The notes below the pieces were generated by a model, which worked only from the letters and a program-made list of their open reading frames with translations, searched no databases and was not told the DNA's origin. This document shows, one piece after another, positions 1 through 64,000 of a stretch of 64,000 nucleotides of DNA. The number at the start of each line of letters is the position of its first letter. The stretch's first letter is position 1. The DNA comes from Prinia subflava. Lineage: Eukaryota > Chordata > Aves > Passeriformes > Cisticolidae. The position numbers and the translations under genes were made by a program. The stretch covers positions 142,596,102-142,660,101 of the forward strand of contig NC_086247.1 in the NCBI RefSeq assembly GCF_021018805.1, given 5' to 3'.

Positions 1-529
1 ATTATGAGAAGGCATCCACCCTCCTCCCCTCCGGAGTTACAAGAGACATTAAAAATAAAAAACCAAACTCTGCCCCAACTGCTTTCTACAGATGAAATAG
101 AATACTTTTTTTTTTTTTGTTACATAACCCAAGACATATTTTTACTACAGTATATCCTCCTGATAAGCTAAAAAGAGATATACTATCTTTGGAACAGGAA
201 ATATGCATAGAAAATTTACCCTAAATCAGTCATAGGTTCTACTTTACCTAGAATTTCCTTAATTTCCATTAAGAATAATGGGCTGGAGTGAGGTTACATT
301 AGCTGGATTCCAGGCACCCACCAAAGCCTCTGACTACCCTCTACAGCTGGACAGGGGAGAGAAAATATGATGAAGATTTTATGAGTTAAGGACCAGGAGA
401 GATTGCTTATGAAATACTGTCATGGGCAAAAATGGCTAGAATTAGGGATAGTAATTGAATTTATTACCAACAAAGTCAGAGCAGAATAATGAAAAGGTAA
501 AATAACACCTTAGAAACACCTATTTCCCG
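1..529. other. Unassigned AT-rich sequence
   Basis: No gene, RNA or recognisable repeat is visible. A run of T lies near 107-118. The only longer open frame overlapping the right edge belongs to the GC-rich repeat that follows. Confidence 0.5.
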
Positions 530-1170
530 CCTGTCCCTCATTTTCAGCTCTACCTCCTCCACCAGTTCCTCAGGGAGATGGGAAGTGGGGACTATGATCA
601 GTTTATCACAGGTTATTTCTTCTGCTGCTAAGGGAAAGGGATCCTTCCCCTCCTCCCACTGGGTCCCCCACAGGGTCACAGGTCCTACCAGAAAACCTGC
701 TCCAGCATGGGCTCCTCCCTCCATGGGTCTGCAGGTCCTTTCCTTGCTGTGCATACACTGCCAGGAGCCTGCTCCAGCCTCACAGCCTCCTCTCAGGCAT
801 CCACCCACCCTGGCAGTGGTCTCCTCCATGGATGGTGCAGCTCCACTTCCCCATGGACCTCTGTGGGCTGCAGGGGCACAGCTGCCTCCCCATGCTCTGG
901 CATCTGGAGCAGCTCTGCTCCTTCATTCTGCACTGTCCTTGGTGTCTGCGGAGTTGTTCCTCTTACATATTCTCACCCCACTCTTCTCTGGACACAATTA
1001 CTTCTGTGACTTTTTTCCTTTTTAAATCTGTTATTGTAGAGCTGATTGGCCCAGCCTTGGCCAGCTGTCTTGGAGCTGGCTGGGGTTGACCCTGCCAGAG
1101 GCTTCTCTAAAATGCCACCCCTCTAGCCCCCGTGCTATCTAAACCTGGCCATACAAACCCAAAACACAGG
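530..1170 (+). repeat. GC-rich ERV/LTR-like repeat fragment
   Basis: An abrupt GC-rich block in AT-rich surroundings. It carries repeated short phrases built on CTGCTCCAGC, CTCCTCCATGG and GGGCTGCAGG, followed by an AT-richer stretch and an end resembling CATACAAACCCAAAACA. This combination is what I recognise from an ERV-related LTR/internal family common in bird genomes. Terminal duplications were not found, so the limits are approximate and the orientation is inferred from the presumed 3' end. Open frames of 146, 117 and 100 codons inside the block reflect its base composition and show no protein domain. A GC-rich host element is the alternative. Confidence 0.45.
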
Positions 1171-2790
1171 GCCCCAGACATCTGGCAGGAAGTGCCTGCA
1201 TTTAGATACCCACATTTATATGGCTACATGTTAGCTAGGATAGCAAAGAACCACAGCCCAACCCACCTTCAGAGTCTGTCTTGGCCAGCATTATTAAAAA
1301 ATGGAATCAGCCACTGCTGAGATGACCTCAGAGGAGACTGGATTGTGTGGAATGCCCTTCTTAAGCCAGTTGTTGCCATTGTCACTGCTCCTGAGAAAAG
1401 GCAACACCTGAGCAGACTCTCAGGTTTTTGTCTGTTGTTTCGTCATTTGCTTTGGCCATATCCATTCCTGCACATATTGTATTTATTGGGAAGGTAAGGT
1501 CAATTTTTCATCATTTCTGAGATGTTATGAATTAGCAGGACTCTAGTAATTTCATGGACTCTAATAATTGTATATTGTAATTGCATTTTGCAGAAAATTC
1601 CAGGCTTGTGCCTGGAAATTTTTTTTTGAACCTGTGAAAAAGGCAGCACAAGCTGAAGTGCTGCATTCAGAGCAAAGTGACCTCTTTACTCGGCATCAGT
1701 TCTAAATCAGCTGGGTTTTTTTAACTAGCAGATTCTGAAGATCTGCTTCTCTTTTGTCTATCATATTGGAGACCAAATCTCCCTTGTCATCCCTCTCCCC
1801 TGAGAAAAGTTTTATTTGTGCTGAGTCTGGACTGGATCTGGAGTGGATTTAAATAAAGACTTTCTGAATTTTTCATGTCACTGTTCAGGTTGTTCCAAAC
1901 ATTAAATTAATTATAAACCAGTTTTCTTATATATTTTTATGAATCATATCTTAAGCCAAAACTGATGGTCTGGAAGAAAGGGGAAAAAAATCTGAGAAAG
2001 TGAGGCAGAAAACTTGTCTGTACTTGGAGACCAAGTTAATAATTTACTTGGAAGCAAAACTTGAGATGAGCTCTTTTGGATACTTCCAATGCTTTGTAAA
2101 ATCATTATATTGTACTGTCTGCTGTAATTTTTATTGCATGGTTGCGGCTTGCTCGAATTTCTAATATGTACTCTGCTAAACCTCTTCATCATGCCTATCT
2201 AGTCCAGCTTCCAAAGCAATATAGTAGAGTCTGAGAGCCCATAAGCTTCTCATATATCCCTTAAATCTGCAATATCCAAAAGCTAGTAATTTTCCTTGCT
2301 GTGCATACACTGAAAATCTTATTTTTCTTTGTGCTCAAACACAAGATCTATGCTACATGCAGAGGCTTTTTGTAAAAGGATGAAGAAAATTGGCTAGATT
2401 TTCTACTGGTTTAAACTTGGTGCAGCTCATTTGAAACTAGGATGATACTGATTTATCTCAGTTGAGGGTATGGCCTTATATAACATAATATTCTAGAAAA
2501 TATCTCTGAGCAAAGTAGCAATGAAGTAATATCACTGAGCATGAAGAAAATGCAATGAAGAAATATCAGGGGACATTTATTTTAAAGCACAATTCTATGC
2601 ATGCGTCAATATTTAGTAAAAGGCGCATGATTCTAGTACATGTACTTTATTTTTATATGCTGTACTAATCTGTAATCCCTAGCCATTACAAACTTCAGAT
2701 AATTACTGTGTTTAAAGCATTTTCAAGATCTTTGAGTGACTGGTGCTGTGTAGGTACACCTAATTGTTTTGTCTTGGTTTTTTTTAAATG
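1171..2790. other. Unassigned sequence
   Basis: No convincing gene. An imperfect inverted repeat at about 1594-1622 pairs TTCCAGGC with GCCTGGAA around a TTGT loop and runs into a T tract. Open frames here are 82 codons or shorter and unrecognised. Confidence 0.4.
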
Positions 2791-2834
2791 TCTTTTTCCT
2801 TCAGGCATTTGGAAATTCCCTTTGATCATTTGCC

Positions 2835-2975
2835 ATGGAAGCCATGCAGCTCATGGCAAGGCTACATGAACAATGTAATGCACAAGTGGGAGACTGGATT
2901 GGCAGCCACACAAAGAAGCATTCGGCCTCAAGACATAATGAAAGGTGGCATCTTTTTGAAAAAAATTTGAAATAA
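2835..2975 (+). other. Possible small terminal exon (46 codons)
   Basis: An ATG in a favourable context (TTTGCCATGG) opens a 46-codon frame ending in TAA at 2973-2975. It lies 30 bases downstream of a strong acceptor-like tract (T-rich, then TCCTTCAG ending near 2804). The stop overlaps an AATAAA at 2970-2975. The predicted peptide is hydrophilic and unusually rich in His, Lys, Arg and Trp, with helix-like starting residues MEAMQLMARLHEQ. An in-frame TGA precedes the ATG, so this would be a first coding or wholly contained coding exon. I do not recognise the peptide. Another reading frame across the same bases is also open for 60 codons, so chance is a real possibility. Confidence 0.2.
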
Positions 2976-5900
2976 ACTGTCAGAAATTTTCTTTCTCTTG
3001 GCCAATGCTCATCCTCTTCCTACACTTTAGTTTTGAAGTAAACCAAAGCTTTGTGAACAGACATTTGAAAATTTTCTTTTGCCTTTTCAACTCCATGTCT
3101 TTCTTCAGAAAGTAACTAAACTCACAGTGAAGACAGTTTCAAATTTCCAAAGAAAGCTAATAGTTGTATTTTCATTGTTTAATTAATTTATTAATGTTAC
3201 ACTGATTTTGCTATGCTACATTTGAGGGTGAGAGTTGCAAGGGAAGGTATGAAGAGATGAAGAATATAACATCCAGGTTTACTTGTAAGAATTTTTCAAA
3301 GTGCTGGCAAGTAAAGTTGAAATGAAACCCAAGTGGAGCATAGAAAAGATATTCAACCAGTGAATATTTTAACTATGTCACAGTTTTTCTGTGAAAAGGA
3401 TTTTTTAGTGAACTTTTAGACATTCAGAATGTGAATGGAATTCATCAACATATATCTTTTTCTTTTATGTTTTTTGGACTTTGCTTTTTTATAGAATTAT
3501 AATGGAATGAAAACCATGTTTTTGAGTTCTGAATAAACTCTACAGTAGCATTCAGTTGTTCTGTTTTTTGTTGGCAGACAGAAAATTGAACCTGTAAATA
3601 TAAAAATTCACTGATGTATCTGACTTCTGCTGGGGTCATAAAGCATTGGTAAATGCTAAACAATTTACTGAGCTATTGCATTACTTTTTCAGAGTATGTG
3701 GTCTACAGCTAAAGAGGAGAGTGTCAGCATTCACATTTGAGCAACTTCCAACTACAGATTAAATACCTCACTGTTTTTTACTTTTTTTTCTCCCACACAA
3801 CTACCTCTTTGGAAGCATAAGCGTCATTTAATGTCTGTGTTTTACTAATAATGGGTTTTGTGTAAACCAAAAATTGTCAAGGTAAAGAGTATGACCTCCT
3901 GCATTCTCTCTTTAGTCCTGTGTTACAGCACTGCACCTCATTTGTTACCTAACTGCACTTCACTGCAAAAGCTAATTACAGTTAAAATTAAACTCCATAG
4001 AGTGTGTCCTGCCACCTTTTAGCTGCTAGACACAAAGAGGCTGTTTCCTGTGTATTCACCTCTTGTTTAGAAGATTCATGTTTATCTAATGTGAAGTCAA
4101 TATTATTGTCCTGAAAAGAGTTAGAGTATTGCTAACAATCCATCAGGGAGTGCTTCTTTATAGCACTGATGCTATGCTCTAGTGGCTCAGAAACCATTTA
4201 ACAGTGCTAAGATTCTGATCTACCTTGGTGCATTAACATTCAAACCATCATTTATCTCTTCTTAAATGCTTAACAATAAAATAGTTCATCGTCTTTAACA
4301 GTCAGGTATTTTGTAAGGGGAAGGAAGGAGAGGATGAAATACCAATGGAAGCAGTGGAAAAATACAGAGAAACAAGAACCAAACACTCTAGGTCTCCCTC
4401 CATGCAATACACACCAATATATAATGTATAACATAGGAATCAGGAGGTCTGGGTGGGTCTGTATCTCTTAAAGTATAGAAATTTATCTATGGATGAGCTG
4501 GAAGCACTATGTAACTTTTATATTGGATGGAGAGAATTAGGCCTCCAGAACATGACTTATTCTAGGATGAGATGAAAGCTTCTTTAATTGATATTTTATC
4601 TCTATTGTCCCTAAGAGGAACATAGGCTGGGTAGCTGTGATTCCAGAATTGAAACTTGGAGGTATCTAAGTTAGGGCAGTGAATTGAGGTGTGGATGTCT
4701 ATTGCTTGCTTTGGTTTTGTGAGTGTGGAAAAATCCCAGAATTTTCCTTCTGAAATGCATAATCTGGTTTATTATTATAATATCTTTGCATTATTCTGTC
4801 AATGACAATGACAGTCTCCTCTCTAAACCATTCAGGATATCCCATAGGTAAGTAGTTACATAAATATATATTTGCAAAAAAGAAAAAAAATTAGGGAGGG
4901 AAACACTAAAAATTTTATATTAAAATTTTATATTAATAGGGATATGCTTGTATGTAGAAGAACTAGAGAAATGTTTTCTGTGTTTTGTTGCATATAATAG
5001 AGCAAAGTGGGGCTGAAGGTTTAGGATCTGTTTCAAAGCATGAGTCTATGCTGCAGAGTTTCACAGAATGCAGGAGGTACCTGTGCTGGGCCCAGGAGCC
5101 ACCCCATCGTGTCCTGACCCACCCTTTCCATAACTTCTGTCACCTGCCGTGGTCACCAGTCCTTTGAAGATACACTTGAAACACAGAGACACTCCTCTAG
5201 TGCTGCCCAGCACAATTCTGCCTCTTTATACATGTTCAGTTTTTCCACAAACACAGGTGGTGTTCATTTGTGAGGGCAGCCTGTATTAAAAACTTACTGC
5301 AAGTAAAAAATGCAAATGTTTTAAAATTAACTCTGTGCAATTTTCTTATAAGTTCTGTCTTTGTGATACCATTTTGTTACTATATTTTTGGAGGGGTGGG
5401 GGGAGATGAGAGGGGGAGATATTGGTTGGTTGATTTTTAAACACTTTTTTCCCTTGCTGTCCCTGTTCCAGTACAAAAAGCACAAAAAGCAGTGAGGAAA
5501 TAAGGGTTCAGCTGTAATCTCATTCTCCCATTGTACCTCCTTCAAGATCTTTAGAATTGCTCCTGCCTTGCTGGAACTGGTTTGCGTGAGATTAGAGTCA
5601 GGCTTCACTGCTTTGTTTTAGACTGTCATTTTTTTAGAGATTTTAACTTTACACTGTTTATTTTTGCTGCTTCTCCATTTGTTTATTCATCTTTCAACCT
5701 CCTGTTTAAAGGATTTTACTAGAACAGGATGAGAAAAAATTACAATGATCACACAACCCGCTAACGTTCTGCTGAAGTACAAAAAGGAAGATTACTTTTG
5801 GTAGCAAAAGAACTGTTATGAATAGAGAGATATTTTGTCTTTTTGCTGTTAGCAATGTATTAGTTTTTCTTTTAGTGGATAATACTGTTACATTTATCCT

Positions 5901-7680
5901 TTGATTTTAACAATGTCACATTCACACAAGAAGGTCATTTAACCTTGTGTTTGGTAGGCAAACACATAAAGCTGCAAGATAGCATGTAATGCAAACTATT
6001 TTCAAATTGGGTCCGGGAATTAGAATGACAGAATGAGTGAACTCCAGATTTGAAGAGCAAACATTTAATGTGGCATGTTCAGCATTGGCCAACTTGATTA
6101 GATTAAATGCCATATTTTCATGCAAGATGTAAATATTGAACTACAGCTCTACGCTGTAGATCAAAGCTGTTTGCTTGGCTGAGATGATTAAATAAGGGTT
6201 AATAAATATAACCTCTGTTAAATCTTCTATAACCAAATTTATCTCTCAGCTTCACCTACCGTAGAATTAATAACTAAAGCTGGTAATTGTGAGCCAGAAC
6301 ATTTAGGCACAATATCTCTTGAGCAGAGTGTTTGATATTTGCTCAGAGCAAGAGTTGTAATAGACTGACAGTCACAGCAAATGAACTGGTTCTCATTAGC
6401 TGGTCTGGACAGAGGAAGGTGCAGGGGTGATCTGACCATCTTGTTCTTGGTGTGCCAAAATGTGATATGACAATTACTAGTTGTGTGCATCTTCTGCTGC
6501 AAGGCACAGTAGGAAAAGGTTCAGGGCTTTGGCAGATACCCTGGTGCCTTTGACCAAGTAGAACTTGCAAAGGGAGACTCCCACCTCTTCCAGAGTAGAA
6601 GACCCAATGAAAATTAAGGTGAGAGAAACAGGAGAAAGAAAAAAAGTCTTTGTGAGGAAGTTCGTATTCTTGAATTTTTTTCTATTAAAGAATATTTTCT
6701 ATTTTAAGACAACTATTTAAGTTTTGTCATTTAGCAGGCAACAGACATCAATAGACAGGGAGTGACAAAGATGAAAAATTCATGTTCAGTGCCTCTGGCA
6801 ACTTTTCTACTCTGTGGCCAGCTATCTTATTGTGGTGAATTGGATCCTCTTTGCCTTCAACACACAAGGTGAGATTTCTGGAATTTCTGTTTACCTATCA
6901 GCAGTCCTTAAAGAGATGTGTCTGTCTCTATTTTAGAGTTTGAAATACTAATCATACTCTACCAATCTTGACAGAATTTATCATAAGACAAATAATGACA
7001 TTGGAATGATGGATGAATTTATCAAGGAAGATGATAAGCAAGTGCATGCTAGTGCTGGCTGAGATAGGCAAAGATGGAGCATATACTGCATGGAGGCTCA
7101 CCCCAGATTACAGGATAAAAGAAAGATGAATTATACTGTGCCAACCAGCATGCCCAGAATTTTACAAAGTTTTTTCAGAATTTGCATTTCACTGCTTTGA
7201 CTGGTGTCTGGCACTAAGAAATTTTCAGAAAAACCACATGCAAGCTATTTTTTGTCCTTGAGAAGGGAAAAAAATATAACTTTTCAAGAATATTTGTTTT
7301 ATCCACATGTCTTAAAAAGCCCTTTATTAAAGAAGGTCCTAAAACAGAAAAAAACCACAGAATATCAGACTCTTTCTGCACATGGTAGATACTCTGGCTT
7401 TACTTGTGAATGGTATTAGAACCATGATAATTTCTAATAATTATTATAGTATCAGACATAAAAATAAAGTATTGTATGGGAAAAGAAGTGTAACTGTGAG
7501 AAAAGTGAGTTCTGTTATTATAGCAAGCTTATTATTACATCCTGCTGCTGCTTTTGATAATTTTGAAGATAGTGTTAGGGATAGGTTGCTTTTCTCTCTC
7601 AGACTGATTTCAGGTTATAAACTCTACACTCCACAAGTAGAAAATCATTTATTGCATTTTAGATAGGGAAAATATACTCT
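2976..7680. other. Unassigned AT-rich sequence
   Basis: No gene, RNA or clear transposon remnant recognised. A 13-bp tandem duplication of the form AAATTTTATATTA lies at about 4910-4936. Open frames up to 94 codons occur on both strands, without domains or supporting signals. Confidence 0.4.
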
Positions 7681-7710
7681 ATGCCTTTCTTCTCTTCATG
7701 AAACCCTGTT

Positions 7711-8211
7711 TTGGAATACTGTCTGTGCAAGTGCTGGGGATTCAGCTACAACAAGCCTGGAAGGGAGAGAGGGAGAGATGAGGCACAAAGGTTTAATGGC
7801 TCTGCAGGAACTGAGCAGCTTGTTAGGGCAGGGATGTGTAACAGGGGCAAGAAAAGGCAGCCAGGCACGGCACAAAGCACGTGTCCCAAAGCCAGAATTC
7901 TGATTGCAAAGATCTGCCATTCAAGACGTGACATTATCCCCAGAAAGGCAAGCAATTACAATGTGGAAGTCCTGCAACAAAAACTGGACTTGCTTCAGCC
8001 AGGACAATCTATTTGGATTTTGACAAATGGCCTGAGCCTGCATGAGGAAAAGGACAGTGACACTGCAGGGACAGCTGGGAATGAGGTCCTGGAGCTGCAG
8101 GACTGCAAGAGGGCAAGAAGGAGCAAGTGGAAAGAACTGAGGGAACTAAGTCAAGGAAATGCATTCAGAGCAGTGTACACAGCAACCAAGCCATGTGGCA
8201 AAACTGCTTGA
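7711..8211 (+). other. Unrecognised 166-codon open frame
   Basis: The longest plus-strand open frame in the window, set in a locally GC-richer block (about 7690-8260). The predicted product is basic, with a segment that could be a short amphipathic helix (residues around 82-96, VEVLQQKLDLLQPGQS). It has no signal peptide, membrane segment or motif that I can name. The ATG is not in a strong initiation context, and no promoter, splice or polyadenylation arrangement supports it. It could be a decayed repeat, part of a long non-coding transcript, or chance. Confidence 0.15.
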
Positions 8212-9083
8212 GTGGCAGACTGCCACCTCTGTAGTGGCACACAAGGTTCAAGTTTAGCACTGACAGTACTTCTGATCCGCTGTAACTAAACCAACAAATG
8301 TGACAAAAACATCAGGAGTGGGAAAGATTCATGTTGATATACAAAGAGAGGGAATGGCCAAAAGAATACCCAACATAGCTACAGTTCTTTGAGTTTTAAG
8401 AAGTTTTTCATAAGAATTTCTTCCCTAAAAGGAAGGCAGAAAGGCTCAGTTTCTTTATGCATAAGAAGGAAATATCAAAGAAATAGGAAGAGGTAATATC
8501 TTTTCTTAGGATTCTTTTAAGAAAGGAGGATGATGATTATATTTACAAAAGAGCTGTTTTCTGTGCCCATAAATTCAAAGGACAGGATGGAAGTTTTAGC
8601 ACTAGGGTCTGTGTTATTTTAATGGAATGCAAATTACTATTTTTAACATATGCACCTAATAATTCAGAGGCTGTTGTCTTTGATGAGGCCTTCAGGGCAA
8701 TTTCACAGGAAAGATGGAATATTTCTGTCACATAAGAGAACTTCATCTACACTTCATTCACTGAAAAATATAAAGATGAAAAACCATGCTTCAGTCAAAG
8801 AAGGGAAGATAAAAGATTTAGATAATGGAACTAAAGCTTGTGTGTTGGCAGAGAGATGAGATTCTTCATGAAAAGGATTTTAGTTAATTCCTCCAGGCAC
8901 ACACAGTTCATATTTCTGGCAAGACAGCCAGACATACTGGGTGCATGAGCAAATGAAAATACAACTGGTGTCTTACAGACACACAAACATGAGTACTTGT
9001 GATAATCAGAGTACACAAATATCTACTGCAACAGTGATAATTTTAGCACGTTTTTGCTAAATTCTGAGAGCAGTTCATGGAGG
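8212..9083. other. Unassigned sequence
   Basis: Nothing recognisable. It is AT-rich, with only short open frames on both strands. Confidence 0.4.
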
Positions 9084-9762
9084 ATTATCACAGAGCATTA
9101 TCATAGAGGACTGGGGGCTCTGGTGGTTGAGATGCTTGGCCTGATCTGGCAGTGTGCACCTGCAGTCCAGAAAGCCACATGTACCCTGGGCTGCATCCCA
9201 GCAGTGTGGCCAGCAGGTGAGGGAGGGGATTCTCCCCTCTGCTTGCCCTGGTGGGACCTCACCTGGAGCACTGTGTCCAGCTCTGGGGTCCTCAGCACAG
9301 GAAGGACCTGGTACTGTCTGAGTCCAGAGGTTACATGAGGATGACCAGAGGGAGGGAGGCCCTCTCCTATGAGGGAGGGGTGAGAGAATTTGGATTATTT
9401 TAGCCTGGAGAAGAGAAGCCTGTGGGGTGACCTTACTGCAGCCTTGCAGTACCTGAAGGGAGTCTACAAGAAGGCTGGGAAAGAACTTTTTGCAATGTGT
9501 AGTGACCACAGGGCATGGCCTTAAACAGAAAGACAGTAGGGTTAGATTAAATATAAAGAGGAAATTCTTTATTGTGGAGGTGGTGAGACACAGGAAGTAT
9601 TCCAGGCTGGGCTGGGTGGGGTTTGAGCAACCTGTTGTAGTGGAAGTTCTCCCTGCCTGTGGAAGGGGGTTGGAATCAGATGCTCTTAAAGGTCCCTTCC
9701 AACCAAAACCATTCTGTGATTTTATGACTGATTCTGTGACAGGTTCTATGAATCTGTGATAA
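9084..9762 (+). mobile_element. CR1 LINE 3' fragment
   Basis: The order of phrases is that of the 3' end of a chicken-repeat-1 LINE: GATCTGGCAGTGTGCACCTG, then GGCTGCATCCCAGCAGTGTG, then CACCTGGAGCACTGTGTCCA, then TTTAGCCTGGAGAAGAGAAG, then GGTCCCTTCCAACC with a tail of degenerate TTCTGTGATT units at 9712-9758. Reverse transcriptase is absent (5' truncated), as is usual for CR1. A short internal deletion lies near 9310-9340. Stops and indels show it is an inactive copy. Open frames of 144 and 94 codons overlapping it are not genes. Confidence 0.9.
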
Positions 9763-12121
9763 TTAACACTATTAGGCTAAGAGTCCTTTTTCTTTTCTTG
9801 CAACAAAATATGTTCTGTATTCACTGCTTAAATTAAAAATTAATATTATGATATTGTGTTCATGCAGAAATTTAACACAAGATGAGAGGATCTGTGAAAA
9901 TACAAGTTTCCTGAAGCCATGTACCCTCTGTTTCCAAGAGATCATGCAGGTAGAATTCATCAGGATTAAATCTTTTGTGAGTCCTAGGTTTTGACACTGC
10001 TGACAATGTTAGTAGAGCCAGCTTGACCCTGTATAGCCTGACACAGAAGGACTCTGCTCTAGATTCTCCAGCTTTAGGTACTCTGAAGGACGCCACTGCC
10101 CTGCTTACTTTGTTTTTTTTGCCTGTGACCAGTGAGAGTCTCCCTACCCTATAGGTATGTTTGCATCACTTTAAAAGCAAGAAATAAAAACATGTTTAAT
10201 CTAGCAAAGCAAAGGGTTGAGGTTTTGTTTCATGGATACAATTTTTAATCCTATATCTGACAGGCAGACCTTGTCATTAATGCAGGGTTGCTTCTGAGGT
10301 ATTCTTCAGATCTGGAACTATGGAGCCAATTCAGCTGCTGGTGCATCTGCTGAGAACATGAGATATTCATGAACGGGTCTCCAGCTCATGGCTAGGGATA
10401 CCAGAACTCTTCTGTATCTTTCCATCCACAGCAGAACCTTTTGTCTTTAAATTTTTTATTTACAGGGATATACATTACTGTGCCTTTGATTAGAACTGCA
10501 CATTTGTGATACTGCAGATGAAAGATTTAGGGGGGTTGTGTATATTTTTTGGGTTTTTTAAGTAAAAAGTATTTGATGTATGGATTCTTCTTTTGAAGTT
10601 TCCTTTCTGTCTGTGCAGCAAACTGAGCTACAGAGTAACCTCACTCCTCTGCCTTCCAAGAGGGTGGGATGTGCTCCACCACACTTTCTCATAGCTTAAT
10701 TCTACCTTTGAATTATAATAAGTATACTCTAGAGCATCGACTCAGCCACTTGTTACTTACTCTGCAGAAGGCAGGGCTGGAATATGAGGAAGAAAATGAC
10801 AAATTTGACATTTAAAATGGTTTTTCCAAATGAGCTCTCTTGTTTGCCCTTTCGCCAGCTTGGGCAAACTGTCTGACTGTCACAAGCAGCTGAAGAGATA
10901 AGCAAATCCTTCCCTTCTAATTAAAAAAAAAAGACACTGATAACAGGTATGACAGATAGTATCATATTTTATTATTAAATTAGAAGCAGCAAATTACAAT
11001 TTGAATCTATTCCATATTGTTACTCCCTTCTTGCTGTATATGACATTTAGCTTCAAGACGAAGAAAATAAATTGATAAAAAAATCAATACTGCATATTTA
11101 ATGGACTGAAAATTTGCTAAGTGATGATTTTTGAGGTTTATTATAAAAATGTCATATAATAATATAAATGTAAATAGGAAATTTTTAATAAGGAGTGAAT
11201 TCTTAGAGACTTATTTTTCACCTCGTTCAGATTTTATCAATGATTTAGGAGGAAGCATGAAAACAGTTTACATAAACAAGAAGATAACAAATATATAACA
11301 AAATATAAGCGAATGAGAACAAAACTCATGCTGATATACCCATGGTACAGGAAGATTTGATATTGGGAAGAGCACCTTAGAAAAGAATTGTGAATCATTC
11401 TGCCTGAGTGCTGGGGATTGGAGATGGTGCTCTGCTGAGGTTACTTTCAGCTTTGTATATCTTTGATTCTACAGAAATCATGATTAAACAGAAAAAGCTC
11501 CCAGATCAACACTGTAGCTGCAAAGAGCTAATATGATATTCAGACAACTTAATAGGGGAAAACCTTACTACAATGTAATGTTATTATAATAATGTTCCAA
11601 TAGAAACAAAACAACCAGTGTATTGATATCTTTGAGAGGTTTTCAGGAAGCAGCATGAAAGTGACCACAGTATTGTAAGATGTGCTCTAAAAAATGAAAA
11701 GCAATCAAAATGTTCATGTCTAAAGTTTATACATCCATGGCTTGGTGATAGTGCCATTTCATAGCACCCCCTTTTCCCACCTCTTGATACCAAGCCCCAC
11801 TGAGATATTGAAAAACATGTTTGTGAAACTATGCAAAGAATTAGAGCAGAAGAGCACTGGCCTAACAAATGCATATTCCTTTTTCCAGGAAAAGAAGAAT
11901 CCAGGATAAGCAGATGAGGAGTGAAGGGACCTCACATAAGTGTTGTTATTTCTAAAAGTACAGCCTCACTTCCAAGACAGTCAAAATTATGTTTGATTTT
12001 CTGTTTGAGGAAGACTCATGCTTTTAAGAAAAACAAACAATGTGGAGCTGAGTTTAATGTCATGGAAAAAGGGCAGCCTGGACCCACTTTGAGAGAAGGA
12101 CACACACTGCCATGCTGACAT
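9763..12121. other. Unassigned AT-rich sequence
   Basis: No gene recognised. An A10 run lies at about 10923-10932. A very AT-rich patch spans about 10950-11330. Open frames reach 96 codons without support. Confidence 0.4.
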
Positions 12122-12245
12122 GTAGAACCACAGAATCACAGACCATTCTGAGCTGGAAGGGACCCACGAGGGTCACCAAGTCCAGCTCTTGAGTGAGTGG
12201 CCTGTACAGGGATCACAGCCTCGCTGCTCTTGTCACCATCTGTGC
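12122..12245 (-). mobile_element. CR1 LINE 3' end, antisense
   Basis: This starts with ACCACAGAATCACAGACCAT and continues GAGCTGGAAGGGACCCACGA and GTCACCAAGTCCAGCTC, the reverse complement of a CR1 3' terminus. It is immediately followed by a sense-strand CR1 piece, so the two copies are head to head or one element has been rearranged. Confidence 0.8.
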
Positions 12246-12289
12246 CCTGAGCTGATCTCAGGGTAGTGCCATGGCACAGAGTGACACTG

Positions 12290-13115
12290 GTGACACTGCA
12301 GTGGGAAGAGCTGCTGGCTCCCTTGAGGGCAGAGAGACCTCAGCAAAAGAGAGCTGGACAATCACCAGCCATGGGCAAGAGCAGGATTCTGGCATGGAGC
12401 AACCCTGGCCAAGAGTACAAACCAGGGCAAGGGGCTGGAGAACAGGAACACAGGAAGAGAACTCATTGATGGCAAGCTGAACTTGAGCAGCAGTGCCCTG
12501 GCAGCCAGGAGGGCCAGCCCTGTCCTGGGGACAGCAGGCACAGCCAGGCAAGGGAGGGATTGTCCCCTCTGCTCTGGGCTGGGCAGCCTCACCTCGAGTG
12601 CTGGGGGCAGTTTGGGCATCTTATTATAAAAAAAGCCATTAAACTATTGAAAAGTGTCCAAAGGAGGGCAAAGATGGTGAAGGGCCGTGAGGGGAAGCCA
12701 CAGGAGGAGTGGCTGAAGTGACTTGGTCTGTTCAGCTGAAAAAGAAGAGACAGGGGGATGTCACTGCAGTTACAACATCCTCAGAGAGGGAGTGGAGGGA
12801 CAGGTACTGATCTCTGTGTTCCTGTGATCAGTAACATGACTCAAGAAAATGGCATGAAGGAATCAGGGGAGGTTTGGGATGGATATCAGGAAAAGGTTCT
12901 TCACCCATGGGGTGGTTGGGCACTGGAACAGGCTTCCCAGGGAAATGATCACAGTGCCAAGCCTTTCTGGGTTCAAAAAGCATTTGGAAATTGCTCTCAG
13001 GCACATGGAGGAATTCTTAGGGTGGGTGCCCTGCACAGGGCCAGGAGTTGGACTCAATGATGCTGATGTCCCCTCCAACTTAGCATATTCTATGAATACA
13101 CGCCAGGGATCTCTT
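12290..13115 (+). mobile_element. CR1 LINE 3' fragment
   Basis: Sense CR1 phrases are AACTTGAGCAGCAGTGCCCT, GGGATTGTCCCCTCTGCTCT, TCTGTTCAGCTGAAAAAGAA, GGATATCAGGAAAAGGTTCT, GGCACTGGAACAGGCTTCCC and CCAGGAGTTGGACTCAATGA. It ends in TTCTATGAATACA near 13100. The CTCTCAGGCACATGG stretch marks a different CR1 subfamily from the copy at 9.1-9.8 kb. The left edge is uncertain. Overlapping open frames (100-115 codons on both strands) are consequences of the repeat. Confidence 0.88.
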
Positions 13116-13329
13116 AGATCAGAAGAAGCAGGTTTGAAAAGCAAAGAGAGGGGATGGGGCAGTGCTGCTGCTGTTGAGAGCACAATTTTGTATGTGGCTG
13201 AACACATTGGCTCTCACACAGGCTGACATTAATTACACCATCCTCTCCAGCTCCCTCATGGGGGGCAGCAGAGGGGCACTGCTGAGCTCTCTGGTGAGCA
13301 AGAACAAGAAATGAAGGAAATGAAATGAA

Positions 13330-13560
13330 GCTGCATCAGACTGTGCATTAGGGAGAGGTTTTAACTGATGCACTGGCTGGTCACTGGAGCAGGGTCCTAG
13401 GGGAAATGGTCACAGGCACAAGCCTGTCAGAGTTCAAGGAAAGTCTGGATGATATTCCTATTAATACAGGTTAGTGTTGGACACTCCTGCAAGAGCAGGG
13501 ATTTGCCCTGTATGACCTTTATGGGTTCCTTTCAGTGTGAGATTTTCTGTGATTCTGCAA
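13330..13560 (+). mobile_element. CR1 LINE 3' fragment, second copy
   Basis: A shorter, more diverged CR1 3' end. It has GCACTGGCTGGTCACTGGAG, AGTTCAAGGAAAGTCTGGAT, TTGCCCTGTATGACCTTTAT and a terminal TTCTGTGATTCTG. It lies about 215 bp after the preceding copy in the same orientation. The bases between (13116-13329) may be further CR1-derived sequence that I cannot resolve. Confidence 0.75.
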
Positions 13561-16500
13561 TTCATGCTGCCTTCAAAGACATAAATATTTGAGTGAAGAT
13601 GGGATGTAGAAGGCTCGGGAGGTATCCAGAACAGCAGAACAGCTTTTTAAGGTACAAGAGGTTAAAAGCAGCTGCAAATACCTCTTTATGACTATTTTTC
13701 AATGAGAATTTGCTACAGATTTCTGTTATCCAGCTTTGTATCTGAACACTTTCCCCCACCAAGTATTGCATACAAGAAAATAGCAACTATGGAACTATTT
13801 ACTGGTTAATAAGCAGAGTGTGAGATTCCTCAGGCACCTGGGCCTGCAGATGCTGTATGAGGGTTTTGTAGAGGACTCCCTAGAGAAAGCATTTTATTCT
13901 ATAATCCTGTTCTTATGACATTACACAGAGGAAAAGCAATCTTGGCTTGTTACTGGAGCTACTGAGCTTTGCTGTCTTCTCAGCCAGCACTAACTTCTGC
14001 TCAGCTCAGTTGCATCCTTCCCATTTCTTATGTTCAGGACAGGGATGAATTACTTAAACCTTAAGAATCCATACATTTTAGGACAGGGAAGGAAAATGGA
14101 GGGAAGGAAACAACAGTCTCATTGTATCCTCTGTGGTATAATTTTGTATATTAATTCCCTGTCTACCTCTCTCCCCACTTCTTTAAAACACATGATAAGG
14201 GCCATCATCATGCATGAAAACCCCCTTAAATGGTATATTTGGTACAGCATTTTAGCACAATGCTGTGCAGTAACACAGATTTTCTAAATTGCAGCATTAT
14301 GAATTGCACTCTGCAGCTTACCACTGATTGATTTCATTTGTTATTTTTCCAAGTTTCTCTTCAATAAGAAATAATGTCTTAGAAGCATTATCTGTAATTG
14401 TTATTTAAGATTTTTCAATTGACACCATACTCTTAGCTCAGTCAATTAGCTGTGTGGGGTAAAACTTCAGTATGTGTAGATGTAATTCCATTGGCTTCAC
14501 CAGAGTTGAAACAGTGATAACTAGATGAAGATCTGCCTCAAAAATCAATAACATTTCAAATAATTATTTTTCTGAGTACTGTGGTGGAGATTATCCACTT
14601 TTTTTTCCCAGATAAATTCTTCTACGGCTGCTAATTTCTCATATATCTTATACATATGTTCCTGTATGTCTCTGCGGATAAGGTGAAGTATTTGCCAAAA
14701 GGTAAGCCAGTAAAGGTTTTTAATGCTGAATACATGCAGCTCTGTATAATAAACACATCAATTAAAATATTTTAGTAATTGAAATTGTGTAGATATTCAG
14801 AAAAATAAAGGTGATAGTGTAACTTTTTCTCAAATTTTGGACAAGTCCTATTCACCCTCATCTAATTTATTATTGACTCTAGTCCAGTGCAGCTGTTGGT
14901 GCCATCACAAGACACAGGATTATGAAAGCATTAATAGGATGGTCTGGGGAAATGACAACAGAATAAATTTCAGAGGCCTTGCAGGGCCAGTACAGACTCC
15001 AGTCTTGTAGCCCAGCCAACACGGTGGTGCCATTGCTTACAGCAGGAATGCAAGTAGGGCCAAAGAAAGGAGATACTGGGAGGTTTGTGCACACCTCACT
15101 TTAACTGCATGAGTTTTGAACTATAAGCATTCCTATCATTGTTGATGGATTAGGTTATTTAATTAGCTCAATTAGATTAATAATAAATTATTGGCTTTGC
15201 ATACCAAGTTTTTTACTTGTGCCTATAGTAAGGTTTTAAGGAAAAAAAAATAGGCAACCTAACCTCTAATTCAGAGTCAAGAACTGAGAGCACAACACAA
15301 TGAGTAGGTAGGGCTTGGGATTTTAAAATTTCTTTCCTGCAAATAGTTAAGTTTAACCTTCAGTTGGTTTGCACTAGAAAAATATGCAGAATTAATGCAA
15401 TAGTTCCAGATTTGTTAAGGAAGAGAGAACTTCCTTGTTAAGTCATACAAATAACACACATTACATGGAATAAATATTTTGCACACATTTTAAAGAGAGG
15501 AAACTCCAAGTCTTAAATTACTTCTTCACTTATTTCAAGCTAGTGTTTGTGTAAATCTTTTATGACTCTAGCAACTGCAAACATTCACCAAACACTGTAG
15601 TTACCATGCTCAGTGGCTATATAATTATTGATGGTTAATCCAAGAGATGCTGTTAAACATAAGTTTAACACTTTGTCCTTTGAATTACTCTGCAGCTGTC
15701 TTATACCTGAAAGGCTGATCTCCAGTGCCACTGAAATGCCACCCTTTAGTTCTCTTTTCACATATTGTTTTTTACCATTTCACCTCCGTTTTTCCTTTTG
15801 AAACCTTGAGCCAACAATTGTTTCTCTCTCAATAAAGGCATTTTGGTCTGTGTCTTTTCTTCTTTTGTAGAGATCCAGCTCACATGCTTTCTCACACCTT
15901 GGCAGCATCTCCTGTACTTCCCTGGGCCATGCAGCACAGGCAGTTCAGCCCCTGGACTTGGGGTCTGTACACAATGTCCTTCAATCCACTTGTGCTGAAT
16001 TCCAAAATGTGGGCTAAAATGTCTGTTTTGCTGTGTGAGACATAAGACTTTGTCATCTTGCCTTTTCTGTGAGACGTACTTATTGATGAAGCAGCATGTA
16101 TAGAAACAACTCCTCCCTGTTTGGCTTTTGAAGCTCCACAGTTGTGAAACCTGGGCTGCAGGCAGCACCTCTCTTCAAAGCCCAGCACGTTTTTCCCTGT
16201 GGGATGTGACTTCTTTGTCTTTTCCTGCTTTTGAGCTCAGGGAACTCTCTGGCTGACTCCCTGAGAGTCTCTGGGGCTGGCACCAGCACGCTGCAGGCAG
16301 AGCTGTGGTGCCCAGCCTGCCTTGGGGTCCCTGCAGGCAGCAACACCAAGAGCACTGAGCACAGCAACCACCACCCCTCCCTTGAGAGTCTAACCCTGAA
16401 TTAAGTACATAATTAACTAAACGAGCATGTTAATAATCATCTGGGTATGGAGCAGTCTCACTTTCAGCACAAGAGCACAGACAATATTATATACGTGTGT

Positions 16501-19500
16501 TTTGACACATGCATTTAATGGCTTTTGTGCCTACAGTGTTAATGATTTTGGTCCAGTGTTAGCTGTACTATATCACACACATAATAGAGAAATATCTCAG
16601 GAAATAGCAGGAGGTTTCCAATTCAAACTAAATTAGAATTGTAAGACTGCCATGATCTTTGTGGAGCTTTGGCTGCTTTATTAAGTACCCACTTAAACTT
16701 ACACCAGACTAATAATGTATTTGCTCAGCCTGAGAGTCTCTACAATGAGGAAAAAATGTATTACAAAAATCTTTGTTTTAATTTACTCTAACAATTTTCA
16801 TAAACTGCTGGAATCTCACAGGTATGATCCTGAATAAATTGCTGTGTCTGCCACTGCTAGTAATGCAATGGAAGTGTTTTTAAATATAGATTTAATTTAA
16901 GGCCTCAGTTGGCCACTATGCAATTTTAATTTTTTGGGTTAAAAAGAAGGACTGATTTTCATACTGTGACTGAGATGTGTGAGCAGCTTATTCTGTGTTC
17001 ATTAGGACTCATCCATGGGAAGTAGTAAAATTCTATCACTGGACTGACAGAGATGGGAAGGACTGCCAGAGCCTGATGTGTTGGGCAATGAAAACAAATC
17101 TGCTTCCAGGACTTTTAGCTCTGTGCTATATTTTTTGAAAGAAACTATATTTGCCTTTGTTGACAAGCTGAAATGCTTTTAGGTAAGACTTCAGTGAAAA
17201 TGTGAAAATAGTTGTGTAAAAACTCTGAAAATTCCAAGATTAATAATATAATTACGAGGCTTGGGGAAAATACTTCACTCTTTTCATCACAATTTTCTCT
17301 AAGTCTGGTCATATAGGATAAAAGTAGGATAATTTCAGTACAAATAATATGAAATTGAATGTTTTAAAAATATTTTGAGTTGATTTGATTTTTATTTCTT
17401 TTAGATTTCTTAATTCACATTATTTTTAGAGTATTGAATCTTTTGTCCTGGCTTGGGACTGTAGATTATTTTAGAATCCCACAATTTTTCTACGTGGTTT
17501 CTCTTTTATCTGTTGCTCCTATAGCCTGAACATAACTCCTCTGTTATTAGATTCTGTTATCTGTTTGATAGGAGTTTAGTGGATGCTCATCTGATTTCTG
17601 TTCCATTAAAAGTCCTTCTTCATTAGGACTTCCTTTTAGAGAAGAACTTATTACCTTCAGGGACATAAACTGAATGATATCAAAAACCTCTTGATAAGGC
17701 ACCCGGAGGATGAAAAATAAGTGGGGAGCAAGGCAAGGAGAAAATTAAATTCAGTAACAAAGAATATAAAGTCAGGAATTCAGTGACAATAGAAATTACT
17801 GATGTAAGATGGTAGGTTATTTTTTTGGAAACAATATAGAAAGAGAAAATGAGCTGATAGTAGATCATTAGTTAGAGATACAGGTGTATCAAAGTTACAA
17901 CTCAAGGCACCAAGGAGACCTCAAGCTGGTCATCACTGCTGGCACTCAGGATGGATGAGTTATAACCTAAGAGTTTGAGGAACAACTATGAGGATTATCA
18001 GAATAGAGATGACACTGCAATACTTTTTTTAAGTTAGCTAAATGAAAAATATACATGGGTTAGAGCCTGATATTACTTGGTTCATCAAAGTGAGCACCAT
18101 GTAGCAAAAAGAGTTCTTAACAAATGTACCTGAACTGTCTATGAATAAATTTAATTTGGACTTCTGAAACTTTTCTCATCATCAAGGCACTAAAGGAGTG
18201 GAGCAATGCCTCTCTGTGATGGCCTGAATTGGAGTTCCCCATAAGGAGTAACAATGCCTAATTTTGTCATTTCAAAATGAAATCTGATCCAGGTTGGTTT
18301 TTGTCTCTTTTTAGTCTCAATCCTTTTGTTCTACAATGTAGAATGCTTCAGTCTTTTATTTTATTGCAGTGACAACACATACATACTCTCTACTTGCAGT
18401 GACCATGTACATAATTGTGTGTGTGTGTTTATTCTTGAAGAAGTGTCACGTCTTCATAGGTGTCTTCATCTTCTCAGTACTTGGCAGCTGCAATGAAAAG
18501 TACCATCAGTTTTTCAATTTTTTTGGGCAGGAGACCAGGAATTAAGGAGATTCTGCTTCTCTCTGGCTGCAGTGTTTACTGAAGTCTACAGGAAGTTTCC
18601 TCTTTCTACTGAATGTGCATGTCACTATGAAACAACAGAGGATTTCCAAGCTCCTTCCCTCAGAAACTCAAGGAGCCACCACTCAGCTCCATTCAGACTT
18701 CTTGTTGTGTGTTGCTTGTCTACAGGTTTTCTGGAGGAAAGAGAAAATTAAGGTGAACAGTGGCATGGCTCATTGCTAATAAGAGTATTAGACATAAAAT
18801 AGTGAAATGCAGGCTGGTGTTCCCAGCTTTTACATGTTGCTTTTTTGTAACTTCAAGACAATGATACATCCTTTTTCATAAAAGACTTATTTTGGCATAT
18901 TTGGTGAGGTGAGTTTTAGAGAAAGGGTTTTTTTGAATCTCAGCATTCAGGGAAAAGAAAACAAAGGATGTTATAGTATTCTAAAGCACTATTTGGTACA
19001 TGTGTATGTTCTAGCTCATCCTTTTAAAAACTCATAATTTTTAAAGCCACACTAGTGATTTTTAACTTGAATGCCCTGTGCAACTTGCTTTCTGCTGTGC
19101 TAAGCAAGCAGGTTCCACTGGTCCATGAAGGAAACAGATGAGAATAGAAATGTATGAGCGAGTTTTAAAAGGCAGCCCGTGTAAGGGAGGAGTTCCTTCC
19201 TGTGTTTGCCATTAGTGACACAAACAACTCAAGACAGAAGAACATCTGGAGGCTGTGTCCACTAATCAGGTATTCACTGGCAGCTGGTGAGATAAGTCTC
19301 ACTGAGAAACAAATTAAAACCATGTTAGGCACATGTTCTTGGGAATTTATATCACAGGACTAGATTGCAAGAACTCCTGATTTCGCTTCCTTAATTTCAT
19401 GGCAGTGGTATCTGAAAGTGAATAGTGCACACCTCCACAGCATTGTGGCAAGATAATTACAAGCTGATTCCTCATTTGGTTTGGCCACATGAGGAGTTGT

Positions 19501-19560
19501 TAAATACTACTGAGAAGGCAACATTTCCTACTGACACTTCAGTGTTTTTTATTTCTTAAT
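13561..19560. other. Unassigned AT-rich sequence
   Basis: No gene recognised. A GC-richer patch at about 15880-16390 holds overlapping open frames of 136, 98 and 95 codons on the minus strand without recognisable domains. A short (GT)n run lies at 18416-18429. Confidence 0.35.
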
Positions 19561-19564
19561 ATAG

Positions 19565-19582
19565 TGATCTTCTAGAAGATCA
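19565..19582. repeat. 18-bp perfect palindrome
   Basis: TGATCTTCTAGAAGATCA reads identically on both strands. It lies about 70 bp upstream of one arm of the diverged inverted repeat pair. Confidence 0.75.
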
Positions 19583-19650
19583 GACTATGTTTAACTAAAC
19601 ACTTTTGCATTTTTCACCCGTAACTGGCTTTGAGAAAAATTACTACCTAC

Positions 19651-19820
19651 GTTCAAGGGCTACTGTTTTAATTGAAGATGAGCTAATACTTTGAGGCACT
19701 CATCTCTTCTTTATCCTCCCAGACTGTGGTTTGTGTTGAGGTATCAGCTCCACCACAGATATTCACAATTCTATGAGTAACTTAGTTTTACCTTCCCTAA
19801 AAGAAAGTCATGCTACTAAC
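19651..19820 (+). repeat. Diverged inverted repeat, arm 1
   Basis: This aligns by eye with the reverse complement of 22835-23015 over its whole length. The matches include GTTCAAGGGCTACTGTTT, TCTTCTTTATCCTCCCAGAC, CCACCACAGATATTCACAAT and CCCTAAAAGAAAGTCATG. Similarity is roughly 85-90 percent. Flanking sequence does not align, so the unit has defined edges. It could be two copies of an interspersed repeat I cannot name, or a local inverted duplication. Confidence 0.8.
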
Positions 19821-20295
19821 AAGCCCATAGTAACAAATGTGCTAAAAAGTTATACACTTGGTAAAATTGTGTGTCACTCATACTTCGATGCTTTATGACA
19901 GGAAATGCCATGAAGCTTGCTAAAGCAGCCCTGTTAATTTGATAGTTATGCACTGAACATCAACACATCATAAAATAATTTAGACTGGAAGGAGCTCAGG
20001 TCCCCACATTCCCCTGCCATTCAAAGGAGGTTGCTCAGGGTTTTATTCTTTTACTCAGGGAAAACTGTCAGGAGGAAGCACAGGCTGTTCCACAGCCTAA
20101 CCATCTTCATGTGGATGGGTTTTCTCCTTCACTTCCACATAGTTTCACTTGCAAAATTTTGGATTCCTTAGATGAATAAAATCACAAAATGTTTAAGGTT
20201 GAATCACACTGAAAATATTTATGTGTGCTTCAATAAAGAAAAATATATTGACCTGAATCAAACAATCAAACAATACACAACAGTATGTATATGAA

Positions 20296-20358
20296 CCATA
20301 TATATATGTTATATATATATTAAAAAATATATATATTTTATATATATATATATATAAT
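20296..20358. repeat. (TA)n simple repeat
   Basis: An interrupted dinucleotide TA/AT tract of about 60 bp, including several ATATATAT runs. Its length is likely to vary between individuals. Confidence 0.85.
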
Positions 20359-22817
20359 AACAATATTTCTGTGGGTTTTTTTAAAATACTTTCTTTTTTG
20401 TCTGTTCCTGAATTTGAATGCAGTGTACTGTTCAATTTTGGACACCATTGACATATTGTATACATTTCTGTAGCAGAATCAATTTCTTTTGACTCAACTT
20501 CTTTGAGTATTTAGGAATAATACCAGAAAGATCCTTCATAACAAAAACTTTATGTCTCCAGACATATTCACTGGGTTTGAAAATTTAAGTAGCTGGAAAA
20601 TGTAGTGTGTCAGTAAGTGGGACTACTGGAGTCTCATTTCACCCAATCTGTTTTCTTTGGTTTTTAGGGAGGTTTTTTTTGCTTTTGTTTGGTTTGTGTT
20701 TTTTCAATTTTTTTATTTGTTTGTTTTTTGTTTGGCATGATAAAACTCACATTTTAAAACATTTCTAAATTTTTTAACCACTTTTCTCTGATCTTAAAGA
20801 GAAAATCTTTTAAGCTGAAGTAGTACAGAAACAAAACACCACCTTCAAATGAAACCAAGAAAATAATCCTTCACCCTGAAATGAGCCTAATTTTAAGAAA
20901 TATAATAATTTATTGATTGTTCCATTTTTGAGGAGATATAATCAATGGATGTCATTTTGCAGAAAGGGTACAAGATATTTTTTTGTATACAATATATTTA
21001 GTTGCAATCCATTGAAAACCATCTCAGGAAGACAGTATTTCAACTCTTGTGCAGCATATAATCATTATTTTAAAAAGGATTCATCATACTGCTTGGATGA
21101 AAAATTCACACCAAACAGACAGTATTTAATGAGTAAATCAATAATGTTCATTTCAGGAAAAAATTAGGTATGGAATATAGCAAGGGAAGATAATAAAGCA
21201 AGATCAAATACTAAACATCAGAACTGATGACCCATTAGGGATAATACAATTTACTTCAGTATCAAGCTAAAGTATATTAGGAAACTTACATCATAAAATT
21301 TGCTGTGTAAATGCAAATTCAATCTAATTTCTCATAATGATTAAAGCTCAGAGAGAAAGCAATTCTACTACAGTGTTAAACAACAGTACATCAGTGAGTT
21401 ACACTGGATAAGAATAAGCATAAAATGGTGCTTATTATTAATAAACTGCTATATAAATATATCTTATTGGTCAGAAAGAAATATACAGGTCTGTTCTCAA
21501 ACACAGTTCTGTTCAAAGATGTGTTTGGTTTGATTTAGCTTAGAAATGCACTTTGTTGCAAACGCCAGCTTTTTGGTGTGTTTATCTGTGTTTTTCCTCA
21601 TCAGTGTTGTAGTAAATAACCCTTAGAGAACTGTAATTTGGGAAAGTTGGAAATGGAAGTTTCATTTCACAGGAGATTCTTCTCAGACAGCCTAAACTGC
21701 TAAAATTCTATCAGCTCCATGAGCACAAAAAACCCCAAAAGTACAGTAAGAGCAGTGAAACTTCCTGCGTCCCTTAATTAAACCCCATTAAAATCACTGG
21801 GTAATAGGGACATTTTATATGGGAAGAAAGCTGTTTCACTCTTCCAGTCATAAAGAAGGCTCATCCTGACAGACAAACTATCCAACACAGAGCTTGACTG
21901 TGCAGGGCATGACAGACAGGACTGGCTGCTATACTTTTATATTCACATTTCCTGTGCTTTGTGTGTAATTTCTTAAATAGCTCCAAGGAAAATCTAATTT
22001 TATTTTATATGGTTGTGCACATATCTTCTGCTCCTTTGTGCTATCACTTGAGGGTCAGCTGAGAGATATAGTTAAAAAAATCTTTGTGTAGTGAAAAAAT
22101 CCCCCAATCTGTAGATGACTAGGAATGAGTTTGAATCTCTTCTGAATCCCTGGAGATCCTTTCAGCTTTAGAAATACAAGAATATACTGATATGTTTCAT
22201 AGGGAACATAATAAATGCTGGCAGCATAATTCATTTAAAAAATGTTATGTAAATCGCATTCTGTGTTTGGCAGCATGATGCTGCTGATGAAGCACAAGGG
22301 TTCAACTGTTATGTACCTGTAACTCTGTTCCCTGAGCATGGTAAATATTTAGGAGGATCATTTTGAGACCATCTGTATTTTGCCCATCACTGCATTAATA
22401 TGTAGATGTCCCAGCTAAAGTCATTGCTCCACTTATGATTTTCCTATTTCCATTACTATTGCTAAGAGGTTGCCCACAGAGGTAAGATGAATGCAGGGGT
22501 TCCCTTCTTCTGCATACATGAGTATTCTGTGTTTGACTCCTCAGGTTGGGAACCCCCAAACTTTTTTGTCATTGCCCTGTGGTCAGGGACAAGTCAGATA
22601 ACAGCAGTTGTTGAAGGCTGTCTTAGACTCCGGTTCCATTTTCAGAGGTGTGGGCTAACTTTAAAAAGGCAAAGGGAGAGGAATACTATCACACTGGGAA
22701 ATAAAGTGTAAGAAATGTGTTTTGTTTCATAAAAACTTGGACTGGAAGGAAAGCCAGTTGGTCCTAGATTCCTACCTTATTGTTGGAAATCAAATGCTGG
22801 CTGAAGTTTTAAGTTTT
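20359..22817. other. Unassigned AT-rich sequence
   Basis: T-rich low-complexity sequence at about 20655-20735 (runs of TTTG and TTT). Nothing recognisable as a gene. Open frames are 84 codons or shorter. Confidence 0.4.
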
Positions 22818-22835
22818 CAAGGACTTAAGTCCTTG
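22818..22835. repeat. 18-bp perfect palindrome at edge of inverted repeat
   Basis: CAAGGACTTAAGTCCTTG is self-complementary. It ends exactly where similarity between the two inverted repeat arms begins. Confidence 0.75.
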
Positions 22836-23015
22836 TCACTATCATGACTTTCTTTTAGGGAAAAAGACCGGAAGGCAAAACTAAGTTACTCAGGGAATTG
22901 TGAATATCTGTGGTGGTACTGATACCTCAAAACAAACCACAGTCTGGGAGGATAAAGAAGAGGTGGGTGCCTCAAAGCATTAGTTCATTTTCAATTGAAA
23001 CAGTAGCCCTTGAAC
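22835..23015 (-). repeat. Diverged inverted repeat, arm 2
   Basis: Reverse-complement partner of 19651-19820, separated from it by about 3 kb. It carries an extra stretch of about 11 bases around 22860-22870 (AAAAAGACCGG) that arm 1 lacks. The two arms share both ends, which argues for a discrete repeat unit. Confidence 0.8.
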
Positions 23016-25774
23016 ATTAGAGTTATAGCTTTGCTTTCAATTTTCTCTTCCTTCTGTCTATTATGAAACACAAAACCTGTAAGAGGATCAAAGGAAATAT
23101 TGCAAAATTCCGGGTGTAATTGAATGAGTTGGTGGAAATCAAAATGTAAAGGATAAATCCATTTACTCCTCTGTACATATTAGAGCTGTATGCAACATTT
23201 ATAAACAAATGTAATAGGAAATATTTTTATCTTGTATCTCAGATATACAATTTCTTTATATCCCATCATCAGTTTTTGCTCCAAGCTAATCCAGTTTTGT
23301 GCAGTTTTAATTGCAGTTTTGTGTTAAGTATTGCATTTTCTATTTTGGCACACCTCAAATGATCTTTCAGATATCATTTCCACTGAATTATTTGTTTATT
23401 TGAAGAACCTTGGAATAAATGCTGCTCTTTTTTAGCAGGGTGTGATACTATGCAGATAATTTTTATATGGAAAATAAGTAATACGAATGTGGGGTTTGGG
23501 TGATAATGCAAAATTTACACAATAGCTAGCAAGTTTTCTTCATAAATAACAGTACAGGGCTGTCCTGGTAATTTTTCTAAATATTAATTATTGTAATTAT
23601 TTCTCTACCTGCAGAAGTCATTAAGTGATGGACAACCTGTAGTTATGTTGTACAACCATGACAGGGGAGCCTGAAAGGATTAATTACAGCATGTTATAGA
23701 AGAAATTACATCTTGAATATTGCAGAAAAATATGATCATGTTTGTAGTAGGCTCTTTTCCTTTTTGCTAGTATTTTTCTAAAATGTAAGTTTATTCCCTG
23801 TAAAACGCAAAGAAAAATCCCCTGTTTTGTAAAACAGACTTTTAAGCCTTTTAACCTGTGAGCTCCCTTTACTCTCACTGGTGTTATAATCATTGTCTGT
23901 GTCTGTGCATTCCCTGCTAATAATTTCAAAACTGCCTCTCATGCCACCCTTTCAGATGCCAACTGTCCTCCGTGCTTGAGCTCAGCTGCCTTTTCTCATA
24001 ACTGCAGCAGATCCCTCCTTATGATTCCAGGGATTGAGGAGGTCCTGGGAAAGCCCTATCCAAATCCAGCCCTGAATTTGGGTGAAAAGCAGTACAGATC
24101 ATGCATGCTAGAAATATGGGGTCTGGAATATTTATAACCCTTCTTCTTGGGGAATCTTAGTGTTTAAACAGAAGAGGCACCAGATAGAAAAAAAAAAAAG
24201 GTTTTTTGTTCATAAATTGCATCAGTCTGTTCTGAACATTTTTAGTTCACAATTTTCATGCTCTTTTTAAAAGATCTGACTATTGATAATATATTGATAA
24301 TGTGAAATTAAGGGCTGGACTCTCCAATGTAACTTCTTGTAGTTCCTGTAAATATCAGTGACAGCCTTTGTGACACAGAAAATGAAGGACGGGTTTTCAC
24401 CACCATTTAGTGAATCATTTGGAGAAGTCTGGAAGTATTTTTCTCAAATCAGATGTCTCTGAGAGGCTCTGCTAATGAGAATGAGTCCTTGTTTGTCATG
24501 CACAGTAAGAGGAGTATCATTCATTACATGTGGTAAGGGGTAGAAGGTCAAACCACTCAAGAACATTTTAACTTTCATCTCTGCTCTTCTTGGTGCAACT
24601 TTGCTTCACTGGTTAAAAATAATATCAGTCCAATAAGAAGTGTGTTTAGGTTTTTTTAATATCTAGATTGGTTTTCATCAGTTTTAACCCCCATTTTGAA
24701 GACTGAAACTTCCTTAAAAACAAGCAGAACATGAGAATAGCACCTGTCAGTCACAGTTATCAATGATTTACATAGCTGCATGTGGATCCATATAAAAGCA
24801 CACTTTAAATTTAGCTTTTTCTTACATTCATAACAAAGTGAAAGACTTGAAAATTCAATTCAGGTAAATAACTTACTAAGTGTTTTAGAATATTATTTTT
24901 ATTTCCTAAGTGTTTTTCCACAGTTCATTACATCCTCTCTTTTGTTTTTAATGAACATCTTTCAAAGGTCTACTGTGCCTAACTCAGAATTTATGGAAGT
25001 TCTCATTAAAGGACAAGACTCTGCGTAGTCATTTAAGAGTAGCAAGTGATCATTTGAAATAAAGATGATTTATAGTTCTGCATAAAAATATGGCTATCAT
25101 TTAGTTATTTAAAAGTTGTTAAAATTGATCTACTCATGAGAAAGATTTTCATGTCTCTCAACTAATATTTTAATCAAAAAAAAAATCCATCATTAAATTT
25201 TTTTGAAAATTTCTATTTTCAGCCTAAAATGCAAACTTTTTATTCATAAAGATGAAAGAAATGGCAGTATCACCATTCTGAAATATCTTCTCTGCATTCC
25301 CCTTATGCTGTCCTTAACCTGGAAACTGGAATATTAGTTTAGGAAAGTCAACACTTTTATTAATTTTCTGCCTTGCACTTAGCTCAATTCCAGGCATAAA
25401 GTGATGCACCATTTTAAACTTGCAGTGGTAGGAAAACATGCTAAGGCTCGTAATCTGCATTTTTATTTGCACAGATAAGATCTTAATGACATAATCAGCA
25501 TAACAATATGAATTATCAGCATTCAGCTGTCTATTAGGAGCAGGGAGATGTCACATAACTCTTTCATCCTTTAAGTGAGGCCCCAACCAATGAACTGTTG
25601 AGATAAGTAATAAGAAAGAGTCAGAAATGTTGGCTGAATGTTCCTCAAAGTCACATACACACAAAGACCATAATCTTTAAAAAAAAATAAACCTTTAAAA
25701 AATAAATACTAAAAAAACCTTTTAAAATTAGTATTTTTAATATGTTTACTGTTTATAAATTTTAATGTAAGAGG
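23016..25774. other. Unassigned AT-rich sequence
   Basis: No gene recognised. A-rich low-complexity sequence lies at 24188-24200 and 25678-25740. Confidence 0.4.
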
Positions 25775-25818
25775 GTTCCTAGACCCTCTACACAAAACTA
25801 TGTAGAGGGTTTAGGAAC
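25775..25818. repeat. Long-arm hairpin (18-bp arms, 8-base loop)
   Basis: Left arm 25775-25792 (GTTCCTAGACCCTCTACA), loop CAAAACTA, right arm 25801-25818 (TGTAGAGGGTTTAGGAAC). The arms pair along their full length with a single C:T change, which would be a G-U pair if transcribed on the minus strand. Flanks do not extend the pairing. It is too short for a classical microRNA precursor, and could be the remains of a small foldback element. Confidence 0.85.
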
Positions 25819-28800
25819 TACATGTACAGCCTTTTGCTTTTTATGTCTCCACTGGGCTTGATAAGTTGCTGTTATGCCATGGCAGCTCAATGCTTCAAAT
25901 ATTTGTACTACAAGCATGGCAAAAATAATAAAATAAAGCCACCATACTAATTATAACTTAAACTGACACAACCAGCTGATAAAGCATAAACTGGATTGCA
26001 GTCCATCAGATTTCTACAGCATGATTTCTCCAAACCAAGAAAGAAGGAAGTAGTTGGAATGGGACAATGTGTTGTTTCTTTCATCCTTTGTCTGTTCTGG
26101 ATAAAGTGATCCTTTAATTTCCTATTGTTCGTAAACCAGAATTTCTAATAAATATGAAGAGGGTCTCTCTCTTACTATTCCACTCAGATTTTTAAGCTTC
26201 TATCATGTAAGTGGAGTCACACAAATATTCAATAAAGATTAATTTTCTGATAAAACCGTATATTTTTACCAACATTCTGAAACAATTTGTTATTCTTTGT
26301 GTAAAAACTTTGAGAACTAATGAGCTCATTTACTATTGTTCATATTCTATCAGAGTCCTATTGTTGTCAGGCATTAAATAATACGCTATTAAAATAATAT
26401 TTTTTACAGATTCACATGCCCGCTGTAGAAAAGCTTCTTTTAATGCATAATGTCTTCCTATCAATGCTGAAAGAAGTTAAATAATCTGATTTTCCTATTT
26501 TCTGATTGCTTTCAGAAATTAATTTTAGCATGTGTCATAAGTAAATGGAATATTTATAGCTTCTTGCTGGGACTATGTCTCCCCAGGATGAATATGTGCG
26601 AGAACGTGGGAGGAGAAGATGAGAAGATTAATATAAAGACTTTCTAATAATCTAAAAATTAATGAGTTAACACACTCCTCCATTCTGTACCTGTGGAACA
26701 ATGATGCAAAGCTACAAATACGAGCATGTGGTTTAGAGCACGTTGAGTAGTGTGAAAGGGCAGAGGGGGAGCTGTGCAACAGAGCAAGGTCAGGGCTGGG
26801 GTGGTGTCAAAAGGAGCTGTGGATGGGGGCGAAGCAGAGGCTCAGGTCAGGGCCTGGGTTCTTCTTCAAGGAGGGGAACATCTGAATGAAAACAGGGATA
26901 AAAAATATGCTCATAAAATCCACTCTCGTTTCTAAGTTCTGTTACTTCCCTAATTATTATTTCAGGTAATTATTAAAAACAAAACGAAACACAACACAAC
27001 ACAAACCCTGACAATTATCCTGTCCTTTGGTTTCTCCAGCTGTTAAATGGGGCAAATATCTGCTTCCTATCTTAATTTGCCCAGGTTGGCAGAGTTAGTT
27101 GCTGCCAACAGTCCATTGTGATGATCTCAAACACAAGGTGACATGAGATCTAATGCTGAATGCCATTTTTAATCAATAATACAATGCACTTTTAGGAAGG
27201 GTCCTTTATTCTTTGTCTCTTGCACACTGTAAATTTAATGTCTCACATCTTTCTTGGTGGTATAGAAATGTGAGATCCTTATGACATCTGGATTTCTGAA
27301 TAATATTGACAGTCTTTAACCTGATCCTTGATGAGAACAAATTGATTTTGAACTCATTTTCTCTTGCCACAAAGCCACACAGTCTAGCTTTGTTTTAGAT
27401 CAGATACAGAATTATATTTGATTATTGTATCATGGCTTGGGGTGGGGAAGTGTGCAGTGTGGTAGTATCATGTACTTCTAAGTACAGTTAGAGTAGAAAC
27501 AGAAATTACTGATCAGTGTATACACTATTGTAAATAACAAATTATTATTGGGAAGGAGAAGGTCACCACATGGTGCCACGGTCGTGAGGCAAATATACAG
27601 AATTCTTTATTTGGATATTTATTTAAATCTCATAGGGATCTTTGCTTTAATGAAAAACAGGATTCTTCAAGAAATTAAGACTGGGTTCACAGGCAGAACT
27701 GTCTGACTCCTGCTTCTGATTACCTGTGCATCAGCACTTGTACTGATACACAATTATCAGTTTAGAATTTCGATGATATACAGTCTAATTGAACAGAAAA
27801 TATTTTTTATTTTCCTGTTAAAGCAAATGTAATAGTTTTGGGGTTTTTTTAATTCAGCAGAGAGACTTGTCATTCAAACATCAGTTCAACATTTGACTGT
27901 AATATATTTGTTTTAATAGCTAAACAACTGCTTTTGCTTTTACCCAAATAGCTGACCCCATAGTTTTTAGAGACGAATTAAGATTGTTGGAGCTCTGAGG
28001 CTCTTAAGGTTCCCTGGGATAACAACATCCATAAAATGACATTTACAGGCTAGATAAGCATAAGTCTTTTGTAAGGAGTTGCTTAGAAAGTGATGTTTGA
28101 ATACCAGTTTGTTAAAGAGGGCAACACCAACTCCAAAATTCAGGGAATATAAACAAAACACAGGAGTAATTTATGATTGAATTCAATTAGAAAATTAAGT
28201 TTGTTTTTTCAAATTTTTGTAAAAAAACTTGTACTTTGATTGCCAAGGACAGCAACTTCTGAAAAATAACAAAGGCCATAGGCATCTCAGTGAATCCACA
28301 ATCACAGATTCCCTGTATTTCATAGATCCATAACAGGATTGGTTTTTTTCCCTTAGCAGTGATGTGAAGTTAAAATTCCCAGTTCATCTTAGAATCTGCA
28401 TCAATGTTGCTCTTCTATAGTGAATTAATGATGGAAAACCCCTTGTCTACCTGTCAGTGAGTACAGATTCACTATATTTGGTGCAATTTGCCTGTAACAA
28501 ACACCATGAGGAACTATGATTGGCCCTTATTGCTGGTCAGGGGTATTATCTCTGGTGTTCCATACTCCACTGCAATGGTACATAACATCATATAAACGTT
28601 TGCAAGAAAATGGCCTTTCTCTAGTGAACTTTCCTTCTTCATCCTTGTTTCCTTTGTTTTTTCCTTCAATTCACACATTATTCTGTGCCCTCACTTCTTG
28701 TCCACTCTAACCAAGTGTTTCCCTGTATTCTGCCTGGTACTGTCCTTTCCTGATTCTTCCTCTGCCTCACACATATTTCCTACATCCCTTAATCTTCATT

Positions 28801-30409
28801 GTTCCCTCTTTCTAGTCCTAGCCCTCAAACTTTCTGGCTTTTTAACTTGTCTTTTTAATGTAGGACATAAATGAGGTAAAGTCAAGTGAGAGCAATTATC
28901 ACAATTGTCTGTATATTACTGAGCTGATTATTAGAAGGCTGCATCTAGTTTTTATTTACACATGGAAAAGATAGGAATTAGAAGAGGGAAACCCAAACCA
29001 TTAGAAGGTTCCTTATCCCTGCCCTATCATGGAGAGAATTTATCTTCAGCTGTAAATAGTTATTTATTATAGCAGAGGTTCAACAGACAAAAATAGAAAT
29101 CTGGAGCTAGAGCATTCATTTCAGTGGTGAGGGTAGTTAGCTGCTCCAGAAACTCACTTTTTGTAATTTCTCACTAATACATCAAGTTGATATAGATTAG
29201 ATTTTTTTTTTACACTGGTGATCACTCAAAGATGAAATAGTGAGAGGCAAATTCTGTCAGAGGGATTTTGTAAGAAGATGTTATATGATGGAGTGTCCTT
29301 TAATAACCAGATCACTATACTTAAATTCCCCTTTTCATGTCATGTTCAGTGACTGGCAACAGAAATAACAAAGCCCTCTGTAAATTATTATTAAAACATT
29401 AAATATGTAGTTTAAAAATATTTTAATTTTTTTAAAAAAATACTAATTTACAATCAAAGCAACAGAGGCCAAATTTTCCACCAGTTACAAAATAGTTTTG
29501 GAATGCTGCAATGATGAAAAGGACTTTACCTTTGAGTAAAACAGTGAGATCTGCACTAACTGATCCAATTTTTCCTGACCTTAAAATAAGGCAAATAAGT
29601 TATGTTTGTTCTTAGCCTTTTTTGAGGCAATTTAAGAAAAAAAAAATGGAGAAAAAATCCTCAAATATATGAATCTAGAATTAAGCTCTTAAAAGTTAAG
29701 TCTAAACATAATGTAAATAAAAAACAATGGATCAAGCCTGCAACCCCCATTAAGAGCCAATTTTCTCAAACTGATGGGTCACTGAGGATGCAGGCTATAG
29801 ATTAGTGAGTTTGAGTCTGTCTATGTTAATCCAGTGGCAGAAAATGTGCTCAAGTACCTTCTATTAGCCCAATCAAAAAAATCCTGAAGCAAACATTTCA
29901 TTTCAAGCATGGCTATAGCTTTTATTAGTTTTATTGGGACTTAGACATATAAATGATACTTAGAATGTGTTTACTTGCAAATGTTTGTATCTTTTTATCC
30001 TTTTCTTTGCTAAAGTCAACAAGTGTTGCTTCTAATTTTGTCTGCTTGTTTTAATTTCAAATATTGATAAATGTTTTTAGTCTAGCAAAACATCATGACA
30101 CATGAGACCTTAAAGACTTAGTATCCTTATTTGATTTTAAATTTTTAGAAAATACAAAATTTCTAGAAAGTTTCTTGCATTTTTTTAATTAAAAAAGGCT
30201 ATAGAAATAATAAAAAAATACTCAAAACTAGCTTGTTTTGCTAGAGGTTTTGCTAGGAATATTCACAAGATTAATTTACTTTTCAAAACTGACAAATACA
30301 AATTTACATATTACAAAGAAATGGAAAACTTTTTGTCCTCATTAAGAGTCTGATATCAGATGATGACTGAATTTTATCACACAAGCTCTCAGTGGCAAAG
30401 AATTCCATG
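25819..30409. other. Unassigned AT-rich sequence
   Basis: No gene, RNA or transposon recognised. A pyrimidine-rich stretch at about 28615-28855 and an A/T-only patch at about 29400-29450 are the only compositional features. Confidence 0.4.
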
Positions 30410-30835
30410 AATTTGATGAAGATCACAGGGCTAGAGCACTTCCCCTATGAAGACAGGCTCAGAAAATTGAGATGTTTCAACCTGGAGAAGACTCCAGAGT
30501 GGCCTTCTAGTGCTTATAGGGGGACTAAAGGAAAGATGGAGAGGGATTTTTTTAGTGACATGCAGTGATAGGACAAGGAGGGATGGCCTTAAATTGATAG
30601 GAGGTAGTTTTAAAATAGATCTTAGGAAGAAATTCTTTCCTGAGAGGGTGGTGAGGCACTGGCACAGGTTGCCCAGAGAAGTGGATGCCCCATCCCTGGC
30701 AGTGTTCAAGGCCAGGCTGGGTGAGGTTCTGAGCAACCTGGGATAGTGAAAGGTGTCCCTGGCTATGCAGAAGAGCTGGAAGTAGGGATGTTTAATGTCC
30801 CAAACCATTCTACAGTTTAATGATCTATCAATAAT
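30410..30835 (+). mobile_element. CR1 LINE 3' fragment
   Basis: Sense CR1 phrases are AGCACTTCCCCTATGAAGAC, TTTCAACCTGGAGAAGACTC, ACAAGGAGGGATGGCCTTAA, GAGGCACTGGCACAGGTTGC, GTTCAAGGCCAGGCTGGGTG and CCCAAACCATTCTACAG. Only the last 0.4 kb of the element is present, so it is 5' truncated. The overlapping 78- and 125-codon frames are repeat-derived. Confidence 0.92.
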
Positions 30836-32654
30836 TTATCCTCTTATTATAACTGACTCTTGAGAGTGTCCAGTCTGGGTGACACAGCAGCAGTGTCACC
30901 TCCCTGTGCCATGTCACTCTTTAGTGGCAAAGGCAAGCTTCATTATTTGCTCCTGTGAGTTGTTTGCTAATCAGTTTAGCTGTTTAAATCAATACCATTC
31001 AGACACAATCAGAACCTACAGTCATATATTTAATTAAAAAATAGTTATTCACTGGTACTTTGTTTAACGTTTTTAGTCTTTTGTTTAAAATATTAACCTT
31101 TTGCTGCTTTATTCTTGCTGAACAAGATCTTAATCCCAGTTTAGTCCTCAAGTCTGTAAGTTTACATATGCAAGTTAAAATGTTTGTTAAATGTGTTCAT
31201 TGAACACAGAAGGATTATTTCAAAGGAAGTGTGCTCCAAATCCTGCACTATGGTAGATATTGTCCTTCAAGGAGTCCTTCTCCAAAAGAGGTCAGATGAA
31301 TTCCTAGAGCCTGGTGAAAACATTTATGAAACAAGTTTTAAAAACTCGCTAAGAGCTTGAGAAATCTTCTCCTAATGTATCCTGCCTGCTGGGAAGGGGA
31401 TAAAAGTTATTCAGTGTGTTAATTTGTTATGCAGAAGAGAAATGACACAGTGAAAATTGGAAGTCTTTTTACATCAAGTGAAATGTGGGCTTTGTTCAAA
31501 GATACATTACAGCTACCCGCTGAGTACAGGGAGATATCTTACTGCATGAAATTTCGGTGCAATATGTTGATTTCTGCGTATCTTGCCACAAACTACTAAT
31601 TAATATAAAATGAAAGACTCTCTCAATCTGTAATAGACTAAAAAAAGCCCACTAAAATTACTGCTGAATGGCATTTCAAAGATGATAATTTATTTTTGCC
31701 CTGAACAAGACACTTAAAACATTTTCAAGGACATCACGTCTTTAGCCTTTAAAATATCAACTAATTATCAAATCAATGATCATTTGGGGGAAAGTAATGA
31801 AGTATGGAAAATAACCACTTGAAATTATATAAGTCATTACTGCAAAGTATTTAAAACTGGGAAGTCATTAGCAAAGAGATTTAGTATGTAGGTATCAAAT
31901 GCCTTAAAATTTTATAAAAAAGACAAATTGCATTTTAATTGTCATAATTTCCTATAAAATAAGCAACTTGCCCTTTTAAGTTCTTTATACTTATCTAATG
32001 CTTGTTTATTTTTCTATGGAAATATTAACTCATTTATTCAAATTACTTTCAGCTTTTTAAAAAAGTTCACACCACTTGATGTTAACTTCAAACATAGGGA
32101 GGTATTTGAAATAACAGTGATCAGAATGACTCAAAGTTTGAGTGGAAATTTTTAATTATATGCTTAACTCATGATTACTCATGAATAATCGGGTCTTTGG
32201 AGTTCAATAACTGCATAAGTATTTCCAGGATTGGGAACTTGTTTATTGTATTTTTTATTAAAAGTATTAAAGTATTAGTCAACCATGGATTTACTGTATC
32301 AATGGCTTGCTACACATTTCAAGACAACTTTCCCCTTGTTTCATTTTGCAAATAGTTTATTCATGTTTTCTCACAAACGCACAGATGTGGAGATAGGGAA
32401 TGAGGGGGAGAAGGCAGATGTTGGAATTCCTGGCTCTTTCCTGCTCCAAGGTCAGGATAAAGATACATGGGAAAAGCAGATGTTGAGTTCAGTCTTGGCA
32501 AAACATTTCCTAGGGATTTACTTTGTTATGGTCTTTTTTCTTTTCTTTTTTATTTTTTTTAACCTCCAAGGAATTTCTCACCCATAGAATATCTAGGTAA
32601 TGTGATCAGTGCTGACCCCTCAGGGATTTGCCTGAAGTCCAGTCTATTTGCTGG
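30836..32654. other. Unassigned AT-rich sequence
   Basis: No gene recognised. A 100-codon plus-strand frame at 32285-32587 ends in a T-rich tract and has no identifiable domain. Confidence 0.4.
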
Positions 32655-32713
32655 ACTAGAAGTGCACTTCTAGTTTTTACACTTCTAGAAGTGCTTCTAG
32701 AAGTGTAAAAACT
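32655..32713. repeat. Nested palindrome cluster
   Basis: Two perfect inverted repeats sit side by side and share bases. The first is the 20-bp palindrome ACTAGAAGTGCACTTCTAGT (32655-32674). The second is a hairpin with 20-base arms, 32672-32691 and 32694-32713, separated by only two bases (TG). The arms use the same core, CTTCTAGAAG. The cluster ends 83 bp before the target duplication of the endogenous retrovirus. Confidence 0.9.
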
Positions 32714-32796
32714 GAGCTAAGCACTTGCCAAAGACAGGTAGACACTCCCTTATGCTATGAATAATTTTATCAGTAGAAAAAAAATTATATGTATTC

Positions 32797-32802
32797 TACT
32801 GT
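32797..32802. repeat. Target site duplication, left copy (TACTGT)
   Basis: Six bases, TACTGT, directly abut the left LTR and match 37144-37149 exactly. A 6-bp duplication is typical of alpha- and betaretrovirus-type integrases. Confidence 0.93.
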
Positions 32803-33227
32803 TATCGGGGTATCTCCCGATAACTCCGAGGGTCCAGCCAGCGGAGAAATGGCTTAATAAAATAGCGAGACGGCTTCCCAGGATATGCTTTGTAAAATAA
32901 AGTTTTAATAACAGGAAAAATAATAAACGTTACAAAATGAAAAGAGATAAGCCGAGCACCGTGTACCAAGCAAAGTTACACAGGCTAAGGCACTCCCAAA
33001 AAGCCTCGTGTACCCTTATGCAGGCCCTTTAGTACTCGATGGTCTAGGTGGGCTTTTTTGGCTCTTGGCCCAATGAGATGGACACTAGACTTTGAGGAGC
33101 ACTTCTAAAGTCCTATCACTGTGTCTGTGTTGGGACCGAGCCAATTACAGCGAGCAGGCTATAGAAAATTCTAGCTTCACTTCCTTATATGGAAACACCT
33201 GCTCGGGTACAGAAATGCACGACTACA
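32803..33227 (-). repeat. 3' LTR of the endogenous retrovirus
   Basis: 425 bp. In sense orientation it begins TGTAGTCGTGC and ends CCCCGATA, so it lacks the usual terminal CA. The ATTAAA at 32909-32904 in sense is a plausible polyadenylation signal. It is identical to the 5' LTR except at 32879. An open frame running rightward out of this LTR is not a gene. Confidence 0.93.
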
Positions 33228-33692
33228 TCTCACCCTGTAAAATCATATTAAAAAAAGAAAAAAAAAAGAGAAATAGTTACTTTGAAAAAATTCTCACTTT
33301 TGTTCATAATTGTGATTGTGTCAATAACTTATTGTTATTTAACAATTTGGTTTATAGTTAAGCTGTAGTTTTATGGATTACAAAATTTTAAATTTGGTAC
33401 TTTCTTTTTATTAGCCAATCTTTAAAATTTAATATTTAGTCTCAAATTACATATGAATCTTATTTTACTTTTTGTTTTGGGGAGATTTTTTCAAGTGAAC
33501 TATATTTTCTTTTTCTTTTGCATAAAGATTTGACAATAACTTTTAACATACAACAACGAACAATTTTGACATGACAACAATAACTTCAAAAATTTTAACA
33601 GTGCAACTTTTATAAAACTTAAGTCTCTGCTTCAAACGTATTTCAGTGTCTATAGTGCTGGGTTGTGTCAAAATGCAGAAGTCCTCTTGAAG

Positions 33693-33830
33693 CTACCATC
33701 CGGGGTCATCTAGTGTCTTTGGTGTGTTCTTCTCTCCTTTCTTCTTTTGTAGTTGTGACTCAACTTCTTTTGCAGGAACTTTCTTAGAGTCTGTGCCTGT
33801 GGAGACAAACAAAACCTCTCTCCCTGCCAT
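33693..33830 (-). other. Short basic open frame with overlapping acceptor-like site
   Basis: A 45-codon frame runs from ATG (33830-33828) to TAG (33695-33693). It is Lys-rich and ends in LDDPGW. Within its first codons a pyrimidine-rich stretch followed by CCACAG (AG at 33798-33797) looks like a splice acceptor. The downstream part also stays open after that point, so it could be the start of a 3' exon instead of a free-standing frame. I do not recognise the peptide. It may be a remnant of a former gene in the pol/env part of the ancestor. Confidence 0.25.
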
Positions 33831-34955
33831 AAAGGACAGGCTCTAAAATTTGTCTTGTTTTCAGAATTTTTATGAATATGAGAGATTAAAAAACATATAT
33901 ATAACTTTGTTCAACCTTTCTATAATAGAAAGCACTACGCCTTTTCCCATTTTTATCTTTTAAAGAGCATTTTTAGCTGTTTGTGTGCTTTTTAACAATA
34001 GATTGGCTTTTGAATGAATTAGTTATAATACGTGGTAGATTTGATATGTTGAAAAACTTCTGTAATTTTAAGAACTGTACATTTAGGAATGAGAAATGTT
34101 TACAAGAGATGTTTTAATTGTCTTTTTTGGTCTTTTTCTCCTTTATGTGTTGAGGTAGAACATACTTTAAAAAGTGTGTGGTTAGACAAGTGAATTTGTT
34201 TGAATTGTTTAAATGGTTGATATTGCATGATACAAGAGCTGATGTATTTTGATGTATGGTTAAAAGTTTGCTGTTACCTTGCTATTTGCTATAAAACTTA
34301 GGAGTTTAGTGTTTGCTTTAACATGTGACACAATACAGTTGCTGTTGAGAAAAAAGGAAAAAGATTAGTATTTTAATGTGAATTTTACAATTGATTAGAA
34401 CTTTTTCTTGAGAGGTCTCTGCTCCCTCTACCAAACTTGCAACATAAAAATTTGTAAACATAAAATATGAACTTTGAAAAACATGTAGACAGTTGTTCTT
34501 TTTTGGTTTTGAGATATAGTTTTTAGACTTTCTTAAAATCTTATTTTTATTTTTTGGTGTTAGGATTTTACTACATGGTTATGAGATTTTAGATTTTCTT
34601 GACTTATTTATAAAACGAATTGTTTTTAGAGGAGTATGAATTTTGAAAGGTTTTCAATTTAATTATAGAGATGAATTTAATAATTTTTTTTGTAATATTT
34701 ATACGGGCTATTTTTAAAAACTTTTGAATTTTGAATTAACTATTTCAATTAAAGATATGAGCAAGCAAAATATTTTTGCAGAATCTTTTCCTGTAAAGGA
34801 AAAATTATTTAGGAATTCGCTTTTATAATTAGTTTGGAATATAAATTTTTGGGCAAGTTATTACAATCTTCTTGCTTAATTGACAAAACAGAAAAGAAAA
34901 ACGTTTTGTTTTGGAATTACTTGGTAGTCTTTGTGAGATCTTAATGAAAAATTTA

Positions 34956-34961
34956 ACTTAC
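34956..34961 (-). promoter_or_regulatory. Candidate splice donor after the gag-like frame
   Basis: The sense strand reads CTTTGTAAGTTAAA, with a full GTAAGT donor consensus at 34961-34956, about 53 bases beyond the stop of the gag-like frame. Together with the acceptor at 33798-33797 it would remove about 1.16 kb of the A-rich region. Confidence 0.3.
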
Positions 34962-35013
34962 AAAGTTCTGGGTTTCTTGTTAAAACTGCAAAATAAAAGA
35001 ATAGGTCAGGGTT

Positions 35014-36336
35014 TTAAGGTATTTTGAGCTTGCTGCTTTGGTGGATTCTTGTGGTGGTTTTCATGACAGTCTTCTTTTGGACGAAGTCTACTTTGTCTCT
35101 TGGCTGCTGGAATTGAACTGTTAGCTGTCTCTGTTCTGTTTTCTTGGAGGGTTTTAGACGATGATAAACTTTCACTGCTTCAGTCTTGCTCTGTCCTTGC
35201 TTTTGTTTTGTTTTGGTCTCCTGTCGCCAGAGCCGGGCTGGCTCTGGGGTGCTGGTTTCTTTCTTTATCTTGTGCCAGGGATCTATGCTGGCTGATGAAT
35301 CCTCTGAATCATCAGAGAAACTGCAGGACGTGTGGGAAACTTTCTGATTTTTCATCGGAGTTTGTTTACATTTCTCCGGCATGGGCGCCGCCATCTTGGG
35401 GAGGGCAAGTTCCGGGATGTCACATCCGGTTCCCACGCTCCTCACAGCTAGGGCGTGTCTGTCCAGGCTGTGGGTGCCAACCCGGGGCGGTGCCCGAGGC
35501 TTGGGACTGCCTATGGAGGGGGAGCCTCCCGTGCTGGAGTGGGAGGAGCTGAGTGACACATCGGATGGGGCGTGCCGCAGCGTCGGGCTGTACTGAGCCC
35601 GCCCACATGGAGCTGAAGCTTCTGCCTCAGAGATGGGGAGGATTCCACGTTTTTCTTTGTTCTGTGAGCCCGCGCTTTCAGGGCTTTGTTCAAAACTCGC
35701 GCGCTCAAAATTAACGGACCGGGATCGCCCATATCTCGTACTGGGTGACTGAGGGGGTGGGGAGGGCGGTTGGAATGGAATCTTTGCCTGCTTGGCCAAG
35801 GCTGGCACAGGTCCCACTCCGGGGGTCTGAGGACGGCTCGGGGGAGGGCTCTGAGCCGCCCCGTGCCTTCTCCTCGGGAGTAAATCAAACCGGTTTTTTC
35901 TGGGACTTGGGGCATCAGAACTTGGATTTTTATCTTCATGTCTAAGGTGAGCAGGAGCCTTTTTGCATTTTACTTTCTGGGCTCCTTTTTTATGGTTGCT
36001 TTTAGAGGCTTTTCTCAAGGTTTCTCTTTCTGCAGTTTCAAGTGTTTTTTCACTGCTGAGCCTTTCGCCTTCTTCTGTTACAAAGTCTAACACAGTTTTA
36101 AAGATGGGTCTTAATTTTAACACAGATTTTTTCTTTGAATTATACAACTTCAATCCTATCTTGTCCCAAAATTCCACTGTTACTGTTTCAGCTGTATTAG
36201 TGTCCGGATACTTTTTATAGACCCATTTCACAAGTTTTTTAAGTTCTTTCCTCTCAAACTTATAGTCTTGAATAGTCAGTTTATAATTAAAATAACAAAA
36301 GGTGTCTCGCTGTTCTACGGATTGCCGGGTCCCCAT
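35014..36336 (-). CDS. gag: Gag-like matrix protein of the endogenous retrovirus
   Basis: An uninterrupted 440-codon frame. The frame can be extended two codons to a GTG at 36342, but the ATG at 36336-36334 is preferred. It has a strong context (GACAATGG) and gives N-terminal MGTRQS, a myristoylation signal with Gly2 and Ser6. Residues about 20-90 resemble a betaretroviral matrix: a basic helix (LKKLVKWVYKKYP, 32-44), an acid/Trp segment (VEFWDKIGLKLY, 54-65) and a further helix to about 88. A Lys-rich linker follows (110-126). Two proline-rich patches come next (164-178 and 187-198), then Ser/Pro-rich sequence to about 290. An acidic Ser cluster (341-350, SDDSEDSSAS) precedes a strongly basic C-terminus. 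No capsid major homology region, no CCHC zinc knuckle and no canonical PTAP or PPPY late motif is visible, so this is not a full Gag. The likely role is membrane targeting or packaging helped by another virus; that is inference. Confidence 0.8.
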   Translation of the reverse strand: MGTRQSVEQRDTFCYFNYKLTIQDYKFERKELKKLVKWVYKKYPDTNTAETVTVEFWDKIGLKLYNSKKKSVLKLRPIFKTVLDFVTEEGERLSSEKTLETAERETLRKASKSNHKKGAQKVKCKKAPAHLRHEDKNPSSDAPSPRKNRFDLLPRRRHGAAQSPPPSRPQTPGVGPVPALAKQAKIPFQPPSPPPQSPSTRYGRSRSVNFERASFEQSPESAGSQNKEKRGILPISEAEASAPCGRAQYSPTLRHAPSDVSLSSSHSSTGGSPSIGSPKPRAPPRVGTHSLDRHALAVRSVGTGCDIPELALPKMAAPMPEKCKQTPMKNQKVSHTSCSFSDDSEDSSASIDPWHKIKKETSTPEPARLWRQETKTKQKQGQSKTEAVKVYHRLKPSKKTEQRQLTVQFQQPRDKVDFVQKKTVMKTTTRIHQSSKLKIP

Positions 36337-36340
36337 TGTC

Positions 36341-36346
36341 ACTCAC
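36341..36346 (-). promoter_or_regulatory. Candidate splice donor just before the gag-like start
   Basis: The sense strand reads TCTGGTGAGTGACAATGG. The GTGAGT at 36346-36341 is a good donor consensus placed five bases before the start codon. That is where retroviruses often have the donor used for subgenomic RNA. Its natural partner would have been an env acceptor, which cannot be identified here apart from the site at 33798-33797. Confidence 0.35.
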
Positions 36347-36501
36347 CAGAATGGCTCTTGTGATCTCCCGGCTGCTCTTGGTTGTCTCCGACTCTCTCAG
36401 GTCACTCGGTGATTAGCTGTTCTGTCTCCAGCTCTGCTAGACTGTAGCTTCTCTCTTCTAAAGAGTAATCCACCTTGTACCAGAATCGGTGTCCGGCAAA
36501 G

Positions 36502-36525
36502 ACCCCCTCTCACCGGTATAGGGGT
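36502..36525 (-). promoter_or_regulatory. Candidate dimerisation hairpin in the leader
   Basis: In sense orientation a short stem (ACCCCT pairing with AGGGGGT) encloses a loop containing the self-complementary hexamer ACCGGT (36512-36517). A palindromic loop on a leader hairpin between the primer binding site and gag is the layout of retroviral kissing-loop dimerisation sites. The stem is short and no folding energy was calculated. Confidence 0.4.
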
Positions 36526-36528
36526 TCA

Positions 36529-36559
36529 GTCAAAAGGCTCCCTCTCAGCCTTTTTGACC
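36529..36559 (-). promoter_or_regulatory. Second leader hairpin, possible packaging element
   Basis: GTCAAAAGGCT pairs with AGCCTTTTTGAC across a seven-base loop, with one extra T in one arm. It lies directly beside the candidate dimerisation hairpin. The two together are a plausible encapsidation region, by position and structure only. Confidence 0.4.
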
Positions 36560-36696
36560 CAAAAATGTGGTTTTATTTTCACGACCAAAAAAACCACCAC
36601 GAGCTCGCTTTTAAAAAAACGAAACCAAGAGCAAAATGGCCTAGCTGAACGTGAGGGCTTTGTCAGCAAACTTCGATTAAGTTACCCTAATGTAGG

Positions 36697-36716
36697 GTCC
36701 CTGTTCGAAGGTGCCA
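36697..36716 (-). promoter_or_regulatory. Primer binding site, tRNA-Lys type
   Basis: Two bases inside the 5' LTR the sense strand reads TGGCACCTTCGAACAGGGAC. This matches the 3' end of tRNA-Lys(UUU) as used by betaretroviruses and lentiviruses, except for one G-to-A change and two additional bases in the middle. The position and the flanking TGG and CGAACAGGGAC blocks make the assignment secure. Whether the altered site still primes efficiently cannot be read from sequence. Confidence 0.8.
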
Positions 36717-36718
36717 TT

Positions 36719-37143
36719 TATCGGGGTATCTCCCGATAACTCCGAGGGTCCAGCCAGCGGAGAAATGGCTTAATAAAATAGCGAGACGGCTTCTCAGGAT
36801 ATGCTTTGTAAAATAAAGTTTTAATAACAGGAAAAATAATAAACGTTACAAAATGAAAAGAGATAAGCCGAGCACCGTGTACCAAGCAAAGTTACACAGG
36901 CTAAGGCACTCCCAAAAAGCCTCGTGTACCCTTATGCAGGCCCTTTAGTACTCGATGGTCTAGGTGGGCTTTTTTGGCTCTTGGCCCAATGAGATGGACA
37001 CTAGACTTTGAGGAGCACTTCTAAAGTCCTATCACTGTGTCTGTGTTGGGACCGAGCCAATTACAGCGAGCAGGCTATAGAAAATTCTAGCTTCACTTCC
37101 TTATATGGAAACACCTGCTCGGGTACAGAAATGCACGACTACA
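36719..37143 (-). repeat. 5' LTR of the endogenous retrovirus
   Basis: 425 bp, carrying the promoter for the element in minus orientation. It is one base different from the 3' LTR (T at 36795). Sense-strand CCAAT-type boxes occur in inverted form (ATTGGC and ATTGGG), but no TATA box at a convincing distance from a start site was identified. Confidence 0.93.
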
Positions 37144-37149
37144 TACTGT
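37144..37149. repeat. Target site duplication, right copy (TACTGT)
   Basis: Exact match to 32797-32802, directly adjoining the end of the right LTR. Confidence 0.93.
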
Positions 37150-40100
37150 CTCCCAATTTATCTACTTATGCTGTGGAGAAATCCTTCCCTTTTTATGTGA
37201 ATTCAGGAAGTTAAAATTCTTCTCATGGGATATGACACTCACTGAAACAGGCAACTTTCATGTCCTTATGAAAGAGATACTTCATCCAAGATCTCATCCT
37301 GATTTGGGTAGAAAAGCTTTTCTCAAATGTCAACTCAATTCTGTACACCAGCTGTACACCAGCTGCATATATCCTTCATATTTAGTATGTAATAGGTATA
37401 TGATAAATTATACACCCTCTTATAAGAGAGTTTTAATTGCATAATATGTATAATCCAAAATTTCACTAACTTTGATAGACATTTTGAGAGTGCAGGCGAT
37501 ACAGAAAAATCTGATTTAACATTTTAGACAAGAGAAGCAAGTACTGGCAAAATTTGCTGTCATATTAAAACAAAATGTCTTTTGTGTCTCAGAATGAAAA
37601 GGGGGGGAAGGTTTTCTCTACACCTCCCTGCCTTTTTGTCCAACACTGCTACTTTTCTGCTCCTCATGTTTGTGTTGTAGCCTTGATTTGACTGACACAT
37701 CTTATTTTCCTGTTATCAACTAAACCATAAAGTTTTCTTGCAATCCCACTTCATATTTTGAGCTCTGGTTAAGACCCATGAGAGATATAGATTCTTAAAA
37801 TATCTAAATTAAAATATATGTTCTGTATATCTTGCATGTGGGGAGAAGACTTTGTGTGATCTGTCATGGCAACCTGATTAGAACGTTTTATTTGAAGCTC
37901 CCCAAATCATCATTAATAAATTTCTCTGTGCGTGTGTGAAGAACCAATGAGAGAAAGCATAGGTGCAGAAAAACCAAAAAGCTGGACTGTGTCAAGACAA
38001 CACAGCCACGTGTGAAGCAAGCACAGTGTCCTGTTGCCCCAGCAGGAAATGATTGTGTCTCCTGCCCAGCAGCAGTGCACACCCAGGTGTTCCTGCAGGG
38101 CATGGCTGTCTGTCCCCTCACCCTCTGCTGTCTCCTAACCAACACCTCCTTTTCCCCTGTGGCTCTGATGAGATAATAATAAAAAAAAGAAACCTTTATT
38201 CCACCAGATGTGTGTTAAGGATCTGGGTGAGCAATGGATGGGGTCATACTCACCTGTTGAGGATTAAGGGGCTTGCTCCAGAAACGTGTCACAAACATGA
38301 TGTGAATCCAATTCTCTCACTGCCATCCCTGTGTTTTATAGTTCCTGACAGAAACTGTAAGGAAATCTTGTGTGATAGTGTGCTGGTCACATTTACAACA
38401 TCCTTACTGACAGTTCTAGGACTACCTGGTAGCTATCCTGAAAGGAAAATACACAATGATTTCCCTCATAGATTGAGAACAAATGAAGCAGCATAGAATT
38501 TTCCTTTCCACAGTGTCAACAAGCTTAATCACAAGAGGAAATGTCTAGCTTCACTCAGCAATTTGCTTATTGCATGTGCACTGGTTCTGTAATTAAAAAA
38601 GAAAATCAATTTACATTATATTTTATTTTATTATGTAGTAAGGTATGCATTAAAACTGTAGCTCCAAACTCAAATATCACAATAAAAACTTCTATTAAAA
38701 AGCAGCTCCTGGCTTTGTCTTATCTGAAGTTTGCTATTTGTATTTTAGTTATGTTGGGAACTTTTACTACTGCTGAGAAAAAATTTTGGATAAACTGCTC
38801 ATCCATAACTACTAACCCTCTTTTAATCTGATATTTTTTGGTTCCCAAATATAATATTACTTCTCTAGTCAACCTCAAATTACTTCTAGCTTCAATTTAC
38901 CTGAGTAAAATCCTTCAGTAACAGCCAAGTAGATGCATTCAGAGTGGACAGAAACCATCCATCAAAGTTATTATTCTAGTCTAGTCTGGTCTATTCTAGT
39001 CTAGTCTATTCAACAGCTGGTGATTTCATTCAGTGTGCCCTTTGGCTTTGTGGCTGGACAATTTCCTGAAAAGTAAATTTTTAGGCACCAGGAAGATCAT
39101 CTTCCCTGTTCAACTTTCTAACTGTACTACTAAAACCTGTGGGATTGTAAAATAGTTTTACAATGAGAGCTTTATCCCTCTCAGTCACTTCAATGAGTCC
39201 TCATTCTCTCAAAACCTCAGGTGCAGGGGTTTTTTTTATCTGATAAAAAAAAAATTTGCCTTCTACACAGTGATGGTGTTTACAACCAAAATGTAGGCAA
39301 ATATTCATTTGGTTTCATTGCCTAACCTTGAGGAGAGATTTGTGACTCTCCCATACTGGTGTTGAAGGCAGTTCTCACGACACTACTGCAGAACCATTAG
39401 CATGGTGGGAGCCTGATATTCCTTCGTGTCCAGCCCAATTTTCTCAAAAAACTTGCCACCTGGTGTCAGAAATACTTGGTGGACAACCCTTACAGAGCAG
39501 TGCTTTCCTCACATAAATTTTCTCCCACCCTGACATGCACTATTGATATGTCTCTGAGTTTCTTGTCCATGCTCCAAAGATGAGGCAAACTGCAAACTGT
39601 TCTTCTTGGACAGCTGGGACAGATCAGTTATGTCACATGCAAATGTTTTTGAAAAGGAAAACTGAGCTGTGCTATTATCTACTGCAGTACAATTACCTCT
39701 GCTTGCTTCCATCACACTAGAACTAGACCCTAAATTGTGTGTTAAACTAGGAAAAACAATTCCATTTCATGTCTTGCCTTAATAACCAGCTGTTAAGTGG
39801 CTGTTTAGGACAGTGGTGATTGAGAAGTTGGTTTAAGGATAATCCTCTGAAAGGGAAAACAAGTAGTGGCCCTCTGGAGATCCCGAGGGATTTTAGAGTA
39901 GGCTCTGCAGGGTTCAATGCCACTTTCATTGCTCTCTTGGTGTTTAATCCATGAAGCACATGCTGTGACTCACCTGTAGTTCTGAACACGTGTGGTGCAA
40001 CCCTCGAGGAAACAGCACCACAATGCTCCAGGGTGTTCCTGTTCCCTGCACCCAAAGACTGATCTACTGAGTCAAAGAAAACCATCTGGTGCTACCCAGC

Positions 40101-43100
40101 AAATTTCCTCCTGAAGAAACATGTGCTTCAGCAGATTTCTTTACTTCACTGCTCTGGGAAGATTAGAGCAAGCACAACTGTTTAGAGGACAAACACTGTA
40201 TTCTCATGGAGTGTTTTTGAGTTATGAAAATTATATGTTCTAATAAGAGGTTTTGGGGGATAGTTTTTCATCTCTGTGGGGTTGGGTTTTGGTTGCCTCT
40301 TTGGGTTTCCTACACTCATTTTAAGATGAATAAAGAACCAACTCTGAAAAAAAAAATAGTATGGCAGTTATTTTAGGGAAAAGAACCTCAGTCAGACAGC
40401 AGTAATTCAAAAATTAGGTCTCTAAAACTCACCTCTGTTGCAAAGATTTAACATAAGTCAAGGATAATTGTATCAAGGTGTTATTACTATTGTTTTGCCA
40501 GTTAGGAAAACAGTGATGAAGAATAAGAAAAATGTGACCAAAAAATAGCTTTTCAAAATGGCTGTACCTGAAGCTACAGATGCTTGAACAGCTAGATGCT
40601 GCTGTTTTCTTTCATTATTTAGCAAGATGAAAACTGGCTAGAAAGTCAGAACTTTACTAGACTAGATTAGACTTTATCTGCTTTCTAATGTGTAGCAGTA
40701 TTTTGTACCTTGCTATATCATCTTATAAAATGGATCACTGACATTAAATTTAAGTCATATTGTAAATATAATTGGACAACTGTAAATTAAACACATTGTG
40801 TAAATATCAAGTAGTACCAATGTTGCAAAATATATTTGATTCACTCTGAAATTAAGGCAGAACTTTTCTTATGGCAACCCCTTTTGACATCAGATCTCTG
40901 GTAAAGTGTTCCAACTTCTTCCTCAAAATGTTAAATTGCATTCTGTGTTCTGCTCTCAAACTGATTGTTCCTGCTGGCGGTTTTTGTGGGTGTGACAAGG
41001 ACCAATAAGCACTTTCTGATTTCTAGATTCTGTATCCTGGCCATGAGGAAATTTCATTTTGATTCACAAAATAAATGAATCTGATATGAAAGTTGCTGCT
41101 GTAGAATTATATATCTCTACCATGTCTAATTTACCTTATTCCTTTTGTGTCACACTAGAATTCTCTAGTATAAATTAAAGTTAAATCAACTCCCATATCT
41201 TGGACTATTATGTACCTCTAGGAGTAGATACCTCTGAGCTGGAAAATTGTGACAGACAATAAAATTCGGATTTTATCTAAAGTTGTGGTAGCCTTACCAG
41301 CCTTAACTAAGTGGCCAAATAACCTCACAAACTTACACATGCTCAGAATTCAGTGTCTTCCCCTCCTTTAGCCTTTTACAGATAATTGATTCTGCATGAA
41401 GAAATCAGTGCAACAAGATGAGCTCTACTTTCTACGGACACAAAAGTCTGAGGCTATATATTGCTAGCCATAGGTTACATATCAAAATCATCATTCTCTC
41501 AAAAAGGGGATACAGTCTCTGAATAACAGCAATTCTAGTCATGGGTACTGAAAAACAGCTAAATAATAAGTTTTCATGGAGACAATGCAAAGCTTTATTT
41601 GGTGCTTTGTTGTGAATTGTGAATAAAAGAAAGATCCCTTCATCAACAAGGTTCATTTCTGTTTTTATTGAAAAGGTATAACTAGAAGAAAAATTAAACC
41701 ATTTCTAAGACCCAAATCCCACATGCTTTACATACTCATTAGAGAAATGAACATGACTGATATAAACTGCAGAATACATAGAAACGTAATCCACAAAAAA
41801 ACCCAATAATACAAAAGGAAATTACATTTCCTCTGTCTTGCAATGAAGAAGACTATGGATCTGTTATGTGAGACTGAGAAGAAAATAAAAACAGCCTGGG
41901 GAAATTTTTCTCTTAACTGAGAATTTGTATACCTTTTCTGGATGTTCACTGTATTTTTTAACAAGCTGAATAAGAAATAATCCCTTCTGAGCACCACTTT
42001 TAGCTGCAAGCAAAGCAAAACAAGACAAGCCTGTATAAAAAGTGTAAATGCTAAGAGCTTGCTACAAAGAACCATATTCAAGCAGGAAAAGATTTTTCTC
42101 TACAGACTTGTATCTGAGCTTTTCCCTTCAAGCTGGATACACTCACAAGCAACTAAAGGAATTTCAGTTACCAATAGCCTATTGCAGATGCAACACATTA
42201 ATGAAGATGGGGTGTCATTCCTCTAGTGCTGCTGTGAGCTCAATGTCTCAAACCTGGTGCACCAGGGTATTTCTTTTCCATTTGGCATCATAGGATCCAG
42301 TGGAATATCAGCATCAGTGGAATTTCTGATTTGGTCTCCAAGTGTTACTAATGAACGAATGATAGCTATTTTGCCATTTTTTGTCTTATTAAGGATATTA
42401 AAGGGCAGAAATATGAATTCTGATAAAGTTAATCAACACTTAGTGTATCAACATGAAGTGGAATATCATACTTACAGTTATTTTTGTGTATTTATATAAT
42501 ATATTTCTTTAAATGACCATCAGCATTCCTGCAGCAATGTAACCTCTGAAAATGTTTCCATGGTGAATGCAGGCAAAGTGTCCTATGAGAAATACTTACT
42601 TTTATTATATAATACAGAAACCAAGGTAAGTGGTGAAAAAATATTCGATGGGTACTGATTCTGGGGATTATAGTAATGACTTAGAAGATTTCAGTGTGCA
42701 CTCAAATTAAAGAAGGATATTTCACATGAAAGTGTTAGGCTCAAATTTTGGTTTATGGTCAAAGTGGAAACACACCTATATCTAAATTACAGAATTTATT
42801 TATTATATCTTATAACTTAAGAATCTATTTACTATTATTCTCAATCTCATTGTAACAGAAAAAGGAAGAATAATCATGTAGTTAGCATTGTAAAACATAT
42901 ACTTTTTATGTTCTGTGGTTGTTTTGGTCATCCTTCCCTTGCTATTTTGACCCCAAGGCCAGTGCACTCATCATCAGGGGAGGTTTTCACATCAGCAGCA
43001 GCTGCCAGGATGAGCCTCGTGAGCCCTGGCAGGTTCCCTGAGGGGCTCTGTCCCTGCAGAGCAGCCAATTCCCCTCCAAATGCATTCCCAGGGAGATCCC

Positions 43101-46100
43101 CATCCCGTCCCTGGCTCTTCCTATCCACACAAATGTAGAAAGATCAGTGTGGCTGGCCCACACATGTTACAGGGATTAAAGAAACTTCTGTGTCTCAGCC
43201 CTGATCCCTCAGCACATCCGTACTGAGAAGAATGCAGACAGATTGGGAAATTTGGTTTTAGAGCTTCATTTTGTTTATTTCTTTTCCCAAGAAACCACAG
43301 TATCATACTTAAAAACACATCAAATCAGTAGTATGTGCTAAGATTTCCAAGCTCATTAGAGCACTTATGGAAGTGGTAGATGTGCTTAATAAAATTCTGA
43401 TAGAATGGCTAAGTTATTGAATGTATTTTGAGCTGCAGCATTTATAAGTTGTTTAAAAGAAAATCCTCATAACTCTTATATCTTTGCCTCTGAAACAGTG
43501 ACTTCAGTATTCTATGCATTAATAGCTTCATATTTAAATCTGTGAAATTCCTTAGGACAGTCACATGTTACATATATATTGTTGACTCTTACTTTATGTT
43601 AAAGCTACAAGACAAAAAGAAAAGTGTTATTATAAGTCATTTGAGCTCTAGCTACAGGAACAGAAAGTCCATTGTTGGAAAAAATAATAATTATTTGTCC
43701 TTTTTGTTGTAGATCGTACATATTTTGCTTAAGGCTGTGTTCTGTGGTTTTAAGCATGCTGAAATCAGCAAAAGTAAAAAATTCTAATAATGCTACACGC
43801 ACAATTATAGAAATTTGTTCCTTTCTAACTTGCAAACTTAGATCATTAATGAACTGTATAAAAATATGTGGCAGTGTTTCAATAACTTAAAATAACTTGA
43901 TAGTACAATAAGAAATTACTTTCTCAAGGAAATATTTTTTCTCAGTCAGGTATTAAATAAACATGATGCTTTCCCTATGTGTAAAGAAGCATTAAAATAA
44001 TTTTGTAAAGGATTTTAATTATATAATGCATTGCAACATAGTTCAGTAAAAATTGTACTAAAAGTTAAAAGTTGCATAATTCCACTGCTTTTTGCAGATT
44101 TGAACCTGGGAAGAAAGGAATCCATGAATTTTGATTATCATTTTTTTCTGAAAAAAATTCTTTAGGGAAAGCATGTATTTTTTCCTTGTAAACAGGTCTT
44201 AAAGTCTTTAAGTAGTTTTGCTAAGCTATCAGAATATCCTTTCTCATGTCTTGCCTTTTATCTTGCTTGATTAGAAATTTGATACCAAACCTATTCTCTG
44301 TTTGTGGATCTTATTTCCCCTCTTATCCATGAATTATGACAATGGACCATCCACAAGTTGTGACAATGGAATATCCATCTGATGTGAGTCCCAATCCTCA
44401 GGAATCACCTATCACCTGTCCTTTTGTAAGTAGTGAATTTGACATCCCAGTCTGGAAGGGGCTTTTTGCCTGTATAGCCTCAGGTATCAAATTGTAACTA
44501 CCATAACCAACTTTGAGATCAACAAGGAACTGAAGGCAGTGACTGTCTTTCTCTAAACCTGACTGGATAAGCTTTATACACTTTATGGATGTGTTCACAT
44601 TTGATTTTCCATATTATCCTTGAAATTCTCCTACAATATAGTTAAGGAAGAAAAGAGAAGGCAAAACAACCTATTAGAAATGTCCTATGTGTATAATTAG
44701 ACTAATAGAAAAATAATAATAGCTCTCAGCAGTAGAAAAGTGAATAAGGTGGTTAAATTCATGTTTTCGAGAGCATAATCAATTGAAAACACAATAGCCT
44801 TAATGATATTGACGTCAAACCACAGCAGATCTATTACTTCCTTGTGCTACATCATTATTAATTTTGACTGTATGAGGGCTGGTCTACATTTTCCTAATTA
44901 GATGTGGTCAGTGTGTCCACGGGTGTGAGTACCTGTGTGTATCCACTCACCCCTACCATTACACAGTTCCCACAGAAAAATACAGTGTGTTTCCTTTCAG
45001 AACAGATGGAGCTAAATGGTGGCCACCTGAAACAGATCTGCTGTTCTCTAAAGCCACTAGTTTCATGTGGAGCTATGGCTGGAGTGCTTCATTTTCCAAG
45101 GGACTGTCTTCCATCTAGACTATATTTACTGTGATTTCCACCACAGTGGCCTGCAAAGACCAGTCTTGTGGGTGCTTTATGGACTGTACTTTGCTGAAGT
45201 GCTCACCAAAAACAGGCTTGTGACTCTGTGGGCACTGCCACCTCACACACTAAGGTGAGTTATTTCGACTTTTATTCTAGTTTGTGCAAATCAGAGAGCT
45301 GAGATAAGCCATGAAAGGCTGGCTCCCTGATTATCAAAACTTCACACTATTAAAAAACAGAGGCATCAGGATTCATTTGCTGTAAATGATATATTTTTTT
45401 CATTAGTTAGCACTCCATGCCCTATTTGCTAGTTATGGCTCTCAAGACTGATAATAAGTAGTCCACATACACATTCCTCCCCTCCCTTTGAGTCTGGGGT
45501 CCATTTTCAGTAGTTGGTCAATGAATTGGTGGTGATGATGTCCCACTGCTGGAATTACTTTCCTCCCTAGTTTACTGTTAGTTCTGATTTCACTCCTGGT
45601 GGCTATTCTCCAGAGAGCCCATTCATCTGGGATTGTCTTCCCTTCCCACAAAACAAAAGGTTAGCCAAGCATGCAGTGTTCACAATTCCACTGCGTAATA
45701 ATTACAGTGTGACTGCTGACTAACAACTAAAAACAATTGCTAAGATTGATTTGAATCTTAAGGGGCTTTATATCAGGAATACTTTGGGTTTTTTCTCTTG
45801 ACCTAATCTAAGAATCTTATCAGAGGATTCTTGCAGAAGAAATAATATTTTGAACACAAAAGATTAAAATACATTTTAGAAGCATCTCACAGATGCCTAG
45901 AATATTTCAGTGGACAACAGCAAAGAAGAGTGAAAATCACACTATATTAGTCAAAATAGTATCCAAACCATTAGGAATACTGAAAAATTTAATATGGGAT
46001 AGAATTGTGAGGGAAGTGGGTTTTTTTGTAAATTTATATACGGTAAGAATTTTCTCAACTATTGAACTATTATATGTTGTGTATCTTCCTCTTCTAACTA

Positions 46101-47229
46101 GATACTTCAGGTTACATATAACAGAGTCCAAAGTTAAGAAGAAAATTTTGTATTCTAAAACTACAAATTGTCTCACAGGAGGCTGAAATTATTTCAGATT
46201 ACTTTTCTTGTGTGTTCTGCTTTGAGGCATATTATACATAATATGAAACATGACCAGTGGTTTGATATACTAGTTAAGAATGTCACATAGCCATTTTGGG
46301 AAACTGCTGTTACCTTGGAGACCAAAAGAAGAATTTATCTGGCCAGTTTCAACCTCAACAGTTTATGAATCAGAAGTTTTGAGCAAAATACTCAAAAATG
46401 TGGTAAGATGGGTATGAAAAGTTAAAAAAATAGAAATTGGTTTAAAAAAAATCTCAATTTAAAGTCCAGGCTAATCAACCAGGGAATAATTTGTCTCATA
46501 GCTATGGCTGTCTGAACTAACCATCACCTAGACTCACTTTATGGACAAAACAGTGTTTTGCTAGACCTGTTTTGACGTTTTCCTTAGGGTGAGTTGTGTC
46601 CTAGATTTCATATATTAAACTCTTTACATTTAATGCACAAGAATTTAGATCTCTCTATAAGTGAGCAAAAGGTTCAAAGTCTGTCTGTTCAAAATGAACC
46701 AAGAAAAAAATTACCTTAAGATATAACTTCATGTAATTTTGAGAAAAAAATGCAAACATACAAAGCACTTCAGTTCCTGCAATGACAAGAAGATTTTTGT
46801 GAATTAATGTTTTATATTTTGTCTACAGGCCATTGACTTTCTATGCAATTCCTTCTGTATCTCACTTTTTTACCGTAGATCTTAATGAAAGCCCAGATGC
46901 TGTAAGAAGGCTTGAAAATAAATTCTTCATGTAATCAAAGTTGTCCAGACAATCTACATGCAAACTGCCTACACATATTCGAAGGGTCTACTAGGTTGCC
47001 AAAATCTGTCACTGGGCAAATAAATTTCAAACTAAGGTAGAATCATCCCATTGGTATTCTAAGGTGATTTCAAGAAAAATATATAAATGGAAATCTGAAC
47101 AAATGCATTAAATTAGGCATAAATTAACAACTTTTTTATTTTACTTTAATGAAACCACAGCTGCATAGTGTACCCCAAGAAAGGTACTAATGCTGTTGGG
47201 TTTTGAGCAAGGTTAAATACCTTTACTGG
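37150..47229. other. Unassigned sequence
   Basis: No gene recognised across about 10 kb. Small features are a direct 11-bp duplication of CTGTACACCAG at about 37342-37365, a short minisatellite of CTAGT/CTATT units at about 38974-39010, and a GC-richer island at about 42950-43140 without domains in its 66-76-codon frames. Open frames up to 147 codons (38053-38496, plus) and 117 codons (41728-42081, minus) lack any recognisable motif. Confidence 0.35.
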
Positions 47230-47505
47230 ATCTGTCTGAGGCAGAGTTGATTTTCTCATAGCAGTTCTGTGGTTCCGTGCTTTGGACTTGTGACCAAAAC
47301 AGTGTTGATAACTCACAGATTTTTAGTTATTGCTGAGCAGTGCTTGCACAGCCTCAAGCTCTGCCTTGCTGTTTGTGCTGCCATCCTGTGAGTAGGATGG
47401 GGCTGTGCCAGAAATTGGGAAGGGGCACTGCCAGGACAGCTGACCCCAGCTGACCAAAGTATCATCCTCCACCACACAACCTCACACTCAGGAATAAAAG
47501 CTGTT
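47230..47505 (+). mobile_element. Partial ERVL-class LTR (5' part)
   Basis: This shares the order of phrases of the complete LTR at 60221-60806: GAGGCAGAGTTGATTTTCTC, GTTGATAACTCACAGAT, GTTATTGCTGAGCAGTGCTT, GCCAGGACAGCTGACCCCAG, then CTCACACTCAGGAATAAAAG. The R/U5 end is missing and the copy is clearly more decayed than the complete one. No target duplication is detectable. A 72-codon minus-strand frame inside it is not a gene. Confidence 0.75.
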
Positions 47506-50500
47506 TTATCTACGATAACGACAGTTATCATTTTTCAAGTTTGTTTTCTCAACAAATTCCAAACCATTCAGCAGGATTTCACTTTGCATATGGATGCAAT
47601 TTCATCAGTTTTCATGTGGTGCATATGGTCAATTTGAGCTGCATTTGAGCTGAACAAAATTTATGGTTGTTAAGGTTGCTTAAAAGAGTAATTTCCTGTA
47701 TGCTTTATAGTTTGCAAAAGAGTGTGCACAGTTATAATACTTGATGCTCTGACTGATAGTAAATTCATTATATCAAGTGCTTTGCAGTCATACAGTAATT
47801 TCTCCAAGGAATTTATAGACCAATACCAATTTATTTAAAAGACAGAAAAACTGAATATAGAGTTTCTAATACAAACTGGCCATTCTGCAGTTGGTTATTA
47901 AGGGTTTCCAGCTAGGGTGTTCCCTCAAAATTGTAGGACTAAACCTGTGTACTAAATTCCACTCTCCTGAAGGATTGATAAAGATCTTAACTGGGCTATC
48001 ACAGTTCCTTGGACAGTCTGAAAGGGAGATGAAGATAATAATCTTTACACATATTCCTCTTGGTCAAGGATAGCACTGTTACCATGACAGACCATGCCAC
48101 TAATTTTGCTTGCAGGTCCAAAAGAAGGAAGAAGGCAACAGGTTTTTCAGGTTATCAGTTTATTTCATGTTTTTCTTCTCTATCACTGTCTTGGCAACAT
48201 CCGTTACATTTACATTGGTTAGTCCTTCAACATTGTTTCCATACAAAACATAGTTATTTTCTACATGTATCTGTTTTTAACTAGAAGTCAATGATCTTTC
48301 TATTCCTGAAAGATTTAGAAGCATTTATTCTCCTACAATTTGAAATTCCTTCTTTTATTTGCCTGTGCATATGTTCAGAACATGCCTAATACAAAGCTAT
48401 ATAAAGTGAAGTTATACAAAGTGAAATTATCAACAAAAATGTTCATAAACTCAGATCAAACTCAACAAGAAAAAAAAAAGGCAACTTCTATTTCGTAAAC
48501 TAACAAATATTTAATTGTTATAACAAAACCGCCAGAATCAATTAAAAAGGAAAGGGATTGCAACTAATTTAAGCTTTCATGAAAGTCTGTCTTCATGGTA
48601 TTTGCAAAAATCTGATCTTTCTTACTTAAGATTTGAGGATCCTTCACCATACCATCAAAGATAAAATTGTGTTGTTAACAAGAATGAAAAAAAACCCCCA
48701 TGTAATTTCCTAGCAGCTTGCAATCAAGGGGAATTGGGATCTGTAATATGAATACCCCAGACAATGCTTTACTGAAGATAATTTTTAATTATCTTCACCT
48801 GTTTATAATTTCAGTTGCCTTTTAGAGAGTGCTCATGCTTCCTTATGAAGTTAAAAATAAACAGCATAAATTCTGATATAGGGTAGGACTCTTTTTGCTT
48901 GAGAACAGGCAGTGAAACTGGTTTCTCTAGGTTTCCATGTATGGGGAGAAATCAACATATCCCCAAAATAATAAAAATCTGACTTTTTTTTTTTTACTAC
49001 CTTACAAGGATAGAGGATCTCTACCCCATTCCTGCTTGAAGCTCTTGGGTCCTGCTTGAATGAATGTTAACCACTTAGGTCTTCACTGTACTGCTATGCC
49101 AGATTTTTTACCGATGAGAATCTCCTCTAAATAAGATTTCAGTATTTTATAAAGCATATATAAAGTTGTTTTTGAAGGTTGAAATCTAGCTTTACAAAAT
49201 CTGCCTGTAAATGTGGGAATCTTTATTAGCAAACCATTTTAAACACTGGTGAACTGAAACATGAAATTTCATTTGTTGTTTTGGTTCAAAATAAAAGCTT
49301 GCTGAAATGTAATTTGGTCTTTGCATGTTCTTTTCCTCTTTCATTCCTGCCATACATAAGAATAAAATTTATTCTAGAGGTCTGAGCTCTGATCTTGTAA
49401 TAATAATATTAAACAGCTTTTCCTTTGTCATGCAATAGTACTGGATAAAGCACATAAAAGGCAACTTGGTCATGAGTGAAAAAGAAGGGTTATGAGCCTT
49501 CAATCATAGACCAGACTGCTATTAGTTTGAAAGGATATTTATGGATAAGATGTTCAACAGGAAGATGGTCTTTTTCTTTATGTATTTAAGCACAGGTGTG
49601 ATTATCTTTAAGAGATACATTGATGTAGAATAAAATGAAAAAAGAATTCATGTGGCTTTTTAAAATACAGTACAGTTAGAGGTTCAACAACAACCTAAGG
49701 AAAGGCTTCAGGCTATCCTCAGATTCACCTAATGCTGCAAAGATCTGAAAGGAGGAGTTCAGTAAATGTTCATATTAAACTGAAAGTGAAATGGATTAAA
49801 CAAGGGTTGCAATGCAGGTTGAATGAAAGATCTCAGGAACTGTGGGCTTCTGCTGTTATTTGCACAGATAGTTTTTAAAATCAATAGCTTTGCTCAGCTA
49901 GAGTTACAGTAAAAAGAAGAGTCCTCAAAATAAGGCCACCAGTGCAGGGATGAAGTAAATAGACTCTGTCAATGTGGTGGGTTTTTTTTATTCAGTGAAA
50001 TTCCTTCACTGTGGATTCTGTTTTTAACATGTTTTTGTGAAGGCAGTGTTGCAAACAGAACTGAGTACAAGAATGTTGGCATATATATTAAGATTTATTG
50101 GGTGGTGGATGGAAGCCACTAGCAGGAGAAACCTGTAGCTTGATATATATAGGTATTTTGAAAAACAAAATACAACTTAAAGTAACAAGAAAAAAATTAC
50201 TAGATGAGGGCAATTCACCTGATATATAATTTACCTTGATGTCATGTTTAAAGTGTTTGAGGCTCTTTAACAATTTGTGAGAAAAGAAATAGTATTTATG
50301 TTACTGAATGGTATGGATAATATACAACAAACCAGAGATCAAATGGAGGACAATAAAATATACTGATGAAGAATTCAGCAACTTGTGTGTAGTGAGCTTC
50401 CCTTTATCTTGTTCATCAGGTTTTTTTCAGCAGATTTTTTTTCATTATTCTTTCTGACTTTTCAAGTTTATCTTGTCATTAACACCACTTAACACTATAA

Positions 50501-51467
50501 AATATCCTCTTAATTTTCAGCTGGAATTTTTTCTTAAATAATTTTTTTTGTGTTTGTTTTGGGAAGAGAGAGATAAAAGGAGAACAGGAGGGAGGCTTCC
50601 ATTTTTAATTATTTGCTTATTTAGTGAATTAATTTTTTAGTGATTAAGATGTTTTGGAGCATTTGAGGCTCACAGAGTGATTTAACCTCCTCTAGCAGCA
50701 GGTGTTTTGCCTTTATTTGAAAGAGCATGTTTGGGAGTTTGTAGCATTGTGTTGAAACACACAAAGTATTTTTGTTCTACCATTACAGAATTGCACTAGA
50801 ATAATAAGACCCTTTCACAAAGGCCCTTTTATGTCCTCTTTTGAAATTGTATACAGTATTATGTTACTAATGCAGGCTGTAAGGTTTTCTTTAAAATTGT
50901 CAGAGAAATGAATGTAAAAGCCCCTGTGTGCTAGTGGAAATGAACATTACGCTGAATAAAAACTTAAGATATTTCATCTTCCTTTGCTGTGCAAACAAAA
51001 TAGGCAAGACTGGTGTTGTTTGCTGAATGTTTGTATTGTGCGTATTATTTGCAGAAGGACATAAAAAGCTAAGGAAAACCACAATAGACTGTAAAATATG
51101 ATATTTGAAACAGAAAACGACAAAGTGTGTAGACATACACATTTAGGAACAGCCTTAAGAGTTATGAGTTATAGAAATGATCTAGTTGCTAATACAAAAT
51201 TATGAGTAATTTAATAATTTTAACATGGTAGCTAATAGACGTCTATGTAATACAACTGAAAATTTGATTAGGAAGAAAATATATATCTTCTATGTATTAT
51301 ATAAAAACCTCCCAGTTATACAAGCAAAGCATAGAATACTTTTACTCTATAGTGACATGAAACAGAATCCAAACTGTAAAGTGATATTGTTAATACTTGA
51401 CATACTGTGAGACAGTTATTTTATTTCTATAGCAGTTCTTCTTTTTAGTACTCTATAATTGTATTTG
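47506..51467. other. Unassigned AT-rich sequence
   Basis: Nothing recognisable as a gene. A T13-type run lies at about 48984-48996. Open frames are 80 codons or shorter. Confidence 0.4.
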
Positions 51468-52480
51468 AAATCATAGAATCATAGACTTGGTTTGGGGTAC
51501 AAGAGACATTAAAGTCCCGAGCCCCTGTCATGGGCAGGGACATCTTCCACTGGACCAGGATATTCAAAGCCCCCAACCAGCCTGGCCTTGAACACCTGCA
51601 AGGATGGAGCATCCACAGCTCCTTTGGGCAATGTTTCAGTGCCTTACCACCCCCACAGAAAAGAATTTCTTTCTAATGTCTAATCCAAACCTGCCCTCTT
51701 TCAATTTAAAGCCATGACATCCTTACCTACCACTACATGCCCTTGTTGAAAGTCCCTCTCTGGCTTTCCTGTAGGTTCCCTTTAAGTTCTTGGAGGTGCT
51801 ATAAGTTCTCCCCAGAGCCTTCTCTTCTCCAGGCTGAAAAGCCCCAACTCTCCCAACCTGTCTCTGTAGGAGAGTTGCTTCTGTCCTCTGGTCATCTTCA
51901 GGGCCTTCTCTCACTTCAACAGGTCCATCTCCATCTTATGCTGGGCACCCCAGAGCTGGATGGAGCTCTCCAGGTGGGGTCTCATGAGAACAGAATCCAG
52001 AGGCAGAATTACCTCACTCACCTTCTTCCCACGTTACTTTTGATGCAGCCCAGGACACAGCTGGTTTTCTGGCCCACAACTGCACACTGCTGGATCATTA
52101 CATGTTGAGATTCTTGTAGATCAAGACTCTGCAGTCTTTTCCAGAGCTGCTCTGAGTCCATTCTCAGTTCAGCCTGTATTTGTGCTTGTGGTTGCCCAGA
52201 CCCAGGTGCAGGACCTGGTACTTGGCCACGTTGAAGTTGACGAGGTCCACATGTGTCCACCTCTCCAGCCTGCCCAGGCCCCTGTGGATAGCATCCCATC
52301 CCTCCAGTGTGTGGAAAAACTGCTCACAAAAGCTTGGTGTCACTGGAAAACTTTCTGAGGGTGCCCTCACTCCCACTGTTCATGGCACTGACAAAGATGT
52401 CAAACCCCTGAGGAACATCACTTTCCACTGGACTCCACCAGTGACATCACTGACCTCCAGGAATACAATGGACATCAGCA
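51468..52480 (-). mobile_element. CR1 LINE 3' fragment, antisense
   Basis: Starts ATCATAGAATCATAGACTTG, the reverse complement of a CR1 tail. It continues CAGCCTGGCCTTGAACACCT, CTTCTCTTCTCCAGGCTGAA, CACCCCAGAGCTGGATGGAG, GATGCAGCCCAGGACACAGC and GCAGGACCTGGTACTTGGCC. The last phrases reach back into the region preceding the 3' end. At about 1 kb it is the longest CR1 copy here. Frames up to 123 codons are repeat-derived. Confidence 0.92.
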
Positions 52481-53361
52481 AATGAAAGGAGCACCAATGT
52501 GGGGACATGTTCTAACATAATCTTCATTATGACCTTCATTGCAGCCAACTGACTCACACAACGATATACTTGTCATTTCCCATTTATTTATCAGATATGT
52601 ATGTGGTTACATGGAGAATATTAGCTCATCACAGATCACAGTGGGCTATTATAGTATTTTGTGAATCATAAGTCCTTTCAAAAGGCTTTTTGTTTCAGCT
52701 GTTTTGGAGACAACATTAAAAATATATGTACCAAGCTGTTAAATCATATGTTAAAGAAATTTTGCTACTCATTAAAACATTTCATGGGGTATCAATGTTT
52801 TCCCTCTTATTAAACAACAAGAAAAATAGGTGATTTTACACAGAGGCTTTAAAAACATGCTTAAAGTTAGCATATGCATTATTACATCTTCTATCCTACA
52901 GTATAAATTATAACTGATATTACTCAATTAAGTGACAATTCTCCTTGACACCAAACCACAGTTTATTATGCAGAAAGACTTCTAGAATTTTAAGTATCGG
53001 CATTTATTTATTATGCAGACTAATTCTTGGTTAAAGATATATTAACTTTGAGTAGTCTTTCTTGTTTATCTTATTTTGTATTATGATGTCATGCTCTACA
53101 AGGTAAAAATTTAGCTCTGTAACAAAACTGAGCTCATCCTCAGATCAATACTGATTTCAACCAGATCTTTACATACACTCAGGATTTTGATTGTCTTGAT
53201 CCAAATGGAGAACTTTTGTTCCAAACTTGTATGTGACAGCTTCACCACAGAAAAAGAATTTCTAAATGCTAAAAGTAAAATAAACTCATATAGTGATAAA
53301 TCTGTAATACAAAACAGCTTGAAGTTTCTGATTGCAAAAGTTCTTGAAGATTTAATTGATC
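52481..53361. other. Unassigned AT-rich sequence
   Basis: No gene recognised. Frames of 88 (plus, 53187-53453) and 92 codons (minus, 53111-53389) overlap each other at its right end and have no identifiable domain. Confidence 0.35.
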
Positions 53362-53392
53362 CTATTGTCTTCAGGCCTATTGAAGACAATAG
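53362..53392. repeat. Perfect hairpin (12-bp arms, 7-base loop)
   Basis: CTATTGTCTTCA (53362-53373) is followed by GGCCTAT and the exact reverse complement TGAAGACAATAG (53381-53392). Confidence 0.8.
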
Positions 53393-55741
53393 ATTTTTCG
53401 ATGAGCGGTTTCATCATAAAAATATATTACAAACTTCTTTCTGCATGATTTGATTTATTTTATTATTTGAATATAATACTAACAATAATAGAGCTATATA
53501 CCTCAGCAACAGGGATCATGGAATCACATGGGTAAAGAAATCTGGATATGTGTTTGGAGTTATAATTACATTGCTAATGCTGCCCATGAGTGAAAATAGC
53601 TTTTCAGTAGGTGTATATGGTGGATTGCTCACCAAAGCAAATAGATTTAATTGATTTAAATGTCCATGACTCATTCACAGCAAATTTGGTTTTAAAGGGG
53701 GTCAGCTTTTGAAAAAGGTGTACATTCCTTATGTTCAGATCTCTTTTACATAAAGTTAACCCGACTTTTTTTTTTGCAACATCATGCCTTGACTTTTTAA
53801 ATTTGATTGGTCCTTCAGTGAAAGAAGATTGAGGGGTAAATACTAAACCTTGTTTTTGCACAAGCCTCCAGATCTTGGAGGGATTGTTCCCTTTCCCACT
53901 CTGCATATGTACAGACAACTCTCCTCTACTACAGCCTCACTTTTCTTTCTCACACTTACCTGTATAAATTTAACGTGCAATTTATTTCTTAATCTTGTTC
54001 ATTTGAAACAAAAGACTATCCTATTTCCCAGCAAGGGACAGAAAATTGACCTCACTTAAGCCAGATATTTCAAATCAGAAGGATTTTACACAGACAGGCT
54101 TTTGTAAAGTTGGGGAAGGTTTCTAAGCAGGCATAAAAGGAAGTTGGCTTTTGTGAAATTTCTCATTAACCGAGGATTTTATAGAATAGATGAAGTCATG
54201 GTCTTCAGTCTAGGAATCTTTAATCAGCTTTTTCCAGGAGAAAAAGGATGGGTTGACAATTCTGGAAAAAATTGAAACATTCATTCTCTGTGAAAATTAT
54301 TTTTTTCAATTTGACTAAGAAATATAACAGAAATTTACTCAAAATGAGAATGGGATAGGCTTCTAACTAGCAATTAGTTGTAACAGCTTTTATTTGAAAG
54401 CACATTTATTTTAAATATAGGGTGTTTTACAGCAAAGAAAATTCTTTTTTGTATTGGTTTCATTTTCTTTCTACATAGAAAACTATGACCTTGGATCATA
54501 TTTAATAAATTTTTCACTTGGAGCTTCCAAAGGCACCATCAATTTTGCATCATTTCTCTCACAGCTGCACTTTTGTTCACAGTTTACCACATATGCATGA
54601 ACAGTTACATTCTTTATTCTAAACAGAATAGTTTGTCCTTTTAAAATTTGATGTTTATTTTGACAAGAGCAAAATAAGAAACTATCCCCATTAAAAAAAA
54701 ACAATCTCTTACAAGAAAAAATTTAGAAGAATTGTTAGCCCCCACATTCACATTTACAAGAAAACTCGACTCATCAGTTTGGGGAGTATTCTCCTTTCCC
54801 AAACTGATAGTTAAAACACTGTTGGAAGGGGAATGATTTTTAGGTTCTACTGTTGAAGAGCACTTAAAATAATTTTATCTGCTATTGAGTTTTAAATATG
54901 TATTTTCAAATTTAAAATTAGACTCTCTTTTAACAAGTAATACATTTGACAGTGAAACATATTTCAGATTCATGAAAGAAAATAAACAAGAAATAGCATT
55001 CATTTTTGGTCTTCAAGTGTTGTTTGGCTGGGTGCATTTGCAAACACTTTGGTCTTTGCTCACAGAAATATGCAGGCAGTATCATGAGAAGTTTAAGTCA
55101 TTTCTTACATTGACTTCTTTCAGCTCTATTGTGCCACCAGAGATGCAAGACAACAACCATCTCCTGAATTTCACTTTCTGTCTTGAGAAGGGAATTTTTT
55201 CCCTGTAGCCTAAGTCAGTGATAGGGAAAAAAAAAAAAAAAAGAAAAGAAAAAAGAAAAAAAAAAGATGTATCATAGGATACACCTATCCTTCCTTAAGT
55301 TTAGCCAATTGGTAGTTCACCTCATCCCAAGGTAGATGCCTCAGAGATATGTCTATCTGCCTCCTTTGACCTCTCATCAAATCTTAATGAGAGACTTGAA
55401 TTAGATGTCATTTCACTGACAGGTAAATGTGAGACAAATCCTGACCTGTAACTCTTAAAACACTCCAGTGCCTATCCTTGTTGAGACCACATGGTGAAAT
55501 ACAGTTCCCTCTCATTATATTTATACTTGTCCAAAACAGTAACTGATGAAGAAAAGGATTTGTACATACAAGCATACTAACAGGAAAAATAATCTATCTG
55601 ATAGGAAAACCCTCATTTTGCAGAAGTGGAGCCTGGAAGGCACAACAATGGCCCAGAGATGCTGGTGGATTTGCAGAGCTTCATCCCACTTGGTACTCAG
55701 ATACTTAAAGTGAAAATGGACAAGTCTCAAGGACACAGTTT
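53393..55741. other. Unassigned AT-rich sequence with poly-A tract
   Basis: No gene recognised. An A-rich low-complexity tract (A runs with single G interruptions) spans about 55228-55265. Open frames up to 107 codons lack motifs. Confidence 0.4.
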
Positions 55742-56305
55742 ATAGCGTCATAAATGCTGGAAAAGATACCCAAAATCATCAACTTCAACCTTTGACCCAA
55801 TACCAGCCTGCCCACTAAACCACACCATGAAGTGCCACATCTGATTATTTTTTGAGCACTTCCAGGGTTGATGACTCCACTATTTCCCTGGAGTGCCTGT
55901 TTCAGTGCTTAACCATTCTTTTAGTAAAGAATTTTTTCCTGATATCCGACCTGAACCTATTGGAAAAAGTTGAGGCTATTTCCTGTGCTATTCTTATTCC
56001 AGTTGCCTGGGAGAAGAGGCACTCACCTCTTACAACCTCCTTTCAGGTAGTTGTAGAGAGTGAAAAGGTCTCCCTTGAGCCTTCTCTTCCCCAGACTTAA
56101 CAACCCCAGTGCCCCCAGCTGCTCCTTGTGCTCCAGACCCTTTGGCAGCTCCATTGCCTTTCTCTGCTTCTGCTCCAACATCTCCATGTCCTCGTTGCAG
56201 TGAGGGACCCAAAACTGAACACAGTATTTGAAGTCAGGGCTCACCAGCACTGAGTATAGAACAATCACTGCTCTCGTTCTGTTGGTCACACTGCTCCTGG
56301 CTGTC
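55742..56305 (-). mobile_element. CR1 LINE 3' fragment, antisense, diverged subfamily
   Basis: Antisense CR1 phrases are GAGCACTTCCAGGGTTGATG, TTCAGTGCTTAACCATTC, GAAGAGGCACTCACCTCTTA, GTAGTTGTAGAGAGTGAAAA, CCCAGTGCCCCCAGCTGCTC and TGCAGTGAGGGACCCAAAAC. The subfamily differs from the other copies in the window. The right edge is uncertain and may reach about 56430. Confidence 0.85.
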
Positions 56306-59300
56306 TGGTGTTTTACCTATGATTACTGTCACCTCATCCTGAATGACTGCTCTACCACTATGATAGCCAGTGCAAAAAATACACCACCTCTTTCTCTGGC
56401 AGATCTTCTGTGCAAAATCCAGCCCTGTAGGCTTGATTTTGCAGAGTCCTGTGGGTGGAGTCATTCCAGTGTTGTGAACTCACTAAGCCAAGCAGCAAGG
56501 TACAAAGTCTGGACTGAGGGGATTCTTGAGAAAGACTCCACCTCATTTAACCGCGTGTGTGGGTCAGTACAACAGATGCACACTGAAACATGAGAGCCAC
56601 ATATCAATTTAAATAAATTCATGCTGCTGTTGTATGTGCTATGCCTTCCTAATTTAGTCTATTTGATTATAGCCAAGGTGTGAAAATTAATTCTGGTTCA
56701 GAGGCTGAGACCTTTAGCTGGCTTCTAATGGACAAGCATTGTAACATTACATTGATCATCATGGTGTGAGGTTTGCTTTTGGCCTTTGGGTGAAGGTATT
56801 CTGACTAAAACAAGGAAGTACGTAATGTGGAAGAAAAAGTTTTCTTCACATTGAAGAGTAATGGAATTTCATGATTAGTAGAATTAAAACACACACCTAT
56901 TGTCATGGTTAATCTTATTTTGCATCACCTTCATAAATGGAGCTTAGGAAATGGTAGTAAAAACCCCATTTTTAATGATCTGTCAGAGTGCAGCCCTGTA
57001 GACTTTTACCCAAGAAAATAACCAATGGAAAAAAAGATAAGTTCTAGAATTCAGTTTTATGGAGGCAACATGAAACTGGAAGTGGTGTCATAGACCATAA
57101 GACCATAAGCTGCAAGGTGTTATCAGCCTTGAAGGAATTGCCATGATAAACCAGAAAGCTGTAGGAAATACAGAGAAATTTAAGCAGATTGAAAGTATGG
57201 CCATTTAATTATGAATAAGGCATAAATTTCTAAATTAAGCTGGCTGTTTACCTGAGTATTTTTAAATAGTCTCATCTAGACTTTTCTACCTCCCTGCAAA
57301 ATAATAATAATAAAAACTTTGAAACCTGTTTTGGAAGTGATCAGGTAAACAGCTATCTTAAACACTCAATGAAGTGTAAATATATATATATATATACACA
57401 CACGTGTGTGAATATATATGTACGTACATTTATATCTCTCTCTATATATACAGATATACACACAGGTATATTTTACCCTTTTCCTGTAACTTGTCAATTA
57501 TTGCCCACCTATTACACCCTCTTTTCTGAGTTAGCTCCAGCTAATCAGATGCTGATTGGGGATGCTAGAATACACTTGCTGATGATTATGTGTTATTTTA
57601 ACAGGAGAATGACAATAATTTCCTGTAATGCCACTTGTTAAGGTAATTATGCTATAATTGCCTTATCAAGGTGTCATAGAGGAGAGAGGAGAAACTCTGA
57701 GATTTCACAGCTGCTGTCATGCTTTGATAAAGTGTTATCTTGAAAATATATTATCAACCATCAAGCTAAATTTCTACCAGTTGTTTTAAATCAGAAAAAT
57801 CTGTCTTGGGTGGGGCATATGACCTCTGCATTTGATATTTCTCAGCCTGGTAATTAAGGAGGATGGATTATCTTTGTTTTAAGACATAAACCTAACAACT
57901 GATTTGCATAGCAAGAGTATGTAAATGCAGGTTCCTGAAAGTGTCTGTAGTTTTCAAAGGTGAGGAGCTGCTTGCTGTGAAAATATACACTTCAGCTGTA
58001 ATCTTGGTTTTAGAGTACAGCTACTTAGATATTGTTTCTGATGTAGAAAGAGTGAGAATTTAAGGTATATCAAGTGCTTGGCATCAGGGCAAAATCCAGG
58101 TAAAATGTGCCATTTTCCATGCCTAGTTTTGCAATGGTGTCCAAAGCGATTTTTATTTTTCATGCTCTGTTTAGCCATGCAACCATGAGCTGGTAAGTAA
58201 TGTCTATGGAATACGCCCCTTGTGCACCTGATCCAACTCACACTCACACTCAGGACAATAACTCAGAGAGAAGTAGCCCCTACTTCAGCTTGTGATGACT
58301 AATTGTCTCTTAAATGATTATTAGTAATGATAAGGCCAAAAGTATTAGAGAATTTGGCTCATACGACCTAAATCATTATTTAGACTTGCACTTGATGTCA
58401 GCAGGAATTTAGGGTTGTGCACCTGACTAGATCTAGCCCAAATGCATGCTGTAAGAAAGGCAAATGAATGTGCATATATTTTTGTGCATTTACATGTTTC
58501 ATACCTTCAAGCAAGTGATGCAATACACCATGGCAGTGATTATATAAGCAATCCACAGATAGGTACACTGCCTTGATTAATGTCAGATCTTGCACTGAAG
58601 CACTTCTCCAGTCAGAAAACTGAGAAACTAAATTTGGAGGGGGAAGCAATTTTTCTGTTCTTCCTGACATGTCTTTCCTTCTCTCTGAACTATTTAGAGA
58701 TGTGCTGCTAACTGCAATTTTCTGTGTGAATGTTCCATGCAGAATATCAGCTTCAATTCCTTGGATTATACAGTGCAAAATCCGGTACAAGAAGCGCTAC
58801 TGACGGTTTTGAAACAAATTTGGCAATCCATTTGTCAGCTAGATGAGAAGAAAGAGTTTCATTTCTAGCAGTGCTGCTGAGACATTTTAACTGATCCACC
58901 CATGGAAGCTCATGCTCCACCAAATTTACAAGGGCATGCTCTGAAGCTGATGACATTCCTCTATCTGCTTGTAACAGGTTAACTTCTCAACATTAAATAT
59001 AATTGCTACCAAAACCTCAGAGACTGTCTAAGAATGAGAAAATGACCATGAAGTAATACCATTTGTGACTCTACTAATAGTAATAGGAAAGAATGAAAGC
59101 AGAAAAAGGAAAGAACAGAATTCAGCATGTAGAGGCATTAGTAGAAAGGATCTTTGGGGAAGATGGTCTGAGGAACCAAGGGTGAATTTGCATCTTTAAT
59201 ATGTGGTACTAAAGGCAGAAAGCAAATTTATATATTCTAAGGCCTTCTGAGGCATAAAAGAAAAAGGAAAGTCAATGGTTTTACCAAAATTTTTGAGTAT

Positions 59301-60215
59301 ATAGAAGAACGATATTTTGCAAAAACTAGACCAAAATGTTCACAATCAAAACAAACAAAAGGAAAATAATAATAATAAAACCCTCATCATGCAGGACTAA
59401 AATGAAAATGGGCAAGCAATATGAAAATTGGATTGTAGAGAACAAAAATAGAAGCAGAAAAATGACAGTTTCCAAAAAATGAAAAAAGAGAAATCAAAGT
59501 TCCATGATGTAACTGGGATGGAAAGAAAATTTGGCATGTCATAGATAAGGCAGCAATATTAATCATTTTTTACCTTTTAATTTTTATAAACCAGCAAATA
59601 AATGAAATAATGGCCAGAAACTTGGCATATTACTAAGAAAGAAAATATGAGAGGCAAGAACTGTTTAGTTTACTTTGATTATACTCACTAGCAATCTCAG
59701 AAGGCCTCAAAATACCTAAGGTATTCAACAACCACTGAGCTATTTCCTTGAGAACACTTTAAGAATGAGGGATGTCCAAGTGGTCTTCAGAACGAGAAAC
59801 AAAATAAAAGAAGAGTTGGGGTTTTGGAACTTTCTAGCATATGAAAAATCAATTTACCTTTTTGAACTTCCAAGAATACCAGAACAACATGGATTTGTAA
59901 TTTTAGCTACAGTCAAACTTGAACCAATTTCCTGGTTAAGTGAAATATCAGATGAAGTATATCAGACAATTCTTTGATACCCTGTCCTATGTGGTATCCT
60001 TAAGACCAAAATATAGTACATTCACGTGCAACTGAGTCAAAAACCTAACAAAGTGTTTATTAGCAATGTAACATCACACTAGAAGAATATTTCAAGAGAT
60101 GTCAGATGGAGCTGGGATGAACCATGGTCTACCGATGGTTTTCATTAATGAATTAGCTAATAGAATGAGATTGCATTTAGTTAGGGACAAGTTGTTCCAA
60201 GAGATGGAAAATTAA
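56306..60215. other. Unassigned sequence with TA/CA tract
   Basis: A compound TA/CA/GT microsatellite lies at 57381-57470. On the minus strand, frames of 67 codons (58753-58956) and 130 codons (58398-58790) overlap end to end in different frames. That could be a frameshifted relic, but I recognise no protein in them. The rest is AT-rich and unassigned. Confidence 0.35.
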
Positions 60216-60220
60216 AGGAC
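60216..60220. repeat. Target site duplication of solo LTR, left (AGGAC)
   Basis: Matches 60807-60811 exactly and abuts the LTR. Confidence 0.88.
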
Positions 60221-60806
60221 TGTGATAACTTTGGCTGGGGCAGAATTAATTTTCTTTACAGTTGCTGGTACTACTGGGATATGTTTTAGATTTGTGCTGA
60301 ACATGGGGTTGATAACACGGAGATGTTCTTGTTATTGCTGAGCAGGGCTCACACTGAGCCAAGGCCTTCTCTGCTTTCCCTATGGCCACAGTGTCCAGGA
60401 GGCTGGGGGTGCCTGGGAGGAAACACAGCCAGGACAGGTGACCCAACTGAGCAAGGGATGTTCCAGACCATGGGACATCATCCTCAGTATGTAAAGTGTG
60501 GGAGAAGGAGAAAGGGGGGAAGTTTGGAGTGATGGGGTTTGTCTTCCCCAGTCACTGTTACGTGTGATGGGGCCCTGCCCTCCTGGAGATGGCTGAACAC
60601 CTGCCTGCCATGGGAAGCACTGAATCAATTCCTTGCTTTGCTGTGATTGCATATGCAGCTCATTCTCTCCCTATTAAACTGCCTTTATCTCAATCCACAT
60701 GTTTTCTCACTTTTACCCTTCTAATACTTTCCACAATTCTGCTGGTGCGGAAGTGAGTGAGAGGCTGTCTTGGTGTTTGGTTGCTGACTATGTTTAAAAC
60801 ACAACA
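60221..60806 (+). mobile_element. ERVL-class solo LTR, complete
   Basis: 586 bp beginning TGTGATAACTTTGGCTGGGG and ending TTAAAACACAACA, with a perfect 5-bp target duplication (AGGAC) on both sides. Five bases fits the class III (ERVL) integrase. Recognisable parts are GCCAGGACAGGTGACCC, ATGGGGTTTGTCTTCCCCAG, CCTGGAGATGGCTGAACACC, an ATTAAA polyadenylation signal at 60673-60678 followed by CTTTATCTCAA, and a U5-type end. Adjacent sequence has no viral coding region, so the provirus was reduced by recombination between its LTRs. Overlapping frames of 66-90 codons are not genes. Confidence 0.9.
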
Positions 60807-60811
60807 AGGAC
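60807..60811. repeat. Target site duplication of solo LTR, right (AGGAC)
   Basis: Exact match to 60216-60220 at the other end of the solo LTR. Confidence 0.88.
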
Positions 60812-60849
60812 TCGTGCTGCAAAAAAGAGAATTCTGTTTTAATAGAAGG

Positions 60850-60950
60850 GTGGTGGGTTTTTTGTTTGGTGTTTTTTTTGTTGTTGGTGGTTGTTTTTTT
60901 AGGTATTTTAGTGGGTTTTTTTGTTTGGTTGGTTGGGTTTTCTTTTTTTG

Positions 60951-60981
<31 letters not shown>

Positions 60982-60984
60982 TTC
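60850..60984. repeat. T/G low-complexity tract with (TTTTG)n
   Basis: About 135 bp made almost only of T and G, ending in a (TTTTG)n run at about 60948-60977. Frames of 104-112 codons on both strands here are entirely low complexity. Confidence 0.9.
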
Positions 60985-63900
60985 TTCACAATAGACATGT
61001 CCAAAAATGAACAGGTTGCTCAACAAGGTTATGGACTTTCCATCCTTGGATTTATTCACAACACGACTTGACCCTGAGAAACCTCATGTAATTATGAAAA
61101 TGCTCTTGCTGGAGAAAGAGATAGGAGCAGAAGTATTTTTCAACAGAAATCATTCTTTAATTCCACAATTACATCACATTTATTGTTGAAAATTGAAAGA
61201 AAGCATGGAAAGTCAAGAAGAAAAAACTATCTGGATAAATTGGCAAAACTATCCATACTCAGTAAAAACAAATCAAAACTCAGAGAAGGTGAGAGCAGAA
61301 AATTACTTGCAAAGAATCTGAAAGTTAGCTTCTGTAACTTGGACTTTAAAAAAAAAGCCACCCCATCAACCAAGGACAAGGTTTTGTATTATTATATAAA
61401 TACCTGTCCTTTTAAAAAAGGAAGTCAAGTTCTGTTCTGGGCTCTTCTGTTTGCAAGACAAAAAAAGGTAGATGTAGAAAAATTAACTAATGGTTCCATT
61501 CCAGCTGGGACTTCTTAGGCGTCATGTTGAGCATTCTGTCTGGTTTTATAAATGTTATTTTAAGAAGATTAAAGCCATATCTGCAGTAGTTCACAAAATA
61601 CGAGTGACAATGCTGAGGCTGTTAAACACACTTTATGAAAAAGGTTAAAAGAATTTTTGAAGTCTTTTAACAAAAACGTGGGGATGATTTTGGTGCAGTT
61701 CCAGTACACAAAAAGCTCTTTACAGAGGATACTGATGTGCCATGTATCTACTGTGTCATTGGACAATAAAGCTAGAATTAATGCCCACAGCATCCACCTA
61801 AGACATTTTTAGGTAAAATTCTGTCAAATATGAATTCTAGTTATAAAAACAGTAAAGCACTGGACCAGATTATTGAGGAGTGCCATGGAACATCGAGAGC
61901 AGATTTCTAAAGAAAAGTTAAATAATCTTCTGCCAGTGATAGTCAGGATGGATGGGTGCTGCCGTGTCCAGCCAGACTGGTCTTGGAGCTCTCCTCCAGC
62001 CTCAAACTCCTCATCAGTTAAACAGATGGTTAAAGGAGACATTAAGGAGGAAGGACAAGCTATGGAACTTCTGTGCAGTTTGGGGTGTTTTCCTCTATTT
62101 ACACAGTTTTAATTTGCTGAAGTCATCAGTTAGCAGTCACTAATTTAGTAAAGAGGCTCTCCTGAGTATTCTTGTGTGTCTAATTTACAGTATGTGTTTT
62201 AGTGAAAAATTTAGGGATGAAATGAGTTATTAATTGACACACACTCTGACATTTAGATTAATAAAATGCATTTTCCAAGCAAGCACATTCCTTTAATGCC
62301 CACTGATGGCTTTATGGAATGGAGATACTGCATTGCTCCTGTGTTTCTGTTAAATTACACAAACCATCATTTCAAGTAATGATGTTTACTTATTTTGGTT
62401 TCTTGCTTTTTGGATATTTGGTGTTCCTGGTATATGTCAAAAAAGAAATTTTATGAGATGGCTTTTTTATATTCACTTTGCATTCATTTTGATGCTTTGA
62501 AGCTTCACAAATACATTTCAAGTGTCAAAGGTTTTAAGATATGCCATAGTGGTCCTGCTGGTCTTAAAACAGACAGCTAGATATTTTGCAGCCAGAGGAC
62601 AGAAGACCACTGGAATACTCAGATTCCAAAAATCAGACTATACTGACAAAAATGTGCCTTGGAGATATTTACTGGTTTTTACTAGAACAAAACTAAAAAT
62701 ACACAGCATCCTGGTGAGGAAACCTAACAAATACTGACAAGGCTTGGCCTTGTCTGAAGGAAAAACATGTAGCGATTCATTTCTGCAGGAAACCCTTCTC
62801 TGTGCTTTAACAGCATTTGGACACTAATAAGATTGAACATCCCCTTCTTGTGTGGAGAACTGCTCAGTAAAAAAGAAGTTTTGATTTTCCTTTCTTGCAA
62901 AAATGTTAGAATGGTTTAAAATCTGAAATATAGTTTAAAAACCAATCTTTTCCTGAATGTTACATGGTTTTGAAAGGGGCAGAGGAAGAATGTCAAGAAG
63001 GAACATTTGTAATTTTGGGTTTGCTAGTAGAAGAAATACCATTTTTTCACATAGTCAAATTTTTATCTAACTTGCCTGAGGATGGAGTGACCCACCATCA
63101 TTTATTTTCTTTCCAGACTATTAAAAAGTACAATAGATACAAAATCATGATTGCAAGCTATGCACATCTGTTAAATTAACTAAAGAAAACACAAACGTAG
63201 CAGGGTTGAAAGTGTCTATAACAACAGTGTGTTGCCTGAGGCTCAATGAGTCTGTGTGAACAAAACTGCAGTATTGACCTCCCAGAGTTTTAATGTCTTT
63301 TACTTCACCCTTGAACTGAATAAAGGCTCTTAATCACTCGTGGGAGGCTCTTTTGGCTCCCAACAAAAGTCTGTTTTGCTATTTTTCTTCATCTTTGTTC
63401 TAAATGCATATTTAAAAATAATTTTAAAAAATATAAACCCTCCAGTTAATCTTAGAAAGTTGAAAATTATTAAAGACATTGCAGTGAATACTGCTTGAAA
63501 ACAATGTCTTTATTGTCTGTTATGAACAAGAATTGTAACAGTAGCTGCTTATTTTTAAGGTGGTATTTTGGAGTTCTCCTTGAGACTTTTTAGAGATTCA
63601 GGTCAAGAACAGGGCTCCCTGTGATATCTTATGGCTTGGATTCATACAGTCTCAAAGATTTTCTGCAGATACTTTATACATTATGAATCCTTTGATCAAC
63701 TGAGAAAACAAGAAAAAAAGTGTTTGTTTGAAGTCACAGTTGCCCAAGACAGTTAATTAGAATGGGAATGTGCAGAGATGAGTGGAAGTGAGTATTTACC
63801 ATCATTTTCCATTGTGTAGTTGAGAGCTGAGCTGAAGAAATTTAAAAATGTTTGTAGTAGTAGAATTAACCTGAAATGCAGATATGTTAGAAGCAGAATA

Positions 63901-64000
63901 CACAATGGAATGTTCATTTGCTTAATTTGTGCAAATGTAAGTTCTCTTTGTTCTTTCACTTATTTGTTTAAAATAACTTATTCTTGTTTTAAAGGTTTAT
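60985..64000. other. Unassigned AT-rich sequence
   Basis: No gene recognised. A Lys-rich 111-codon plus-strand frame (61183-61518) lies in A-rich DNA and has no motif or regulatory context. Remaining frames are 79 codons or shorter. Confidence 0.35.

What the first reader, a model, noticed from the sequence alone, without database searches (positions are those of the whole stretch)
32803..37143. Recent non-autonomous class II ERV with an intact frame but no pol or env
Seen: 425-bp LTRs differing at one base, a perfect 6-bp duplication, a PBS, and a single intact gag-like frame of 440 codons in only 4.3 kb. Known: 6-bp duplications and Lys PBS sites are typical of betaretrovirus-like ERVs. Inference: this is a parasite of another ERV, comparable in strategy to rodent non-autonomous elements, and may be a still-mobile avian family. 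A deleted copy would be expected to lose its frame unless the insertion is very young or the frame is maintained.
Basis: partly seen in the sequence, partly recalled or inferred. Interest (0 to 1): 0.8.

Follow-up and report, generated by a model that had tools for sequence, protein, structure and literature searches.

The report
Bird retrovirus relic carrying one gene
A recently inserted, stripped-down retrovirus-like element in a bird genome keeps one long intact gene and no copying genes, and a near-identical intact version of that gene is on record from a warbler-like songbird, so it looks more like a real freeloading element than a one-off broken virus.

Summary
A 4,341-bp element (32803-37143, sense strand minus) has 425-bp LTRs differing at one base, a perfect 6-bp duplication TACTGT, a primer site nearest to tRNA-Lys3 if a 2-nt insertion is allowed, a structured leader, a splice-donor-like site before the ATG, one 440-codon frame, 1.8 kb of A-rich sequence without long frames, and no recognisable pol or env. 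Evidence against a one-off deletion: a protein search found a second 440-residue copy, annotated 'serine/arginine repetitive matrix protein 1-like' in Prinia subflava, 97% identical, same start and end. All 15 differences lie in residues 108-440. The 'gag' label is only partly supported: start MGTRQS (myristoylation-like), helical N-terminus, very basic tail (+35), but no family or structure search showed homology, and the capsid, nucleocapsid and late-domain patterns sought are absent. Best reading: a non-autonomous ERV with a retained helper-like protein, mobilised in trans, like mouse IAP-IDelta1 and chicken ENS-1 in strategy but with a different protein. Not shown: LTRs of the Prinia copy, copy number, an autonomous partner. 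The genome search did not complete (14 tries).

The parts
32797..32802 (+). target site duplication TACTGT, left copy
   Evidence: perfect match to the right copy
37144..37149 (+). target site duplication TACTGT, right copy
36719..37143 (-). 5' LTR (425 bp); TATAA at LTR base 39, ATTAAA at LTR base 319
32803..33227 (-). 3' LTR (425 bp), one mismatch to the 5' LTR
36719..36738 (-). U5 end of the LTR: inverted repeat TATCGGG...CCCGATA (also at 32803-32822)
   Evidence: last 50 nt folded as DNA, z -2.97, 1 of 200 shuffles as stable
36697..36716 (-). primer binding site, nearest to tRNA-Lys3 with a 2-nt insertion and one mismatch, 2-nt spacer after the LTR
   Evidence: tRNA ends recalled
36337..36718 (-). 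structured leader (382 nt from LTR to ATG)
   Evidence: -125.7 kcal/mol, z -3.06, 0 of 100 shuffles as stable
36529..36558 (-). stem-loop in the leader (candidate packaging hairpin; role inferred)
   Evidence: RNA; 36500-36600 folded as DNA, z -4.23
36341..36349 (-). splice-donor-like CTG|GTGAGT just before the ATG
   Evidence: best donor score in the internal region, recalled weights
35014..36336 (-). 440-codon open frame (stop included), MGTRQS...KLKIP
36016..36336 (-). codons 1-107: helical, matrix-like N-terminal part with myristoylation-like start; no difference from the Prinia copy
35017..36015 (-). codons 108-440: Pro/Ser-rich, net charge +35, no structure predicted; holds all 15 differences
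33228..35013 (-). A-rich internal part (40.5% A, 31.8% T) without long frames; unusual joint strand skew
33228..33236 (-). AGGGTGAGA next to the 3' LTR, candidate polypurine tract, with a T-rich tract at 33250-33270 before it
   Evidence: role inferred

Best explanation
A recent insertion of a non-autonomous ERV-type LTR element that keeps one functional protein. Shown: paired near-identical LTRs, target duplication, PBS-like site, structured leader, splice-donor-like site, one open 440-codon frame, no recognisable pol or env, and a second intact copy of the same frame in a songbird protein record. Inferred: the LTR transcript is packaged and reverse-transcribed by Gag and Pol of an autonomous ERV supplied in trans. 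The protein, a membrane-targeted matrix-like head on a very basic, nucleic-acid-binding-like tail, would bind the element's own RNA and bring it to the assembling helper particle, a cis advantage like that reported for the IAP IDelta1 fusion protein. The primer-site insertion would lower silencing by tRNA fragments while still allowing priming.
For: Anatomy. Frame open beyond chance. Second full-length copy, same length and ends, 97%. No difference in residues 1-107, P 0.015-0.031 for that region in three neutral models. Myristoylation-like MGTRQS and net +40 charge. Precedents seen in passages: IDelta1 non-autonomous with an ORF acting in cis, ETn mobilised by MusD (PMC6466679); PBS mismatches and indels in active ETn, MusD, IAP (PMC7472051); ENS-1 as nonautonomous variant of ENS-3 (PMC10996621, section 9 read).
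Against: No host-genome copy count, no partner, no transcript. The unchanged stretch is modest evidence: a difference-free run of 107 or more anywhere arises in 21.7% of simulations. No codon-position base bias (52 of 174 control pieces as high for codons 108-440, 49 of 185 for 1-107). The protein database holds annotated proteins, so intact copies are what it can find: survivor bias. No homology to any Gag (fold searches not significant). The PBS match to Lys3 depends on the gap.
Confidence: 0.56

Rival explanations
1. One-off (or occasional) deletion derivative: the family is autonomous, the 440-codon frame is its normal first frame, and this copy lost pol and env by deletion or recombination; the frame is intact only because the insertion is young.
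For: One LTR difference means little time for decay (0.36-0.98 My at three assumed rates, upper 95% limits 2.0-5.5 My). The Prinia hit gives only the protein, not its surroundings.
Against: The frame ends in its own stop at the same place in both copies; it has none of the capsid or zinc-knuckle patterns sought; no relative sharing residues 1-125 was found among proteins of about 475-1510 aa (still longer ones were not candidates). The A-rich 1.8 kb shows no pol or env trace in the 10 of 25 sense pieces tested.
Confidence: 0.22
2. The frame is not a Gag at all: it is a new kind of ERV-encoded protein or an acquired cellular sequence carried between LTRs, in a non-autonomous element whose core genes were replaced.
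For: No significant match in Pfam or among solved structures by sequence; only a non-significant fold listing of the Mason-Pfizer monkey virus matrix protein (rank 12 of 46, E 4.3); an automatic-looking name calls the Prinia copy SRRM1-like.
Against: Position right after leader and donor-like site, start MG with a myristoylation-like motif, helical N-terminal prediction at low confidence are what a gag start looks like. A close cellular homologue of similar length would probably have appeared (inference).
Confidence: 0.16
3. The locus or its relatives serve the host (co-opted gene), as ENS-1/ERNI is reported to do in chicken.
For: A protein record exists in Prinia subflava; the N-terminal part is unchanged; ENS-1/ERNI and Bik-1 are precedents (PMC10996621).
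Against: This copy is a young insertion with both LTRs; nothing here shows expression or a shared genomic position.
Confidence: 0.06

Closest known systems
IAP IDelta1 (mouse ERV)
   Same: non-autonomous, partly deleted internal region, keeps one long frame that is reported to help retrotransposition in cis (PMC6466679, passages)
   Different: its frame is a gag-pol fusion of a known IAP; here the protein has no recognisable capsid, nucleocapsid or pol part, and no partner is known
ETn/MusD (mouse betaretrovirus-like pair)
   Same: LTR element lacking core genes; Lys tRNA primer; PBS variants with mismatches or indels common in active copies (PMC6466679, PMC7472051, passages)
   Different: ETn has no coding capacity; this element keeps a 440-codon frame
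ENS-1 / ERNI (nonautonomous variant of ENS-3/Soprano, Galliformes)
   Same: bird, recently active, LTR element with one protein of similar size (490 aa) (PMC10996621 section 9; PMC3958431 and PMC3362752 passages)
   Different: ERNI is described as coiled coil plus capsid fold and its family as sister to ERV-L; here a 6-bp duplication and a matrix-like head with basic tail. No ERNI sequence was compared
TR-GAG (plant LTR elements with only a Gag or Gag and protease domain)
   Same: LTRs plus at most a gag-like frame (PMC6022998, passages)
   Different: plant elements of other superfamilies (recalled); here no Gag domain is detected
Songbird ERVK LTR families (cordon-bleu, zebra finch, blackcap)
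   Same: recent ERVK activity in a warbler relative (PMC10542752, passages); LTR ends deviating from TG...CA and one family with both 5- and 6-bp duplications (PMC6523648, passages)
   Different: no description of this frame in the passages seen; their supplementary LTR sequences could not be compared

Membership tests
LTR element inserted by integrase | paired LTRs and target site duplication | tested here: met
class II (ERVK/betaretrovirus-like) ERV | 6-bp target duplication | tested here: met
   a 5-bp reading is possible by a one-base ambiguity but leaves only a 1-nt spacer to the PBS
class II (ERVK/betaretrovirus-like) ERV | tRNA-Lys primer binding site | tested here: inconclusive
   of 18 recalled tRNA ends Lys3 is best only with a 2-nt insertion and one mismatch
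class II (ERVK/betaretrovirus-like) ERV | RT/pol in the betaretrovirus clade | not testable with these tools
   the element has no recognisable pol and no partner was found
retroviral Gag protein | matrix domain homology at the N-terminus | tested here: inconclusive
   no retroviral hit in Pfam or PDB sequences; model of low confidence (pLDDT 62); fold searches not significant
retroviral Gag protein | capsid major homology region and nucleocapsid zinc knuckle | tested here: not met
   no match to the simple recalled patterns used; Pfam none
non-autonomous ERV family | no core enzymatic genes | tested here: met
   10 of 25 sense pieces scanned, longest piece 86 codons
non-autonomous ERV family | several copies with the same internal structure at different sites | tested here: inconclusive
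   second intact protein copy in Prinia subflava, its LTRs and flanks unseen; the genome search did not complete
ENS-1/Soprano | ERNI protein with capsid fold | not tested
   no ERNI sequence was compared

The most novel reading that the evidence does not exclude
A satellite-like avian retroelement that has swapped capsid, nucleocapsid and pol for a single dedicated hijacking protein: a myristoylated matrix-like head fused to a basic RNA-binding tail, kept by selection because it steers the element's own RNA into another virus's particles, with an altered primer site that dodges tRNA-fragment silencing.
Probability: 0.2. Interest if true: 0.78.

Novelty: new variant of a known kind. Interest (0 to 1): 0.5.

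Why it matters
The non-autonomous ERV precedents read here either code for nothing (ETn) or for recognisable Gag or Gag-Pol parts (IDelta1, ENS-1). A bird element that keeps an intact protein without the recognisable particle-forming parts would make it testable whether parasitic elements maintain their own protein to win packaging, and would add a young LTR family to the recent ERVK activity reported in songbirds (PMC10542752, passages; PMC11009239, passages and start of abstract).
Full report
What is there. The element spans 32803-37143 and reads on the minus strand. Its LTRs (36719-37143 upstream, 32803-33227 downstream) are 425 bp and differ at one position; TACTGT flanks both sides. At the junction one A is shared, so the duplication can be read as 6 bp with LTR ends TG...TA or 5 bp with ends TG...AA; neither is TG...CA. 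The 6-bp reading leaves two bases between LTR and PBS, the 5-bp reading one; 2-4 is usual (PMC7472051, passage). Deviating LTR ends, and one family with both 5- and 6-bp duplications, are reported in a songbird (PMC6523648, passages). The LTR ends in an inverted repeat TATCGGG...CCCGATA. No other copy of any part is in the window at blastn E 1e-3.

Replication signals. Two bases after the 5' LTR stands TGGCACCTTCGAACAGGGAC. Of 18 recalled tRNA ends the best gapped score is Lys3 (13.5, next Tyr 8.0), with a TT insertion and one mismatch; without a gap it matches 8 of 18 positions, and two others match 9. PMC7472051 (passages) states that the commonest PBS sequences of mouse ETn, MusD and IAP carry mismatches, that active elements tolerate 0, 2 or 3 mutations or indels, and suggests evasion of tRNA-fragment silencing; that is a lead for this site, not a test. 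The 382-nt leader folds better than all 100 shuffles (z -3.06), with a stem-loop at 36529-36558. The best splice-donor score of the internal region lies just before the ATG (eight sites elsewhere on this strand of the window score higher). Next to the 3' LTR stands AGGGTGAGA after a T-rich tract: a weak polypurine-tract candidate; its role is inferred. The same nine bases also score as a donor.

The frame. 440 codons from ATG 36336 to the stop ending at 35014. In 4,000 dinucleotide shuffles the stretch is open in no sense frame; codons 108-440 alone are open in 1 of 4,000. In 1,000 shuffles of the wider region the longest frame was 203. Against coding, base use by codon position is flat. The protein starts MGTRQS, which fits a myristoylation pattern (recalled), is K-rich in 1-107 and Pro/Ser-rich with net +35 in 108-440. 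None of the simple patterns for zinc knuckle, major homology region or late domains occurs. Pfam shows no family for the whole frame at E 1; for 1-113 four families at E 0.004-0.11, all below cut-off and none retroviral. PDB sequences give one hit at E 0.06 for the whole frame and six at E 1.6-1.8 for 1-113, none retroviral. AlphaFold2 on 1-113 without an alignment gives helices at pLDDT 62; Foldseek lists the Mason-Pfizer monkey virus matrix protein at rank 12 of 46 with E 4.3, which is not significant; the second look lists unrelated helical proteins. So 'matrix-like' is a lead by position, motif and helices, not a demonstrated homology.

The second copy. The protein search (5.8 billion sequences) returned one hit among 7,096 candidates: P0001, Prinia subflava, 440 residues, 97% identical over the full length. 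Both proteins start and end at the same residues. The 15 differences are each explicable by one base change and all lie in 108-440. Under three neutral models (two with CpG weighting) the chance of none in 1-107 is 0.015-0.031; but a clean run that long anywhere occurs in 21.7% of simulations, so this is a hint only. The hit shows that the frame recurs with the same end; it does not show LTRs, absence of pol, or that the Prinia copy is another species' element: the window's species is not given and might be Prinia itself. Prinia belongs to Cisticolidae, Sylvioidea. Relatives of 1-125 among proteins of about 475-1510 aa: none.

The rest. 33228-35013 is 72% A+T, with an A>T and C>G sense-strand skew reached jointly, in size, by 1.2% of 562 overlapping windows elsewhere in this sequence. 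That speaks, weakly, for long residence in a retroelement rather than for freshly captured host DNA. Ten of its 25 sense stop-to-stop pieces were scanned (one of the ten lies mostly in the DNA of the frame, in another frame); only weak non-retroviral hits. With 86 codons as the longest piece, no intact RT, integrase or envelope can be encoded.

Age. One difference in 425 bp gives 0.36-0.98 My for three assumed rates, with 95% limits from 0.01 to 5.5 My (rates recalled). The Prinia copy, 3% apart in protein, is the argument that youth is not the whole story.

How it works. Shown: anatomy, absence of core genes, recurrence of the frame. Inferred: mobilisation in trans by an ERV with compatible LTR ends, PBS use and packaging; a helper-like role in cis for the protein. 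In strategy it resembles IAP IDelta1, ETn/MusD and ENS-1. In membership it cannot be filed as class II beyond the duplication length, and it fails the capsid and nucleocapsid tests of a full Gag.

Verdict. A new variant of a known kind, of moderate interest, with a cheap decisive test.

Noticed in passing
32672-32713: A 42-bp near-perfect palindrome lies 83 bp to the left of the left target duplication; possible hairpin, origin unknown.
   Followed up: no
9142-9591, 30513-30767, 51529-52097: Diverged dispersed repeats (69-74% alike, inverted); the antisense frame at 9075-9509 reads like the 3' part of avian CR1 (recalled, no call; no Pfam hit).
   Followed up: partly
19651-19823 and 22832-23015: Inverted pair of about 180 bp, 86% identical, about 3 kb apart.
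   Followed up: no
32803-32822 and 36719-36738: The U5 end of the LTR is an inverted repeat TATCGGG...CCCGATA and the LTR does not end in CA.
   Followed up: partly
33228-33236: The candidate polypurine tract AGGGTGAGA also scores as a splice donor, and the T-rich tract plus ACAG just before it looks by eye like a splice acceptor, though it is not among the ten best acceptor scores.
   Followed up: partly
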